From assembly GCA_938028765.1 (NCBI GenBank), contig CALIZF010000015.1:1-64000 (forward strand): a stretch of 64,000 nucleotides of DNA, in the 5' to 3' direction. This DNA comes from an uncultured Paracoccaceae bacterium (GTDB lineage Bacteria > Pseudomonadota > Alphaproteobacteria > Rhodobacterales > Rhodobacteraceae). This document shows positions 1 through 64,000 of this stretch, piece by piece. Made by a program: the position numbers and the translations under genes. How positions within the stretch are numbered: the first letter of the stretch is position 1; each line of letters opens with the position of its first letter. The notes beneath the pieces were generated by a model that saw only the letters and a list, made by a program, of their open reading frames with translations, did not search any database and was not told the DNA's origin.

Positions 1-1
1 C

Positions 2-1345
2 GCGACCGCCCCGACGACCGATCCCGCGCCCGGCGACCTTCCACCGCCGGCAGCCGCAGAGGCCGAACCGGCCGCAGCCGCGGCCGAAGCGGCACCCCGA
101 ACCGCAGCGCCCGCCGCACCCGTCGAGGCCGCCGCAGCGCCCGAGACGCCCGCAGCAGGGGGCGAACCGCCCGGCCCGCCGCCCGCCGCCGCGGGTGCCG
201 GCCCGGTCGAGACGGCCGACCGGTCTCTTGCTGCCGAACCGTTCGACGAGATCTTCCTGCCCGCGCCCGACCCTGTCCCTGCGGTCGCGCCGGTCCCGGT
301 GCTCGCCCGGTCTGTCGCGGCCGCCGACGCGCCGCCGGGCGCCATCATGCCGCCGCCGCCGTTCGGCACCGTCTACCGCTTCGATGCCGAGGGCCGGATC
401 GTCGCGACGCCCGAGGGCGTGCTGACGCCCGACGGGGTCCGTCTCGTCGCCGGCCGACCGCCGCGGGTGCCGCCGCAACGACCGGGCGGACCGGCTGCCG
501 AGGCCGCCGCCGCGCCGCTGGCCGTCGCCGGTCCCGAGACCGCCGGGGAAACCGCCGCCGCGCCGATCGCGCCCGCCCCGGCCGCAGCCGCATCGACGGC
601 CGGCATCCTGCCGGCGCCCGCCGCGGCCCCTGCCGCGCCTCCGGCCGAGACCGCCGCCGAACCGGACCCGAGGCTGGCCGGCGCCCGGCCGCGCGCGCGG
701 CCGGCCCCGGCGGTGCCGACGGCCGTCGCACCGGCGCAACAGGCATCCGATCCCGCTGTGGTGCAGGAGGACGGCGCGCTGGAACCCGCCGCGCCGCCGG
801 GCGGCGTGGCGATCGCCAGCCTGCGCCCGCGCGAACGGATTGGGTCCGTGGTTGCTGCGGCTGCCGCGTTGCCGCCCGAACCCGCGGACGAGGAAAGCCC
901 GCTGGCTGTTGCGATCTCGCGCAAACCGGCGGCGCGGCCCGCGGGCCTCGTGCTGGCCTCGGCCGCGGCGCCGCGGGGGGCATCCGCGGCGGCGCCCGTA
1001 TCGCGCGCGCCGGCCGCACCGCAGGCACAGCCCGATACCGATGTGCCCGAGGACGACGGCGAACCCGAGGTCGCCCGCGCCGCCGCGCCGGCAATCCCCA
1101 CCAGCGCCTCGGTTGCGCGGCAGGCGACGATTGTCCGCGCGCTGAACCTCAACCGGCTGAACCTGATCGGCGTCTACGGCACGGCGAACAACCGCCATGC
1201 GATGGTGCGGTTGCCCGGCGGCGGGTTTCAGCGCGTGAAGGTTGGCGACCGGCTCGATGGCGGGCAGGTCACGGCCATCGGGGCGAGCGAGATCCGCTAT
1301 TCCAAGGGCGGCCGGACGGTGACGTTGGCGCTGCCCAACGGCTGA
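2..1345 (+). CDS. Pro/Ala-rich protein with C-terminal PilP/GspC-like domain (5' partial)
   Basis: The reading frame is open from the left edge, so the start lies outside the window; 447 residues are visible. Most of it is low-complexity Ala/Pro sequence, which would span a periplasm or act as an unstructured linker. Only about the last 75 residues look folded: 'LNLIGVYGTANNRHAMVRLP' is followed by a 'VKVGDRLDGGQVTAIG' segment and 'RTVTLALPNG'. That resembles the small beta domain of PilP and the HR domain of GspC. In Rhodobacterales such proteins are often misnamed translation initiation factor IF-2 because of their composition. Function is unknown; an envelope role is inference from the C-terminal domain. 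Confidence 0.75.
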   Translation, partial: ATAPTTDPAPGDLPPPAAAEAEPAAAAAEAAPRTAAPAAPVEAAAAPETPAAGGEPPGPPPAAAGAGPVETADRSLAAEPFDEIFLPAPDPVPAVAPVPVLARSVAAADAPPGAIMPPPPFGTVYRFDAEGRIVATPEGVLTPDGVRLVAGRPPRVPPQRPGGPAAEAAAAPLAVAGPETAGETAAAPIAPAPAAAASTAGILPAPAAAPAAPPAETAAEPDPRLAGARPRARPAPAVPTAVAPAQQASDPAVVQEDGALEPAAPPGGVAIASLRPRERIGSVVAAAAALPPEPADEESPLAVAISRKPAARPAGLVLASAAAPRGASAAAPVSRAPAAPQAQPDTDVPEDDGEPEVARAAAPAIPTSASVARQATIVRALNLNRLNLIGVYGTANNRHAMVRLPGGGFQRVKVGDRLDGGQVTAIGASEIRYSKGGRTVTLALPNG

Positions 1346-1377
1346 CCGCGCCGCGCGGGCCGGGCGGCACAGAAGGT

Positions 1378-1400
1378 GGGGGGCGCCTGCGACGCCCCCC
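1378..1400. terminator. GC-rich hairpin between the convergent first gene and hpd
   Basis: An 8-bp perfect stem (GGGGGGCG / CGCCCCCC) with a 7-nt loop lies between two convergent stop codons. There is no T tract on either side, so intrinsic termination is uncertain, but position and symmetry fit a bidirectional terminator. Confidence 0.4.
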
Positions 1401-1444
1401 GCCCCTCCTCCCGGACTTAGGTCGGGCTCTTCGGCACTGCCGGA

Positions 1445-2551
1445 TCACCGCGCGGCGAGCACGCCCCGTTCGATCTGATCCTGCTCGATCGACTCGAAGA
1501 GGGCCCGGAAATTGCCCTCGCCGAAGCCGTCGTCGCCTTTTCGCTGGATGAACTCGAAGAAGATCGGGCCGATCACGGTCCTGGAGAAGATCTGCAAGAG
1601 GATCCGCGTCTCGCCCCCGTCCAGCACGCCCTCGCCGTCGATCAGGATGCCGTGCTTCATCATCCGGTCCAGCGGCTCTTCATGGCCGACGACGCGGTTC
1701 TTTGACATGGCATAGTAGGCCGCAGGCGGCTTCGGCATGAACTTCAGCCCGCGTTCCGCGATGGCATCGGTCGCGGCATAGATGTCATGCGCGCCGACGG
1801 CGATGTGCTGGATCCCCTCGCCGTTGTAGCGGCGCAGGTATTCGACGATCTGTCCGTTGTCGCTGCGGTCCTCGTTGATCGGGATGCGGATGCGCCCGCA
1901 GGGCGAGGTCAGGGCACGGCTGAAGAGGCCGGTGAACTTGCCTTCGATGTCGAAGAAGCGGATCTCGCGGAAGCCGAAGGTATCGCCGTAAAAGCGGAAC
2001 CAGACATCCATGTTGCCGCGGTGGACGTTGTGGGTGAGATGGTCGAGATAGTGGAAGCCGACGCCGTAGGGCTTGGCCTCGGCCACGAACTCGAACTCGG
2101 CATCGTAGGGCGCGGTTTTCGGGTGGCCCTCGCCGTAGCGGTCGGCGAAGTAGATCAGGCTGCCGCCGATGCCGACGATCGCAGGCAGATCCATCACCTT
2201 GCCCGGGCCCTCGTATGGCGTGGCGCCCCGCTCGACCGCATGGGCGAAGGCATGCGCCGCATCCACCACGCGCCAGCACATCGACGGGGCGCAGGGGCCG
2301 TGTTCGTCGATGAAGGCCGCGGCATGGGTGCCGGGTTCGGCATTCAGCACATAGGTGATGTCGCCCTGCTGCCACAGCTCGACCGCCTTCGTGCGGTGGC
2401 GGGCAGTCAGCGTATAGCCCATCATGGCGAAGAGGTCGCGCAGCTTCTGTGGCTCGGGATGGGCGAACTCGACGAACTCGAAACCGTCGGTGCCGGCAGG
2501 GTTCTGCGGCGTGATGGTCGCGCGGGGCGCGGTATGCGGGAAGGGGCCCAT
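1445..2551 (-). CDS. hpd: 4-hydroxyphenylpyruvate dioxygenase
   Basis: Converts 4-hydroxyphenylpyruvate to homogentisate, the second step of tyrosine catabolism, using Fe(II). The 368-residue length is normal. The facial triad is visible: His171 (in LDHLTHNV), His249 (in GEGIQHIAV) and Glu333 (in FFEFIQRKG). The N-terminal half carries the non-catalytic VOC domain. I chose the second ATG (2551) because AGGAG abuts the upstream in-frame ATG at 2557, leaving no spacer, but sits 6 nt before 2551. It is divergent from an Lrp-type regulator that probably controls it; no other homogentisate-pathway gene is adjacent. Some family members act on other 2-oxo acids, but the context and motifs support HPPD. 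Confidence 0.96.
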   Translation of the reverse strand: MGPFPHTAPRATITPQNPAGTDGFEFVEFAHPEPQKLRDLFAMMGYTLTARHRTKAVELWQQGDITYVLNAEPGTHAAAFIDEHGPCAPSMCWRVVDAAHAFAHAVERGATPYEGPGKVMDLPAIVGIGGSLIYFADRYGEGHPKTAPYDAEFEFVAEAKPYGVGFHYLDHLTHNVHRGNMDVWFRFYGDTFGFREIRFFDIEGKFTGLFSRALTSPCGRIRIPINEDRSDNGQIVEYLRRYNGEGIQHIAVGAHDIYAATDAIAERGLKFMPKPPAAYYAMSKNRVVGHEEPLDRMMKHGILIDGEGVLDGGETRILLQIFSRTVIGPIFFEFIQRKGDDGFGEGNFRALFESIEQDQIERGVLAAR

Positions 2552-2685
2552 CGTCATCTCCTGTTCGCGTGATGGGAAAAGTCTGCTGCAAGGTGCTTGA
2601 AAACGGCGCGCGTTCTGTGACCGGATGTGGCATCCTGGCGCGGGGAATCCGCGCGTTGCGCGGCAGGGATGCAGGAAATCCGCAG

Positions 2686-3141
2686 ATGCTGGATGAGACC
2701 GATTCGCGTCTTCTGACCGAGCTGCAGAAGGACGCGACGCTGACGGCCGAGGCCCTGGGCGCGCGGCTGAACCTGTCGGCCAGCCAGGCCGGGCGCCGCC
2801 GCCAGCGGCTGGAGGCCGAGGGCTATATCACCGGCTATGCCGCGCGGGTGAACCCGGCGCGCATCGGCCTGACGGTGCAGGCCTTCGTGCAGGTGCAGAT
2901 GGCCAGCCACGCGCCCGAAGGCGCGCGCAGCTTCGCGTCGCTGGTCGTCGCGCGGCCCGAGATCATCAGCGCCTGGACCCTGACCGGCGAGGCGGATTAC
3001 CTCCTGCGTGTCTGGTGCCGCGACCTTGCGGGCCTGAACAGCCTGATCCACCAGGTGCTGCTGCCGCACCCGGCGGTTGCGCGCGTGCAGAGCCAGATCG
3101 TGATGGATCAGCTCAAGGCCGACGCTGCCCTGCCGGTCTGA
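2686..3141 (+). CDS. Lrp/AsnC-family transcriptional regulator
   Basis: A 151-residue regulator with an N-terminal winged helix-turn-helix starting at 'MLDETDSRLLTELQKDATLT' and a C-terminal RAM/ligand-binding domain ('ISAWTLTGEADYLLRVWCRD'). The frame is open 39 codons further upstream, but the ATG at 2686 has AGGAAA 8 nt before it and begins exactly where family members begin. It is divergent from hpd across about 130 bp, the usual arrangement for an Lrp-type activator or repressor of amino-acid catabolism, so control of hpd is inferred. Its 3' end overlaps the convergent antiporter gene by 34 bp. Confidence 0.93.
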   Translation: MLDETDSRLLTELQKDATLTAEALGARLNLSASQAGRRRQRLEAEGYITGYAARVNPARIGLTVQAFVQVQMASHAPEGARSFASLVVARPEIISAWTLTGEADYLLRVWCRDLAGLNSLIHQVLLPHPAVARVQSQIVMDQLKADAALPV

Positions 3142-4793
3142 GCCGGGTCGGTCAGACGCTCGACCGCGAAATCGGCCGCGTCGTCGAAGGGGCTGAGGAC
3201 CAGCCCCGCACCGCGTGCCTCGAGCAGGGGCGCATCTTCGGCCCTCGCCACCGACAGGACGATCCGGCCGGTGTAGCCTGCCGATTTCAGGCCCTCCAGC
3301 AGAGCCAGCTGCGGGTTCGCTTCGGTCAGCGGCCCGCGGTCGCGGCTGACGGCCGAGATCACGGCGCGCGTCCCCTCGAGCGGCAGGTGGGCGGTGAACT
3401 CGGGGTCGGTCGCATCGCCGAACCGGGCATCGAGCCCGCGTGCCCGCCAGTCCGCCACCGCCTCGGGGTCGAAATCGACGCCAAGCACGCGGAACCCGCG
3501 CGCGCGCAGCCCCTCGCCGATCCGCGTCCCGTAGCGGCCTAGGCCGAAGATCACATGATCGTAGGGCCGCTCGGGTGCGGGGGCCTCGGCCTCGCGGAAG
3601 GGATCGCGTCGTTCGAAGAAGCCCAGCACGGGCTCGCACCATGCGTAGAGGTGATGCGACCAGGTGATCATGTAGACCGACACCGCGATCGTCACGAGGC
3701 CGACCAGGGTCACAAGGCCCAGGGCCTCGGGCTCGACGTGCCCGATGCTCACGCCCATGGCCATGAAGATCAGACTGAATTCCGAGATCTGGGCGACCGT
3801 CAGCCCGGCGAGGAACCCGGTCCGCTTGCGGTAGCCCATGTAACCCATGATCGCCAGCACGATCAGCGGGTTGCCGATCAGCACGAACAACGACAGCACA
3901 AGCGCCGGAACGATCTGCCCGCTGACGGACGAAAGGCCGAGCCCGGCCCCGAGGTGGATGAAGAAGAACAGAAGAAGGAAGTCGCGCAAGGACGCCAGCC
4001 GCGATCCGATCGCCTCGCGGTAGGGCGTCGAGGCCAGCGACACGCCGGCCAGAAGCCCGCCCAGCTCCTTGCCGAAGCCGATCGCATCGCCGGCCGCGGC
4101 AAGGCCCGCCGCCCAGCCCACGGCGAAGACGACGAGAAGCTCGGGCGACCGCGCGATCCGGCCCAGCAGCGGGTCGGCGACATAGCGGATGAACAGCGCA
4201 ACGAGGCCCACCATCACCAGCCCGCCCGCCAGCACCGCGAGAATGTCGATCAGACCCGCCCCCTCGTCTGCAGCACCCACGCCGATGGCCGAGAGGACCA
4301 CCATGGCGAGGACCACGAAGATGTCCTGCACGATCAGGAAGCCAAGTGCGATCCGGCCGTGCAGCGACTGGATTTCCTGCTTATCCGACAGCAGCTTGAC
4401 GATGATGATGGTGGACGAGAACGTCAGCGCCACGGCGATGTAGAGTGCCGTCGTCGTATCGATCCCCAGCATCAGGCACAGAACGAAGCCGACGGCGGCG
4501 GTGAAGCCGACCTGCCCGAGGCCGGTTGCCACGGCGACCTTCCCGAGGCTCTTCACCAGCCCGACGTCCAGCTTGAGGCCGACAAGGAACAGAAGGACCG
4601 CGATCGAGATCTGGCTGAGCGTCTCGATGAAGGCGGTGGCCGAAACGATGCCCAGCACGTCCGGGCCGGCCAGCACACCCACGGCGATGAAGGCCACGAT
4701 CAGCGGCTGGCGCAGCACCAGCCCCACGAACCCTACAAGAGCGGCCAGAAGGACGAGAGCGGCGATCTCGTAAAAGGCGCTAGCGAAGGCCAT
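3108..4793 (-). CDS. Kef/CPA2-type cation:proton antiporter with RCK (TrkA-N) domain
   Basis: A 561-residue inner-membrane protein. The N-terminal two thirds form about 12-13 hydrophobic helices of a Na+/H+ exchanger fold, with 'FSSTIIIVKLLSDKQEIQS' and 'LGFLIVQDIFVVLAM' typical of CPA2 transporters. After residue ~400 comes a Rossmann TrkA-N domain starting at 'HVIFGLGRYGTRIGEGL' (GxGxxG) with an acidic strand end 'VLGVDFDPE'. This architecture is that of KefB/KefC/YbaL: K+ (or Na+) efflux in exchange for H+, gated by nucleotide or glutathione. No KefF/KefG ancillary gene is adjacent, so a YbaL-like protein is more likely than a true glutathione-gated KefB. Single-gene unit, convergent with the Lrp gene. 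Confidence 0.93.
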   Translation of the reverse strand: MAFASAFYEIAALVLLAALVGFVGLVLRQPLIVAFIAVGVLAGPDVLGIVSATAFIETLSQISIAVLLFLVGLKLDVGLVKSLGKVAVATGLGQVGFTAAVGFVLCLMLGIDTTTALYIAVALTFSSTIIIVKLLSDKQEIQSLHGRIALGFLIVQDIFVVLAMVVLSAIGVGAADEGAGLIDILAVLAGGLVMVGLVALFIRYVADPLLGRIARSPELLVVFAVGWAAGLAAAGDAIGFGKELGGLLAGVSLASTPYREAIGSRLASLRDFLLLFFFIHLGAGLGLSSVSGQIVPALVLSLFVLIGNPLIVLAIMGYMGYRKRTGFLAGLTVAQISEFSLIFMAMGVSIGHVEPEALGLVTLVGLVTIAVSVYMITWSHHLYAWCEPVLGFFERRDPFREAEAPAPERPYDHVIFGLGRYGTRIGEGLRARGFRVLGVDFDPEAVADWRARGLDARFGDATDPEFTAHLPLEGTRAVISAVSRDRGPLTEANPQLALLEGLKSAGYTGRIVLSVARAEDAPLLEARGAGLVLSPFDDAADFAVERLTDPAQTGRAASALS

Positions 4794-4860
4794 CCTCGGT
4801 TCCCGGTTGCCCGGGCAGGCTAGCCGCGCTGCGGCAGGAAGGCAACAGACGGCAGCGCCG

Positions 4861-4894
4861 CAAGGGAAAGGGCCGCAGGAAACGCCTGCGGCCC
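4861..4894 (-). terminator. Intrinsic terminator downstream of carD
   Basis: A perfect 10-bp stem (4870-4879 with 4885-4894) and 5-nt loop are followed on the minus strand by TTTCCCTT. It lies just past the carD stop, on the carD strand, as a rho-independent terminator should. Confidence 0.8.
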
Positions 4895-4919
4895 CGGTTC
4901 CGTGACGCCCGGCGGGGTA

Positions 4920-5429
4920 TCAGGCCGCGCGGCCCACCAGCACGGCGTCAACCTGCCGCGCCGCGCCCGCCTCGTCGGTGCCCGAGACTGCGGCAACCTC
5001 GCGCGTCAGCCGTTCGAGGGCGGCCTCGTAAAGCTGCCGCTCGGAATAGCTCTGTTCGCGCTGGTCGTCGGCGCGATGCAGGTCGCGCACCACCTCGGCG
5101 ATCGACAGCAGATCGCCCGAATTGATCTTCTGCTCGTATTCCTGCGCCCGGCGCGACCACATGGCGCGCTTGACCCGTGCCTTGCCCTTCAGCGTTTCGA
5201 GCGCCTTCGACACGATGTCGGGCGACGACAGCTGGCGCATCCCGATCTCGGTCGCGCGGTGGGTGGGCACGCGCAGCGTCATCTTGTCTTTCTCGAACGA
5301 GATGACGAACAGTTCCAGCGTGAGGCCCGCGATCACCTGCTCCTCGATCGAGACGATCCGGCCGACGCCGTGCGCCGGATAGACCACGAAATCGTTGGGC
5401 CGGAATTCGGGCTTCTTGGTCTTGGTCAT
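4920..5429 (-). CDS. carD: CarD-family RNA polymerase-binding transcriptional regulator
   Basis: A 169-residue protein. The N-terminal CarD/TRCF-type Tudor-like domain ('FRPNDFVVYPAHGVGRIVSI') binds the RNA polymerase beta subunit; the helical C-terminal half ('KRAMWSRRAQEYEQKINSGD' region) binds the upstream edge of the promoter bubble. In Rhodobacter the protein activates the many promoters, including rRNA promoters, that lack T at -7. The ATG at 5429 was chosen over an upstream ATG at 5474 because GAGGA lies about 10 nt before it and the protein then begins like its homologues. It has its own promoter (5579-5607) and terminator. Confidence 0.95.
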   Translation of the reverse strand: MTKTKKPEFRPNDFVVYPAHGVGRIVSIEEQVIAGLTLELFVISFEKDKMTLRVPTHRATEIGMRQLSSPDIVSKALETLKGKARVKRAMWSRRAQEYEQKINSGDLLSIAEVVRDLHRADDQREQSYSERQLYEAALERLTREVAAVSGTDEAGAARQVDAVLVGRAA

Positions 5430-5522
5430 TCGGGTTTGTCCTCGCGTGGCAGCATTATTGCGGCGACAAGCCACCCGCCCGGCCCAGGCCGGTCAGCAGG
5501 TGGCACACACCGTCGGAACTAT

Positions 5523-5545
5523 CCCCCGGCTGGCAGAACCGGGGG
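5523..5545 (-). promoter_or_regulatory. Hairpin in the carD leader
   Basis: A 7-bp perfect stem CCCCCGG/CCGGGGG with a 9-nt loop sits inside the ~140-nt transcribed leader predicted for carD, about 95 nt before the start codon. No T tract follows. It may be the remnant terminator of fdxA or a leader element; the sequence alone does not decide. Confidence 0.4.
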
Positions 5546-5578
5546 GACTGGGAGGCGGATCAAGGTCATTGTTACAAG

Positions 5579-5607
5579 AGTATATCACACATGCGCCGCG
5601 ATTCCAA
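5579..5607 (-). promoter_or_regulatory. Predicted sigma-70-type promoter of carD
   Basis: On the minus strand TTGGAA (5607-5602) and TATACT (5584-5579) are separated by exactly 17 bp, in an otherwise GC-rich region. This is the best-matching promoter in the window and keeps a T at -7, unlike many promoters in this clade. Transcription would start about 140 nt before the carD ATG. Confidence 0.7.
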
Positions 5608-5688
5608 CGGCTGCGGCGGACCTGGAAGCCCGCTGCCGCGGCAAGGCCTTGCCGCAAGCCCGGCGGAAGGGGACGCGCGAACCGCGGT

Positions 5689-6027
5689 TCAGCCGCCGCT
5701 GCCGGGCGCCTCGGAAAAATACTGTTCCAGCTTGCCCGGCTGCCCGTCGCGCGCCTCGGCCTCGGGCAGCGGGTCCTTGCGGGTCGTGATGACCGGCCAG
5801 CGCAGCGCGTATTTCCGGTTGAACTCGACCCACTTCTCCATGTCCGGCTCGGTGTCCGGGCGGATCGCGTCCGCCGGGCATTCGGGTTCGCACACGCCGC
5901 AGTCGATGCACTCGTCCGGGTGGATCACCAACATGTTCTCGCCCTCGTAGAAACAGTCCACCGGGCAGACCTCGACGCAGTCGGTATACTTGCAGGCGAT
6001 GCAGTTCTCGGTGACGACGTAGGTCAT
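5689..6027 (-). CDS. fdxA: Seven-iron ferredoxin (3Fe-4S/4Fe-4S)
   Basis: A 112-residue soluble electron carrier. The first cluster motif is C9-x7-C17-x3-C21-P with an additional Cys12; the second is C40-x2-C43-x2-C46-x3-C50-P. The C-terminal extension ending in '[19 protein letters not shown]' is characteristic of the alphaproteobacterial FdxA type. I use the ATG at 6027, where the conserved 'MTYVVTENC' begins; the frame extends upstream to 6180 but would overlap the S4 gene without purpose. It lies between the S4-domain gene and carD in a conserved Rhodobacterales order. The redox partner is not visible here. Confidence 0.95.
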
Positions 6028-6079
6028 GGACGGGCCTTGAGGTGGGCGACTGTCAGGGGAATTAGACTGGGGGCATGGA

Positions 6080-6406
6080 TCATTCAAGCGACGGCGACCC
6101 GTTCTGCCGCGGTGCGGCGTCAAGGTCGGCGTAAAGCGCCTGCGCCTCGGCCGCGGGCCCGCGTCGCGTTCCGGCGGCAAGGATGCGGACGACGCGGACG
6201 CGTCCGGCCTGCACGAAGGTCAGCGTGTCGCCTGGCCGCAGGCTGCGGCCGGGTCGGGTCACGCGGACGCCGTTGACACGGACCTGCCCGCTTTCCACCG
6301 CGGCCGCGGCCAGGCTGCGGGCGCGGAAGAAGCGCGCCTGCCACAGCCACCTGTCGAGGCGGATCGAGTCGTCGCCCGGCGGATCGTCGGCGGGCGGGCC
6401 GGCCAA
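6080..6406 (-). CDS. S4-domain RNA-binding protein, Hsp15-like
   Basis: A 108-residue protein consisting of one S4 RNA-binding domain ('[20 protein letters not shown]', '[19 protein letters not shown]') and a short tail. It resembles HslR/Hsp15, which binds free 50S subunits carrying a nascent chain and helps rescue stalled ribosomes. There is no ATG before the domain; the TTG at 6406 is the only early start codon and lies 3 nt after the stop of the helicase gene, so translation is probably coupled. No clear Shine-Dalgarno is seen. Association with the SUV3-like helicase suggests a shared RNA-metabolism role. Confidence 0.88.
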
Positions 6407-6409
6407 GCG

Positions 6410-9400
6410 TCAGAACCGGTCGCGCAGCGCGGCGAGCACGGCGAAGGGGCTGTCGGGATCGATCTTGCCCTCGCGCGGGGGGCGCGCCTCGACGCGGACG
6501 GGGTCGGCCGAACGCCGAGCGCCCTTGCCCTGCCCGCCGCCCTTGCCTTGCCCGCCCTTCGCGTGCACGCCGCGGGCGTGATCGCCCCGGGCCTGACCGC
6601 CGCGCGCGGCCCGGTCGCCTTCCCCGGCGGCATCGGCGGCGCCGGTGGTCCCGGGTGCCGCGGCGGGCCGGCCGGCGCGCGGCGGGCGGTCGGCCTGGTC
6701 CTGCGGCCGGCGGTTGCCGTCGCGCGGCCGGCCGTCCGCGGGCTGGCCGTCGCGGTGGGGACGGTCGGGTTGCTGCCCCTCGCGGCGGGGCCCGCGGTCG
6801 CCGCGCGGCTGACCCTGCCGCTGACCCTGCCGCTGACCCTCGGGCTGGCGGTCGCGCTGGCCCTGCCCGTCGCGCGCCGGGTCGCGCCGCCGTTCGCCCC
6901 CGCGCGGGCGCGGTGCCCAGGTGAAGGTGAAGAAGGTCTCAAGCGCGACCGGGGCGGACGGGTTGGGCGCAGGTTCGCCGGAAGCGGCAGTCTCGTGACC
7001 TTCGACCGGCTGCGACGCTTCGGCGGCCGCACCCGCGGGCTGCGTGTGGTCGCCGGGCCCGGCCTCGGCGGGTGCGGCGGCCGGGGGGGCCGTTTCGGCG
7101 CGGGCCTTCGGCCGCTCGCCCTGCTCGGCACGGTAGCCGAGGCCGGCCATCAGGTCGGCGAACTGCACCAGAGAAAGGCCGGTGATCGACAGCATCTCGG
7201 GCGCGGCCTCGAACCCGGCACGGCTGTCCTTCGCGCGAATCATGTCGGCCAGCCGTTCCAGCATGTCGATGCGGATGGCGCGGCTGCCCGCCGGATGGTA
7301 GCCCGCGAGCGTGTAGTGCCCCGCCGGCACCTCGGGCAGGTTCGGGATGGTGACGAGGCCCGGCGGCGGGCTTTCGGGGAACTCGTCGAGCCCATGCCAG
7401 AGCGACCACAGCACCATCCGCAGGCGCGTCGGGGCCGGCTTCAGCAGGGCGGGCAGGAAGATCGTATACTGACCGAAGCGGATGCCGTGCTTGCGCAGCA
7501 TCCCGCGCGCGTCCTGGTCGAGGGCCTTCACGTCCTCGGCGACCCGGTCGCGCGGCAGCACGCCCATGGCCTCGACTAGGCGGAAGGCGACGCCGCGGGC
7601 AAGGCCCGTCAGCGTCTCGTCCCGCGCCAGCGCATGCAGCGGCTCAAACAGCGCGGCCACCTTGCGGTCGATGAAGTGCTGGAGGCGCCGGCGCACCTTG
7701 TCTGCCACAGCCTCGCCCGCGTCCTCGTCCACGAAGGCCTCGACCGCGGGGCGCAGGGCGTCGGCGCCCTTGACCAGCTTGCCTACGGCGACGGTGCCCC
7801 ACATCAGGCCGCCCTGTTCGGTGTAGTCGAACTCGGTGTCGGGGGCATTGTAGAACCGGTCCGCCCGCAGGGCCAATTCGGGGCGCAGCGCCTCGGCGGC
7901 CGCCTGGCGCAGGGTGCGCAGCCCCTCTGGCCCCGCCGCCTTGTCGATCTGGAAGCGAAAACCGTTCAGCCGGCCGACGAACTCGCCCTCGACCGTCACC
8001 TCACCCTCGGGGTTAACCTCGGCCACGAGGCTCTCCTTCATCTTGAGCCGGCGCATCAGGACACTCGTGCGCCGGTCCACGAACCGCTGCGTCAGGCGGG
8101 CATGCAGCGCGTCCGACAGCCGGTCTTCTACCGCGCGGGTTTCCTCGCGCCAATGGGTTTCATCGCCGGTCCAGCCGCGCCGCTGCGCGATGTAGGTCCA
8201 GGTGCGGATGTAGGCGACCCGCTTCGAGATCGCGTCGATGTCGCCGTCGGCGCGGTCGATCCGGGCGATGTTGCGCGCCAGCCAGTCGTCGGGGATCGGG
8301 TTGCCGTCCTTCAGAAACCCGAAGATGCGCGCGAGAAGGCCCGCGTGTTCCTGCGCCGAGATGCCGCGGAAGTCGGGGATGCGGCAGACGTCCCACAGCA
8401 GGCGCACCTGCGCGGGCCCCGACAGCGCATCGCGCACCTCTGCGGTGTCGGCCAGCGCCTTCAGCGCCATCAGGTCGTCACCGTCGCGGGCGCGGGTCAG
8501 CCAGTCGTTCGTGGTCTGGTGTTCGAGGCTGGCGATCAGGCGGTCCACGCTGCCGAACTCCAGCGCCGCGTTGCGCCAGTGCAGCTTGCGCACGGGCAGG
8601 AAGCGGTGGCCCTCGATGGCCTCGATCGTCTCCTCGTCGAGGGGACGGGCCTCGCCGGTGACGCCGAAGGTGCCGGGCGCCGTGTGCCGCCCGGCCCGCC
8701 CGGCGATCTGCGCCAGCTCCTGCGGGGTGAGGGCGCGCATCCGCCGCCCGTCGAACTTCGCGGTGGACGAGAAGGCGACATGCCGGATGTCGAGGTTCAG
8801 CCCCATCCCGATGGCGTCGGTCGCCACGAGATAGTCCACGTCGCCGTTCTGGTAGAGCGCCACCTGCGCGTTGCGCGTCCGCGGCGACAGCGCGCCCATC
8901 ACCACCGCGCAGCCGCCCTTCTGCCGCCGGATCAGTTCCGCGATGGCATAGACGTTCTCGACCGAGAACCCGACGATGGCCGAGCGCGCGGGCATCCGGC
9001 TGAGCTTCTTCGACCCCGACCAGGTCAGCGCCGACAGGCGCGGCCGGGTGATGAAGGTGACGCCCGGCACCAGCGCCGCGATGGCCGCGCGCATCGTGTC
9101 CGACCCCAAGAGCAGCGTCTCGTGCAGGCCGCGGGCACGCAGCAGACGGTCGGTGAACACATGCCCCCGCTCGGGGTCGGCGCAGAGCTGGATTTCGTCC
9201 ACAGCGACGAAATCGGCGCCGATTTCCTGCGGCATCGCCTCGGTCGTGCAGACCCAGTAGGCGGTGCGGTCGGGCACGATGCGTTCTTCGCCGGTGACCA
9301 GCGCGACCACCGATGGGCCGCGCGCGGCCACGATCCGGTCATACACCTCGCGCGCCAGAAGCCGCAGCGGCAGGCCGATCACCCCGGTCCGGTGCGCCAG

Positions 9401-9478
9401 CATCCGCTCGATGGCGTAATGCGTCTTGCCGGTGTTGGTCGGGCCCAGAACGGCGGTGACGCGCGCGGTCTCGCGCAT
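6410..9478 (-). CDS. SUV3-like superfamily 2 RNA helicase with Arg/Gln/Gly-rich tail
   Basis: A 1022-residue protein related to mitochondrial SUV3, the helicase of the RNA degradosome. Walker A is 'GPTNTGKTHYAIERM' near the N-terminus; motif II reads DEIQ ('FVAVDEIQLCADPERG'); motif V/VI are 'VATDAIGMGLNLDIRHVAF' and 'QIAGRAGRH'. The middle holds the SUV3 C-terminal helical domains. From about residue 770 the sequence becomes low-complexity: Ala/Pro, then dense Arg-Gly-Gln-Pro-Asp repeats, then a short motif 'DPDSPFAVLAALRDRF' at the very end. The tail probably binds RNA and the terminal motif is a likely partner-binding peptide (inference). A GGAGG lies 8 nt before the ATG. First gene of the helicase-S4 pair. 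Confidence 0.93.
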   Translation of the reverse strand: MRETARVTAVLGPTNTGKTHYAIERMLAHRTGVIGLPLRLLAREVYDRIVAARGPSVVALVTGEERIVPDRTAYWVCTTEAMPQEIGADFVAVDEIQLCADPERGHVFTDRLLRARGLHETLLLGSDTMRAAIAALVPGVTFITRPRLSALTWSGSKKLSRMPARSAIVGFSVENVYAIAELIRRQKGGCAVVMGALSPRTRNAQVALYQNGDVDYLVATDAIGMGLNLDIRHVAFSSTAKFDGRRMRALTPQELAQIAGRAGRHTAPGTFGVTGEARPLDEETIEAIEGHRFLPVRKLHWRNAALEFGSVDRLIASLEHQTTNDWLTRARDGDDLMALKALADTAEVRDALSGPAQVRLLWDVCRIPDFRGISAQEHAGLLARIFGFLKDGNPIPDDWLARNIARIDRADGDIDAISKRVAYIRTWTYIAQRRGWTGDETHWREETRAVEDRLSDALHARLTQRFVDRRTSVLMRRLKMKESLVAEVNPEGEVTVEGEFVGRLNGFRFQIDKAAGPEGLRTLRQAAAEALRPELALRADRFYNAPDTEFDYTEQGGLMWGTVAVGKLVKGADALRPAVEAFVDEDAGEAVADKVRRRLQHFIDRKVAALFEPLHALARDETLTGLARGVAFRLVEAMGVLPRDRVAEDVKALDQDARGMLRKHGIRFGQYTIFLPALLKPAPTRLRMVLWSLWHGLDEFPESPPPGLVTIPNLPEVPAGHYTLAGYHPAGSRAIRIDMLERLADMIRAKDSRAGFEAAPEMLSITGLSLVQFADLMAGLGYRAEQGERPKARAETAPPAAAPAEAGPGDHTQPAGAAAEASQPVEGHETAASGEPAPNPSAPVALETFFTFTWAPRPRGGERRRDPARDGQGQRDRQPEGQRQGQRQGQPRGDRGPRREGQQPDRPHRDGQPADGRPRDGNRRPQDQADRPPRAGRPAAAPGTTGAADAAGEGDRAARGGQARGDHARGVHAKGGQGKGGGQGKGARRSADPVRVEARPPREGKIDPDSPFAVLAALRDRF

Positions 9479-9508
9479 GGGGGCGCCCTCCAGGCGGCGC
9501 GGCGGGGG

Positions 9509-10114
9509 TCAGAGGCTCTGCCCCTCGGTTTCGCGCATCAGCCGTTCCAGCCGTTCGCGGATGCTGTCAAGATGCGGATGGATCGCCAGCGCCGCGCGAT
9601 AGGCCCTGACCGCCTGCGGCTTCAGCCCGGTCTCCTCGAGGATGAAGCCGAGGCCCGACAGCGCGCCCCAATGGCTCGGGTTCAGTTCGAGCGTGCGCGC
9701 GATGTCGTCCAGCGACGGGCCGTAGAGGCCCGCATTGAAATAGGCGGTGGCGCGCGCGTTCCAGCCTTCCGCGAAATCCGGAGCATGGTCCACCAGCGCC
9801 GTCAGATGCGCGATGGCCGCCTCGTGGTCCCCGTCGCGCATCGCCTGACGGCCGCGTTGCAGCAGCAGGTCCATCGACGGCGAACCCGACCGCGACCATG
9901 CCCGCAGGATCTCGCGTTCGGTTCGCCGCCAGGCCTTGTGTTCGGGATCGGCCAGAAGCGCCAGCAGCGCCGGCACGTCGTCGGGCGCAGGCAGGGCCGC
10001 CTCGGGGCCGCCTGCCGGCGGCACCAGTTGCGCCAGCGCTGCCCCACCGGTCAGCGCCGCCGCCGCCGCAATTGCCGCCACGACAGGGTTGAGGAACAGT
10101 CGCCGCAGTTTCAT
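9509..10114 (-). CDS. Exported tetratricopeptide-repeat protein
   Basis: A 201-residue protein with an N-terminal signal-like segment (residues 1-29, 'PVVAAIAAAAALTGGAALAQ') and about three TPR units between residues ~85 and 185 ('DHEAAIAHLTALVDHAPDFA', 'AYFNAGLYGPSLDDIARTLE'). It is probably periplasmic and probably a protein-interaction scaffold; no enzymatic motif is present. It lies 30 bp upstream of the helicase gene on the same strand, so it may be cotranscribed, but a functional link is not evident. Confidence 0.88.
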   Translation of the reverse strand: MKLRRLFLNPVVAAIAAAAALTGGAALAQLVPPAGGPEAALPAPDDVPALLALLADPEHKAWRRTEREILRAWSRSGSPSMDLLLQRGRQAMRDGDHEAAIAHLTALVDHAPDFAEGWNARATAYFNAGLYGPSLDDIARTLELNPSHWGALSGLGFILEETGLKPQAVRAYRAALAIHPHLDSIRERLERLMRETEGQSL

Positions 10115-10182
10115 AACTCGCGGGATACTAGAGGCGCCGCCGGGAAAAGCGAGGGCCCCGCGGTCACGATTGGAGGATCGGA

Positions 10183-10470
10183 ATGAGCGACGTGATCGAG
10201 GCCGCAGTGGCGGCGATGCAGGCGAAGGTGCAGGGCGGGTTCGACGGCGTGGCGAAGTTCGTCATCGAGGGCGAAGGCGCGATCATGCTGGACAGGAACG
10301 GGGTGCGCGCGGGCGACGAGGAGGCGGACGTGACCCTGACCGCCAGCGCCGATACCTTCCGCGCCATCCTCGACGGCGACATGAACCCGACGATGGCGTT
10401 CATGACCGGCAAGCTGTCGGTGGACGGCAACATGGGCCTGGCGATGAAGCTGGGTTCGGTCCTCGGTTGA
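10183..10470 (+). CDS. SCP2 sterol-carrier-domain protein
   Basis: A 95-residue protein made up of a single SCP2 domain ('GFDGVAKFVIEGEGAIMLD', then 'TFRAILDGDMNPTMAFMTGK' and 'DGNMGLAMKLGSVL'). The fold binds acyl chains or acyl-CoA in a hydrophobic tunnel; bacterial stand-alone versions have no fixed function. GGAGG lies 6 nt before the ATG. Its TGA overlaps the TTG start of the following hydrolase gene (TTGA), which implies translational coupling and a joint role in lipid handling. Confidence 0.92.
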   Translation: MSDVIEAAVAAMQAKVQGGFDGVAKFVIEGEGAIMLDRNGVRAGDEEADVTLTASADTFRAILDGDMNPTMAFMTGKLSVDGNMGLAMKLGSVLG

Positions 10471-11420
10471 CGTCGGGGGACACGGCGGCACCCTGCCTCG
10501 CGGCACCGCCCGACGCGCCCGAGGGCGGCCGCGCGCTGTGGCTGCGCACCGAGGACGGGGTGCGGATCCGCGCGGTCCTGTGGCCGCGCCCGGGCGCCCG
10601 CGGCACCGTCCTGATGCTGCCCGGCCGCACCGAACACGCCGAGAAATACGCCCGCGCCGCGGCCGACCTGGCCCGGCACGGCTATGCCTCGGCTGCGGTG
10701 GACTGGCGCGGGCAGGGGCTGGCCGACCGGCCGCTGCCCGACCGGCGCAAGGGCCATGTCGGCAGCTTCGCCGAATACCAGCGCGATCTTGCCGCCTTCG
10801 CCGCCGCGGCCGATGCCGCGGAGCTGCCCGGTCCGCGGTTCATGCTGGCCCATTCCATGGGGGGCGCGATCGGGCTGCGGGCGCTGACGCGGGGCTTTCC
10901 GGTGCGCGCGGTGGCCTTCAGCGCGCCGATGTGGGGCATCAAGGTGCCCGGCAACGCCGCGCGGTTCTGGGAATGGATCGCCGCCATCGTCGCCCAGGCC
11001 GGCGCGCGCAGCCGCTATGTGCCGCCGCCGCTGGCGACCGGTCCGGTCTGCTATGCGGCCAGCGCGCCGTTCGCCGGCAACACGCTGACGTCGGACCGCG
11101 AGGGCTTCGCCTGGATGCAGGCGCAGCTGCGTGCTACGCCCGAGCTTCAGCTGGGCGGCCCCACCTTCGGCTGGCTCGCCGCCGCGATGGCCGAATGCCG
11201 CGCCCTCGACCGCATGCCGTCGCCCGGTCTTCCCTGCGTAACCGCGCTCGGCACGCGCGAGCGGGTCGTGGATCAGGCCGCCGTGCGGCGGCGGATGGCG
11301 CGCTGGCCGCGCGGCAGCCTGATCGCGATCGAGGGCGCCGAACACGAGGTGCTGATGGAAGGTCCGGCGGCGCGCGGCCGGTTCATCGCCGCCGCCGCCG
11401 CCCTGTTCGCCGATGCCTGA
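10467..11420 (+). CDS. Alpha/beta hydrolase, lysophospholipase-like
   Basis: A 317-residue Hydrolase_4/PldB-type protein. The nucleophile elbow is AHSMGG (the GxSxG equivalent), preceded by the strand 'GPRFMLAHSM'; 'HGYASAAVDWRGQGLADRP' is the oxyanion-side motif of monoglyceride lipase/lysophospholipase L2 proteins; the catalytic His is in 'EGAEHEVLME'. No ATG fits: the TTG at 10467 overlaps the stop of the SCP2 gene and is the most likely start, since the domain begins about 35 residues later. Together with the SCP2 gene it suggests cleavage or turnover of acyl esters; the substrate cannot be read from the sequence. Confidence 0.9.
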   Translation: MTSGDTAAPCLAAPPDAPEGGRALWLRTEDGVRIRAVLWPRPGARGTVLMLPGRTEHAEKYARAAADLARHGYASAAVDWRGQGLADRPLPDRRKGHVGSFAEYQRDLAAFAAAADAAELPGPRFMLAHSMGGAIGLRALTRGFPVRAVAFSAPMWGIKVPGNAARFWEWIAAIVAQAGARSRYVPPPLATGPVCYAASAPFAGNTLTSDREGFAWMQAQLRATPELQLGGPTFGWLAAAMAECRALDRMPSPGLPCVTALGTRERVVDQAAVRRRMARWPRGSLIAIEGAEHEVLMEGPAARGRFIAAAAALFADA

Positions 11421-11471
11421 GGCATCGGCAGGGCATCCCGCACCGTCGCCGCCGGCGTGACGTGACGTTTC

Positions 11472-11489
11472 GTTTACGCCCGCGTCAAC
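11472..11489. promoter_or_regulatory. Candidate operator of the MerR-type regulator
   Basis: GTTTACG-cccg-CGTCAAC is an 18-bp inverted repeat with one mismatch (6 of 7 pairs), located 62 bp before the MerR ATG and upstream of the whole beta-oxidation run. MerR-family regulators of fatty- and branched-chain-acid catabolism bind such dyads, often overlapping their own promoter. Assignment is inference. Confidence 0.45.
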
Positions 11490-11551
11490 TCATCTTGTAG
11501 GATCAGGGTGCAGCACGCAGGTGCGCTGCATGGGCTGCACCAGATACGACG

Positions 11552-11962
11552 ATGACCGCCGACACCAAGAGTGACCTGATGACCATCCGCGCGATGTGCG
11601 ACGCCTTCGCGGTGACGCCGCGCGCGCTGCGTTTCTACGAGGCGAAGGAGCTGCTTTTCCCGATCCGCATCGGGCAAAAGCGGCTTTATACCCGCCGCGA
11701 CCGGGCGCGGCTGACGCTGATCCTGCGCGGCAAGCGGTTCGGCTTCAGCCTCGAGGACATCCGGCAGCTGCTGGACCTCTACGACCACGACGAGCGCCAC
11801 GAGACCCAGCTGCGCGCCGCCTGCAACGCGGCCCGGCTGCGGCTTGCGCAGATGGAGGCGCAGCGCGCTGACCTCGACGCGGCGATCGAAGAGCTGAAGG
11901 GGCACCTCGCCCGGGGCGAGGCGATGCTGGCCTCGATGGCGACCCGGCCGGCGGCCGAGTGA
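11552..11962 (+). CDS. MerR-family regulator, likely controlling beta-oxidation
   Basis: A 136-residue MerR-type protein: N-terminal winged HTH ('[20 protein letters not shown]' then '[19 protein letters not shown]') and a C-terminal dimerisation coiled coil. There are no Cys residues in a metal-binding C-terminal loop, so it is not a metal sensor. Its position immediately upstream of an acyl-CoA dehydrogenase/thiolase/FadJ run matches the LiuR-type MerR regulators of fatty-acid and branched-chain catabolism, which respond to acyl-CoA-type effectors. A second in-frame ATG at 11579 is possible; neither start has a strong ribosome-binding site. Confidence 0.9.
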
Positions 11963-12044
11963 CCGACACGCGCCGCGCCGCCGCAGGCCGGCGCGGCCGT
12001 CCACCGACGAACGCGCCCGGAGCGGCGCGACATGGGAGAGAGAG

Positions 12045-13820
12045 ATGCCGACCTATACCCCGCCCTTGAAGGACATGCAGTTCCTGCTGCACGATCTGCT
12101 CAGGATCACCGCCAGCGACGTGCCGGGCTATGCCGATCTCGACCCGTCCTTCACCGGGGCAATCCTCGAGGAGGCGGGCAAGCTTGCGGCAGAGGTCCTT
12201 GCCCCACTGAACGCGGTGGGCGACCGGCAGGGCTGCCGGCTGGAAAACGGCGTGGTCTACACCCCCGACGGCTTCAAGGGCGCCTTCGGAAAGCTCAAGG
12301 ACGGCGGCTGGAACGGCCTTGACTTGCCCCAGGAATTCGGCGGCCAGGGCCTGCCCTACGTCATGGGCACAGCCGTGGGCGAGATGATGGTGTCGGCCAA
12401 CATGGCCTTCAACATGTATCAGGGCCTGACGCACGGGGCGATCAGCACGATCCTTGCGCATGGGTCGGACGAGCAGAAGGCGACCTACCTGCCGAAGATG
12501 GTCTCGCTCGACTGGACCGGGACGATGAACCTGACCGAGCCGCATTGCGGCACCGACCTCGGCATGATCCGCACCCGGGCGGAACCACAGGCGGACGGCA
12601 GCTACGCCATCACCGGGCAGAAGATCTTCATCTCGGCCGGCGAGCACGACCTGGCCGAGAACATCATCCACCTCGTCCTTGCCAAGGCCCCCGGCGGCGG
12701 CGAGGGGACGAAGGGCATCAGCCTCTTCATCGTGCCGAAGTTCCTCGTGAACGCTGACGGCAGCCTCGGCCGCCGCAACGCGGTCGCCTGCGGCAAGATC
12801 GAGCACAAGATGGGCATCCACGGCAACGCCACCTGCGTGATGAACTACGACGGCGCGACCGGCTTTCTCGTGGGCGACCTCCACAGGGGCATGCGCGCGA
12901 TGTTTACGATGATGAACGAGGCGCGGCTGGGGGTGGGCCTGCAGGGCTATGCCCAGGCCGAGGCGGCCTACCAGAACGCGCTTGCCTACGCGAAGGACCG
13001 GCTCCAGGGCCGCGACGTGACCGGGGCGAAGAACCCGAACGGGCCGGCCGATCCGCTGATCGTGCACCCCGACATCCGCCGCAACCTGATGGATCAGAAG
13101 AGCTTCGTCGAAGGCGCCCGCGCCTTCGTGTTCTGGGGCGCGCATCTGATCGACCGCAGCCACCGCACGGGCGACACCGCAGCCGAGGGGCTGATCTCGC
13201 TGATGACCCCGGTCATCAAGGGGTTCCTGACCGACAAGGGCTTCGAGATGACGGTGGCGGCCCAGCAGGTCTTCGGCGGTCACGGCTACATCGAGGAATG
13301 GGGCATGTCGCAGTTCGCCCGCGACGCCCGCATCGCCATGATCTACGAAGGCGCGAACGGCATCCAGGCGCTCGACCTCGTGGGCCGCAAGCTTGCCTCG
13401 GACGGCGGCCGGCACGTCATGGCCTTCTTCGAGATGGTGAAGGCCGAGGTGAAGGCGCACGACGGCGACGCGCGCATGGCGGGCTTTGCCGAGCCGCTGA
13501 AGGCCGCATCGAAGCAGCTTCAGCAGGCGGGCATGTTCTTCATGCAGCACGGCATGAAGAACCCCAACGCCGCGCTCTCGGGCTCTTACGACTTCATGCA
13601 TCTGATGGGCCACGTCTGCCTCGGCCTGATGTGGACGCGCATGGCGAAGGCCGCCTACACGGCACTTGACGCCGGCGCGGCCGACCGCGAGTTCCTGCAG
13701 GCCAAGATCGCCACGGGGCGCTACTACATGGCGCGGCACCTGCCGGCCTGCGCGATGCACCTCGCGCGGATCGAAACCGGGGCCGAGCCGGTCATGGCGC
13801 TGGACGCGGCGGCGTTCTGA
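12045..13820 (+). CDS. Acyl-CoA dehydrogenase (long form with extra C-terminal domain)
   Basis: A 591-residue FAD enzyme introducing the 2,3 double bond of acyl-CoA. After an N-terminal extension come the ACAD N domain, the middle beta domain with '[20 protein letters not shown]', and the helical C domain with '[20 protein letters not shown]' and '[18 protein letters not shown]'. An additional ~120-residue C-terminal domain, seen in the FadE5-like long ACADs, closes the protein. A GAGAGAGA purine run precedes the ATG. First enzyme of the beta-oxidation run; donates electrons to ETF. The chain-length range cannot be read, but long-ACAD paralogues usually take medium to long acyl groups. Confidence 0.95.
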
Positions 13821-13828
13821 GCGCATCG

Positions 13829-13850
13829 GCGCGCCCCCGCCGGGGCGCGC
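13829..13850 (+). other. Intercistronic hairpin
   Basis: Nine perfect base pairs (GCGCGCCCC/GGGGCGCGC) with a 4-nt loop immediately follow the long ACAD stop codon. Without a T tract and inside an apparent operon, it more likely stabilises the upstream message or causes partial attenuation than ends transcription. Confidence 0.4.
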
Positions 13851-13870
13851 GCTCGTCAGGGGAGGGGACG

Positions 13871-14083
13871 ATGCCGAAACGCTTCCGTCTGACGCGCCGC
13901 TTTCCGGTCGCCATGACCGAGGACGGCTACCGCCGCCTGCGGCGCTTCGCTGCCGAGGCCGGCCTCGACGAGGGCGAGGCGCTGTCGTTCCTCTTCGAGC
14001 ACTTCGACAGCGTGACCGACCACGACGCCCTGACGCACCGGCTGCGGCTGTTCAACGCCGCGCTGGACGACCGGAAGAAATAG
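13871..14083 (+). CDS. Small RHH-like protein inside the beta-oxidation operon
   Basis: A 70-residue basic protein with a good ribosome-binding site (GGGAGGGG before the ATG), ending 9 nt before the next ACAD gene. The segment 'RFPVAMTEDGYRRLRRFAAE' followed by 'EGEALSFLFEHF' reads as a short beta strand and two helices, the pattern of a ribbon-helix-helix domain. I do not recognise a named family. It could be a DNA-binding cofactor of the operon or an accessory protein of the dehydrogenases. Codon use matches its neighbours, and its placement within the operon argues that it is real. Confidence 0.75.
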   Translation: MPKRFRLTRRFPVAMTEDGYRRLRRFAAEAGLDEGEALSFLFEHFDSVTDHDALTHRLRLFNAALDDRKK

Positions 14084-14092
14084 GGAGGAACC

Positions 14093-15247
14093 ATGGGCTT
14101 TCCGATGCTGCGCTCGGCCTGGATGACGGACGAGCACGCGATGCTTGAACAGATGACCCACGACTTCATCGAGAAGGAGTGGGTGCCCCATCTGCCCCGC
14201 TGGCGCAAACAGGGCGAGATGGACCGCTCGACGTGGCAGCAGGCCGGCGCGCTCGGCCTGCTCTGCCCCTCGGTGCCCGAGGAATTCGGCGGCGCCGGCG
14301 GCGACTTCGGCCACGAGGCGGTGATCCTGATGGAGGCGGCGCGCGCCAACCTCGCCTCCTGGGGGCACGGGATCCATTCGGCGATCGTCGCCCACTACAT
14401 CCTCCACTACGGCACCGCCGAGCAGAAGGCCCGCTGGCTGCCGCGGATGGTGACGGGCGAGCTCGTCGGCGCGCTGGCCATGACCGAACCCTCGGGCGGG
14501 TCCGACGTGCAGGCGATCCGGACGCGCGCGATCCGCGACGGCAACGTCTATCGCCTGACGGGATCCAAGACCTTCATCACGAACGGCCAGCACGCCAACC
14601 TGATCATCGTCGCCGCCAAGACCGACCCGACGCAGCGCGCCAGAGGCACCTCGCTGGTCGTTGTCGAGACCGACGGTGCCGAAGGGTTCCGCCGCGGCCG
14701 CAAGCTCGAGAAGATCGGGATGAAGGCGGCCGACACCTCCGAACTTTTCTTCGACAACGTGCCGGTGCCGCCCGAGAACCTCCTCGGCGGCGTCGAGGGC
14801 CAGGGCTTCTACCAGATGATGCAGCAACTGCCGCAGGAACGGCTGACGATCGGCTGCGCTGCGGTCGGCGCGATCGAGGGCGCGGTCGCCCGCACGATCG
14901 CCTACTGCAAGGCGCGCGAGGCCTTCGGCAAGCCGATCATCGACTTCCAGAACACCCGCTTCAAGCTCGCCGAGTGCAAGACGAACGCGGTCGTCGCCCG
15001 CAGCTTCCTCGACGCCTGCATCAGCGCGCACCTCAAGGGCGCGCTGACGGCCGAGATGGGGGCGATGTGCAAGTACTGGCTGTCGGACCTGCAGTGCCAG
15101 GTGCTGGACGAATGCCTGCAGCTGCACGGCGGCTACGGCTTCATGCAGGAATATGCGGTGGCCGAAATGTGGACCGACGCCCGTGTGCAGCGCATCTACG
15201 GCGGCACCAACGAGATCATGAAGGAAATCATCGGGCGGGGCCTCTGA
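14093..15247 (+). CDS. Acyl-CoA dehydrogenase
   Basis: A 384-residue standard-length ACAD. The middle domain shows '[20 protein letters not shown]' (flavin and substrate contacts); the C domain has '[20 protein letters not shown]' and '[18 protein letters not shown]', the usual C-terminal signature. GGAGG sits 6 nt before the ATG. It shares the operon with the longer ACAD, presumably covering a different chain length or a branched substrate. The 420-bp gap after it holds inverted repeats rather than a gene, so the downstream thiolase may have its own promoter. Confidence 0.95.
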
Positions 15248-15272
15248 TGCGCTCCGCAGGCCTGCGCGAACA

Positions 15273-15319
15273 CCCCGGGGCGCTGCCCCGGACCCCGGAG
15301 TATTTCGGACAAGATGAAG
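15273..15319 (+). repeat. Extragenic palindromic repeat, copy 1 (REP/BIME-like)
   Basis: A 47-bp element matching the reverse complement of 15524-15570 at 44 positions, the first 33 without mismatch. It contains its own hairpin, CCGGGGC-GCT-GCCCCGG (15275-15291), followed by an AGTATTT and a conserved ACAAG-TGAAG end. Similar GC-rich elements are known to be scattered between genes in Rhodobacterales. Confidence 0.85.
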
Positions 15320-15329
15320 TGTTGGTGCT

Positions 15330-15383
15330 GCATGGGGGGCCGGCGCGGCATGGGGGACCGGCGGGGCATGACGAATCGGCGCG
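15330..15383 (+). repeat. Three tandem 18-bp units
   Basis: Three consecutive 18-bp units each begin GCATG and hold a CGGCG core (15330-15347, 15348-15365, 15366-15383). Units 1 and 2 differ at two positions; unit 3 has diverged further. The array lies directly inside the left arm of the inverted repeat pair. Confidence 0.7.
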
Positions 15384-15488
15384 GACCCCACCCCGCGGGG
15401 GCTTCGAACCAGGCCGGGGGCAGGGTCACTTCACCTTGTGCGGCCATCGGCTCTCCAGCCTGTACCGCGCGGTCACGATAGGCGCGGA

Positions 15489-15511
15489 GCGGTTAACGAA
15501 AGGTTATCCGC
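15489..15511. repeat. Small inverted repeat, near-match to a CtrA box
   Basis: GCGGTTAAC-GAAAG-GTTATCCGC forms a 9-bp stem with one mismatch. It can also be read as TTAA-N7-TTAT, one base off the CtrA consensus TTAA-N7-TTAA. It is about 155 bp before the thiolase start, so it could be a regulator site for that gene; both readings are weak. Confidence 0.35.
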
Positions 15512-15523
15512 TGACCGCGCCCT

Positions 15524-15570
15524 CTTCACCTTGTCGCAAATACTCCGGGGTCCGGGGCAGCGCCCCGGGG
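15524..15570 (-). repeat. Extragenic palindromic repeat, copy 2 (REP/BIME-like)
   Basis: Reverse-complement partner of 15273-15319, with 204 bp between the two. Each arm also folds on itself. The pair ends about 100 bp before the thiolase start. Confidence 0.85.
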
Positions 15571-15666
15571 CTCGGAGCACACGCATCGGTGGCGACCGCG
15601 GACTGCCGATTCGACACGACACCGGCGCGCCCCATCGCGCGCCCATCCGCCTGAACGGAGGAACCC

Positions 15667-16878
15667 ATGACCGAAGCCTATCTCTACGATGCCTGCCGCA
15701 CCCCGCGCGGCAAGGGCAAGGCCGACGGCGCGCTGCACGAGGTGTCGGCGCCGCGCCTGTCGGCGACGGTCCTGAACGCGCTGAAGCACCGCAACGACCT
15801 CGACACCCGCGCGATCGAGGACGTGATCTGGGGCAATGTCACCCAGGTGGCAGAACAGGGCGCCTGCCTTGCGCGCACTGCGGTGCTGGCGTCCGAGTTT
15901 GACGAAAGCGTGCCGGGCCTGTCGATCAACCGCTTCTGCGCCTCGGGGCTCGAGGCGGTGAATCTCGCGGCCAACCAGGTGAAGGGCGGGGCGGGCATGG
16001 CCTATGTTGCCGGCGGGGTCGAGTGCATGTCCCGCGTGCCGATGGGGTCGGACGGCGGCGCGATCGCGGTCGATCCCTCGATCGCCATCGCGAAATACTT
16101 CGTTCCGCAGGGGATTTCGGCCGACATCATCGCCACCGAATTCGGCTTCACCCGCGACCAGGCCGATGCGCTGGCAGTCGAAAGCCAGAAACGCGCAGCC
16201 GAGGCCTGGGCGGACGGCCGGTTCGCGCGGTCGATCGTGCCGGTCCGGGACGTGAACGGGATCGAGATCCTCGGGCACGACGAATACATGCGCCCTGGTA
16301 CCGACATGCAGAGCCTCGGGAGCCTCAAGCCCAGTTTCAAGGACATGGGCGAGGTCATGCCGGGCTTCGACCGGATCGCCATCATGAAGTATCCGCATCT
16401 CGAGCGGATCGAGCACATCCACCATGCCGGCAACTCGTCCGGCATCGTGGACGGGGCGGCTGCGGTCCTTGTCGGCAACCGGGCCTTCGGCGAGAAATAC
16501 GGGCTGCGCCCGCGCGCCCGCATCCGCGCTACGGCCAAGATCGGCACCGATCCGACGATCATGCTGACCGGCCCCGTGCCGGTGACCGAGAAAATCCTGC
16601 GCGACAGCGGCATGACGATCGGCGACATCGACCTGTTCGAGGTGAACGAGGCCTTTGCCGCGGTCGTCCTGCGGTTCATGCAGGCCTTCGACGTCGATCC
16701 CGCGCGGGTGAACGTCAACGGCGGCGCGATCGCCATGGGGCACCCTCTGGGCGCCACGGGGGCGATCATCCTCGGCACGCTGCTCGACGAGCTGGAGCGG
16801 CGGGGCCTCGGCACGGGGCTTGCCACGCTGTGCATCGGCTCGGGCATGGGCGCCGCCACGATCATCGAGCGGGTGTGA
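15667..16878 (+). CDS. fadA: Acetyl-CoA C-acyltransferase (beta-ketothiolase)
   Basis: A 403-residue thiolase, the last step of beta-oxidation. Catalytic residues are visible: Cys91 in 'SINRFCASGLEAVNLAA', the NEAFA motif in 'DLFEVNEAFAAVVL', His in 'GGAIAMGHPLGATGAI', and the second Cys in 'TLCIGSGMGAATI'. GGAGG lies 6 nt before the ATG. It lies 10 bp upstream of the multifunctional enzyme gene, the pair forming a FadA/FadJ-type trifunctional complex. A biosynthetic acetoacetyl-CoA thiolase (PhaA) is a less likely alternative given that partner. Confidence 0.93.
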   Translation: MTEAYLYDACRTPRGKGKADGALHEVSAPRLSATVLNALKHRNDLDTRAIEDVIWGNVTQVAEQGACLARTAVLASEFDESVPGLSINRFCASGLEAVNLAANQVKGGAGMAYVAGGVECMSRVPMGSDGGAIAVDPSIAIAKYFVPQGISADIIATEFGFTRDQADALAVESQKRAAEAWADGRFARSIVPVRDVNGIEILGHDEYMRPGTDMQSLGSLKPSFKDMGEVMPGFDRIAIMKYPHLERIEHIHHAGNSSGIVDGAAAVLVGNRAFGEKYGLRPRARIRATAKIGTDPTIMLTGPVPVTEKILRDSGMTIGDIDLFEVNEAFAAVVLRFMQAFDVDPARVNVNGGAIAMGHPLGATGAIILGTLLDELERRGLGTGLATLCIGSGMGAATIIERV

Positions 16879-16888
16879 GGGACAGACG

Positions 16889-19090
16889 ATGAGCGACTTC
16901 AGCTATTCCGTGGACGCCGACGGCGTCGCCACCATCACCTGGGACGTTCCGGGCAAATCGATGAACGTCATGTCGCAGGCCGGCTTCGTCCAGCTTGACG
17001 GCATGGTGGATGCCGCCCTCGCCGATCCGGCGGTGAAGGGCGTCATCATCACGTCGGGCAAGAAGGACTTCGCCGGTGGCATGGACCTCAACGTCATCGC
17101 CCGGATGAAGGACGAGGGCGGTGCCGACCCCGCGAGGGCGGTGTTCGAGGGCGTCATGTCGATCCACCGGATCCTGCGCAAGATCGAGCTTGCCGGCATG
17201 GACCGCAAGACGCAGACGGGGGGCAAGCCCTTCGTCGCCGCCCTGCCCGGCACCGCGATGGGGATCGGGCTCGAGCTGCCGCTGGCCTGCCACCGGATCA
17301 TTGCGGCCGACAACCCGGGGGCGCGGATCGGCCTGCCCGAGATCATGGTCGGCATCTTCCCCGGTGCCGGCGGCACGACGCGCCTTGTGCGCAAGCTGGG
17401 GGCGATGGCCGCGGCGCCGTTCCTGCTCGAGGGCAAGACGAACGAGCCGAAGAAGGCCATGGCGGCCGGGATCATCGACGAGGTGGTGCCCGCCGACCGG
17501 CTCATGGCGCGGGCGAAGGAGTGGGTGCTGGCCGCGAAGGACGCCGACCTCGTGAAGGTCTGGGACCGCAAAGACTACAAGATGCCCGGCGGCACGCCCT
17601 ATCATCCGGCGGGGTTCATGACCTTCCTCGGGGCCAGCGTCATGGTCCATGCCAACACCCACGGCGTCTATCCGGCGGCGAAGGCGCTGCTGTCGGCCAT
17701 CTACGAAGGCGCGCTGGTGCCCTTTGACACCGCGCTGAGGATCGAGGCGCGCTGGTTCACCCATGTGCTGATGAACCCCTCGTCGGGCGCGATGATCCGC
17801 AGCCTGTTCCTGAACAAGGAGGCGCTCGAGAAGGGCGCGAACCGCCCCGCGGTTGCGGACGAGAAGGTGGCGAAGCTCGGTGTTCTCGGTGCGGGCATGA
17901 TGGGGGCGGGAATCGCCTATGTCAGCGCCAGTGCCGGGATCGAGGTCGTCCTGATCGACGCCACGCAGGAGGCGGCGGACCGCGGCAAGGCGCATTCGGC
18001 CGACCTTCTCGACAAGGGGATGAAGCGCGGCGCCGTCACGGCCGAGAAGAAGGCCGAGGTTCTGGGCCGGATCACCGCCACGACCGACTATGCGGCGCTC
18101 GCGGGCTGCGACCTGATCTTGGAGGCGGTGTTCGAGGATCCGGCCGTCAAGGCCGAGGTGACGGCGCGGGCCGAGGCGGTGATCCCGCAGACCGCGATCT
18201 TCGCCACCAACACCTCGACCCTGCCGATCGGCGAGCTTGCCAAGGCCTCGATGCGGCCCGGACAGTTCATCGGCATCCACTTCTTCAGCCCGGTGGACAG
18301 GATGATGCTGGTCGAGATCATCAAGGGCAAGGCGACCGGCGACCGTGCGGTGGCCAAGGCGCTCGACTACGTGCGCCAGATCCGCAAGACGCCGATCGTC
18401 GTCAACGACGCGCGGTTCTTCTACGCCAATCGCTGCATCATTCCCTACGTCAACGAGGGGATGCGGATGGTCGGCGAAGGCGTTGCCCCGGCGCTGATCG
18501 AGAACGCCGCGAAGCTGGTCGGGATGCCGCTCGGCCCCCTGCAGCTTGTCGATGAAACCGCGCTCGACCTCGGCGCCAAGATCGCCCGGGCGACCAAGGC
18601 GGCCATGGGCGATGCCTACCCCGACTCCGCGGTGGACGACATCCTGTTCTGGATGGTCGATCAGGGCCGGATCGGGCGCAAGGCCAGGGCAGGGTTCTAT
18701 GCCTATGACGAGACGGGCAAGCGCCTTGGCCTGTGGGAGGGGCTCGCGCAGAAGTTCCCGCGCGCCCTGAAGCAGCCCGAGCTGGGCGAGGTGCAGCACC
18801 GCCTGCTGCTGGCCCAGGTGCTGGAGGCGGTGCGCGCGCTCGAGGCCGGGGTGCTGACCGACATCCGCGAGGGCGACGTTGGCGCGATCCTGGGCTGGGG
18901 CTTCGCGCCGTGGTCGGGCGGGCCGTTCTCGTGGCTCGACATGATCGGGGCGGCGCGCGCGGTCGAGATCTGCGACGGTCTAACCAGCCGGCACGGCAGG
19001 CGGTTCGAGGCCCCCGGCCTCTTGCGCGACATGGCGGCGACGGGGCAGACCTTCTACGGTCGGTTCGCGTCCCGGCCGAAGGCGGCCTGA
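16889..19090 (+). CDS. fadJ: Multifunctional enoyl-CoA hydratase / 3-hydroxyacyl-CoA dehydrogenase
   Basis: A 733-residue two-enzyme protein. The crotonase domain comes first, with the oxyanion-hole region 'GTAMGIGLELPLACHRII' and the catalytic Glu in 'GLPEIMVGIFPGAGG'. A central NAD-binding Rossmann domain starts at 'KLGVLGAGMMGAGIAYV', with 'FIGIHFFSPVDRMMLVEII' later, followed by two helical 3HCDH C-terminal domains. It hydrates enoyl-CoA and oxidises the 3-hydroxyacyl-CoA, passing product to the thiolase encoded 10 bp upstream. The ATG at 16889 fits 'MSDFSYSVDADGVATITWD'. Its end overlaps the convergent Hint-domain gene by 37 bp. Confidence 0.95.
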   Translation: MSDFSYSVDADGVATITWDVPGKSMNVMSQAGFVQLDGMVDAALADPAVKGVIITSGKKDFAGGMDLNVIARMKDEGGADPARAVFEGVMSIHRILRKIELAGMDRKTQTGGKPFVAALPGTAMGIGLELPLACHRIIAADNPGARIGLPEIMVGIFPGAGGTTRLVRKLGAMAAAPFLLEGKTNEPKKAMAAGIIDEVVPADRLMARAKEWVLAAKDADLVKVWDRKDYKMPGGTPYHPAGFMTFLGASVMVHANTHGVYPAAKALLSAIYEGALVPFDTALRIEARWFTHVLMNPSSGAMIRSLFLNKEALEKGANRPAVADEKVAKLGVLGAGMMGAGIAYVSASAGIEVVLIDATQEAADRGKAHSADLLDKGMKRGAVTAEKKAEVLGRITATTDYAALAGCDLILEAVFEDPAVKAEVTARAEAVIPQTAIFATNTSTLPIGELAKASMRPGQFIGIHFFSPVDRMMLVEIIKGKATGDRAVAKALDYVRQIRKTPIVVNDARFFYANRCIIPYVNEGMRMVGEGVAPALIENAAKLVGMPLGPLQLVDETALDLGAKIARATKAAMGDAYPDSAVDDILFWMVDQGRIGRKARAGFYAYDETGKRLGLWEGLAQKFPRALKQPELGEVQHRLLLAQVLEAVRALEAGVLTDIREGDVGAILGWGFAPWSGGPFSWLDMIGAARAVEICDGLTSRHGRRFEAPGLLRDMAATGQTFYGRFASRPKAA

Positions 19091-19719
19091 TCGCGACGGG
19101 GGGCGGCGGCCAGCGCCGCCCCGACCTCTTCCGCGGCCAGACAGGCCACGACCTGCGCCGCCGTTTCGGGCGACAGCGCGATGTAACGCGGCGGGCGCGC
19201 GGCGATCGGGTCCGCAGGACCGGCAGCCGGGGGGCAGTGCATCAGCACATCCGAGGCCGCGTAGATCACCTGTTCGTCGGCGAACATCGGCACCGCGGTG
19301 GCAATGCCGGGGTCCGGCAGCGCCGGCGCGATGCCGCGCCAGCCGGCCAGCGCGCGGGCCGGGATCAGCGGGAAAGCATCGCCGATCAGCGCCTCGGCGA
19401 GGTCAGAGTCCACGACCAGCCGCTGGTCGGGCATCAGCAGCAAGGGCCGCCGGTTGCCGAGCGCGCCCTCGGGCACCCGCAGGGGCCAGTGCGCCGCGGG
19501 CCATGCCCCCGGCCCCGCCGCAGCACGGTGCCGCTGGACCGCGACGATGGGCACAAGGCCGTCGTCGAAGGTCAGCACCAGATCGCCGGGGCACAGCGCG
19601 TCGACGTCGCGCCAGCCGCCGGCCGTGGCGATCCGGGTGCCCGCGACGATGCCGTCGGTCATGAAGCCGGGCCGGGCATCGCACCCGCCGTCATCGTCGC
19701 CCGCGCCGCCGTGCTGCAT
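19054..19719 (-). CDS. Hint (Hedgehog/intein)-domain protein
   Basis: A protein of about 221 residues of the Hint_2 type common in Rhodobacterales. 'VAGTRIATAGGWRDVDALCP' followed by 'GDLVLTFDDGLVPIVAVQ' is the usual beginning of the domain, and 'LLLMPDQRLVVDSDLAEALI' contains the DQR-type block, but the usual HR(V) His is replaced by Gln-Arg. Family members are often attached to secreted calcium-binding proteins; this one stands alone, so autoprocessing has no obvious target. Start is uncertain: 19719 has GGGGGA upstream; 19773 and 19662 are alternatives. The 3' end overlaps fadJ by 37 bp. Confidence 0.8.
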   Translation of the reverse strand: MQHGGAGDDDGGCDARPGFMTDGIVAGTRIATAGGWRDVDALCPGDLVLTFDDGLVPIVAVQRHRAAAGPGAWPAAHWPLRVPEGALGNRRPLLLMPDQRLVVDSDLAEALIGDAFPLIPARALAGWRGIAPALPDPGIATAVPMFADEQVIYAASDVLMHCPPAAGPADPIAARPPRYIALSPETAAQVVACLAAEEVGAALAAAPRRDQAAFGRDANRP

Positions 19720-19863
19720 CGGTCCCCCGTGCCCCGTCTGTCCCACACCACCGCGCCGCGCTGCGCGAGGCATTTCCGGGGCGCCATCCCGGCCTTCGCA
19801 TGGCAGCGTTCCGGCGGCGACCTCGATTGGCGGGCGACACAGGGAAATGTCGCCCGGCCGCGT

Positions 19864-20529
19864 TCAATGCCCCACGGCGTCGTCGAAGCGGTAACCGAAC
19901 CGGTCAATATCCTCGGCACAGGCCTCGGCCACCGCAGCCGACGCGGCGCTGGAATAGAGCGGGCGCCAGTCGCGCGGCCGGGCGCTTTCGTTCGCCCGCG
20001 GCAAGGGGGTGACGCGGAAGCCCAGATGCGCCTCGAACGGGGCAAGATCGGCGTCAAGACGCTCGAACCGGGCATAGAGGGTGCAGCGGTCCGCCCCGCT
20101 CCGGTCGCGCACATAGGCGCCGTAGGGCCAGGCGGCGAGGCTGGCGCGCGTCTGCGGGTGCAGGACGAACCTGTTGAAATCCAGAGCCTTAGCCAGACCC
20201 ACGGCCGGATGCGCAAAGCCCTGCGCCCGCAGCCAGTGGTAATAGCTCGCCACCCGGTCCCAGGGATTGCGGACGATTGTCACAACGAACATGCGCGCCA
20301 TCGCCTCGGCCGGCAGGACACCGTCGATGTCGGCCAGCGTCGAATGCTTCCACAGCCGTCCTGCCGCCTTCAGCGCCTTGACCCGCGCGCGCCGCGCGCG
20401 CGCCTTCGGCGTATCGCCGATCAGGATGTCGTCGGCCTTCGCCCGCGCTTCAAGCGCCAGCGACAGCGCGGTGCCCCCGGTCTTGGGGATGTGGACAAAA
20501 ACATAGGCACGCCCCGGCGAGACGATCAT
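19864..20529 (-). CDS. Sulfotransferase-family protein
   Basis: A 221-residue protein of the Sulfotransfer_2 type. The 5'-phosphosulfate loop of PAPS binding is 'VFVHIPKTGGTALSLALEAR' near residue 10, and the 3'-phosphate motif is 'VTIVRNPWDRVASYYHWLR'. Such bacterial enzymes sulfate surface carbohydrates or small molecules; the acceptor cannot be predicted. The ATG overlaps the stop of the DMT transporter gene by 4 bp (ATGA), implying cotranscription and translational coupling. Association with an exporter hints at a modified exported compound (inference). Confidence 0.9.
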   Translation of the reverse strand: MIVSPGRAYVFVHIPKTGGTALSLALEARAKADDILIGDTPKARARRARVKALKAAGRLWKHSTLADIDGVLPAEAMARMFVVTIVRNPWDRVASYYHWLRAQGFAHPAVGLAKALDFNRFVLHPQTRASLAAWPYGAYVRDRSGADRCTLYARFERLDADLAPFEAHLGFRVTPLPRANESARPRDWRPLYSSAASAAVAEACAEDIDRFGYRFDDAVGH

Positions 20530-21458
20530 CGCCGTTCGCCCCCGAGCGCGATCATCGCCCCGGCAGCGGCGATCAGCGCCATCCCGGCCCAGGCCAGCGG
20601 CCCGATCCGTTCCGCCCAGATCAGCCAGCCGAAGAGCGCCGCGATCGGCAGGAAGGCGTATTCGAACACGGCGACCCGACCCGGCTCGGCGATCTGGTAG
20701 GCGCGCATCAGGAAGCTGACCCCAATCAGCGAGCCTACGGCCTGCAGGAGCGTCAGCGCGAGGAACCGCGGCGACGGCCAGACTGCCCCGCGCAAGACGA
20801 AGCCCGCCGCCCCCTCGGCCGCATCCTGCGGCCAGAGGGCCAGCGCCGCCATCCCGACGGCGCCCGCGATCCCGAAGGCGACGAAGAAGGCGACCGTGAT
20901 CGCCTCGGGCGGCTCCTCGGCGCACCATGCGCGCGTCAGGATGTTGCCGAGCGCATAAAGCGCCCCGGCGGCGAGCGGCCAGATCATGCCCCAGTGCAGC
21001 GTCAGGCCGCCGGCCGGGGTCAGGACCATCACTGCGCCGGCAAAACCCACGGCCACCGCCAGCACCCTTACCGGCCCGAGCGGCTGGCCCCAGCCCAGCC
21101 GGAGGATCAGCAGGACGAAGATCGGCGCGGTATAGAGGCCCGCGGCCACCTGGGCGACGGGCAGGAACGCGAGGCTGCCGAAGTAGATCAGCATCGCCAC
21201 CGCATGGACCGCGGCCCGCAGCGCGACGGCGCTCGGGTTTCGCGGGCGGATCCGCAGGCCGAGCGGCCGCGCGACCGCGGCCACCAGAACCAGCGCCATG
21301 ACCGCGCGGATCGTGTGGAACTGCCACAGTCCGCCGTCCTCGGCGATCAGACGCACATAGTTGTCGATCCAGGCGATGACGACGCAGAACACCAGAACGC
21401 AGCCAAGCGCCGCCCAGAGGCGCCCCGGGGCCGCCGCGATGGTTGCGCGTGTGGTCAT
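20526..21458 (-). CDS. DMT-superfamily (EamA) transporter
   Basis: About 310 residues, ten predicted membrane helices in two EamA repeats, beginning with 'LWAALGCVLVFCVVIAWIDN' and ending in 'GPLAWAGMALIAAAGAMIAL'. EamA proteins export metabolites such as amino acids or purines; the substrate is not readable. I prefer the ATG at 21458 because GAGGTGGGAAGGG precedes it; the frame extends to 21491. It is divergent from the acyl-CoA ligase gene across only 65 bp and overlaps the sulfotransferase gene downstream. Confidence 0.92.
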   Translation of the reverse strand: MTTRATIAAAPGRLWAALGCVLVFCVVIAWIDNYVRLIAEDGGLWQFHTIRAVMALVLVAAVARPLGLRIRPRNPSAVALRAAVHAVAMLIYFGSLAFLPVAQVAAGLYTAPIFVLLILRLGWGQPLGPVRVLAVAVGFAGAVMVLTPAGGLTLHWGMIWPLAAGALYALGNILTRAWCAEEPPEAITVAFFVAFGIAGAVGMAALALWPQDAAEGAAGFVLRGAVWPSPRFLALTLLQAVGSLIGVSFLMRAYQIAEPGRVAVFEYAFLPIAALFGWLIWAERIGPLAWAGMALIAAAGAMIALGGERR

Positions 21459-21523
21459 GACCCTTCCCACCTCGCGCATAAACGGCGACAATACGCAACT
21501 GCAAGCGACAAGGGAGGGGCGGC

Positions 21524-23149
21524 ATGGGCTGGCTGGCGGACGAACGGGGGCTGGAGCGCACGGCAGCGAATTTCGTGCCGCTCACGCCCCTCTCGCACCT
21601 GAACCGCGCCGCCCGGATCTGGCCGGAACGCGAGGCGCTGGTCTATCGCGGCCTGCGCTGGAGCTATGCCGAATATCATGCGCGGGTCAGCCGGCTGGCC
21701 TCGGCCCTTGCCGGCATGGGCGTGCGACCGGGCGACGTGGTGGCGACGATCCTGCCGAACGTGCCGGCCCAGGTCGAGGCGCATTTCGGCGTGCCCGCCT
21801 GCGGGGCGGTGCTGAACACGATCAACACCCGGCTCGATGTCGCGACGGTGGCCTACATCCTCGACCACGGCTGCGCCAAGGTCCTGCTGTGCGACACCGC
21901 CCACCTGAAGCTGGCCGAGGCGGCGATGGCCCAGATGACCGGTCCGCGGCCTGCGCTGGTGGAAGTGGCCGACGACCAGGCCGGCCTGCCCGCAAGCGGC
22001 GACTGGCCGGAATACGAGGACCTGATCGCGCGCGGCGATCCCGCCTTCCCCTGGGTCATGCCGCAGGACGAATGGGAAAGCCTTGCGCTCAACTATACCT
22101 CGGGCACCACGGGCCGGCCCAAGGGCGTCGTCTATCACCACCGGGGGGCCTATCTCAGCGCAATGGGGCAGGTCATCAGCTGGCGCATGGTGCTGCACCC
22201 CCGCTACCTCACGATCGTGCCGCTCTTCCACTGCAACGGCTGGTGCCACGCCTGGATGATCCCGGTCGTCGGCGGCACGGTGATCTGCTGCCGCGACATC
22301 ACCGCCGCCGCGATCTATCAGGCCATCGCCGACGAAGGCGCGACCCACTTCGGCGGCGCGCCGATCGTGCTGAATACCATCATCCACGCCAAGGACGCCG
22401 ACCGGCGGCCCTTCGCCCATACGGTCGAGATATTTACCGCCGGTGCCCCCCCGCCCGCCGCGACGCTGGCCGCGATCGAGCCGCTCGGCTTCAACGTGAC
22501 GCAGGTCTATGGCCTCACCGAAACCTACGGGCCAGCGACCGAATGCACCTGGAAGGACGAATGGGACGCGCTGCCCCCCGACGAACGTGCCGCTGTCAAG
22601 GCACGCACCGGCGTCGCCATGCCGTTCATGGAGGATGTGACGGTGCTTGACGACGCGCTGCGCCCCGTGCCGCGCGACGGGGCGAGCCTCGGGCAGGTGA
22701 TGCACCGCGGCAACGGCGTGATGAAGGGCTATTACCGCAACCCCGAGGCCACGGCCGAGGCGTTCCGCGGGGGCTGGTTCCACTCGGGTGACATCGCCTT
22801 CCTCACGCCCGATGGCTACATCAAGATCGCGGACCGGGCGAAGGACATCATCATCTCGGGCGGCGAGAACGTGTCTTCGGTCGAGGTGGAGAACGTCCTG
22901 GCCCACCACCCCGCGGTGGCGCTGGTCGCCGTGGTGGCAAAGCCCGATCCGCATTGGGGGGAGGTGCCCTGCGCCTTCGTCGAGCTGAAGGAGGGCGCGC
23001 AGGCAACCGAGGCCGAGCTGATCGCCTTCGCCCGCGCGCGCCTTGCGGGGTTCAAGACGCCGAAGGCCGTGGTGTTCGCGGACCTGCCCAAGACCTCGAC
23101 CGGCAAGATCCAGAAGTTCGAGCTGCGCGCGCGGGCGAAGGCGTTGTGA
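21524..23149 (+). CDS. Acyl-CoA synthetase (AMP-binding; medium/long-chain or DmdB-like)
   Basis: A 541-residue adenylate-forming ligase. The P-loop is 'YTSGTTGRPKGV' at residues 191-202; 'VYGLTETYGPATECTWKDEW' is motif A5; 'GWFHSGDIAFLTPDGYIKI' and 'DIIISGGENVSSVEVENVL' are A7/A8; the catalytic Lys is in 'KTSTGKIQKFELRAR'. It activates a carboxylic acid via an acyl-AMP. Its closest family contains fatty-acyl-CoA ligases and the methylmercaptopropionate-CoA ligase DmdB of marine roseobacters; the sequence does not separate them and no dmdA/C/D gene is near. GGAGGGG is well spaced before the ATG. Confidence 0.92.
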   Translation: MGWLADERGLERTAANFVPLTPLSHLNRAARIWPEREALVYRGLRWSYAEYHARVSRLASALAGMGVRPGDVVATILPNVPAQVEAHFGVPACGAVLNTINTRLDVATVAYILDHGCAKVLLCDTAHLKLAEAAMAQMTGPRPALVEVADDQAGLPASGDWPEYEDLIARGDPAFPWVMPQDEWESLALNYTSGTTGRPKGVVYHHRGAYLSAMGQVISWRMVLHPRYLTIVPLFHCNGWCHAWMIPVVGGTVICCRDITAAAIYQAIADEGATHFGGAPIVLNTIIHAKDADRRPFAHTVEIFTAGAPPPAATLAAIEPLGFNVTQVYGLTETYGPATECTWKDEWDALPPDERAAVKARTGVAMPFMEDVTVLDDALRPVPRDGASLGQVMHRGNGVMKGYYRNPEATAEAFRGGWFHSGDIAFLTPDGYIKIADRAKDIIISGGENVSSVEVENVLAHHPAVALVAVVAKPDPHWGEVPCAFVELKEGAQATEAELIAFARARLAGFKTPKAVVFADLPKTSTGKIQKFELRARAKAL

Positions 23150-23224
23150 CCGCGAGCCTCGCGGGCTAGATTGCGCCCAACGTGGCGAGCGAGCAGGCCC
23201 GGCCGCAATGACGGCGCGTTCCCG

Positions 23225-24226
23225 ATGACGGTGCTGAAGAAATACTTGCGGCTGGAGGCGGCGGGCGTCTGGCGCGCGGGCCCGGACGAGAAGCGGCGCG
23301 ATGTCGTCGTGCAACTGGGCGAAGCCTCGCTGACCTTTCTCGACCTTCGGTCGGGCACGGCCCTGTCGCACTGGTCGCTGCCCGCGGTGGTGCGGCTCAA
23401 CCCCGGCGACCTGCCGGCCCGCTACGCCCCTGGCAACGGGGACGAGGGCGAGACGCTGGAACTCGACGATGCGCCCATGATCGAGGCGGTCGAGACGGTC
23501 CGGGCCGCCATCGGGGCCGATGCGCCAAAGCCGGGTCGGCTGCGCCTCGGCATCTTCGCAGGCATCGTCGGCGCGGCGGTGCTGCTGGCGGTGTTCTGGC
23601 TGCCGGACGCGCTGGCGATGCATACCGCCTCGGTCTTGCCGGCAGCGGCGCGGGCGGTGATCGGGCGCGACGTGCTGGCCGACATCGCCCGTGTCGCCGG
23701 CACGCCCTGCGCGCGGCCTGCCGGCCTGCGGGCGGCCCGCCGGCTGGCCGACCGGCTGTTCGCGCCCGGCGGGGCCGAGATCGCGGTGGTCCGCGAAGGG
23801 ATCGGCGGCGCGCTGCCGTTGCCGGGCCAGATCATCGTGCTGGATGCGCGGATTCTGGGCATGGCCGACGCCCCCGAACTGCCCGCGGCACACCTGCTGG
23901 CGGCGCGGCTGCGCGCCGAGGCGGTGGACCCGCTGGTCCCCGTGCTGCGCTGGTCCGGGCTTGGGGCCACGTTGCGCCTGCTCGCGACCGGCACGCTGCC
24001 GCCCTCGGCCGTCGCGGGCTATGGCGCGCATCTTCTGTCGCTGCCGCCCGCCCCCGTCGATCCACAGGAACTGGCGCGTCGCGCGGCAACCGCGGGGGTT
24101 GACCTCGGCCCCTACGCGGCCACGGACGAGGCGGTGCGGATGGCGGCGATGGCAGATCCGGCCACGCCGCGCCTGATCCTGTCGGATGCCGACTGGATCA
24201 GCCTGCAGTCGATCTGCAGCGCCTGA
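23225..24226 (+). CDS. Single-pass membrane protein, M48-peptidase-like but without HExxH
   Basis: A 333-residue protein. Residues 1-100 are a soluble beta-rich N-terminal domain, 107-130 a membrane helix, and the rest probably periplasmic. 'LPLPGQIIVLDARIL' (197-211) closely mimics the M48 segment (A)LPGGxIxVxxGLL that precedes the zinc site, but where HExxH is expected there is HLLAA (223-227). No other zinc motif appears. It is therefore best described as a possibly inactive M48-like protein; a membrane scaffold or regulator role is inference. The ATG at 23225 was preferred over one at 23171 because the homologous-looking sequence begins there. Confidence 0.75.
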   Translation: MTVLKKYLRLEAAGVWRAGPDEKRRDVVVQLGEASLTFLDLRSGTALSHWSLPAVVRLNPGDLPARYAPGNGDEGETLELDDAPMIEAVETVRAAIGADAPKPGRLRLGIFAGIVGAAVLLAVFWLPDALAMHTASVLPAAARAVIGRDVLADIARVAGTPCARPAGLRAARRLADRLFAPGGAEIAVVREGIGGALPLPGQIIVLDARILGMADAPELPAAHLLAARLRAEAVDPLVPVLRWSGLGATLRLLATGTLPPSAVAGYGAHLLSLPPAPVDPQELARRAATAGVDLGPYAATDEAVRMAAMADPATPRLILSDADWISLQSICSA

Positions 24227-24230
24227 GGCC

Positions 24231-24262
24231 GAGGCGCCCCGGCCATGCGACCGGGGCGCCTC
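24231..24262. terminator. Bidirectional hairpin terminator
   Basis: A perfect 12-bp stem (24231-24242 with 24251-24262) with an 8-nt loop lies 5 bp past the stop of the M48-like gene and between two convergent genes. No long T tract is present, but the symmetry and position fit termination in both directions. Confidence 0.65.
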
Positions 24263-24316
24263 CCTGCACGGCCCGCGGATTTCTGCCGCTCCGCTGCCAA
24301 TCCCCAACCTGCGCCG

Positions 24317-25447
24317 TCAGCGGCGCAGGATCGCATCCCCGAACCCGGCGCCGCGCGCCGCCGCCAACGCCGCCTGCGCTTCCGCCGCCGTGGCGAAGGG
24401 CCCTGCACGCACCACCTCGACCGCCGTGCCGCGGACCGTCGCCCGCCCCGTCCGCACCGGCAGACCGAGGGCGGCCAGCCGCGCCTCCGCGTTGCGCGCG
24501 TTCTGCGGCATGGAAAAGCTGCCGACCTGAACCCAGGCCGCCCCCGCGGGCACGGGCAGCGGCGCCGCGGCGACCGGCGTCCGGGTGGACACCCGGGCCA
24601 TCGGGGCGGCCGGTTCGGGCGTGCGCGCCGCGACCGTCACCCGCGGCTCCACCGGGCGGAACACCGGCGGGATCAACCCGTCGCGCGGCGTGTCCACGTG
24701 CAGCGCCATCGGCACGGTATCGGTCCAGATGGCGCGCATCCGCGCCTCGCCGTCCGGGGTGCCGACGCCGCGGCGGGGGTTCAGCCGGTCGTCGCGCCAG
24801 GCCATCTTGTAGCCGGACGGCAGCACGACCGCCGGAACGCGCGGATCCGCCGCCGTCGCCATCGGGGCCATGCCGCCGCGGGGTGCCGTCAGCGCAGCCC
24901 CCGGCCCGGGCGCGCCTGCCCGCGGCGCATCGCCGGGGCGCGCCCCGCTGATCGTCACGCCGGGTTCGAGGCACAGCACCACGCTGCCGCCGCCCACAAG
25001 CTCGAACCGCTGCGCGACCGGCGCCCGCGCCGGGCAGCCGGGTGCCGGCGCCGCGGGGCGCGCGACGGGCGGCGCGGGGGGCGGCGGCGCAGCCCGTGCG
25101 GGCGCAGGGGCCGCGGCGGCCACCGGCGGGGGCGGCGGTGCAGCAACCGGCGGCGCGGCCGGTGCCGCCGCCTCGGCCGCCAGTGCGGCGCGGGCGCGTT
25201 CCATCGTCACCCGCGTCGGCTGCAGCCCGCACATCGGCCGCCGGTCCGTGCCGATGCGGCGCACCCAGGTCACCTGTCCGCCATGGCCCGCCCGCACATA
25301 GGCGCAGCCGCGGCTGTCGACATACTGAACGCCCGAGAACCCCGGCGGCGGCGGCTCGGACGGGCCGGCACCGGAAACCTGTGCCGCCGCGGGCAACACT
25401 ACTCCTGCGGCCGCGACCAGCGCGACCGCGGCGGCTTTCAACAACAT
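24317..25447 (-). CDS. Exported SPOR-domain protein
   Basis: A 376-residue secreted protein: signal peptide ('LLKAAAVALVAAAGVVLPAA' to about residue 24), a conserved Cys-containing domain ('YVDSRGCAYVRAGHGGQVTW' and 'IGTDRRPMCGLQPTRV'), a long Ala/Pro linker, and a C-terminal SPOR domain beginning 'AAWVQVGSFSMPQNARNAEA'. SPOR domains bind denuded glycan strands at the division septum, so this protein is probably recruited to the divisome. The ATG at 25447 gives the cleanest signal peptide; ATGs at 25459 and 25477 are alternatives. It lies downstream of upp... on the opposite flank with its own upstream region. Confidence 0.9.
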   Translation of the reverse strand: MLLKAAAVALVAAAGVVLPAAAQVSGAGPSEPPPPGFSGVQYVDSRGCAYVRAGHGGQVTWVRRIGTDRRPMCGLQPTRVTMERARAALAAEAAAPAAPPVAAPPPPPVAAAAPAPARAAPPPPAPPVARPAAPAPGCPARAPVAQRFELVGGGSVVLCLEPGVTISGARPGDAPRAGAPGPGAALTAPRGGMAPMATAADPRVPAVVLPSGYKMAWRDDRLNPRRGVGTPDGEARMRAIWTDTVPMALHVDTPRDGLIPPVFRPVEPRVTVAARTPEPAAPMARVSTRTPVAAAPLPVPAGAAWVQVGSFSMPQNARNAEARLAALGLPVRTGRATVRGTAVEVVRAGPFATAAEAQAALAAARGAGFGDAILRR

Positions 25448-25513
25448 GACTACCCCCATGTAGCGTGAGGGCATCATGCCGCAGGATGTAGTATGGGTAA
25501 AGAGGGGAGGGGT

Positions 25514-26143
25514 CTATTTTGTGCCGAACATGCGGTCACCCGCATCCCCTAGCCCCGGCACAATATATCCATGGTCGTTCAGATGGCTGTCCACAGCCGC
25601 TGTGACGATCGGCACGTCCGGATGCGCGGCACGCATCCGCGCGATCCCCTCCGGCGCCGCCAGAAGGCACAGGAACCGGATGTTCCGCGCCCCCCGGTCC
25701 TTCAGCAGCGACACCGCCGCGGCCGAGGAATTGCCGGTGGCCAGCATCGGGTCCACGACGATGCACATGCGGCTGTCCAGCATGTCCGGCACCTTGCAGT
25801 AATACTGCACCGGCTGCAGCGTGACCGGATCGCGGTAGAGGCCGATGAACCCCACCCGCGCCGCCGGGATCAGCTCCAGGATCCCGTCCAGAAGCCCGTT
25901 GCCCGCCCGCAGGATGGAAATCAGCGCAAGCTTCTTGCCCTCCAACGTCGGCGCGGTCATCGGGCACAGCGGCGTCTCGATCTCGACCGTGGTCATGTCC
26001 AGTTCGCGCGTGACCTCGTAGGCCAGCAGCAGGCTGATCTCCTTCAGGAGCCGCCGGAAGCCCGCGGTCGAGGTTTCGCGGTTCCGCATGATCGTCAGCT
26101 TGTGCTGGACCAGCGGATGCGCGACGACGGTGACGTGATCCAT
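25514..26143 (-). CDS. upp: Uracil phosphoribosyltransferase
   Basis: A 209-residue enzyme making UMP from uracil and PRPP. The PRPP loop is '[20 protein letters not shown]' and the C-terminus '[17 protein letters not shown]' is the uracil-binding signature of the family. Length is standard. The ATG shares one base with the add stop codon (TGATG), so it is translationally coupled as the last gene of the salvage operon. It captures the uracil released after deamination and phosphorolysis of pyrimidine nucleosides upstream in the pathway. Confidence 0.97.
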
Positions 26144-27114
26144 CAGGCCCGGCCCCCCAGCCGCTTCAGAATGCGCGCGCGGGTATCCGCATCGCAGAAG
26201 GCCGCGTCAAGCGCGGTGCGGTTCAGCCGGGCGAACTGCGCGTCGTCCCAGTCGAAGGCTTCGGCAAGACGGGCGTACTCGCGCTCCATCGTGGTGCGGA
26301 AGAAGGGCGGGTCGTCGGTGGATACCGTCACCCGCACCCCCCGGCGGTCGAGCTCCGCGATCGGATGGTCGCGCCAGCGGGGGTAGAGGCCCAGGGCGAG
26401 GTTCGATCCGGGGCAGACCTCCAGCACCGTCCCGTCCTCGGCCAGCCGGTCGACGAGCGCAGGATCCTCGATCGCCCGCACACCGTGGCCGATGCGGCCG
26501 GGACGGAAGGCCGCCAGCGCGTCGCGCACTGACTCGGGCCCGGCCCATTCGCCGGCATGCGCGGTCAGCCCCAGCCCCGCCTCGCGCGCGCAGTCGAAGG
26601 CCCAGGCGAAATCGGCAGGCTTTCCAGCGCGTTCGTCCCCCGCGATGCCGAAGCCGGTGATGAACCCCCCTGCCGTCTCGGCCGCGCAGCGTGCCGTCTG
26701 CCGCGCCTTTTCGGGGCCGAAGTGGCGGATGCAGGTGACGATGCCGCGCATCGTGATCGTGCCGTCGAACGGTGCGGCGGCCTCCTCGATCGCGGCGACA
26801 TAGTCGCGCCAGGCGGCAAGATCGCGCCCGCCGCAGAAGTCGGGGCTGAGGAATGCCTCGGTATAGACGACGCCGGATGCCGCACTTTCCTCCAGCACCG
26901 CGCGCGTCAGGCGGGCATAGTCGGCGGGCGTGGTCAGGACGCTGGTTGCGGCCTCGTAGACCTTCAGGAAATGCCCGAAGTCGCGAAAGACATAGTTGCC
27001 GCGGTCATCGAAGATGCCGCCGATGTCGATGCCCTTTTCGCGCGCAAGGCCGCGCACGAAGGCGGGTGGCGCGGCACCCTCGAGGTGCAGGTGAAGCTCG
27101 ATCTTCGGGATCAC
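26143..27114 (-). CDS. add: Adenosine deaminase
   Basis: A 323-residue metal-dependent deaminase converting (deoxy)adenosine to (deoxy)inosine. Zinc ligands and catalytic residues are visible: '[16 protein letters not shown]' (two His), '[19 protein letters not shown]' (His and Glu), and the Asp pair in '[19 protein letters not shown]'. The start is a GTG at 27114 that overlaps the deoB stop codon (GTGA). Fourth gene of the cdd-deoA-deoB-add-upp operon. The sequence does not separate true adenosine deaminase from adenine deaminase-like paralogues with certainty, but operon context favours a nucleoside substrate. Confidence 0.94.
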
Positions 27115-28292
27115 AGGACGGTCCTTCCCGGTCCGGGGTTGGGGATGCCGAGCCAGGCGGCGACGGTCGCGGCGACGTCGGCGAAGCGCATGGGCGGCAG
27201 CGCGCCAGCGCCCGCGCCGTGGATCAGCACCGGGACCCGCTCGCGCGTGTGCTCGGTCCCGGCCCAGGTCGGGTCGTTGCCGTGGTCGGCGGTGAAGATG
27301 GCAAGGTCGCCCGCGCGCAGACGGGCGAGGACCGCGCCCGCCGCGCCGTCGAACCATTCCAGCGCGGCGGCGTAACCCATCGGGTCGCGTCGGTGGCCGT
27401 AGAGACTGTCGAACTCGACGAAATTGGCAAAGGTCAGGGATCCGTCCTCGGCAGCCTCCGCCAGCGCCAGCAGGTGTCCGGAAAGCGCCAGATCGTTTTC
27501 GCCCTGCCACAGCCGGCCGATGCCGCGGTGGCTGAAGATGTCGCCGATCTTGCCGACCGCGTGGGTCGGCCGCCCGGCGGCCTGCGCCACGTCCAGAAGC
27601 GTCGGCGCGGGCGGGGGCAGCGCGAAGTCGCGCCGGTTGCCGGTGCGGCGGAAGGCGCCGGGCTGGCCCGTGAAGGGCCGGGCGATGACGCGGCCCACCC
27701 GCATCGCGTGCAGCCGCGGCGCCAGGCCTTCGCACAGTGCGATCAGCCGGTCGAGGCCGAAGGAACCCTCGTGCGCGGCGATCTGGAGGACGCTGTCGGC
27801 CGAGGTGTAGACGATCGGCCAGCCGGTCCGCAGGTGTTCCGCCCCCAGCCGCGCGACGATCTCGGTCCCCGAGGCGTGGGTATTGCCAAGCGTGCCGGCC
27901 GTGCCCGCGCGCGCCGCGATCTCGGCCATCAGGTCGGGCGGGAAGGCGGGATCGGTCCTCGGAAAATAGGTCCAGTCCCAGGGCACCGGCACGCCGGCCA
28001 GCTCCCAGTGGCCCGAGGGCGTGTCCTTGCCCTTCGACACCTCGGTGGCCGCCCCCCACCGTCCCTTCGGCGCGGCGCCGAGACCGGGCATCGCCGCGCC
28101 GGACGCCGCCGCGACCGCCGCCGACAGGCCGAGGCCGTCAAGCACCGGCAGAGCCAGCGGCCGCCCGGCGGCGGCGCGCGCCGCGGCGATGTGGGCGAGC
28201 GTGTTCGCGCCGTCGTCGTCATAGGCCGCGGCATCCGGCGCGCCGCCGCAGCCGACCGAATCCATGACGATCAGGAAGGCGCGGCGATTCAT
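27111..28292 (-). CDS. deoB: Phosphopentomutase
   Basis: A 393-residue alkaline-phosphatase-superfamily enzyme interconverting (deoxy)ribose 1- and 5-phosphate. Metal-site motifs: 'FLIVMDSVGCGGAPDA' at the N-terminus, 'SKGKDTPSGHWELAG' with the phosphorylated Thr, 'HAVGKIGDIFSHRGIG', and 'LAIFTADHGNDPTWAGTEHT'. Its ATG overlaps the deoA stop (ATGA) and its stop overlaps the add start. It channels the sugar phosphate released by thymidine phosphorylase into central metabolism. Confidence 0.97.
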   Translation of the reverse strand: MNRRAFLIVMDSVGCGGAPDAAAYDDDGANTLAHIAAARAAAGRPLALPVLDGLGLSAAVAAASGAAMPGLGAAPKGRWGAATEVSKGKDTPSGHWELAGVPVPWDWTYFPRTDPAFPPDLMAEIAARAGTAGTLGNTHASGTEIVARLGAEHLRTGWPIVYTSADSVLQIAAHEGSFGLDRLIALCEGLAPRLHAMRVGRVIARPFTGQPGAFRRTGNRRDFALPPPAPTLLDVAQAAGRPTHAVGKIGDIFSHRGIGRLWQGENDLALSGHLLALAEAAEDGSLTFANFVEFDSLYGHRRDPMGYAAALEWFDGAAGAVLARLRAGDLAIFTADHGNDPTWAGTEHTRERVPVLIHGAGAGALPPMRFADVAATVAAWLGIPNPGPGRTVL

Positions 28293-29584
28293 CCGATCCG
28301 CTCCTGCACCAGCAGGGCGGGCGGCGGGGGATCGCCCAGCACATAGGCCGCCCGCAGCGCCGCCGCCGCGCGGTCCGCCGCGTCCCGGTCCGCCGCGTGC
28401 ACGCGCGCGAGCGGCGCCCCCGGACCGACAGCATCCCCGGGGGCGGCAAGCTGCGAGAAGCCCACGCGCGGGTCCACCGCATCGCCCTCGCGCTGACGCC
28501 CGCCGCCCAGGGCGACGACCGCCAGCCCCACGGCGCGCGTGTCGATCCGCGCCACCCTGCCGGCGGCGGCCGGATACACGTCCTGCACCACCGGCGCGGG
28601 GGCGAGGTGCGCGGGCCAGCGGTCCGCGAAATCCGCCGGGCCGCCGAGCGCGGCGACCATCCGGCCGAACCGCTCCGCCGCCGCGCCCGAGGCGATCGCC
28701 CCGGCCACGCGCGCCCGGCCGTCGTCGATGCCGGCCAGCGCCAGCACCTCGGCCCCGAGGGCGACGGTCAGGTCGTGCAGACGCGGCTGCGGTGCCGAAC
28801 CGGTCAGCACGCCCATGACCTCGGCCACCTCGAGCCCATTGCCCGCGCAGCGGGCCAGGGGCCGGTCCATGTCGGTGATCAGCGCCGCCGTGCGGCAACC
28901 TGCGCCGTTGGCCACGTCCACGAGGCTGCCGGCCAGCGCGCGCGCCGCCTCGCGCGAGGGCAGGAAGGCGCCCGACCCCACCTTCACGTCGAGGACCAGC
29001 GCCTGCAGCCCCGCCGCAAGCTTTTTCGACAGGATCGACGCCGTGATCAGGTCGATCGACTCGACCGTGCCCGTCACGTCGCGGATGGCATAGAGCCGCC
29101 GGTCCGCCGGCGCGATCCGCCCGGTCGCACCGACGATGGCGCAGCCGACATCCGCCACCACCCTGCGCAGCCGCGCCGCGTCCGCCGCCACCCGATAGCC
29201 CGGGATCGCCTCGAGCTTGTCGAGCGTCCCGCCGGTGTGGCCAAGGCCCCGGCCCGACACCATCGGCACCCAGACGCCGCAGGCCGCCAGCGCGGGCGCA
29301 AGGATCAGCGAGATCGAATCGCCGATCCCGCCCGTCGAATGCTTGTCCACCACGGGAACGGGCGCGTCCGGCCAGGCCAGCACGTCGCCCGAATCGCGCA
29401 TCGCCCGCGTCAGCGCCACCCGGTCGTCGAACGCAAGGCCGTTCAGCAGCACGGCCATGGCGAAGGCGCCCGCCTGCGCATCGGTGACCGCGCCGGTGGC
29501 CAGGCCCTGCGCGAACCAGGCGATCCCGCCGGCGGGCACAGGCCGACGGTCGCGCACCGCCTCGATCACCTGCCGCGCGTCCAT
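28289..29584 (-). CDS. deoA: Thymidine phosphorylase
   Basis: A 431-residue enzyme splitting thymidine or deoxyuridine with phosphate. Family signatures include 'VPVVDKHSTGGIGDSISLIL', 'VSGRGLGHTGGTLDKLEAIP' and 'ALVLDVKVGSGAFLPSREAA' with the phosphate- and pyrimidine-binding residues. The ATG at 29584 is 2 nt after the cdd stop. Normal length (about 430-440). Second gene of the salvage operon, working between cytidine deaminase and phosphopentomutase. Confidence 0.96.
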   Translation of the reverse strand: MDARQVIEAVRDRRPVPAGGIAWFAQGLATGAVTDAQAGAFAMAVLLNGLAFDDRVALTRAMRDSGDVLAWPDAPVPVVDKHSTGGIGDSISLILAPALAACGVWVPMVSGRGLGHTGGTLDKLEAIPGYRVAADAARLRRVVADVGCAIVGATGRIAPADRRLYAIRDVTGTVESIDLITASILSKKLAAGLQALVLDVKVGSGAFLPSREAARALAGSLVDVANGAGCRTAALITDMDRPLARCAGNGLEVAEVMGVLTGSAPQPRLHDLTVALGAEVLALAGIDDGRARVAGAIASGAAAERFGRMVAALGGPADFADRWPAHLAPAPVVQDVYPAAAGRVARIDTRAVGLAVVALGGGRQREGDAVDPRVGFSQLAAPGDAVGPGAPLARVHAADRDAADRAAAALRAAYVLGDPPPPALLVQERIG

Positions 29585-29586
29585 GG

Positions 29587-29991
29587 TCAGCCGGCGGGCA
29601 TGAAGCTGGAATCGAAGGCGCCGGGCAGCATCGCGCCCACGGTCGTCACCGCCCGAGCGCCCGCCGTGGTGGCCAGCGTCACCGGAACGTCGGGGGCCGC
29701 GAATTCCGCCAGCTTCTGCCGGCAGCCGCCGCAGCACGGGACCGGCGCCGGCGCATCCGCGATGACGGCCACGGCCGCGATCCGCGTCTCGCCCGCCGCG
29801 ACCATCGCCGCGATCGCCCCCGCCTCGGCGCAGGTGCCCTGCGGGAAGGCGACATTCTCGACATTCACGCCGGTGTAGACCGCGCCCGAGGCGGCGCGGA
29901 TCGCCGCGCCGACCTTGAAGCGGGAATAGGGCGCCCAGGCGTTCGGGCGAACGCGGGCGGCTGCCGCGACCAGGCTTTCGTCAGGCTGCAT
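29587..29991 (-). CDS. cdd: Cytidine deaminase
   Basis: A 134-residue homotetrameric-type cytidine deaminase producing uridine or deoxyuridine. Zinc-site motifs: 'FPQGTCAEAGAIAAMVAAGE' (Cys-Ala-Glu) and 'PVPCCGGCRQKLAEFA' (PCxxC); 'YSRFKVGAAIRAASGAVYTG' binds substrate. An in-frame ATG lies at 30042, but the one at 29991 has GGAGG well placed upstream and matches the family N-terminus. First gene of the operon, so the operon promoter must lie in the 140-bp gap shared with maeB. Confidence 0.96.
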   Translation of the reverse strand: MQPDESLVAAAARVRPNAWAPYSRFKVGAAIRAASGAVYTGVNVENVAFPQGTCAEAGAIAAMVAAGETRIAAVAVIADAPAPVPCCGGCRQKLAEFAAPDVPVTLATTAGARAVTTVGAMLPGAFDSSFMPAG

Positions 29992-30053
29992 CGCAAATCC
30001 TCCGTCCTCCTCGACACTGCGGCGGCGCCGGGCAGGTTGCAAGGCCGGCAGGG

Positions 30054-30082
30054 TTGAGGGCGGGCGCGCCGCAGCGTAAACC
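30054..30082 (+). promoter_or_regulatory. Candidate promoter of maeB
   Basis: TTGAGG (30054-30059) and TAAACC (30077-30082) with a 17-bp spacer lie 50 bp before the maeB ATG. The -10 element lacks T at -7, the type of promoter that CarD activates in Rhodobacter. The match is moderate. Confidence 0.4.
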
Positions 30083-30131
30083 GCGCGGCGCGGCGAGAGT
30101 TCGACGCTGGAAATGCGGGGCGGAGGCAGGC

Positions 30132-32401
<2,270 letters not shown>

Positions 32402-32411
<10 letters not shown>

Positions 32412-33634
32412 CGGCGGCGGCGACGCGTGGCCGGGGGCAGGCCCAGGGCGGCTCGGTATTTCGCCACCGTCCGCCGCGCCGCCGGAAAGCCCTCGGCCCG
32501 CAGCCGCGCGGCCAGCGCCTCGTCCGACAGGGGCGCGCGCGGATCCTCGTCTGCGACGATCCGGCGCAGCGCGGCGCGTGCCCCTGCGCCAGAGGCGCCG
32601 CCCCGGCCGAGCGGGGCCGCGAACCAATCGGCCAGCGGCCGGGTGCCCCAGGGTGCCGCCACGGTCGTGCCGGCCACGGCACGGCTGACCGTGCTTTCCG
32701 ACAGGCCGAGCGCGGCGGCGACCTCGGCTCGCGTCAACGGCCGCAACGCGCCCGGCCCAGCCGCGACCGCGGCCGCCTGATGGCGCAGCACGTGCGCGGC
32801 CACCGCGCGCAGCGTCGCCCCCCGCCGGGCCACAGCGGACACCAGCGCCCGGGCCGCAACCCAGTCGGGGTCGCGCGCGTCGCCGCCGGGCCGCAACGCG
32901 ACCATCGGCACCTCTCCCCCGTCTTCGGCGATCACGGTGCCGTCGGGCGCAAGCCGCACCGCCAGATCCGGCGGCGCGGCCGGCGGGGCGGGATCGAACT
33001 GCGCGCCGGGCTTGGGGTCGAAGCCGCGCAGCGCAGCGACCCGCGCGGCCGCGACCGCCGGCGACAGGCCGGCCGCGGCAGCCAGCGCGCCCATGTCGCC
33101 CGCCGCCACCAGGTCGAGCCGCGCAAGGACCGCCCGCATCGGCGGGTCCAGCAGCCCGGCATCGTCGGCCTGCAACGACAGGCACTCGGCCAGGTTGCGG
33201 GCGAAGAGGCCGGCGGGCCCGATCCGCTGCAGCCGCGTCAGCACGGCCGCAGCTGCCCCGGCAGAGACGCCGACGGCGGCCGCCACGGCCGGCACATCCG
33301 CCGCGAGCCAGCCCGAGGGCGCCAGAACGTCGGCGAAAGCCAGCGCGATCCGCCGCGCGGCGGGATCCGGAAACGCGGCGTCGATCGCTGCCGCGACATG
33401 GCCGTAAAGGCTGGGCCGGCCCGCCGCGACGTCGCCCATGGCCGGAGGTGCCGCCGCGGCAGGACGGCGCAGGTCCAGCCAGCGGTTCGTTCGCGCCACA
33501 CCGTCGAGATGCGCCGAAAGCTCGGCCGCCGTCATCCGCAGGACGGCAATCTGCTGGCGCAACGCGGGCGTCAGGCGCAGGCCCTGCCGAAGCTGCAGCG
33601 CCGCGCCGACCTGATGACCCACACGGCGCGCCAT
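32402..33634 (-). CDS. rpoN: Divergent RNA polymerase sigma-54 factor
   Basis: A 410-residue sigma-54 protein, shorter than the usual ~470-500. Region I is present ('LQLRQGLRLTPALRQQIAVL', residues 13-32) and needed for activator response. The acidic, variable region II is almost absent. The core-binding domain follows, then the HTH with 'LTRAEVAAALGLSESTVSRA' and the RpoN box 'ARRTVAKYRAALGLP' from about residue 386, which reads the -24 element. Composition is extremely Ala-rich. It is not in the usual lptB-rpoN-hpf-ptsN context, so it looks like one of the extra rpoN paralogues known in Rhodobacter. No bEBP gene or -24/-12 promoter was found nearby, so its regulon is unknown. Confidence 0.92.
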
Positions 33635-33677
33635 CAGCCCGCGCCGCCGCCTTGCGGGCCGCGCGCCGCCGCGGCCG

Positions 33678-34037
33678 TCAGGGCCATGTATGGATGCGCC
33701 CGACGCTCCAGGGCGCATCGTCGTCGCGGTCGGTCGGCCAGTGGCAGGCGACCCCGGCAAAGCCGTTGGGGCAGAACACCACGCGGTCACGCTGCGGCGA
33801 CAGGCGGAAGTGCTGCACCACCGCCGCGATCGCCGCGGGACCGTCCGCCACCGCGCGCGGCGCGATCTCGCCCCGGTCGGCACGCAGCTCGATGATCCCG
33901 CGTCTGTCGCGCCAGACCTCCAGCACGGGGCGATAGCTTCCGTCAGCCGACCGCTTGTTGGTCGGGAAGAGCTCGTAGACCCCAGCCGTCGCCGGCGCGG
34001 CCGCCGCCGCAAGTGCCACCGCAAGGACCAGTCGCAT
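33678..34037 (-). CDS. Small secreted protein, paralogue A
   Basis: A 119-residue protein with a signal peptide (cleavage near residue 19, 'AAAAPATAG|V'). The mature part starts with 'YELFPTNKRSADGSY', contains 'VLEVWRDRRGIIELRADRGE' and ends with two cysteines (Cys89, Cys98) in 'FCPNGFAGVACHWP', probably a disulfide. It is clearly a paralogue of the product of 34107-34421. I do not recognise the family. The ATG at 34037 follows GGAGG by 5 nt and is preferred over the GTG at 34043. It lies 43 bp upstream of rpoN on the same strand. Confidence 0.85.
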   Translation of the reverse strand: MRLVLAVALAAAAAPATAGVYELFPTNKRSADGSYRPVLEVWRDRRGIIELRADRGEIAPRAVADGPAAIAAVVQHFRLSPQRDRVVFCPNGFAGVACHWPTDRDDDAPWSVGRIHTWP

Positions 34038-34106
34038 CGCCACCTCCAGCGTCAGTCTATCGTGACCGCGCCGCGGGTCCAGAGCGATCGCTCGGCGCCC
34101 CGCGCC

Positions 34107-34421
34107 TCAGCGCCCTGTCGTCGGCCAGTCGCAAGCCACGCCGATCACACCGTTCGGGCACCACGCCACCCGGTCGGCTTGCGTCAGCGCAAAGGTCCGC
34201 GTGACGAAGGCGGTCGCGGCGCGACGGTCAACGACCGTGCGGGCGTCGATCTCGGCCCGGTCGGACCGGAACTCGACCACCGTCCGCCGGTCGCGCCAGA
34301 CGTCGAGCACGGCGGCGAAGCTGCCGTCCGCCGCACGCTTGTTGGTCGGAAACAGCTCGACCAGTTCGGCTCGCGCCGGGGTTGCGGCAAAGAGAAGGAT
34401 CAGGGCGATTGCGCTGCGCAT
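34107..34421 (-). CDS. Small secreted protein, paralogue B
   Basis: A 104-residue paralogue of the neighbouring protein: signal peptide ending near residue 18 ('FAATPARA|E'), then 'VELFPTNKRAADGSF', 'VLDVWRDRRTVVEFRSDRAE' and a cysteine pair (Cys88, Cys97) in 'WCPNGVIGVACDWP'. The two genes are 69 bp apart and share an 'AWCPNG/VFCPNG..GVAC.WPT' signature and the same DRR turn, so they arose by tandem duplication. The product is small and presumably periplasmic or secreted. Function unknown; no enzymatic motif is visible. Confidence 0.85.
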   Translation of the reverse strand: MRSAIALILLFAATPARAELVELFPTNKRAADGSFAAVLDVWRDRRTVVEFRSDRAEIDARTVVDRRAATAFVTRTFALTQADRVAWCPNGVIGVACDWPTTGR

Positions 34422-34467
34422 GGAGACCTCTGTAAGCGCAGCTAGAATGCCGGCGCGGGCTGTCCAG

Positions 34468-35889
34468 TCATGGCTCGGTCAACGCCAGCACCGCGCCCGG
34501 ATTGAGGATACCGGCCGGGTCGAGCGCCGCCTTGACCGCGCGCATGGCAGCCACTTTCGCCGGATCGCCGTAGCGCAAGAGGTCGGTTGTCTTGAGACGT
34601 CCGATCCCGTGTTCCGCAGCGACCGATCCGCCAAGGTCGTGCACCAGCTGGTGGATGCAGGCCTTGACCGCCTCGCGCTGGTGTTCGTGATCGGCCCTGC
34701 TGCGGCCGGGCATCGGAAAGACGTTGTAATGCAGGTTCCCGTCGCCGACATGGCCGAAGCAGTTGACGCGGAACGCCCCGATCGCCTCCAGCGCGCGGCC
34801 TGCGCGGTCGATGAACGCCGGGATCGCCGAAAGCGGCACGCTGATGTCGTGGGACGACACCGCGCCGATCCGCCGGTTCGCCTCGGGGATCGCCTCGCGT
34901 AGCGCCCACAGCGCAGCACGCTGCGCCCCGGATGCCGCGATCACCCCGTCGCGGCAGAGGCCCGCCGCTTCGGCCCGGGCGAAGAGGTCGGCCAGCACCC
35001 CCTGCGGGTCGAGCCCCGCGGGCAGGCCGAGCTCGACGAGGGCCGACCAAGCCGGCATGGGCGCGAGCGGCGGTCGCAGGTCGGGTATCGTTGCCGCGAT
35101 GAAGTCGAACCCCGTCCGATGCATCAGCTCGAACGCCGACACGCAGCCCCCGGCGACCTCGTCCGCCAGCGCCAGAAGGTCCAGCGCCGCCGCCGGATCG
35201 CGCAGGGCGAAGAGTGCGGACCCGGTCGCCGCCGGGCGCGGGTGCAGCCGCAGGACGGCGGCGGTGATCACCGCCAGCGTCCCTTCCGACCCGATCAGCA
35301 GGTCGCGCAGGTCATAGCCTGCGTTGTCCTTCCGCAGCCGCTTCAGGCCGTTCCACACTGTCCCGTCCGCCATCACCGCCTCGACCCCGAGGCAAAGGTC
35401 GCGCGCGTTGCCCCAGCGCAGGACGTTTACCCCGCCCGCATTGGTCGCCAGCGCGCCGCCGACCGTGGCCGTTCCCTGCGACGCGATCGACAGGGGAAAG
35501 AGGCGCCCGGCCGCCTCCGCCGCCGCCTGCGCCTCTGCCAGCGTGACGCCTGCCTCGACCGTCATCGTCCGGTCGGCCGGGTCGACCGACCGAACCGCCC
35601 GCATCCGTTCGAGCGACAGAAGCAGCATGGGCCGGTCGCCCGGGGCGATCTGGCCGCCGACGAGACCCGTTCCCCCGCCCCAGGGCACGAGCCCCACCCG
35701 CGCGGCCGCGCAGGCGGCGACGATTGCCCCGACCTCGGCCGTGCTGGCCGGCAGGGCCACGGCCGCCGCAGCCGTGCGCCAGCGTCCCCGCGGTTCCTCG
35801 CGATGCCGGGGTTCGGGTGCCCGCAGCGCGCCGGGCGGCAAGACCTGGGCGAGGCGGTCGAGGAAGGCGGGATCGGCCGGATTCAGCAT
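34468..35889 (-). CDS. FAD-linked oxidase, GlcD / D-2-hydroxyacid dehydrogenase type
   Basis: A 473-residue flavoprotein of the FAD-binding PCMH family. The pyrophosphate loop is 'VGLVPWGGGTGLVGGQIAPG' and 'ASQGTATVGGALATNAGGVN' and 'DLLIGSEGTLAVITAAVLRL' are further FAD contacts; the C-terminal cap domain carries 'NCFGHVGDGNLHYNVFP' and 'AAEHGIGRLKTTDL', the metal/substrate His motifs of D-lactate, glycolate and D-2-hydroxyglutarate dehydrogenases. No glcE or glcF lies next to it, so a stand-alone D-2-hydroxyglutarate or D-lactate dehydrogenase is more likely than glycolate oxidase. The start at 35889 lacks a strong ribosome-binding site. Confidence 0.9.
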   Translation of the reverse strand: MLNPADPAFLDRLAQVLPPGALRAPEPRHREEPRGRWRTAAAAVALPASTAEVGAIVAACAAARVGLVPWGGGTGLVGGQIAPGDRPMLLLSLERMRAVRSVDPADRTMTVEAGVTLAEAQAAAEAAGRLFPLSIASQGTATVGGALATNAGGVNVLRWGNARDLCLGVEAVMADGTVWNGLKRLRKDNAGYDLRDLLIGSEGTLAVITAAVLRLHPRPAATGSALFALRDPAAALDLLALADEVAGGCVSAFELMHRTGFDFIAATIPDLRPPLAPMPAWSALVELGLPAGLDPQGVLADLFARAEAAGLCRDGVIAASGAQRAALWALREAIPEANRRIGAVSSHDISVPLSAIPAFIDRAGRALEAIGAFRVNCFGHVGDGNLHYNVFPMPGRSRADHEHQREAVKACIHQLVHDLGGSVAAEHGIGRLKTTDLLRYGDPAKVAAMRAVKAALDPAGILNPGAVLALTEP

Positions 35890-35926
35890 GCCGCGGGCGT
35901 GCCACGCCCCGATGCCGCGTGCAAGG

Positions 35927-36745
35927 TCACGGCAGGAAGCGCGGTTCGAGGACGATGATGGTCGGCTGCCGGGGCAGCGTGTGCCGCGACAGTTCGATCG
36001 CGCTGTCCTCGAGCCGCACGATGTCGAACGCGCCGTCCATGCGCGCGAGGAACGCCGCAAGCGAAGCGTCCGAGAACCAGTGCATCGGCAACACCACCGA
36101 CGAGCGCAGCCGGGCCACCACCGCCTGCATCGTGTCGAGCCCCACCGTATAGCCGCCGTCCACCGGGGCCATCACGACGTCCAGCCGGCCGATCGCGGCA
36201 TACTGGTCCTCGCTCGGTTCGTGATGCAGGTGCCCCAGATGCCCGATGCACAGGCCCGCGACCTCGAAGACGAAGATCGAGTTCCCGTCTTTCCGCGCCA
36301 CCGTCCCGTCCCCCCGGGGCCGCACGTCTGTGGTCACGTTGCGCACCAGCATCTCGCCGAGGTCGAGGTGGTGGGCGGCCGCCGCGCCGTTCTCGGCCCA
36401 GCCTTTCAGGACATGCGGGATCCGAGGATCGGGGCGGTCGGTCCAGTGCGTCCGGTGCGCGTTGTTCATCGTCACGACTGTCGGCGCGGCATCCGTGGCG
36501 CCGATGAAGCCGGCGTAGTCGGTCACGGCGCTGAGGCCGCCCGGCGTCTCGATCAGGAACATCGCGTGATCGATGAACCGGATCCGAACCCGGTCCTCGG
36601 CCGGCGGCGCGCCGAACGAGGCGCGGTGCAGATCCGCGATCCCCGGCGCGGCGGCGATCGCGTGGCAGTGCGACGGGATGCGGTCCCGCGCGCCGGCGGG
36701 GGCGGCCGCGAGGGCGACTGCAAGGGCAAGCGCGAGACGGATCAT
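35927..36745 (-). CDS. Exported metallo-beta-lactamase-fold protein with altered metal motif
   Basis: A 272-residue protein with a signal peptide (residues 1-19, 'LALALAVALAAAPAGA') and an MBL fold related to UlaG-like hydrolases ('RIRFIDHAMFLIETPGG', 'CIGHLGHLHHEPSEDQYA', 'VVLPMHWFSDASLAAFLARM'). The canonical HxHxDH metal motif is replaced by N95-A-H97-R-T99-H100, so two ligand positions are changed. Whether it still binds metal is unclear. The ATG at 36745 follows GAGGTG by 6 nt and gives a clean signal peptide. Next gene in line is the FAD-linked oxidase 37 bp downstream. Confidence 0.85.
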   Translation of the reverse strand: MIRLALALAVALAAAPAGARDRIPSHCHAIAAAPGIADLHRASFGAPPAEDRVRIRFIDHAMFLIETPGGLSAVTDYAGFIGATDAAPTVVTMNNAHRTHWTDRPDPRIPHVLKGWAENGAAAAHHLDLGEMLVRNVTTDVRPRGDGTVARKDGNSIFVFEVAGLCIGHLGHLHHEPSEDQYAAIGRLDVVMAPVDGGYTVGLDTMQAVVARLRSSVVLPMHWFSDASLAAFLARMDGAFDIVRLEDSAIELSRHTLPRQPTIIVLEPRFLP

Positions 36746-36837
36746 CGCGGGCACCTCCTCTACGGCAGTCTAGACGCCGAGGCCGGCGCGTCACGCGCCA
36801 GCCGGCCCGGCTCGCGGATCGGTGATCGGCGGCCGCG

Positions 36838-37422
36838 TCAGGCGGCCTCGGTCCGCCCGCGCCGGTCGGCGCGCAGGATCGCGTAGAGAACGTGGTTGCG
36901 CCAGCGTCCCGCGATCTGAAGATAGCTTTGCGCGACGCCTTCGTACTTGAACCCGCACTTTTCCAGAACGCCGCGGGATGCGACGTTCTCGGGCAGGCAG
37001 GCGGCCTCGATCCGGCTGAGATCGAGCGCGGTGAAGGCGTGGTGCACGACCGCCGTGATCGCCTCGCGCATGTAGCCCTGGCGTGCGTAGGTCTCGCCGA
37101 TCCAGTAGCCGAGCGTGCCGGCCTGGGCGGGGCCGCGGCGGATGTTGTCGAGCGTGATCGCCCCCATCACCGCGCCGTCCTGCCGCCGCACCAGCAACAG
37201 CGGCAGCGCCACCCCCTGCGCCTCGGCCCGCGCCGACCAGTAGACGCGCGTGGTGAAGGCGCGGCGGCTGAGGTGGTCGTCGGCCCAGACGGGTTCCCAG
37301 GGCCTAAGGAATTCGGCGCTGGTGGCGCGCAGGCCCGTCCAGGCGCGGTAGTCGGTATGTTCGGGCAGGCGGAGCGTCATCCGCCCGGTCTCGATCCGCG
37401 GCCTCGGCCGGCGCCAGAACAT
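36838..37422 (-). CDS. rimJ: GNAT-family N-acetyltransferase, RimJ-like
   Basis: A 194-residue acetyltransferase. The acetyl-CoA-binding motif A is 'GYWIGETYARQGYMREAITA', motif B 'RIEAACLPENVASRGVLEKC', and the C-terminus 'GFKYEGVAQSYLQIAGRWRN' is typical of RimJ/RimL proteins that acetylate ribosomal protein N-termini or amino groups. The ATG at 37422 is 5 nt after the M16 peptidase stop, in a conserved Rhodobacterales order thrC-M16-rimJ. The ribosomal target is family knowledge, not visible here. Confidence 0.9.
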   Translation of the reverse strand: MFWRRPRPRIETGRMTLRLPEHTDYRAWTGLRATSAEFLRPWEPVWADDHLSRRAFTTRVYWSARAEAQGVALPLLLVRRQDGAVMGAITLDNIRRGPAQAGTLGYWIGETYARQGYMREAITAVVHHAFTALDLSRIEAACLPENVASRGVLEKCGFKYEGVAQSYLQIAGRWRNHVLYAILRADRRGRTEAA

Positions 37423-37427
37423 CGCCG

Positions 37428-38684
37428 TCAGGCGGCCAGCCGCGCGCGCAGCGCGTCCATCCCCGGCGCGGCACCCGCGGGCCCGTAGAGCGCCAGCGCG
37501 GGCGCCCTCTCGATCAGGCGCGCCGCAAAGGCGCGGGTGTCGGCAGCGGTCACCGCCGCGATCTGCGCGGCCGTTTCGGCCACCTCGGGCACACGGCCCC
37601 AGATCGCGAGGAGGCGGGCCGCGCGCTCGGCCCGGTTCGAGGGGCTTTCCTGCCCCATCAGCAGGCCGGCGCGCAGCTGCGCCTTCGCGCGGGCCACCTC
37701 GGCATCGCCAAGGTCGTCGGCAGCGCGGCGCAGTTCCTCGACCGTCAGGGCGGCGAGTTCCGCCACCTCGTCTTCGCCCGTGCCGGCATAGAGCGTGATC
37801 AGCCCGGTGTCCTCGTGCGCCTGCGCCTGCGCGAAGATGGAATAGCACAGGCCCCGTTCCTCGCGGATGCGCTGGAAGAGGCGCGAGGACATGCCGCCGC
37901 CGAGCGCCGTGGCATAGACCTGCGCGACATGCACAGAAGGGTCGCGCCAGCCCGGCGCCTCGAAGGCGACGGCGAGGTGCACCTGTTCGAGATCCTTGAT
38001 CTCGCGCCGCTCGCCGCCGGCGAAGCGGGCAGGTTCTGGTGCCGGGGCGGCGGCGGGGGCAAGGCCGCCGAACAGCCGTTCCGCCACAGCGACGACGGCA
38101 TCGTGATCGACCGCGCCTGCGGCCGACAGGATCATCTGCGCGGGCGCATAGTGATCGGCCACAAACCGCCGGAAATCGGTTGCGCCATAGCGGCGCACCC
38201 GGTCGGCCGGGCCGAGGATCGGCCGGCCCATCGGCTGGTCGGGAAAGGCCACCTCCTGCAGCCAGTCGAAGATCACGTCATCGGGCGTGTCCAGCGCCTG
38301 CCCGATCTCCTGCAGGATGACGTGGCGTTCGGTCTCGATCTCGGCAGGGTCGAAGGCGGGGTTCAGCACGATGTCGGCGATCACGTCGAGCGCCAGCGGC
38401 ACGTCCGGCGCGAGGACACGGGCGTAGTAGGCCGTCGCCTCGCGCGACGTGTAGGCGTTGATGTAGCCGCCGACGTCCTCGATGGCCTCGGCGATCTGCC
38501 GGGCGCTGCGGGTCGCGGTGCCCTTGAACGCCATATGTTCGAGGAAATGCGCGATCCCGGTCTGGTCCGCACCTTCGTGCCGCGCGCCGGCGCTGACCCA
38601 GACGCCGACCGCGGCCGAGGCCAGGCCGGGCATTGCGTCGGTAACGATGCGGAAGCCGTTCGGCAGGGTGGCGGTGCGGATCAT
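37428..38684 (-). CDS. M16 (pitrilysin-family) zinc peptidase
   Basis: A 418-residue processing-peptidase-like protein. The inverted zinc motif HFLEH is at residues 46-50 (His46, Glu49, His50) and the third ligand is probably Glu126 in 'HVILQEIGQA'. The second half is the non-catalytic M16 domain with 'LGGGMSSRLFQRIREERGLC', the glycine-rich and R-x-x-Y-type substrate region. It resembles the alphaproteobacterial ancestor of the mitochondrial processing peptidase beta subunit. Its ATG overlaps the thrC stop (ATGA). Substrate in bacteria is unknown. Confidence 0.95.
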   Translation of the reverse strand: MIRTATLPNGFRIVTDAMPGLASAAVGVWVSAGARHEGADQTGIAHFLEHMAFKGTATRSARQIAEAIEDVGGYINAYTSREATAYYARVLAPDVPLALDVIADIVLNPAFDPAEIETERHVILQEIGQALDTPDDVIFDWLQEVAFPDQPMGRPILGPADRVRRYGATDFRRFVADHYAPAQMILSAAGAVDHDAVVAVAERLFGGLAPAAAPAPEPARFAGGERREIKDLEQVHLAVAFEAPGWRDPSVHVAQVYATALGGGMSSRLFQRIREERGLCYSIFAQAQAHEDTGLITLYAGTGEDEVAELAALTVEELRRAADDLGDAEVARAKAQLRAGLLMGQESPSNRAERAARLLAIWGRVPEVAETAAQIAAVTAADTRAFAARLIERAPALALYGPAGAAPGMDALRARLAA

Positions 38685-40069
38685 CGTCCGGTGCGCTCTC
38701 GGATCAGGGACTGGATGGCGGCAAGATTGTCGGGCACGCGCGTCACGCGCTCGGGCCGGTCGAAAAGGCCGGCCATCCGGGCGGGCAACGCGGGGCGGAT
38801 GCCGGTGGCGGCCTCGACCGCATCGGGAAACTTCGCGGGGTGCGCGGTCGCCAGCGTCACCATCGGCGTGGGGCCGGCATGCGCGCCGGCAACATGGACC
38901 CCGACCGCGGTGTGGGGGCAGAGAAGTTCGCCCGCCTCGGCCCAGGTCCGCGCGATCGTCGCGCGCGTCTCGGCTTCGGACGCCCGGCCCGAGGCGAACC
39001 CCGCGCGCAGCGCCTGCAGCGCGCCCGGCGGGATTGCGAAGCGGCCGGTCCGCTTCAGCTCGTCCATCAGCGCCGCGACCGCCGCCCCGTCGCGCCCCAG
39101 GGCATCGAACAGCGCGCGCTCGAAGTTTGACGATATCTGGATGTCCATCGACGGGCTGATCGAGGGGCGCACTGCCTCGGTCGCATAGAGGCCGGTGCTC
39201 AGCGCGCGATGCAGGATGTCGTTCTGGTTCGTCGCGATCACAAGACGCGCGACCGGCAGCCCCATCGCCCGCGCGACGTGACCGGCGTAGATGTCGCCGA
39301 AGTTGCCGGTCGGCACGGTGAACGACACCGCCCGGTGCGGCGCGCCAAGCGCAACGGCGGCGGCGAAGTAATAGACCGTCTGCGCCAGCACCCGCGCCCA
39401 GTTGATCGAGTTGACCGCCGCCAGCCCCATCGCGTCGCGGAAGGCATGGTCGTTGAACATGTCCTTCACGCGCGCCTGCGCGGCGTCGAAGTCGCCCTCG
39501 ATCGCCAGGGCGTGGACGTTCGGTTCCGCGGGCGTGGTCATCTGCCGCCGCTGCACGTCCGACACGCGGCCCTGCGGAAAGAGGATGAACACATCGACGC
39601 CCGGCAGGCCTCGGAAGGCCTCGATCGCCGCGGACCCGGTGTCGCCCGAGGTCGCGCCGACGATGGTGATGCGCCGGCCCGACCGCGCGAGCTGCGCCGC
39701 GATCAGCCGGCCGATCAGCTGCATCGCGAAGTCCTTGAAGGCCAGCGTCGGCCCGTGGAACAGTTCGCACAGGAAATGCCCCGGCGCGATCTGCACGAGC
39801 GGCGCACGGGCGGGATGGCCGAAGCCTGCATAGGCCGCCGCGATCAGCGCGCGGATGTCGTCATCCGCGAACGCCCCGCCGAGGAAGGGGCGCATGACGC
39901 GGAAGGCGACCTCCTCGTACGGCAGGCCGGCCAGCGCGGCGATGTCCGCCGCCGTCATCGCCGGCATCGCCTCGGGCACGTAAAGCCCGCCGTCGCGCGC
40001 GAGGCCAGCCATCATCGCCTCGGCAAAGCCGAGCGCGGGCGCCGCCCCGCGGGTCGAGATGTAGCGCAT
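38681..40069 (-). CDS. thrC: Threonine synthase
   Basis: A 462-residue PLP enzyme turning O-phosphohomoserine into threonine. The PLP Lys is Lys112 in 'FHGPTLAFKDFAMQLIGR'; the phosphate loop is in 'VGATSGDTGSAAIEAFRGL'; 'RYISTRGAAPALGFAEAMMA' is the usual N-terminus of the long bacterial/fungal form. It lies 9 bp downstream of the surf1-like gene and overlaps the M16 gene. Coupling of thrC to the cytochrome oxidase genes is conserved across Rhodobacterales but has no obvious metabolic reason. Confidence 0.97.
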   Translation of the reverse strand: MRYISTRGAAPALGFAEAMMAGLARDGGLYVPEAMPAMTAADIAALAGLPYEEVAFRVMRPFLGGAFADDDIRALIAAAYAGFGHPARAPLVQIAPGHFLCELFHGPTLAFKDFAMQLIGRLIAAQLARSGRRITIVGATSGDTGSAAIEAFRGLPGVDVFILFPQGRVSDVQRRQMTTPAEPNVHALAIEGDFDAAQARVKDMFNDHAFRDAMGLAAVNSINWARVLAQTVYYFAAAVALGAPHRAVSFTVPTGNFGDIYAGHVARAMGLPVARLVIATNQNDILHRALSTGLYATEAVRPSISPSMDIQISSNFERALFDALGRDGAAVAALMDELKRTGRFAIPPGALQALRAGFASGRASEAETRATIARTWAEAGELLCPHTAVGVHVAGAHAGPTPMVTLATAHPAKFPDAVEAATGIRPALPARMAGLFDRPERVTRVPDNLAAIQSLIRERTGR

Positions 40070-40078
40070 CGCGCCTCC

Positions 40079-40756
40079 CTACGCCGTCCGCCGCGCAATA
40101 CGCCAGACGAGGAACGCTGTCATCCCCGCCCAGACGGCCGCCAGCCCGAACCACGTCACCGCATAGCCGAAGTGGTCGTTCGGGATCCCGGCGGTGTCGA
40201 GCGGCAAGGGCGTCACGACCGGATCGGCCGGATCGACGCGGCGCGCGACGATGAGAACGGGCTCGGCGCGCAGGACCGCGGCCATCGCCGGCAGGTCGCG
40301 GGCGAACCAGATGCCGGTCCGTGCATCTGGCGGCGGGGTGAAGCGGTCCACCTCGTCGGGCCAGTGCAAGTTGCCGGTGACGGCGGCCGGGCCTTCGGCC
40401 GGCGGAAGGCCCGCGCGCAGCGCCTCGCGCAGGAAGCCGCGGTCCACGAGGATCCGCCGCCCCTCGGCCGTCTCGAACCCCGCGACCACGCGGTAGCCCG
40501 CCCCCGCCCCCTTCTGCGAGACCAGAACCCGGATGTCGTCGCCCGTGAACCGCCCCGTCACGGCGACCGGACGGTACCGGTCCGCATCCCGTTCGGGCGT
40601 CGCGGGCAACGGCCCCGGCGTGGCGGCGATCCGGGCCAAAATGTCGGCAAGGACCGCCTCCTTCCAGGCCAGACGCTGCAGCTGCCACAGGCCGAGGCCG
40701 ATCAGCACGGCCGCGCCGGCGAGGCCGAGAAGAAGCGGAAAGATCAGGCGGCGCAT
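40079..40756 (-). CDS. surf1: SURF1-family cytochrome oxidase assembly protein
   Basis: A 225-residue inner-membrane protein with one helix at each end ('LLLGLAGAAVLIGLGLWQLQ' and 'FGLAAVWAGMTAFLVWRIAR') and a periplasmic domain between. SURF1 motifs include 'LGLWQLQRLAWKEAVLADI' and 'ILVDRGFLREALRAGLPPAE' and 'NDHFGYAVTWFGLAAVW'. It assists heme a insertion into subunit I of the aa3 oxidase. It follows ctaE after a 66-bp gap containing a strong hairpin. Confidence 0.94.
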   Translation of the reverse strand: MRRLIFPLLLGLAGAAVLIGLGLWQLQRLAWKEAVLADILARIAATPGPLPATPERDADRYRPVAVTGRFTGDDIRVLVSQKGAGAGYRVVAGFETAEGRRILVDRGFLREALRAGLPPAEGPAAVTGNLHWPDEVDRFTPPPDARTGIWFARDLPAMAAVLRAEPVLIVARRVDPADPVVTPLPLDTAGIPNDHFGYAVTWFGLAAVWAGMTAFLVWRIARRTA

Positions 40757-40776
40757 CGAGGCCCCCGGAATGGACG

Positions 40777-40802
40777 GCGCGGGCCGCGTCGGCGGCCCGC
40801 GC
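40777..40802 (-). terminator. Strong hairpin between ctaE and surf1
   Basis: An 11-bp perfect stem (40777-40787 with 40792-40802) with a GTCG loop lies in the 66-bp gap after ctaE. There is no T tract. Inside a conserved operon it may attenuate transcription so that surf1-thrC is made at a lower level than the oxidase subunits, or protect the 3' end of the ctaE message. Confidence 0.5.
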
Positions 40803-40822
40803 GACAGTGGGTCAGCCGGGGA

Positions 40823-41629
40823 TCAGCGGCCCCAGACGTAGATTGCGGCAAAGAGGAACAGCCAGACCACATCGACGAAGTGCCAGTACCACGCTGCCGC
40901 CTCGAACCCGACGTGCTTGTCGGGGGTGAAGTGGCCCCGATAGGCGCGCACCAGGCAGACCGTCAGGAAGATCGTGCCGATAATGACATGCGCCCCGTGG
41001 AACCCGGTCGCCATGAAGAAGTTGGCGCCGTAGATGTTGCCCGCAAAGCCGAAGGCCGCGTGGCTGTATTCGTAGGCCTGAAGCACGGTGAAGAAGAGAC
41101 CCAGCAGGATGGCCAGGATCAGGCCGTTCTGCAGGTCCTTCCGGTTGTTCTCGTGCACCAGCGCATGGTGCGCCCAGGTCGCGGCCATGCCCGAGCACAA
41201 GAGGATCAGCGTGTTGATCAGCGGCAGGTGCCAGGGATCGAAGGTCTCGATGCCCGCTGGCGGCCAGACCCCGTCGGCCATCGGGCTGATCCCGTCGGGG
41301 TGCATGGGGTAGAGCGCGTGCTTGAAAAAGCTCCAGAACCACGCCGCGAAGAACATCACTTCCGACATGATGAACAGGATGAACCCGTAGCGCAGGCCGA
41401 TGCGCACCACCGGCGTGTGATCGCCCGCCCGGCTTTCCGCCACCACGTCGGACCACCATGCGAACATGACGTAGAGAACGACCGCAAGCCCCGCGAGGAA
41501 CATGAAGGGCGTGATGTCCTTCATCCACAGGACGGCGCCGAACAGCATGACAAACCCGCCGACCGCGCCCAGGAAGGGCCAGATCGACGGCTGCAGGATG
41601 TGGTAGTCGTGTTGCTTGCCAGAGGCCAT
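40823..41629 (-). CDS. ctaE: Cytochrome c oxidase subunit III
   Basis: A 268-residue inner-membrane subunit of the aa3-type oxidase with seven predicted helices. Signatures: '[20 protein letters not shown]' at the N-terminus, '[16 protein letters not shown]', '[20 protein letters not shown]', '[20 protein letters not shown]' and '[20 protein letters not shown]'. It stabilises proton uptake by subunit I. It follows ctaG by 21 bp. The catalytic subunit gene ctaD is not in the window, as is common in this order. Confidence 0.97.
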
Positions 41630-41650
41630 GGTTCCGGTTCCCTCGTGTCG

Positions 41651-42214
41651 TCAGTTGGCCGCGGTCGGGGCGGCAAGCCCCGCGTGCTCTTCCGGCAGCG
41701 GCGCCAGGTGGAAGGTGTAGGACAGCGTCAGCTGCCGGAGGAACCTGCCCTCGCGGTCGGTGACAATGGCGGGATCGACATAGAAGGTCACCGGCATCTC
41801 GACGCGCTCGCCGGGCTGGAGGACCTGCATCTCGAAGCAGAAGCAGTCGATCTTGGTGAAGTATCCGCCGGCGGCATCAGGCGTGACGTTGTAGCTGGCG
41901 ATGCCCGCCACGGGCTTGTCGGTCGGGTTGTAGGCCTCGTAGAACGCAAGGCCCACCTCGCCGATGCGCAGCGTCATCTCGCGCTGGAGGGGGCGGAAGC
42001 GCCACGGCATTTCGGCGGCCAGCGAGGCGTCGAAGCGGACCGACAGGGTGCGGTCCAGCACAGTATCCGGCGCCGCGGAGGCCCGCGCGGTGGTGCCCGC
42101 GAACCCGGTCACGCGGCAGAACCAGTCGTAGAAGGGCACGGCCGCGAACGACAGCGATCCCATCAGGACGGCGACGCCGACCAGCTGCAGCAAGGTGCGG
42201 GTGCGCGCGGTCAC
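41651..42214 (-). CDS. ctaG: Cytochrome c oxidase assembly protein Cox11/CtaG
   Basis: A 187-residue copper chaperone delivering Cu to the CuB site. One N-terminal membrane helix, then the periplasmic domain with '[16 protein letters not shown]' and the copper motif CFCF in '[20 protein letters not shown]', followed by '[17 protein letters not shown]'. The start overlaps the stop of the 62-residue ORF by 4 bp. Position between ctaB and ctaE is the standard one. Confidence 0.96.
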
Positions 42215-42399
42215 GACCCGCCCCCCCGGGCCAGTTCGGGCCGCACGACATGGTCGAATGCCTGCATCGGATGACCGTTCGACACCTTCACCACCGTCAG
42301 GCCGAACACCAAGGCGACAAACGCCGCCAGCACGGCAAGAAGGCCAAGGTTGCGGCCGAACCGCCGCCGGTGCAGTTCGTGATCTGGCCGGAACGCCAT
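42211..42399 (-). CDS. Small membrane protein of the cox operon
   Basis: A 62-residue protein with a basic N-terminus ('[14 protein letters not shown]') and one membrane helix ('[20 protein letters not shown]'), facing the periplasm with its C-terminal third. It lies 1 nt after the ctaB stop and overlaps ctaG by 4 bp. A small gene is regularly found at this place in Rhodobacterales and is sometimes called coxF. Assembly factor or small subunit is an inference from position. Confidence 0.85.
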
Positions 42400-42400
42400 C

Positions 42401-43336
42401 CTACCACCCCCCGAGGCCGAAGGGCGCCAGCGCGGTCTCTGCGAGGATCGCCCCGAAATGCAGGAACAGATAGCTCAGCGAAAAGCGGAAGAACCGCCGC
42501 TCGGCGAGGTGGCCGTCGGCTTCGCTGTCCGCATCCGACCGCCGCCAGACACGGACCGCCCCGGCGACGAATACCGCGTTCAGCACGAGGGCAACCGCGA
42601 GGTAGAGCGGCCCGCCGATGCCCGTGAAGGCCGCACCGATCGCCACCGGCGCCAGCGCCAGCGTGTAGCCGAGGATGTGGTTCCGCGTCGCGCGCCGGCC
42701 ATGCGTGACGTTTAGCATCGGCACGCCCGCGGCCGCGTAGTCGCCCTTGGTGAACAGCGCCAGCGCCCAGAAATGCGGCGGTGTCCACATGAAGATCACG
42801 AGGAACATCGCCACGGCCTCGACCGCGACGCCGCCGGTGGCGCAGGCCCAGCCCACCATGGGCGGAAAGGCCCCCGCAGCCCCGCCGATCACGATGTTCT
42901 GTGGTGTCGCCCGCTTCAGCCACATCGTGTAGACGACCACGTAGAAAAAGATCGTGAAGGCGAGAAACCCGGCCGCGAACCAGTTTGCCGCCAGCCCGAG
43001 CATCACCACCGCGATGCCCGACAGCGCCAGCCCGATCGCCATCGCCTCGCCGGGCGCCACGCGACCGGCCGGCACCGGCCGGCTGCGCGTCCGGCGCATC
43101 GCCGCGTCGATATCCGCGTCCCACCACATGTTCAACGCGCCGGATGCGCCCGCGCCGAGCGCCACGAATAGGATCGCCGCCAACGCCTCCACCGGGTGCA
43201 GCGACACGGGCGCCGCCAGCAGCCCGACCGCCGCGGTGAACACCACCAGCGACATGACCCGCGGCTTCAGCAGCGCCACATAGTCGCCGAAGCTGGCCTC
43301 GGGCTCGCCGACGGCAGAGACGCGGATATCGGTCAT
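42401..43336 (-). CDS. ctaB: Protoheme IX farnesyltransferase (heme O synthase)
   Basis: A 311-residue UbiA-family prenyltransferase with about nine helices. The first Asp-rich motif is '[20 protein letters not shown]' and the second loop is '[20 protein letters not shown]' with '[20 protein letters not shown]' after it. It farnesylates heme b to heme o, the precursor of the heme a of the oxidase. Nine bp separate its ATG from the ctaC stop. Confidence 0.96.
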
Positions 43337-43345
43337 CGCAGCCGC

Positions 43346-44242
43346 CTAGTCGGCCGCGGCCACGCGGCGCGCAGGCAGCGTCGCGGGATCGCCCGCATAC
43401 TCGGCAACAGCCTCTTCAAGCCAGGCCGCATACGCCTCTTCGCTGACCACCTTCACGGTGATCGGCATGTAGGCATGCGCAATCCCGCAGAGTTCGGAGC
43501 ATTGGCCGAAGTAAATCCCTTCGTGCTCGGCCTTGAACCAAAGCTGCGCGAGCCGGCCGGGAACGCCGTCCTGCATCACGCCGAAGGCGGGGACCTTCCA
43601 CGAATGGATCACATCCGCGGCCGTCACTTGCACGACGATCGTCTTGCCGACGGGCACGACCATCGCGGTGTCGGTCGCCAGCAGGAAGTGTTCGCGGCTG
43701 TAGCCGGCCTCGATCAGTTGCGCCTCGACCTCGGGCGTGAGGCGGAAATCCCCGCCGGTCGCCGGCGCGCCGATCATGTAGCTGTCGAACTCGAACTCGT
43801 GGTCCGGGTATTCGTAGGTCCAGTACCACTGCTTGCCGGTCGCCTTGATGGTGACGTCGGCGACGGGGATTTCCTGCTGCTTGAACAGGACCGGCAGCGA
43901 GAACGCGCCGATGAACACCAGGATCAGGATCGGGACAAGCGTCCAGGTGACCTCGAGCGGCGAGTTGTGCGTGAAGGTGGCGGGCGTCGGATTGGCGCTG
44001 CGGTTGTAGCGCACGATCACGATGGCCAGCAGCGCCAGAACGAAGATGGTGATCGCGGTAATGATCACCAGCACCATCCCGTCCAGCCACTGGAGATCGC
44101 GCGCAAGCTCGGTTGCGGCGGGCTGGAACCCGCGACCGCCTTGGATCGGCGTGCCGATCACGGGCAGGTCCTGCGCAAGGGCCATCCCCGGCATCAGCGC
44201 GGCCGCGGCGGCCAGGGGGCGAAGCATCGTGGAGAGGCGCAT
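43346..44242 (-). CDS. ctaC: Cytochrome c oxidase subunit II
   Basis: A 298-residue precursor with a signal peptide ('[18 protein letters not shown]'), two membrane helices and a periplasmic cupredoxin domain. The CuA site is '[18 protein letters not shown]' with the upstream His in '[15 protein letters not shown]'; '[20 protein letters not shown]' is the aromatic cytochrome c docking patch. The ATG at 44242 was chosen over an upstream one at 44392 because the signal peptide starts there. First gene of the operon; an AT-rich element with TATGAT on the minus strand (44356-44351) lies about 110 bp upstream. Confidence 0.97.
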
Positions 44243-44403
44243 GTCGATTTCCCGTCCGGTTCCCGTTCCTCGGGCGGCCCGCCGCCGCCTTGGGGCGCGT
44301 GACGCACCGCCGGTTGCCGCGGGGGTGGCGTTGTCGCCCGACCCTGTGAAATCATATATCCCGCAGACCGGCAAGCGCGGGCGATGCGGCAAAACCGCGC
44401 CGA

Positions 44404-44417
44404 GTGATCTGGATCAT
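44404..44417. promoter_or_regulatory. FNR/FnrL-type box between ctaC and tldD
   Basis: GTGAT-CTGG-ATCAT is a perfect dyad matching the FNR consensus TTGAT-N4-ATCAA at 8 of 10 defined positions. It lies 16 bp before the tldD ATG and 162 bp before ctaC. Oxygen-dependent control of the aa3 oxidase by FnrL would be sensible, but the spacing favours an effect on tldD or a repressor position. Confidence 0.45.
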
Positions 44418-44433
44418 TGTGGAGGATCAAGGC

Positions 44434-45855
44434 ATGGACGGCGACCGCTTCGCACCTTTCCGGACGCACCTCGACGAGGCGCGCGCGCTTGCGCTTCTGC
44501 GGGGCGCGCTGGCGGGGGCCGAGGACGGCGAGCTGTTCCTCGAACGCCGCCGGTCCGAGACGCTGGTGCTCGACGACGGCCGGCTGCGCACCGCGGCCTA
44601 CGATGCGACCGAGGGGTTCGGGCTGCGTGCAGTTTCGGGCGAGGTCGCCGGGTATGCCCATTCGACCGAGATTTCCGAGGCCGCGATCGCCCGCGCTGCG
44701 GCCACGGCCCGGCTGGTCATCGGTGCGGGGGGCGGCACGCTGGCCGAGGCGCCGCCACGCACCAACCGTCGCCTCTACACCGACGCCGATCCGCTGGCCG
44801 ATGCTGACTTCGCGGCGAAGGTCGCGACGATGCGCGCGCTCGACGCCTTTGCGCGCGATCTCGATCCCGCGGTCGTGCAGGTGACCGCCAGCCTTTCGGC
44901 AAGCCTGCAGGAGGTGGTGATCCTGCGCCCCGAAGGCGGGCATGTCGCCGATGTTCGCCCGATGGCGCGGCTCAACGTGCAGGTGATCGTCGAGCGGGGC
45001 GGCCGGCGCGAGACCGGCAGCGCCGGCGGCGGCGGGCGGTTCGGCCTTGCGGGCCTGCTCGATCCCGCGCACTGGCAGGGCGTCGTGCGCGAGGCCTTGC
45101 GGCAGGCGCGCGTCAACCTCGACGCCGAAGCCGCACCGGCGGGCGTGATGGATGTGGTGCTCGGCCCCGGCTGGCCCGGGATCCTGTTGCATGAAGCGGT
45201 GGGTCACGGGCTCGAGGGCGACTTCAACCGCAAGGGCACCTCGGCCTTCGCGGGCCTGATGGGCCAGCGGGTTGCCGCGCCGGGCGTCACCGTGATCGAC
45301 GACGGCACGATCCCCGACCGGCGCGGGTCGATCACCGTGGACGACGAGGGCACGCCCTCGGGCCGGACGGTGCTGATCGAGGACGGGATCCTGACGGGAT
45401 ACATGCAGGACCGGCAGAACGCCCGCCTGATGGGCGCGGCGCCCACGGGCAACGGCCGGCGCGAAAGCTTTGCGCATATCCCGATGCCGCGGATGACCAA
45501 TACGATCATGCTGGCGGGCACCGCCGAACCGGCCGAGATCGTGGCCGACCTGAAGGACGGCATCTGGGCCACCGGCTTCGGCGGCGGGCAGGTGGATATC
45601 ACGAACGGCAAGTTCGTGTTCAGCTGCACCGAGGCCTACCGCGTCCGCAACGGCCGGGTCGTGGCCCCGGTGAAGGGCGCCACGCTGATCGGCGACGGGC
45701 CGACCGCGCTGCGCCAGGTGCGCGCGATCGGACGCGACCTGGCGCTGGACCCCGGCATGGGCAACTGCGGCAAGGCCGGTCAGTGGGTGCCGGTCGGGGT
45801 CGGCCAGCCCACGCTGCTGATCGGCGGGCTGACGGTCGGCGGTTCGGCCGCCTGA
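44434..45855 (+). CDS. tldD: TldD metalloprotease subunit
   Basis: A 473-residue protein of the TldD/PmbA (TldE) family. The zinc motif HEAVGH is at residues 253-258 in 'GILLHEAVGHGLEGDFNRKG', with 'FGGGQVDITNGKFVFSCTEA' further on. TldD and TldE form a heterodimer that degrades unfolded peptides and matures some ribosomal peptides (microcin B17). No tldE is adjacent. GGAGG lies 8 nt before the ATG at 44434; an upstream start at 44404 would lie inside the FNR-like box. Confidence 0.95.
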   Translation: MDGDRFAPFRTHLDEARALALLRGALAGAEDGELFLERRRSETLVLDDGRLRTAAYDATEGFGLRAVSGEVAGYAHSTEISEAAIARAAATARLVIGAGGGTLAEAPPRTNRRLYTDADPLADADFAAKVATMRALDAFARDLDPAVVQVTASLSASLQEVVILRPEGGHVADVRPMARLNVQVIVERGGRRETGSAGGGGRFGLAGLLDPAHWQGVVREALRQARVNLDAEAAPAGVMDVVLGPGWPGILLHEAVGHGLEGDFNRKGTSAFAGLMGQRVAAPGVTVIDDGTIPDRRGSITVDDEGTPSGRTVLIEDGILTGYMQDRQNARLMGAAPTGNGRRESFAHIPMPRMTNTIMLAGTAEPAEIVADLKDGIWATGFGGGQVDITNGKFVFSCTEAYRVRNGRVVAPVKGATLIGDGPTALRQVRAIGRDLALDPGMGNCGKAGQWVPVGVGQPTLLIGGLTVGGSAA

Positions 45856-45863
45856 CCGCGCGG

Positions 45864-45872
45864 TTATCCACA
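45864..45872. promoter_or_regulatory. Perfect DnaA box
   Basis: TTATCCACA, the consensus 9-mer for DnaA, sits 105 bp before the dprA ATG and 46 bp from the CtrA-type box. A single copy does not make an origin. Confidence 0.5.
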
Positions 45873-45917
45873 GCTTTCGGCGGCAGGACGCGGAAATCCC
45901 GGCGCGGGGCGTTAAAC

Positions 45918-45933
45918 TTAACCTCGAATTAAC
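45918..45933 (+). promoter_or_regulatory. CtrA-binding site upstream of dprA
   Basis: TTAA-N7-TTAAC matches the CtrA full site exactly, 43 bp before the dprA ATG; another TTAA lies 6 bp upstream and a GANTC site (GACTC, 45938-45942) follows. In Rhodobacter capsulatus the DNA-uptake genes needed by gene-transfer-agent recipients, including dprA, depend on CtrA, which supports the assignment. Confidence 0.7.
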
Positions 45934-45976
45934 TCCGGACTCGGCAGGGTGTGCCTGCGGATGAGGCGAGGTTGCG

Positions 45977-47311
45977 ATGGAAGAGGGTTTGTCATCTTCC
46001 CCCACACCCTTCACCCCACCCACCACGGAAGACGGCAGATTGTCGTGGCTCCGTCTCATCCGCTCCCGCCGGGTCGGCCCGGCGACGTTCCGCCGGCTGA
46101 TGGCCGAACACGGGTCGGCCGAAGCGGCGCTTGACGCCCTGCCCGCCGTTGCCCGCGCCGCGGGGGCCGCGGACTACGCCCCCTGCCCCGCGGGCGTCGC
46201 TGCCGCTGAACTCGCGCAGGGCCGCAAGGCGGGCGCGCGGCTGGTGTTCCTCGGCGCCGCCGACTATCCCCCCGACCTGGCGGACCTGCCCGACGCGCCC
46301 CCCGTTCTGTGGGTGCTGGGCGACCCTGCAATGCTCTTGCGGCCGATGGTGGCGCTGGTCGGGGCGCGCAACGCCTCGTCCGCCGGGCTGAGGATGGCGC
46401 GGCGGCTGGCGGCCGACCTCGCTCAGCAGGGGATCGCCGTCGTCTCGGGCCTCGCCCGCGGGATCGATGCGGCAGCGCACGAAGGCGCGCTCGCGCGCGG
46501 CACGCTGGCCGTCCACGCCGGCGGGGTCGATGTCGTCTATCCGGCCGAGAACGCCGACCTTGCCGCGCGGATCGCCGCACAGGGCGCCCGCCTGTCCGAG
46601 ATGCCGCCGGGCGTGGAACCGCAGGCCCGCCACTTTCCTGCGCGCAACCGGATCGTATCGGGCCTCGCCCTCGGCACCGTGGTGGTCGAGGCGGCGGAAG
46701 GCTCGGGCAGCCTGATCACGGCCCGCACGGCCGCCGATCAGGGGCGCGAGGTGATGGCGGTTCCCGGCCACCCGGTGGACCCGCGGGCGGCAGGGTGCAA
46801 CGCGCTGATCCGCGACGGCGCGACGCTGGTGCGCAGCGCCGCGGACGTGGTCGAGGCGCTCGGCCCCGCACTGGCTGCGGCGCAGGCGGCGCGCGCCGCA
46901 CGCCCCGCACCCGCGGAACCGGCCGCCGGGACCCCGGCCCCGCCCGCCCGGCTGGGTCGCCTGACCGCGGCGGCGCTGGCCGCCATCCGCGGCGCGCCCT
47001 CCCCCGCGTCGGCCCGCACGGCGGCCGCCGTGCAGGCGCGAATGGCCGCCCCCGACGCTGCCGCCCCCGGTGCCGCCGCCCGCAGCGCCGCCGCGCCAGC
47101 CGGCGCCCGGCCCGCGGCCACGGCGGCGTGTGCGGCCGATCCGCTGCACGCCGCGATCCTCGACCGGCTCGGTGCGGCGCCGCTGGCCGAGGACCAGCTG
47201 ATCCGCGACCTTGCCCTGCCCGCCGCGCGCGTTGCGGCCGAACTCCTCGCGCTGGAGCTGGAAGGCCGGGTGGAACGGCGGCCGGGCGGGCTGCTGGCGC
47301 GCGCGGGCTGA
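45977..47311 (+). CDS. dprA: DNA-processing protein DprA (Smf)
   Basis: A 444-residue protein that loads RecA on incoming single-stranded DNA. An N-terminal SAM-like region ('LRLIRSRRVGPATFRRLMAE') is followed by the extended Rossmann fold ('VALVGARNASSAGLRMARRL', 'GIAVVSGLARGIDAAAHEGA', 'EAAEGSGSLITARTAADQGR') and, after a ~110-residue Ala/Pro-rich linker, a C-terminal winged helix ('LHAAILDRLGAAPLAEDQLI'). In Rhodobacterales it is required for integration of gene-transfer-agent DNA. The CtrA-type box upstream supports that role. It lies directly upstream of topA, the usual alphaproteobacterial pair. Confidence 0.95.
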   Translation: MEEGLSSSPTPFTPPTTEDGRLSWLRLIRSRRVGPATFRRLMAEHGSAEAALDALPAVARAAGAADYAPCPAGVAAAELAQGRKAGARLVFLGAADYPPDLADLPDAPPVLWVLGDPAMLLRPMVALVGARNASSAGLRMARRLAADLAQQGIAVVSGLARGIDAAAHEGALARGTLAVHAGGVDVVYPAENADLAARIAAQGARLSEMPPGVEPQARHFPARNRIVSGLALGTVVVEAAEGSGSLITARTAADQGREVMAVPGHPVDPRAAGCNALIRDGATLVRSAADVVEALGPALAAAQAARAARPAPAEPAAGTPAPPARLGRLTAAALAAIRGAPSPASARTAAAVQARMAAPDAAAPGAAARSAAAPAGARPAATAACAADPLHAAILDRLGAAPLAEDQLIRDLALPAARVAAELLALELEGRVERRPGGLLARAG

Positions 47312-47403
47312 CGGCGCGCACGAACCGCCCGCGCAGGACGCGGCGGGCCGGCGCGCCCGACCCGGAGGGCCCGTCGGCGCGGCGTGGCCCAGGGCGCCTC
47401 CGA

Positions 47404-47433
47404 TTGACAATCCCCGACCCTCCCCCACATGGT
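47404..47433 (+). promoter_or_regulatory. Candidate promoter of topA
   Basis: A perfect -35 hexamer TTGACA (47404-47409) is followed after 18 bp by a weak -10, CATGGT. It lies 61 bp before the topA ATG, in the 182-bp dprA-topA gap, so topA probably has its own promoter. Confidence 0.45.
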
Positions 47434-47493
47434 GCTGCGCCGCGCCGCAGTGGCCGCAGCCCGGCCGTGCGGCCGGCGCGAAAGGAAGTGCCC

Positions 47494-50175
47494 ATGCCTG
47501 TCGTCGTCGTCGAATCTCCGGCCAAGGCCAAGACGATCAACAAGTATCTCGGGCCGGACTATACGGTGCTTGCGTCCTTCGGGCACGTCCGCGACCTGCC
47601 CGCGAAGGACGGCTCGGTCGATCCCGACCACGGATTCGCGATGACCTGGGAGGTCTCGCCCGAAAGCCGCAAGCACGTCCGCGCCATCGCCGAGGCGCTG
47701 AAATCCGACGACAGCCTGATCCTGGCCACCGACCCCGACCGCGAGGGCGAGGCGATTTCGTGGCACCTGCGCGAGGCGCTGGCGGGAAGCCTGAAGAAGA
47801 AGGCCGTCAGCCGCATCGCCTTCAACGCCATCACCAAGGCCGCGGTGACCGAGGCGCTGGCCCGCCCGCGCGAGATCGACCAGGCGCTGGTCGATGCCTA
47901 TCTCGCGCGACGGGCGCTCGATTACCTCGTGGGGTTCACGCTGTCGCCCGTCCTGTGGCGCAAGCTGCCCGGCGCGCGATCGGCGGGGCGCGTACAGTCG
48001 GTCTGCCTGCGCCTGATCGTCGAGCGCGAGATGGAAATCGAGGCCTTCCGCGCCCGCGAATACTGGACGGTGAGCGCCACGCTGGCCACGCCCCGCGGCG
48101 CGACCTACACCGCGCGCCTCGTCACGCTCGGCGGACGCAAGCTCGACCGGTTCGACATCCCGACCGAGGCCGAGGCCGAACTTGCGGTGGCGGCGGTGCA
48201 GGCCCGTGAGCTGACCGTGACCGCGGTCGAGGCGAGGCCCGCGACGCGCAACCCCTGGCCGCCCTTCATGACCTCGACACTCCAGCAGGAGGCGTCGCGC
48301 AAGCTCGGCCTCGGCGCGAAACAGTGCATGCAGGCGGCGCAGCGGCTCTATGAGGCCGGGCACATCACCTACATGCGGACCGACGGCATCGACATGGCGC
48401 CCGAGGCGGTGGCGGCCGCACGGGCCGAGATCGGCCGGCGCTTCGGGGCGGCCTATGTCCCCGCCTCGCCGCGGCTCTACAAGAACAAGGCGAAGAACGC
48501 ACAGGAAGCGCACGAGTGCATCCGGCCGACCGACATGGCGGCCGCGCCGGACACGCTGCGGTTACCCGATGCGGACCAGCGGCGGCTCTACGAGCTGATC
48601 TGGCAGCGCACGCTCGCCAGCCAGATGGCCTCGGCCCGGCTCGAACGCACGACGGTCGAGGTTGGGTCGGCCGACGGGCAGGTGGGCCTGCGCGCGACCG
48701 GACAGGTCGTGCTGTTCGACGGCTTCCTCGCCGTCTATGACGAGGGGCGCGACGACCAGGGGCAAGCCGACGACCCCGACGACGAGGGCAGGCTGCCGCA
48801 GATCGCGCCGGGCGAGCGGGCGGACAAGCGCGCCGTGACGCCCGAACGGCACGTCACCCAGCCGCCGCCCCGCTACACCGAGGCGAGCCTTGTCAAGCGG
48901 ATGGAGGAACTGGGGATCGGCCGGCCGTCCACCTACGCCTCGATCCTCTCGACCATCGTCGAGCGGGAATATGTGCGCAAGGACAAGAACCGGCTGATCC
49001 CCGAGGACAAGGGGCGTCTCGTCACCGCGTTCCTGACGAACTACTTCCGCCGCTACGTCGAATACGACTTCACCGCAGGTCTGGAAGAGGAACTCGACGC
49101 CGTCTCGGCCGGACATGACGACTACCGGGAGGTGCTCGCGCGGTTCTGGCGCGACTTTTCGGCCGCCGTTGCCGAGACAGCCAACCTGCGCATTGGCGAG
49201 GTCCTCGCGACCATCGACGATGTCCTCGCCCCCCACCTCTACCCACCGCGGCCGGACGGCAGCGATCCGCGGCTGTGCCCGGCCTGCGGGCAGGGACGGC
49301 TGCACCTCAAGACGGCGCGCGCGGGCGGGGCCTTCATCGGCTGCAGCAATTATCCCGCATGCCGCTATACCCGCTCGCTCGGCGGCGGCGACGAGGCGCA
49401 GGGCGGCGCGGACCGCCTCCTGGGCGAGGCGCCGGACGGCGCGCCGGTCTGGGTCAAAGCGGGCCGCTTCGGGCCCTATGTCCAGAAAGGCGAGGCGACC
49501 GAAGCGACCCCCAAGCCGCCGCGCGCGAGCCTGCCCAAGGGCTGGGCGCCGGATGCGCTGACGCTCGACCGGGCGTTGGCGCTTCTGGCGCTGCCGCGCC
49601 GGATCGGGGCGCACCCAGAGGACGGCGCGGATGTCGAGGCCGGGATCGGCCGTTTTGGCCCCTACGTGCGGCACGGTGCCACCTACGCCAACCTGCCGGA
49701 CGCCGAGGAGGTGTTCACGATCGGCATGAACCGCGCGGTCGAGGTGCTGGCGCAGAAGGCCAGCCGCGGCGGCCGGCCCGCGCGCGCGGCGGCCGAGCCG
49801 CTGCGCACGCTCGGCGAGCATCCCGAGGGCGGGGCGGTCGTCGTGATGCCCGGCCGCTACGGCGCCTACGTGAAGTGGGGCGCGGTCAACGCCACCATTC
49901 CCAAGGACACCGCCCCCGAGGCGCTGACGCTCGAGGCGGCCCTGGAGCTCGTTGCAACCAAGGCGGGGGCGGCGCGCGCGACGCGCAAGGGCAGGAAGGC
50001 GGGCGCGGCGGCCGGGACGAAGGCCAGGACGAAGGCCGCGCCGGCGGCAGCCAAGACAGGGGCGCAGGTCAAGGCCGCGGCCAAGGCCAAGGCCAAGGTC
50101 AAGGCTGCGGTGGCGAGGCCCGCCGATCCTGCCGGGGCGGCCTCCGCCGCAGCGCGGCGGCGCGCGGAGGGCTGA
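47494..50175 (+). CDS. topA: DNA topoisomerase I
   Basis: An 893-residue type IA topoisomerase relaxing negative supercoils. The TOPRIM domain starts at residue 1 ('[18 protein letters not shown]') with '[18 protein letters not shown]'; the active-site Tyr293 is in '[15 protein letters not shown]', followed by '[15 protein letters not shown]'. One C4 zinc ribbon ('[13 protein letters not shown]', '[14 protein letters not shown]') is followed by degenerate Toprim-C repeats ('[13 protein letters not shown]', '[12 protein letters not shown]', '[12 protein letters not shown]') and a Lys/Ala-rich tail. AAAGGAAG precedes the ATG. The basic tail binds DNA and improves processivity in other GC-rich bacteria. 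Confidence 0.97.
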
Positions 50176-50189
50176 GGCGCCGGCCACGG

Positions 50190-50218
50190 TTGACTTGGGG
50201 GCGACCGCGCGCCAAGAG
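50190..50218 (+). promoter_or_regulatory. Weak candidate promoter of scoA
   Basis: TTGACT (50190-50195) with a poorly matching CAAGAG 17 bp later lies 28 bp before the scoA ATG in the 70-bp topA-scoA gap. Only the -35 element is convincing. Confidence 0.25.
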
Positions 50219-50245
50219 GGCTCGGGCGCGACGGCGGAGGGCGGC

Positions 50246-50947
50246 ATGAAGAAGGTCTATGACAGCGCAGCGGCGGCGCTGGAGGGGCTTCTGTTCGACG
50301 GGATGACGATCGCGGCCGGGGGTTTCGGCCTGTGCGGGATCCCGGAAAACCTGATCGCCGCGATCCGCGATGCGGGCACGAAGAACCTGACCGTCGCCTC
50401 GAACAACGCGGGGGTGGATGACTTCGGCCTCGGCATCCTGCTAAAGACCCGCCAGGTAAAGAAGATGATCTCGTCCTACGTCGGCGAAAACGCGGAATTC
50501 ATGCGGCAATACCTGTCGGGCGAGCTGGAACTGGAGTTCACGCCCCAGGGCACGCTGGCCGAACGGATGCGCGCGGGCGGCGCCGGCATCCCCGGCTTCT
50601 ACACCGCGACGGGCGTCGGCACCGTGATCGCCGAGGGCAAGGAGCACAAGGATTTCGACGGGCGCACCTACATCCTCGAACGCGCGATCGTCGCCGACCT
50701 CGCCATCGTCAAGGGATGGAAGGCCGACCCGTCGGGCAACCTCGTGTTCCGCAAGACCGCCCGGAACTTCAATGTTCCGGCGGCGACCTGCGGCAGGGTC
50801 TGCGTCGCCGAGGTGGAAGAGATCGTGCCGCTCGGCGCGCTCGACCCCGACTGCATCCACCTGCCCGGCATCTACGTGCACCGCCTGATCAAGGGCGTGC
50901 ACGAGAAGCGCATCGAACAGCGCACCGTGCGCAAGCGGGCGGCCTGA
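50246..50947 (+). CDS. scoA: 3-oxoacid CoA-transferase subunit A
   Basis: A 233-residue alpha subunit of succinyl-CoA:3-ketoacid CoA-transferase, which activates acetoacetate with succinyl-CoA. The CoA-binding glycine-rich segment is '[20 protein letters not shown]', and '[20 protein letters not shown]' is characteristic. GGAGGGCGGC precedes the ATG. With scoB 35 bp downstream it forms a complete heterodimeric enzyme, linking ketone bodies and PHB breakdown to acetyl-CoA. Confidence 0.96.
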
Positions 50948-50982
50948 CCCCGCCGCGGCACCGAACGGAACAGGAGGCTCCG

Positions 50983-51612
50983 ATGCCCTGGGATCGCAAC
51001 CGGATGGCCGCGCGGGCGGCGCAGGAACTGCAGGACGGCTGGTATGTCAACCTCGGGATCGGCATTCCCACGTTGGTGTCGAACTACATCCCCGACGGTA
51101 TCACCGTCACCCTGCAGTCCGAGAACGGCATGCTGGGGATGGGCCCCTTCCCCTACGAGGGGGAAGAGGACCCCGATCTGATCAACGCCGGCAAGCAGAC
51201 GATCACCGAGCTTCCGCAGACCGCCTATTTCGACAGCGCCACGTCCTTCGCCATGATCCGCGGCGGCAAGATCGCCATGGCGATCCTCGGCGCGATGGAG
51301 GTGGCCGAGAACGGGGACCTCGCGAACTGGATGATCCCCGGCAAGCTGGTTAAGGGCATGGGCGGCGCGATGGACCTCGTCGCGGGCGTCGGCCGCGTCG
51401 TGGTGGTGATGGATCACACGTCGAAGGACGGCGCGTCGAAGGTGCTGAAGCGATGCACCCTGCCGCTGACCGGCAAGGGCGTGGTGAACCGGATCATCAC
51501 CAACCTCGGCGTGCTCGATGTGGTGCCGGGGGGCCTGAAGATCGTCGAACTCGCCGATGGCGTGACCGAGGCCGAGTTGCGCGCCGCGACCGAGGCGACG
51601 ATCGTCGGCTGA
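50983..51612 (+). CDS. scoB: 3-oxoacid CoA-transferase subunit B
   Basis: A 209-residue beta subunit. The catalytic Glu that forms the glutamyl-CoA thioester is in '[20 protein letters not shown]'; '[20 protein letters not shown]' and '[20 protein letters not shown]' are further signatures. AGGAGG lies 6 nt upstream of the ATG. It follows scoA in the same operon. After it, 251 bp without a gene lead to the convergent transglycosylase gene. Confidence 0.96.
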
Positions 51613-51863
51613 AGTCCTTCGCGGTCGGGACCGGTGCGGCGGGCGGCACCGCTGCGTGACCCGCGCGGACCGGGCCGCGGCAGAACCCGAACGGTCGGCC
51701 CTTCCGCGGCGCGGCTTCGGGCGTGCCGGGCAGGCACCGCGCCGACGCGGTCGCGGACGCATGCGGTGCGGGCGGCTGGTTCGCGTCCGTGCGCCCGCGC
51801 CCCGTCGCGGCGGCGCAGGCGCGGCGGCGTCCTGGAAGGGGCAACCTTGCGCCGACCTGACGG
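51613..51863. other. Intergenic region without recognisable features
   Basis: This 251-bp stretch lies between the convergent scoB and lytic transglycosylase genes. It is GC-rich with short imperfect dyads, but I see no strong terminator, RNA gene or credible open frame. Confidence 0.6.
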
Positions 51864-52769
51864 TCAGCCGCCGGTGCGCAGCGGCGGGGCGATCACGCGG
51901 AACACGCAGGGGTCCGTCATCAGCTCGGGCGGGCTGACGCACAGCCCCTGCGCGACCTGCCAGGCCGCCAGCACCTTCGGCACGTAGTCGCGCGTCTCGG
52001 CATAGGGCGGCACCCCGCCGCTCGCGCGCACCGCGCCCTCGCCCGCGTTGTAGGCGGCGATGACCATGATCGGGTCGCGGTCGAAGTGGCGCATCAGCCA
52101 GTCGAGGTAGGCGATGCCGCCGCGGATGTTCTGCACGGGGTCGAGCGGATCAGTCACGCCGAACCGGGTCGCGGTCGCCGGGATCAGCTGCATCAGGCCC
52201 TGCGCGCCGGCGCGGCTGACCGCATCGGCCCGGCCTGCGCTCTCGATGGCCATGACCGCCAGCGCCAGCGCCGGCGACACCTGGGTGCCGATGGTCGCCT
52301 TCAGGATTTCGGTGCCCCAGCGGCCGGCGAGGTCCTGCAGGTGCTGCATCCGCGGGGCGGCCACACGCGCGCCCGCCGGCCCGTCCGCCAGCGCCGCCAG
52401 CGCCCGGCCGATCCGCCCGTCCACGGCGCCGAGGCCCGGCGGCACCGCGTCCCAGAACCAGGCGTAACGGGCGCCGGGCGCTGCCGCGCCGCCGGCGGGC
52501 GGGTCGGGCATCGCCGGGGCGACGGCGGCCGAGGGCCGCGGCGGCACCGCAGGCGCCGCGGCCAGCAGGCGCTTCTGCTCTTCGGGGTCGATCTGCACGG
52601 TGATTCGCGGCCCGCCCCCCGCGGCCGGGGGCTTCACCCGCCTGAAGGTGAAGTCGGGCCGCGCGTCCTCGGCCGCCGACGGTGCGGCCGCCACGACCGC
52701 GCAGCAGGTCAGCGCGCATGCCATCGCGCGCAGCCCGCGGGCGCCGCCACCCTGCCTGCCGCCTGCCAT
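51864..52769 (-). CDS. Lytic transglycosylase (SLT domain)
   Basis: A 301-residue exported peptidoglycan lyase. Signal peptide to about residue 33 ('ALTCCAVVAAAPSAAED'), a ~110-residue Pro/Ala-rich region, then a C-terminal Slt70-type catalytic domain with the Glu in 'ALAVMAIESAGRADAVSRAG', 'AQGLMQLIPATATRFGV' and 'VIAAYNAGEGAVRASGGVPP'. The ATG at 52769 has AGCAGGA 8 nt upstream; 52724 is an alternative. It lies near, but is divergent from, the Flp pilin genes. Such enzymes often open the wall for pili or secretion systems, an inference here. Confidence 0.93.
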   Translation of the reverse strand: MAGGRQGGGARGLRAMACALTCCAVVAAAPSAAEDARPDFTFRRVKPPAAGGGPRITVQIDPEEQKRLLAAAPAVPPRPSAAVAPAMPDPPAGGAAAPGARYAWFWDAVPPGLGAVDGRIGRALAALADGPAGARVAAPRMQHLQDLAGRWGTEILKATIGTQVSPALALAVMAIESAGRADAVSRAGAQGLMQLIPATATRFGVTDPLDPVQNIRGGIAYLDWLMRHFDRDPIMVIAAYNAGEGAVRASGGVPPYAETRDYVPKVLAAWQVAQGLCVSPPELMTDPCVFRVIAPPLRTGG

Positions 52770-53115
52770 CCTGCGGTCCTGCTCGACCGTTGCCCTTGTC
52801 CTTGCCCGGATGGAAGCAGACCGGCCGCCGCCCGGTCCAGCCTCGAGTGCGGGCGCGCCGATCCGCCGAGGGCGCTGATGCACGCGCGCCACGGGATCGG
52901 CCGGGCCGCGGAACCGGGCGCGATTCCGCATGGCTCCGGGCGCCGCGTGAAGCGAATCGCAATACCTGAAAATACCGAAGGCGCGCCCAAATGCAGCCAC
53001 GATTCGGGGGCCATATGCACCCATGCCGAGACGGAAGGCAGACCGGAACAGAGGCCGGGTTGAAGCCGGAAGGTGAGGCAGGAACCGAGCAACCAACCCA
53101 GGTAGGGACTGAACC
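52770..53115. other. Divergent regulatory region, transglycosylase / pilin
   Basis: This 346-bp gap separates the divergent transglycosylase and pilin genes and must hold both promoters. Its least GC-rich part is around 52945-52980. I see no clear -35/-10 pair, riboswitch or gene. GTAGGGA before the ATG at 53116 is a fair ribosome-binding site. Confidence 0.6.
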
Positions 53116-53313
53116 ATGAAACTCTTCAACCTCGTCAAGAAGTTCCGTGCGGACGAATCGGGCGCCGTGACGGTGGACTGGGTCGTGCTGACGGCCGCGA
53201 TCGTGGGCCTCGGCATCGTCGTGATGCAGACCGTCGGCGGCGGCATCGACACCCTGGCCGGCAAGATCGAAACCGCGGTCGGCGACGAAACCAGGGTCGG
53301 CTACCGCAACTGA
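53116..53313 (+). CDS. Flp-type IVb pilin 1
   Basis: A 65-residue prepilin. The basic leader 'MKLFNLVKKFRADESG' is followed by the hydrophobic stalk 'AVTVDWVVLTAAIVGLGIVV'. Prepilin peptidase should cut after Gly16, leaving the mature N-terminus AVTVDW, where Asp5-Trp6 replaces the Glu5-Tyr6 of classic Flp pilins. The subunit would build a thin Tad pilus. A perfect terminator follows directly (53344-53371), so it can be made on its own mRNA at high level. The next gene is a second pilin with the same core. Confidence 0.9.
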   Translation: MKLFNLVKKFRADESGAVTVDWVVLTAAIVGLGIVVMQTVGGGIDTLAGKIETAVGDETRVGYRN

Positions 53314-53343
53314 GACCGGAACACGGCCTGACGCCATCGCATG

Positions 53344-53371
53344 GGGCCGCACCCACCGGGTGCGGCCCTTT
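53344..53371 (+). terminator. Intrinsic terminator of pilin 1
   Basis: An 11-bp perfect stem (53344-53354 with 53358-53368) with a 3-nt loop is followed by TTT. It is 30 bp past the pilin stop and the most convincing plus-strand terminator of the window. Confidence 0.85.
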
Positions 53372-53521
53372 CGCCGTCCCGCCCCCGCCGCGGCGCGACG
53401 GGCGGCAAAAGAACCCCGGCGCGTCCACATTCCGCCACATTGGTCGGTTCAGATCATGCCGGTGCAGGGGCAAGGTTCACGGCCGGCGGCATCCGGCCAG
53501 CAGCAAGCGGGAGACGGGCAC

Positions 53522-53707
53522 ATGGACGAACGGCTTCGGCGCCTCTGCAGCGACGAGGATGGCGCGGTCACCGTGGACTGGGTCGTGCTGACGGCAGCGA
53601 TCGTCGGGCTCGGCCTCGTCACGGCGGAAACGGTGCTGATCGGCGCCGAGAACGTGGCCGAACGGACGGGCACCTTCGTGTCGAGCGTCCAGGTCGGGCG
53701 GAACTAG
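53522..53707 (+). CDS. Flp-type IVb pilin 2
   Basis: A 61-residue second prepilin: leader 'MDERLRRLCSDEDG' then 'AVTVDWVVLTAAIVGLGLVT', the same 17-residue core as pilin 1, and a different C-terminus. The leader is more acidic and holds a Cys. GGGAGA lies about 8 nt before the ATG. It is followed by cpaB after 45 bp and lacks an obvious terminator, so it is probably cotranscribed with cpaB. It may be a minor pilin. It arose by duplication, with the core also conserved at the DNA level. Confidence 0.88.
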   Translation: MDERLRRLCSDEDGAVTVDWVVLTAAIVGLGLVTAETVLIGAENVAERTGTFVSSVQVGRN

Positions 53708-53752
53708 TGGGGCGCCGCGGCAGTCGCGGCGCGGACGATAAGGCAGACTGAC

Positions 53753-54595
53753 ATGCGGATGATCTTCGCGCTCGTGCTCGTGGCCGGGGTGGGCCTTGCC
53801 GGCTTCGCCGTGTACATGGTCAAGGGCTATGTCGCGCAGACCGAGGCGGCGCTGCGCGCCGAACGCGCGGCGCGCGCGAAGGCCGTGCCGACCGTGCCGG
53901 TCGCGGTGGCGAACAAGTCGCTCGGCTTCGGGGCGGTGCTGACGCCCGAGGACATCCAGATCATCAACTGGCCGCAGAATGCGCTGCCGGACGGCGTCTT
54001 TCCCGATGCCGCGGCGCTGTTCCCAGAACCGGGCCGCAACCGGACCGTGCTGCGGCCGATCGAGAAGTTCGAACCCGTGCTGGCCGTCAAGGTCACGGCG
54101 CCCGGCGAGGATGCCGGGCTGACGACCCGGCTGGGCCGGGGAATGCGCGCCTTCGCCATCAAGGTGGACGTCGCTTCGGGCGTGTCGGGGTTCCTCAGGC
54201 CCGAGGACCGGGTGGACGTCTACTGGACCGGCGCCGGCCCGGACGGCAGCGGCGAACTGACGCGCCTGATCGAGCCCGGCATCCGCATCGTCGCCGTGGA
54301 CCAGACCGCCGACGCCGACCGCGCCGCCGGCGCGATCATCGCCCGGACCGTCACCGTCGAGGCCAGTCCCCAGCAGGTCGCGCGGCTGGCGCAGGCCCAG
54401 GCGACGGGCCGGCTGGCGCTGTCGCTGGTCGGCGTGGGCGATTCGGAAAGCGCCGCGGTGATCGAGGTCACCCGGCGCGACGTTCTGGGCCTTGCCGACG
54501 AAACGCCTGTCCGGCCTGTCGAGGACAAGGTCTGCACGATCCGCACCCGCCGCGGCGCGGACGTGATCGAAATGCCGATCCCCTGCACGAACTGA
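53753..54595 (+). CDS. cpaB: Flp pilus assembly protein CpaB (RcpC)
   Basis: A 280-residue protein with an N-terminal membrane helix ('MIFALVLVAGVGLAGFAVYM') and a periplasmic SAF domain ('VPVAVANKSLGFGAVLTPED') followed by the RcpC/CpaB beta domain ('GLTTRLGRGMRAFAIKVDVA', 'GFLRPEDRVDVYWTG'). It works with the CpaC secretin, probably at the peptidoglycan/outer-membrane passage of Tad pili. Normally it is followed by cpaC, D, E, F and tadBC; here a tRNA gene follows instead, so the remainder of the tad locus must be elsewhere. Confidence 0.93.
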   Translation: MRMIFALVLVAGVGLAGFAVYMVKGYVAQTEAALRAERAARAKAVPTVPVAVANKSLGFGAVLTPEDIQIINWPQNALPDGVFPDAAALFPEPGRNRTVLRPIEKFEPVLAVKVTAPGEDAGLTTRLGRGMRAFAIKVDVASGVSGFLRPEDRVDVYWTGAGPDGSGELTRLIEPGIRIVAVDQTADADRAAGAIIARTVTVEASPQQVARLAQAQATGRLALSLVGVGDSESAAVIEVTRRDVLGLADETPVRPVEDKVCTIRTRRGADVIEMPIPCTN

Positions 54596-54652
54596 CGCCC
54601 GCCCCCGCCACGGGCGCGCGCCGCCCCCGCCGCGGGGCTGCGCCGCCATGTG

Positions 54653-54737
54653 TGGTGCCCGCGGCGAGGCTTGAACTCGCATGGCCATGGGCCCGGGGAT
54701 TTTAAGTCCCCTGTGTCTACCGTTCCACCACGCGGGC
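54653..54737 (-). tRNA. tRNA-Leu (anticodon UAA)
   Basis: An 85-nt class II tRNA read on the minus strand. Acceptor stem GCCCGCG/CGCGGGC, discriminator A and an encoded CCA are visible. The anticodon stem GGGGA/TCCCC encloses the loop CTTAAAA with anticodon TAA, which reads UUA/UUG. T arm is GCGAG-TTCAAGC-CTCGC, and a long variable arm is present as expected for leucine. No integrase or attachment duplication is seen beside it. Confidence 0.97.
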
Positions 54738-54845
54738 ACGCGGCACAGGGGAGCCTTAGCCCTTGACGCGCCGTCCCGGAAGACCGCCGCTTGGCTTTCC
54801 CGCGGGCCGGCCCCATGTTGACCGGAACCGGAAAGGAGCCTGTCC

Positions 54846-56039
54846 GTGCGCATCGCATCCGCTGCCCTGATCGCCGCCGCCGTTGCCCTGCCCGCCGGGG
54901 CCGAGGAGAGGCGCAGCCTTGCGGGCGGGGTCACCTATCACGCGCGCCTCGCGCTCGATCCGTCGGCGCTTCTGGTGGTCGAGGCGCGCGATGCGGCCGG
55001 CGCGCTGGTGGGCGAAGCGCGGGTGCCGTCCGACGGGCGGCAGGCGCCGCTGCCGTTCGTGCTTGATGTGCCGGCGGGCGACCTGACGCTGCGCGCGGCA
55101 CTGTTCGTCGGCGGGGCGGCGATCCTTGCCACGCCGCCCGTAACCGTGGCGGACGGCGCCGCGGGCCCGTCGATGCTGGCCACGCCAAGGGATGCGCTGG
55201 CGGCGGCGCAGGCCTTCCGCTGCGGCGGCACGCCGGTGTCGGTGGCGGCAGACGACAAGGCGGCGACCCTCTTCGCCCGCGGCACGGCCTTCGCGCTGAC
55301 GGCCGAGCCTGCGGCCTCCGGCGCCCGCTACGCGGCCCCGGACGACACCCTGTTCTGGTCGAAGGGCAACGCAGCGATGGTCAGCCTTCCAGGTGCCGAT
55401 CTGCCGGACTGCGAACCCGTGATCGCGCCCCCCCTGCTGCCGCTGACCGCGCGCGGGAACGAGCCCTTCTGGCGGCTCGACATCGGCGCGGATGCGGCGA
55501 CGCTGACCGAACCGGACGGCACCGTCGCGCTGACGATCGGCGAGGCCGCCATGACCGCCGCGGGCCTGCGCCTGACGCTGGAGCCCGGCCTTGCGGCCAC
55601 AGTCACCCCGATGGTCCACCGCGACACGATGACCGGGATGCCCTACCCCTACACCGTCACGCTGACCCGCGACGGGGCGATGCTGACCGGCGGCGGCGGC
55701 GATCCGCTGGCGCTGCTAGAAGGGCCCGAATGGCGGGCGTCGATCGTGGCGGGCGCGCCGCTGGCACCCGATGTCGAGGTGACCTTCGCCGTCCTGCCGG
55801 GCGGGCGGGTCGCAGGCACGTCGGCCTGCAACCGCTACATGGGCCAGATGACGCTGACAGGCGAAGGGCTGGCCTTCGGCCCGCTCGCGGGCACGAAGAT
55901 GGCCTGCCCCGGGCCCATGATGGCGGCGGAACGGCTGTGGCTGGACATGCTGGCGACCGTCACGCGCTTCGACATTGCGGCGGACGGGGCGCTGGTGCTC
56001 TACGCCGGCGATACCGAGGCGGCGCTGCTGACGCGCTGA
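54846..56039 (+). CDS. Exported protein with YbaY-like, COG3650-like and META domains
   Basis: A 397-residue envelope protein. The start is a GTG at 54846 with AAGGAG upstream; a signal peptide follows ('IAAAVALPAGAEE', no lipobox Cys). Residues ~25-105 look like the YbaY/'type III secretion lipoprotein' beta domain ('GGVTYHARLALDPSALLVVE'), the centre contains a COG3650-type part ('LTARGNEPFWRLDIG'), and the C-terminus is a META/HslJ domain ('GRVAGTSACNRYMGQMTLTG', 'FGPLAGTKMACPGPMM'). META proteins are linked to stress or antibiotic resistance in other bacteria; the function here is unknown. Confidence 0.85.
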   Translation: MRIASAALIAAAVALPAGAEERRSLAGGVTYHARLALDPSALLVVEARDAAGALVGEARVPSDGRQAPLPFVLDVPAGDLTLRAALFVGGAAILATPPVTVADGAAGPSMLATPRDALAAAQAFRCGGTPVSVAADDKAATLFARGTAFALTAEPAASGARYAAPDDTLFWSKGNAAMVSLPGADLPDCEPVIAPPLLPLTARGNEPFWRLDIGADAATLTEPDGTVALTIGEAAMTAAGLRLTLEPGLAATVTPMVHRDTMTGMPYPYTVTLTRDGAMLTGGGGDPLALLEGPEWRASIVAGAPLAPDVEVTFAVLPGGRVAGTSACNRYMGQMTLTGEGLAFGPLAGTKMACPGPMMAAERLWLDMLATVTRFDIAADGALVLYAGDTEAALLTR

Positions 56040-56045
56040 GGCACC

Positions 56046-56510
56046 CTAGAGCGGCCCTTCCTTCACCGCCTCCATCGCCACATAGGTCGAGGTTGCTGCC
56101 ACATGCGGCAGGGTGCTGACCCGTTCGGCCAGCACCCGCCGGTAGGCCGCGATATCGGCCGTCCGCACCTTCAGGAGGTAGTCGAACCCGCCGGCGATCA
56201 TGTGGCACTGCTCGATCTCGGGCACCGCCAGCACGGCACGGTTGAACGCCTGCAGCGCCGCCTCGCGCGTGTCCGACAGGCGCACCTCGACGAAGGCGAC
56301 ATGCGCCAGCCCCATGCGGATCGGGTTCAGCACGGCGCGGTAGCCGGTGATGACCCCCGCCGCCTCCAGCCGCTTCAGCCGCGCCTGGACGGGCGACTTC
56401 GACAGGCCGACGCGCGCGGCAAGCTCGACGACCGGGATCCGCCCCTCGACGGCCAGCACCGCCAGGATCGCGCGGTCCGTCCGGTCAAGCTCCGCCGCGC
56501 CGTCCTGCAT
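56046..56510 (-). CDS. putR: Lrp/AsnC-family regulator of proline utilisation
   Basis: A 154-residue Lrp-type protein: HTH ('ELDRTDRAILAVLAVEGRIP', 'LAARVGLSKSPVQARLKRLE') and RAM domain ('QCHMIAGGFDYLLKVRTADI'). It is divergent from putA, matching PutR of Agrobacterium and Rhodobacter, which activates putA in response to proline. The ATG at 56510 is preferred over 56555 because GGGGGA lies upstream and the HTH begins at the usual distance. Its stop is 6 bp from the convergent META-domain gene. Confidence 0.93.
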   Translation of the reverse strand: MQDGAAELDRTDRAILAVLAVEGRIPVVELAARVGLSKSPVQARLKRLEAAGVITGYRAVLNPIRMGLAHVAFVEVRLSDTREAALQAFNRAVLAVPEIEQCHMIAGGFDYLLKVRTADIAAYRRVLAERVSTLPHVAATSTYVAMEAVKEGPL

Positions 56511-56531
56511 CGCCAGTCCCCCGAATTGCGG

Positions 56532-56559
56532 GAAGATTGCCTGCGCAGGGGCCATCTTC
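56532..56559. promoter_or_regulatory. Candidate PutR operator
   Basis: A 10-bp perfect palindrome CCTGCGCAGG (56540-56549) is flanked by GAAGAT and ATCTTC, giving a 28-bp dyad with the outer arms one base off centre. It sits between putR and putA, just upstream of the predicted putA -35 position, where an Lrp-type activator would bind. Confidence 0.55.
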
Positions 56560-56585
56560 GGGCCGAAAGGCCGCCTGCGCTGCGC

Positions 56586-56591
56586 TATGAT
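56586..56591 (+). promoter_or_regulatory. Predicted -10 element of putA
   Basis: TATGAT lies 30 bp before the putA ATG. The hexamer 17 bp upstream (CCGAAA) is a poor -35, as expected for a promoter that needs an activator such as PutR. Confidence 0.5.
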
Positions 56592-56620
56592 GCATCCGCA
56601 GCCCCAGCCCGGACAAGCCC

Positions 56621-59600
56621 ATGACCGCCGCCCCCCGCTCCATGACCGCCGCCGACCCCTGGTCCGTCATCACCACCGCCGCCCGCGCGCCCGAGGGGCC
56701 GCTGCTCGCCGCGCTGGTCGAGCAGGCCGCCCTTTCGGCGGCGGCGCGCGCCGGGATCGCGGCCGCGGCGGCCGACCTCGTCCGCGCGATCCGGGCCGGC
56801 GGACGGCCGGGGCTGATGGAGGCGGTGCTGGCCGAATACGGCCTGTCGAGCGACGAGGGTGTGGCGCTGATGTGCCTGGCCGAGGCGCTGCTGCGGGTGC
56901 CCGATGCGCCGACGATGGACGCCCTGATCGCCGACAAGATCGTGCCGGGGGACTGGGCGCGGCATCTCGGCCGGTCGGCCTCGCCGCTCGTCAACGCCTC
57001 GACCTGGGCGCTGATGCTGACAGGCCGGGTGCTGGACGAGACGGGCGAAGGGCTGGCGGCCTCCCTGCACGGTGCTATCCGGCGTCTGGGCGAACCCGTG
57101 ATCCGCACCGCGGTGGCGCGGGCCATGCGCGAGATGGGATCGCAGTTCGTCCTCGGCGAGACGATGGCGGCGGCAATGGCGCGCGCCCGCGCCGACGAGG
57201 ACCGCGGGATCGCCATGAGCTATGACATGCTGGGCGAAGCCGCGCGCACCGGCGAGGATGCCGCGCGCTACCTTGCCGCCTACGAGGGCGCCATCGACGC
57301 CGCGGCCGCGCGCGCCGGCCACCCCGCGGCCCCGGGTGTGTCGGTCAAGCTGTCGGCCCTGCACCCCCGTTACGAGGCCGCGCAGGACGCGCGCGTCATG
57401 GCCGAGCTTGCCCCGCGGCTGGCCGCGCTGGCAGCCCGCGCGGCCGCGGCCGGGGTTCCCCTCACGGTGGACGCGGAAGAGGCCGACCGCCTGCCGCTGT
57501 CGCTGCGGGTGATCGCGGCCGCGATGGACGACCCTCGGCTGGCCGGGTGGGACGGGTTCGGGGTGGTCGTGCAGGCCTATGGCCGCCGCGCGCCGGCAGT
57601 GATCGACTGGCTGGCCGCCCTGGCCGCCCGCCACGGCCGGCGGATCGCCGTGCGCCTCGTCAAGGGCGCCTACTGGGACGCCGAGGTGAAGCGGGCGCAG
57701 GTCCTCGGGCTCGACGGGTTCCCGGTGTTCACCCGCAAGGCGGCGACCGATGTCAGCTACATCGCCTGCGCGCGCCGCCTCCTGCGCCTGACGGACCGCA
57801 TCTATCCGCAGTTCGCCACCCACAATGCCCACACGATGGCCGCCGTCCTGCACATCGCGGCCGAGGAAGGCGCCGCGCAGGATGCCTGGGAATTCCAGCG
57901 GCTGCATGGCATGGGCGACCGGCTGCACCGCCTTGTGCAGGACCGCCACGGCACCCGGCACCGCGTCTACGCCCCGGTCGGCGCGCATCGGGATCTGCTG
58001 GCCTACCTCGTGCGGCGGCTGCTGGAAAACGGCGCGAACTCGAGCTTCGTCAACCGGATCGCCGACGATCGCGTGCCGGCCGAGGCAGTGGCGGCCTGCC
58101 CCTTCGCCGCGCTGGCGGCGGCCGGCGCGCCCGAGAACCCGGCGATCGCCACCGGCGCGGCCCTGTTTGCGCCGCGGCGCAACGCGCGCGGCTGGGACAT
58201 CGCCGATCCGGCCGACCGGGATGCGCTGGACGCCGCGCGGGGGGCCTTCCGCGACACCCGTTTCGCGGCCGCCCCGATCCTCGCCGCCCCGGCGGAGGGC
58301 GCGGGCCGGCCCGCCCGCATCCTGACCGATCCCGCGACCGGCGCGCCGGTCGGCACCGTGGCCGAGGCAACGGCGGCCGACGCCGCGTCCGCCAGCGCCG
58401 CCGCGCGGCCCTGGGACGCGCCCCCCGCGATCCGCGCCGCCGCCCTGCGCCGCGCCGCCGATGCGATCGAGGACGATCACGGCGCATTCCTCGCGCTGCT
58501 GGCGCGCGAGGCGGGCAAGACCCTGCCCGATGCCGTCGCGGATCTGCGCGAGGCGGTGGATTTCCTGCGCTACTACGCCGACGCGGCCGAAGCGCAGGCG
58601 CGGCCCGGCCGCGGTGTGGTGGCCGCCATCGCGCCCTGGAACTTCCCGCTGGCGATCTTCATCGGCCAGGTGGCGGCGGCGCTGGCGGCGGGCAACGCGG
58701 TGATCGCCAAGCCCGCCGAACAGACGCCGCTGATCGCGCACCGCGCGGTCGGGCATCTTCTGTCCGCCGGCGTGCCCGCGGCCGCGCTGCAATGCCTGCC
58801 GGGCGACGGGCCGACCGTCGGGGGGGCCATGACGCGGGACCCGCGCGTGGCCGCCGTGGCCTTCACCGGCGGCACCGACACCGCCCGGGCGATCCGCGCC
58901 GCGATGGCCGACCATCTGGCCCCCGGCGCACCGCTGGTGGCCGAGACGGGCGGGCTCAACGCGATGATCGTCGATTCGACCGCCCTGCCCGAACAGGCCG
59001 TGCGCGACATCCTTACCTCGGCGTTCCAGTCCGCCGGGCAGCGGTGCTCGGCACTGCGGATGCTCTATGTGCAGGCGGAGGTCGCGCCGGCACTGACCCG
59101 CATGCTGACGGGCGCGATGGATGAGCTGACGCTCGGCGACCCCTGGGAGCCCGCGACCGACATCGGCCCCGTGATCGACGCCGAGGCGCAGGCGGCGCTG
59201 ACCGCCCATATCGGCCGGGCGCGGGCCGAGGGACGGCTGGTCCACCAGCTGCCAGTGCCGGCTGGCGGCACCTTCGTCGGCCCCGCGCTGATCCGCGTGG
59301 ACGGCATCGCGGACCTGGGGCGCGAGGTGTTCGGGCCGGTCCTGCACATGGCGACGTTTCGCGCGGGCGACCTCGACGCGGTGATCGACGCGGTGAACGC
59401 GACCGGCTACGGCCTGACCTTCGCGCTGCACAGCCGCATCGACGCGCGGGTGCAGCGGGTGACCGACCGGGTGCGCGCGGGGAACCTCTACGTCAACCGC
59501 AACCAGATCGGTGCAGTCGTCGGGTCGCAGCCGTTCGGCGGCGAGGGGCTGTCGGGCACAGGGCCGAAGGCCGGCGGGCCGCACACGCTAGCGCCGCTGA

Positions 59601-60097
59601 CCGCGCCCGAAGCCCCTGCCGCAGCACCCGGCACATGGGACACAGCCGACGATCCCGCCCGGCTGGCCGCGGCGCTGGCAGCGGCCTTGCCCGGCGATGC
59701 GCCGCTGCACGAGACGCCGCTGCCCGGCCCAACGGGCGAATCGAACCGGCTGCGCACCCTGCCCCGCGGCCCTGCGCTGTGCCTCGGCCCCGGCGCCGCC
59801 GCCGCGGCGGCGCAGGCGGCTGCGATCCGCGCGGGGGGGGGCACGGCGGTGGAGGCGGCGGGGGCCGTCGCGCCGGCGGCGCTGGCCAGCCTGCCGCACC
59901 TTGCCGTCGCGCTGTGGTGGGGCGATGGCGCCACCGCGCGCGCCATGGCACAGGCGCTGGCGCGCCGCGCAGGGCCGATCGTGCCCCTTGTCACCGAGGT
60001 GCCCGGGCCGCACCACGCCACGCGCGAGCGGCACCTGTGCATCGACACCACGGCGGCGGGCGGCAACGCTGCGCTGCTGGCCGCCGCGGGGGACTGA
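56621..60097 (+). CDS. putA: Bifunctional proline dehydrogenase / L-glutamate gamma-semialdehyde dehydrogenase
   Basis: A 1158-residue PutA. It lacks the N-terminal ribbon-helix-helix domain of enterobacterial PutA, consistent with separate regulation by PutR. The FAD-dependent PRODH barrel covers about 130-470 ('RLVKGAYWDAEVKRAQVLGL', 'FATHNAHTMAAVLH', 'YAPVGAHRDLLAYLVRRLLE'). The ALDH domain covers about 570-1010, with 'GVVAAIAPWNFPLAIFIGQ', the Glu in 'LVAETGGLNAMIVDS' and the catalytic Cys in 'QSAGQRCSALRMLYV'. A degenerate ALDH-like C-terminal domain completes the protein. Proline is oxidised to glutamate with substrate channelling; electrons enter the quinone pool. Confidence 0.97.
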   Translation: MTAAPRSMTAADPWSVITTAARAPEGPLLAALVEQAALSAAARAGIAAAAADLVRAIRAGGRPGLMEAVLAEYGLSSDEGVALMCLAEALLRVPDAPTMDALIADKIVPGDWARHLGRSASPLVNASTWALMLTGRVLDETGEGLAASLHGAIRRLGEPVIRTAVARAMREMGSQFVLGETMAAAMARARADEDRGIAMSYDMLGEAARTGEDAARYLAAYEGAIDAAAARAGHPAAPGVSVKLSALHPRYEAAQDARVMAELAPRLAALAARAAAAGVPLTVDAEEADRLPLSLRVIAAAMDDPRLAGWDGFGVVVQAYGRRAPAVIDWLAALAARHGRRIAVRLVKGAYWDAEVKRAQVLGLDGFPVFTRKAATDVSYIACARRLLRLTDRIYPQFATHNAHTMAAVLHIAAEEGAAQDAWEFQRLHGMGDRLHRLVQDRHGTRHRVYAPVGAHRDLLAYLVRRLLENGANSSFVNRIADDRVPAEAVAACPFAALAAAGAPENPAIATGAALFAPRRNARGWDIADPADRDALDAARGAFRDTRFAAAPILAAPAEGAGRPARILTDPATGAPVGTVAEATAADAASASAAARPWDAPPAIRAAALRRAADAIEDDHGAFLALLAREAGKTLPDAVADLREAVDFLRYYADAAEAQARPGRGVVAAIAPWNFPLAIFIGQVAAALAAGNAVIAKPAEQTPLIAHRAVGHLLSAGVPAAALQCLPGDGPTVGGAMTRDPRVAAVAFTGGTDTARAIRAAMADHLAPGAPLVAETGGLNAMIVDSTALPEQAVRDILTSAFQSAGQRCSALRMLYVQAEVAPALTRMLTGAMDELTLGDPWEPATDIGPVIDAEAQAALTAHIGRARAEGRLVHQLPVPAGGTFVGPALIRVDGIADLGREVFGPVLHMATFRAGDLDAVIDAVNATGYGLTFALHSRIDARVQRVTDRVRAGNLYVNRNQIGAVVGSQPFGGEGLSGTGPKAGGPHTLAPLTAPEAPAAAPGTWDTADDPARLAAALAAALPGDAPLHETPLPGPTGESNRLRTLPRGPALCLGPGAAAAAAQAAAIRAGGGTAVEAAGAVAPAALASLPHLAVALWWGDGATARAMAQALARRAGPIVPLVTEVPGPHHATRERHLCIDTTAAGGNAALLAAAGD

Positions 60098-60191
60098 CCG
60101 AGCCGCACTGCAGGCAGGGCCCGCCGCCGCCCGCGCCCGCCCGGCCCGCGACCCTTGACGCAACCCGGCGGATCGGGAACGCTCATGCGCG

Positions 60192-60935
60192 ATGTTCCCG
60201 ATCCGCGACCACAACCCTTCGGGGCGCACGCCCTATGTCACCTGGGCGCTGATCGCGGCCAATGTCGCGATCTTCCTTCTCTACTGGCCGTTCCTCACGA
60301 CCGAGATCGAGGCGTGGCAGTTCTTCGTCACCTGGGGCGTGACGCCCCTGCGCGTGGTCCACGGCGAGGGCCTTCACACCCTCGTCACCTCGATGTTCCT
60401 GCACGGCGGCTGGATGCATCTTCTGGGCAACATGCTGTTCCTCTTCATCTTCGGCGACAACCTCGAAGAGGCGCTTGGGCATGTCGGCTTCCTTGCGGCC
60501 TATCTTGCCGCCGGCCTCGCCGCGGCCGGGCTGCAGATCGCCGCCGACCCGCGGTCGATGGTCCCGATGGTGGGGGCCTCGGGCGCGATCGCGGGGGTTC
60601 TGGGGGGCTATCTCTTGCTGTTCCCGAAGGCGCGGGTCGATGTCCTGCTGATCTTCGTCGTCTTCTTCCGCATCATCCCCGTGCCCGCCTGGATCGTTCT
60701 GGGCCTCTGGTTCGGGCTGCAGATCGTCGGCGGGCTCAACACCCCTTCGGATGCCGGCGGCGTGGCCTACTGGGCACACGCGGGCGGGTTCGTCGCCGGC
60801 ATCCTGCTGACCCTGCCCCTCTGGCTGCGCCGCGGCGGCCCCGCCTTCTGGTCGCGCACCCACGGCACCCCCCCGCATCCCGAGGCGCGCTACGTCCTGT
60901 CGCGCACCTCGATTCCGCCGGTGCGCCGCCGTTGA
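60192..60935 (+). CDS. Rhomboid-family intramembrane serine protease
   Basis: A 247-residue membrane protein with about six helices. The catalytic dyad is Ser130 in 'PMVGASGAIAGVLGGY' and His196 in 'VAYWAHAGGFVAGIL'; the oxyanion residues are in 'FLHGGWMHLLGNMLFLFIFG'. It cleaves single-pass membrane proteins within the bilayer; natural substrates in this clade are unknown. The stop codon directly abuts the stop of the convergent suhB (TGATCA). Confidence 0.94.
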   Translation: MFPIRDHNPSGRTPYVTWALIAANVAIFLLYWPFLTTEIEAWQFFVTWGVTPLRVVHGEGLHTLVTSMFLHGGWMHLLGNMLFLFIFGDNLEEALGHVGFLAAYLAAGLAAAGLQIAADPRSMVPMVGASGAIAGVLGGYLLLFPKARVDVLLIFVVFFRIIPVPAWIVLGLWFGLQIVGGLNTPSDAGGVAYWAHAGGFVAGILLTLPLWLRRGGPAFWSRTHGTPPHPEARYVLSRTSIPPVRRR

Positions 60936-61721
60936 TCAGCCGCGGATGATCGCGGCGAAAGGCTCGAACAGCGCCGCGTTGCCCGCGATCACCCCGCCGT
61001 CCTCCAGCGGTTTCGCCCCGGCGCGCAGCCCTTGCGCGAAGCCGCCCGCCTCGCGCACCAGGATCAGGCCCGCGGCCATGTCCCAGGCGCTGATGCCGCG
61101 TTCCCAGTAGCCGTCCACCCGCCCTGCGGCGACATAGGCAAGGTCGAGCGCCGCCGAACCCCAACGCCGCACACCCGCGCAGACGGGCATCAGCCGGGCC
61201 AGGTCCTGCAGTGTCGCGGGCAGCGTTCCGCGGCCGCCGAAGGGCACGCCGGTGGCGAAGATCGCCTCGATCATCGCGCCGCGCCCCGACACCCGCATCC
61301 GGCGGTCGTTCATCCAGGCGCCCTGGCCCTTTTCGGCCACGAACATCTCGTCCTTGACCGGATCGTAGATCACGCCGGCCACCACCTCGCCCCGGTGTTC
61401 GAGCGCGATCGAGACCGCCCAGTGCGGCAGGCCGTGCAGGAAGTTTGTGGTGCCGTCCAGGGGATCGACGATCCAGCGGCGCGTCGGATCCTCGCCGGCC
61501 TCAGCCCCCGTCTCTTCGCCCAGCCAGCCGTAGGTGGGCCGGCCGCCGCGCAGTTCCTCCTTGATGATCCGCTCGGCCTCGCGGTCGGCGCGGCTGACGA
61601 AGTCGCCAGGCCCTTTGGCCGAGACCTGCAGGTTCTCGACCTCGCGGAAATCCTTGACGAGGCTCCGCGCCGCCTTGCGCGCTGCCTTGATCATCAGGTT
61701 AAGGTTCGCGCTGCCCTGCAT
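60936..61721 (-). CDS. suhB: Inositol-1-monophosphatase family protein
   Basis: A 261-residue Mg-dependent phosphatase. Metal-site motifs: 'YGWLGEETGAEAGEDPTRRW', 'WIVDPLDGTTNFLHGLPHWA' and 'GYWERGISAWDMAAGLILVR'. It hydrolyses inositol monophosphates and, as SuhB in other bacteria, also takes part in rRNA transcription antitermination. The sequence does not separate these roles. A promoter-like pair lies just upstream (61751-61779). Confidence 0.94.
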   Translation of the reverse strand: MQGSANLNLMIKAARKAARSLVKDFREVENLQVSAKGPGDFVSRADREAERIIKEELRGGRPTYGWLGEETGAEAGEDPTRRWIVDPLDGTTNFLHGLPHWAVSIALEHRGEVVAGVIYDPVKDEMFVAEKGQGAWMNDRRMRVSGRGAMIEAIFATGVPFGGRGTLPATLQDLARLMPVCAGVRRWGSAALDLAYVAAGRVDGYWERGISAWDMAAGLILVREAGGFAQGLRAGAKPLEDGGVIAGNAALFEPFAAIIRG

Positions 61722-62055
61722 CGCCGCCGCCTCCGATTTCGTCCGGCCGGGCTATAGAGAACCCGCGCCGCCGCGCCAACCCCGCACGGGACCGTGACGA
61801 GCCGGCGCCGGCGCGACCCGGGGCGGGGACCGCGCACAGGCCTCCGGAGGGGCCCTGGCGGCGGGGGATGGTGTCGCGGAATGGCTGATCCCCCGCCCGA
61901 CGGCGGGCATGGCGCCGGCGCGGAGGGGGTCGGGGCCGCGACGGACGCCGACATGGGCGCCCGCGGGGCCGCGCGACACCGCCGGTGCGGCTGCGGCGCC
62001 CTTGCGGCCGGCAGGGCGCAGGGCCATGTCACGCCGGCTATCGGAGATTTCGCGC
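61722..62055. other. Divergent region between suhB and opgG
   Basis: This 334-bp gap contains the predicted suhB promoter near its left end. The opgG frame is open upstream to 61909 but that part is Pro/Arg-rich and has no protein-like features. GGAG lies 9 nt before the ATG at 62056. I see no terminator or RNA gene. Confidence 0.6.
61751..61779 (-). promoter_or_regulatory. Predicted promoter of suhB
   Basis: On the minus strand TTGGCG (61779-61774) and TATAGC (61756-61751) are 17 bp apart, about 30 bp before the suhB ATG. The -10 element lacks the T at -7, the CarD-dependent type. Confidence 0.55.
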
Positions 62056-63612
62056 ATGGTCGCCATCGCCCGCCGCCTGATCCTCGCCGCCCCGGCGGCA
62101 CTCGTCCTGACCGCCTTCGCACCCGCCGCCGCGGCGCAGACGCCCTTCACCTTCGCGGCACTGATCGAGGATGCCCGCGCCCGCGCCGCGGCGCCCTACG
62201 CGCCGACGCCCGTGCCCGCGCCCGCGGTGCTGGACCGGATCGACTACGACGCGCACTGGCGCATCCGCTACCGGCCAGAGGCGACGGTCATGGCGGGGAA
62301 CGTGCCCCTCCGGTTCTTCCACCTCGGCACCTATTTCCGCCAGCCCGTGGCGATCCATACCCTGGCGGACGGCATTGCCACGCCGGTCGCCTACGACCCT
62401 GCCATGTGGGACATTCCCGAGGGCAGCCCTGCCCGCGATCTGCCGGCGGACGCGGGGTTTGCCGGCTTCCGCGTGATGCGTCCCGGCCCGGCGCCCGACT
62501 GGCTGAGCTTCCTCGGCGCGTCCTACTTCCGGGCGGACGGGCCCTTGGCGCAGTACGGGCTGTCGGCGCGCGGGCTTGCGCTCGACACCGGCCTGTCCGC
62601 GCCCGAAGAGTTCCCGCGCTTCACCGCCTTCTGGATCGGCGAGGGGCCGGGCGGCGGCGCCGGCGACGTCACCGTGCACGCAAGCCTCGACAGCGAAAGC
62701 GTCGCGGGCGCCTACCGGTTCGACATCGTCCACACCGAAGGGCAAGGTCAGGTGATGGAGGTCGAGGCGCATCTCTTCTTCCGCCGCACGCCGGAACGGG
62801 TGGGAATCGCCCCCCTCACCTCGATGTTCTGGTATGCCGAATCGAACCGTTTCGCCGCGATGGACTGGCGCCCCGAGGTGCACGACACCGACGGGCTGAT
62901 GATGCTGACCGGCGCGGGCGAGGCGATCTGGCGCCCGCTGAACAACCCGCCGCGGGTAGTGACCTCGAGCTTTGCCGACACCAATCCCCGCGGCTTCGGC
63001 CTGATGAAGCGCGACCGCAGCTTCGCGAACTACCAGGACGACGGGGTGTTCTACGAGAAGCGCCCCTCGGTCTGGATCGAGCCCCTCGGCGACTGGGGGG
63101 CGGGCGCGGTTCACCTGGTCGAAATCCCGACCGACGACGAGGTCTTCGACAACATCGTCGCCTTCTGGACCCCTGCGACGCCACCCCGGCCCGGCGACCA
63201 CCTGACCTTCCGCTACCGGATGCACTGGGGCCTCGACGCGCCGACCGAACCGCTGGCGGTCGCGCGGACGGTCAACACCTTCATCGGCCACGGCGGCCGG
63301 CCGGGCCAGCGCCCCCGTCCCGAGGACACGGTCAAGGTGGTGATCGACTTCGAGGGCGGCCAGATCGCCGGGTTCGGGCAGGGCATGGGCGTGGAACCCG
63401 TGATCACCGCTCCGGCGGGGGTGGAGATCGTGAACCCCTACGCCCTGCCGGTCCGCGGCACCGCCCGCTGGCGGCTGGTGTTTGACCTGAAGGCGCCGCC
63501 CGGCACCGGCACGGCGGACCTGCGCGCCTATCTTGCGCGCGACGGCAGGGCGCTGACGGAAACCTGGCTGGGCCAGATTCACCCCGACCAGATCCGCGCC
63601 CTGCGCCGCTAG
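62056..63612 (+). CDS. opgG: Periplasmic glucan biosynthesis protein OpgG (MdoG)
   Basis: A 518-residue exported protein needed for osmoregulated periplasmic glucans. Signal peptide at residues 1-27 ('LILAAPAALVLTAFAPAAAA'), then the large MdoG beta-sandwich ('LIEDARARAAAPYAPTPVPA', 'DYDAHWRIRYRPEATVMAGN', 'RFFHLGTYFRQPVAIHTLAD', 'LTSMFWYAESNRFAAMDWRP') and the C-terminal Ig-like domain. The ATG at 62056 gives the better ribosome-binding site (GGAG); 62026 would add ten residues. The glucosyltransferase gene opgH does not follow immediately; ccdA does. Confidence 0.94.
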   Translation: MVAIARRLILAAPAALVLTAFAPAAAAQTPFTFAALIEDARARAAAPYAPTPVPAPAVLDRIDYDAHWRIRYRPEATVMAGNVPLRFFHLGTYFRQPVAIHTLADGIATPVAYDPAMWDIPEGSPARDLPADAGFAGFRVMRPGPAPDWLSFLGASYFRADGPLAQYGLSARGLALDTGLSAPEEFPRFTAFWIGEGPGGGAGDVTVHASLDSESVAGAYRFDIVHTEGQGQVMEVEAHLFFRRTPERVGIAPLTSMFWYAESNRFAAMDWRPEVHDTDGLMMLTGAGEAIWRPLNNPPRVVTSSFADTNPRGFGLMKRDRSFANYQDDGVFYEKRPSVWIEPLGDWGAGAVHLVEIPTDDEVFDNIVAFWTPATPPRPGDHLTFRYRMHWGLDAPTEPLAVARTVNTFIGHGGRPGQRPRPEDTVKVVIDFEGGQIAGFGQGMGVEPVITAPAGVEIVNPYALPVRGTARWRLVFDLKAPPGTGTADLRAYLARDGRALTETWLGQIHPDQIRALRR

Positions 63613-63695
63613 CGGCCTGCCGGCACGGCAACGTGACCGCGGCGCGGGGCCCGCCCCCGTGACGCGCCCGATGGACGCGGCTATGGCTTGCGGAC

Positions 63696-64000
63696 ATGTT
63701 CGGGATCGACATCTTCGATGCAGCCCTCCTGCCGGCGGTGGCAGTCGCCCTCGCCGCCGGGATGCTGTCGTTCCTCAGCCCCTGCGTCCTGCCGATCGTG
63801 CCGCCCTACCTGGCCTACATGGGCGGGATCGGGGTGGACGAGATGCGCGGGCGCGGCCGGGTGCGCGTCCTCTTGCCGGCGGCGTTCTTCGTCCTCGGCC
63901 TGTCCACGGTGTTCCTGTTCCTGGGCTTCGCCGCCTCAGCCTTCGGCGCGGCCTTCCTTGCCCGTGCGGACTGGTTCAACACCGTCGCCGGCATCGCCGT
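63696..64000 (+). CDS. ccdA: Cytochrome c biogenesis protein CcdA (3' partial)
   Basis: The first 101 codons of a membrane protein reach the window edge. The N-terminal helix with 'MLSFLSPCVLPIVPPYLAYM' contains the first redox Cys of the CcdA/DsbD membrane domain; a second helix follows ('AAFFVLGLSTVFLFLGFAAS'). CcdA carries reducing power from cytoplasmic thioredoxin across the membrane for c-type cytochrome maturation. The second Cys lies outside the window. It follows opgG by 83 bp, possibly independently transcribed. Confidence 0.92.
   Translation, partial: MFGIDIFDAALLPAVAVALAAGMLSFLSPCVLPIVPPYLAYMGGIGVDEMRGRGRVRVLLPAAFFVLGLSTVFLFLGFAASAFGAAFLARADWFNTVAGIA

Follow-up and report, generated by a model that had tools for sequence, protein, structure and literature searches.

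A probable CtrA-activated promoter of dprA with a position-fixed architecture across the Rhodobacteraceae

The closest described system is that of Rhodobacter capsulatus, in which dprA belongs to a co-expression module with the gene transfer agent (GTA) cluster, comM, radC, and recA, and this module is reduced in a ctrA mutant (PMC4158056). The work of Brimacombe (2014, 2015), as cited in PMC6473078 and PMC10883770, describes dprA expression in this species as CtrA-dependent in connection with GTA recipient capability. Two further systems bear on promoter structure. In R. sphaeroides, the adenine at position -11 (A-11) of CtrA-activated promoters is invariant and essential, and it has been mutated (PMC6180460), and in Caulobacter, CtrA can shield GANTC sites placed over CtrA boxes from the methyltransferase CcrM (PMC5172544).

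The DNA analyzed here, referred to as the window, is a stretch of 64 kb (72% GC) from a 2.94-Mb genome assembly that is 84% complete. The original prediction had placed four motifs in the gap between tldD and dprA, and all four proved to be exact matches at the coordinates listed in Table 1; element positions such as +28 or -2 are counted from the start of the CtrA box. The clustering of CtrA, DnaA, and GANTC motifs is unusual a priori: the chance of one TTATCCACA landing in a given 121-bp gap is about 1.6e-4, and the 37 GANTC sites of the window correspond to about 0.07 expected per 121 bp. In terms of rarity, it is the CtrA site that stands out, with TTAA-N7-TTAAC found at five places in the assembly (zero for the reversed control pattern) and only once in the window, which holds just eight TTAA sites. 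Conservation tells the three motifs apart.

Table 1. Features of the tldD-dprA region, in window coordinates.
Feature	Coordinates	Strand	Remarks
tldD/pmbA-type metallopeptidase gene	44404..45855	+	upstream of dprA
tldD-dprA gap	45856-45976 (121 bp)		starts at first base after tldD stop; dprA begins at 45977
Consensus DnaA box TTATCCACA	45864..45872	+	9 bp past tldD stop; unconserved, probably incidental
Extra TTAA half-site	45912..45915	+	unconserved
CtrA box TTAAC-N6-TTAAC, TTAACCTCGAATTAAC	45918..45933	+	-59 from dprA start; overlaps -35 region
GACTC (CcrM-type GANTC)	45938..45942	+	in spacer between CtrA box and -10; at neither family hot position
Predicted -10 element CAGGGT	45945..45950	+	TAnnnT in the family consensus (+27 to +32 of box)
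Putative A-11 (+28 of box)	45946	+	family logo compared with R. sphaeroides CtrA promoters
Transcription start (inferred only)	45957	+	11 nt after A-11
Shine-Dalgarno-like GAGGCGAGG	45963..45971	+	from sequence; logo columns +47 to +53 are purine-rich
dprA (444 aa)	45977..47311	+	DprA_N, DNA_processg_A, and DprA_WH domains; TIGR00732

Of 120 family genomes, 118 yielded DprA homologs, most of them full-length orthologs, and the DNA upstream of dprA was compared across 90 genera; the sample labeled "order" consists of members of the same family only. A match to TTAAN7TTAA with at most one mismatch precedes dprA in 89 of these genera, with few exceptions at a distance of 56-67 bp from the start codon, and was not found upstream of dprA in the 90th. 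The resulting logo reads [G/A]TT[C/T]AC[C/G]-N4-[G/A]TTAACC, followed by T/A and A at +27/+28, then by a purine-rich ribosome-binding region and the ATG at +59. All 80 further named loci, including Rhodovulum, Ruegeria, Phaeobacter, Paracoccus, Roseovarius, and Gemmobacter, some of which may overlap the genus sample, carry the element at 12 bits or more, 79 of them at the expected place. The element is also specific: when 560,828 positions within and downstream of dprA coding sequences were scanned, no score exceeded 11 bits, and none of 28 other alphaproteobacterial families has such an element within 300 bp of dprA. Across 190 distinct dprA promoters, the right half-site is TTAAC in 182. The left one is mostly TTYAC rather than TTAA in the family; the perfect left half-site of the window is unusual in this respect, and its box lies at exactly -59. 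The extra TTAA at -6 of the box occurs in one of the 190 promoters, which is that of the window itself.

These observations make it very probable that dprA has a CtrA-activated promoter in the tldD-dprA gap. Strong support for CtrA control, as originally predicted, comes from the position-fixed conservation throughout the family, from the CtrA ortholog that the genome encodes, and from the published R. capsulatus data. Counting against this reading are the TTYAC form that the left half-site usually takes, the weak -10 element of the window, the LexA assignment of dprA in D. shibae, and an assembly completeness of only 84%.

An alternative that bears on the same bases is that the dprA element is an operator of the SOS repressor LexA. 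The LexA operator has the form GTTC-N7-GTTC, with the same 11-bp spacing as the element described here, and the related form GTTC-N7-GTTA is present in 15 of the 190 promoters. A published prediction for D. shibae did assign the com genes to CtrA and dprA to LexA rather than CtrA (PMC6473078). The true operator, however, occurs in only one of the 190 promoters and is absent from the tldD-dprA gap of the window, and the nearly invariant TTAAC of the right half-site carries an A where the LexA operator has C. On the right half-site we rejected the LexA operator, which we regard as very unlikely. The family logo argues for CtrA over LexA at dprA, and the sequence data give grounds for reconsidering the LexA assignment in D. 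shibae.

The architecture downstream of the box is also consistent with control by CtrA. The A at +28 is present in 81% of the 90 genera and in 157 of the 190 promoters, and it fits the A-11 of the R. sphaeroides CtrA promoters; the box would thus overlap the -35 region at a fixed spacing from a -10 element carrying this A-11, given the inferred start site. The -10 element of the window is weak (CAGGGT), and no sigma-70 TTGACA/TATAAT hexamer pair is present in the tldD-dprA promoter region. CtrA itself is encoded in the genome (G000:C13:12553-13227), scoring 426.5 bits against the equivalog NF045991 (cut-off 350); it is 75% identical to Caulobacter CtrA, and nearly identical to it in the C-terminal DNA-binding region.

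From these sequence features we infer CtrA binding, the direction of control, and the start site. Phosphorylated CtrA would bind the two half-sites, which span about -39 to -24 relative to the inferred start and overlap the -35 region, and would recruit RNA polymerase to the weak -10 element with its conserved A-11, substituting for the absent -35 hexamer. The same architecture would drive comM, comEC, and probably comF, in such a way that an active CckA-ChpT-CtrA relay would switch on DNA import together with DNA protection and recombination, in the state in which members of the family make or receive gene transfer agents.

When other DNA-uptake promoters were compared, as originally suggested, comM, comF, and comEC proved to carry CtrA-like elements at characteristic positions. 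Scores of at least 9 of 11 were obtained in 27/30, 26/30, and 24/30 promoters, respectively, compared with at most 1% of shuffled sequences, and the TAnnnT at +27 to +32, with its A as in dprA, is also found in the comM and comEC promoters. The genome's own copies are TTCACGTTTCGGTAACC (comM), TGAACGATCTGTTAACC (comF), and TTAACGGTTCGGCAACC (comEC). Within these sets (L187-L276), a separate conserved element precedes each of the three genes and deviates in one half-site in a gene-specific manner. The comF element GTTAACC (L217-L246) appears to lie inside a reading frame on the opposite strand, where it would fix the codons GTT-AAC; coding constraint may therefore contribute to its conservation, mixed with regulatory constraint.

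Other CtrA-type sites of the genome were recorded as well. A perfect site follows an mltG-like gene and precedes the GTA terminase/portal genes by 413 bp (L011:3379-3394; G000:C2:91378), and strong CtrA-like sites precede the GTA terminase in 7 of 30 relatives, several at a similar distance, compared with 2.7% in shuffles. The GTA cluster as a further CtrA target is suggestive only; GafA is the known direct activator. Two more perfect sites are located before a glycosyltransferase gene with a weak MshEN match (L012:3728-3743) and beside a gene for a Hint-domain protein (L013:3589-3604), and one more CtrA-type site is close to a PALP-family enzyme gene. Seven genomes bearing the same family label (G014, G029, G033, G059, G090, G102, and G109) contain no close homologs of dprA, comEC, comM, CtrA, or the GTA terminase. 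A co-loss of dprA, comEC, comM, and ctrA in these genomes was considered and discarded, as the GTA terminase is absent too and the genomes are probably mislabeled or outliers.

The methylation link of the original prediction can be offered as a lead for the promoter type but not as a finding on the window. The GACTC of the window, at +20 from the box start, lies off the conserved positions and is without support of its own, whereas dprA promoters of the family are enriched in GANTC at fixed positions elsewhere, namely -2 and +32 to +35. Among the 90 genera, 83 GANTC sites were counted against 41.2 expected (sd 6.5), a twofold enrichment. In the set of 190 promoters, 41 carry GANTC at -2, where independent logo columns predict about 14, 47 carry it at +32 to +35, and 81 have it at either position. 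Control words of similar composition reached totals of 46-76 compared with 174 for GANTC, and their largest single peak was 17 (GTNAC at 0), which arises because GTAAC is a variant of the CtrA box itself. The site at -2 overlaps the left CtrA half-site (GATTCAC), and GA precedes TTCA in 40 of 81 cases but TTTA in only 6 of 75 (p = 7e-9, uncorrected for relatedness). Only 6 GANTC sites were found in 84 comM, comF, and comEC promoters, about tenfold fewer than in dprA promoters. On a DprA tree of 187 rows, the GANTC state changes at least 23 times. A separate observation on the 190 promoters is an apparent covariation between positions -1 and +2 of the CtrA element (GATTCA versus GGTTTA), a pattern that makes or avoids GANTC.

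A methylation link is therefore possible for the dprA promoter type of the family. In its fullest form, this would be a dual switch of CtrA and CcrM, which adds to the CtrA-promoter reading and does not exclude it: many genera have GANTC over the left CtrA half-site or just before the start site, where CtrA and methylation may compete, or where the methylation state may gate firing after fork passage. Among the CtrA-driven DNA-uptake promoters of the family, dprA would be the only one to have gained CcrM sites, and it would have done so more than once, at two fixed positions. The enrichment and its two peaks, the preference for GA before TTCA, the scarcity of GANTC in the other DNA-uptake promoters, and the repeated changes on the tree all point in this direction, and the CtrA-shielded GANTCs of Caulobacter provide a precedent (PMC5172544). 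On the other side, the relatedness-corrected pairs follow the expected direction (2.5 to 0.1) but do not reach significance because of their small number, the GANTC of the window lies elsewhere, and the Rhodobacterales are described as giving few indications that methylation controls ctrA (PMC8116508). We therefore put forward the dual switch, and the timing of recombination-mediator production by CtrA-CcrM competition that it entails, tentatively and as rather improbable. If true, this competition would time recombination-mediator production to replication-fork passage or cell-cycle stage. PMC9836097 describes a link of CtrA and methylation with GTA biology as uninvestigated, and a search of open-access papers yielded nothing on GANTC in this promoter. 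With the dprA-specific hot positions, a link of CtrA and CcrM with GTA biology can be tested directly, and this in an order in which the role of methylation has been considered minor.

The more extensive proposal, that CtrA, DnaA, and CcrM methylation act jointly at this promoter to couple dprA expression to replication stage, depends on the DnaA box as well. All the motifs are present in the gap, and perfect DnaA boxes are rare, with four copies of TTATCCACA in the 2.94-Mb genome; yet the reversed control yields two, which places this frequency near chance. DnaA control of dprA was examined in the related promoters, where the box is not conserved, an outcome that the original prediction had named as refuting. 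With up to one mismatch allowed, it occurs within 130 bp of dprA in none of the 89 other genera (1.8 expected by chance), and the exact box is absent from all 80 named loci. Only one other exact box was found in the 170 loci, in a single genus (L067) at -146, a different distance. The DnaA box of the window is probably a chance match, and DnaA regulation was rejected, the consensus 9-mer being present but unconserved. As the GACTC of the window is also off the family hot positions, we consider joint control by replication stage highly improbable.

Returning to CtrA as the probable activator of dprA, its control of this gene is already known in R. capsulatus, and the window probably represents a further case. 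As far as the open-access literature shows, what is new is the fixed architecture across the family and the dprA-specific GANTC hot positions. What began as a motif in a single genome extends to a putative family-wide, position-fixed CtrA promoter of dprA, comM, comEC, and probably comF, and this shared promoter supports CtrA as the switch that DNA import and recombination have in common in the GTA-bearing Rhodobacteraceae.

Compared with R. capsulatus, the gene, the family, and the predicted regulator are the same, with com genes as putative co-regulated partners; the present case differs in being known from sequence alone, in the unusually perfect left half-site of the window, and in that position and architecture are documented across the family. 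The fla2 promoters of R. sphaeroides (PMC6180460) are similar in having a CtrA box near -35, a conserved A-11, and a short leader, but they belong to other genes, and at some of their sites, which serve divergent promoters, the half-sites are only 6 bp apart. Finally, the Caulobacter promoter that combines a CtrA box with GANTC (PMC5172544, Fig. 6) resembles the 41 dprA promoters of the 190 in which GANTC overlaps a CtrA half-site; the arrangement is synthetic in Caulobacter and natural here, although the window itself is without the overlap.
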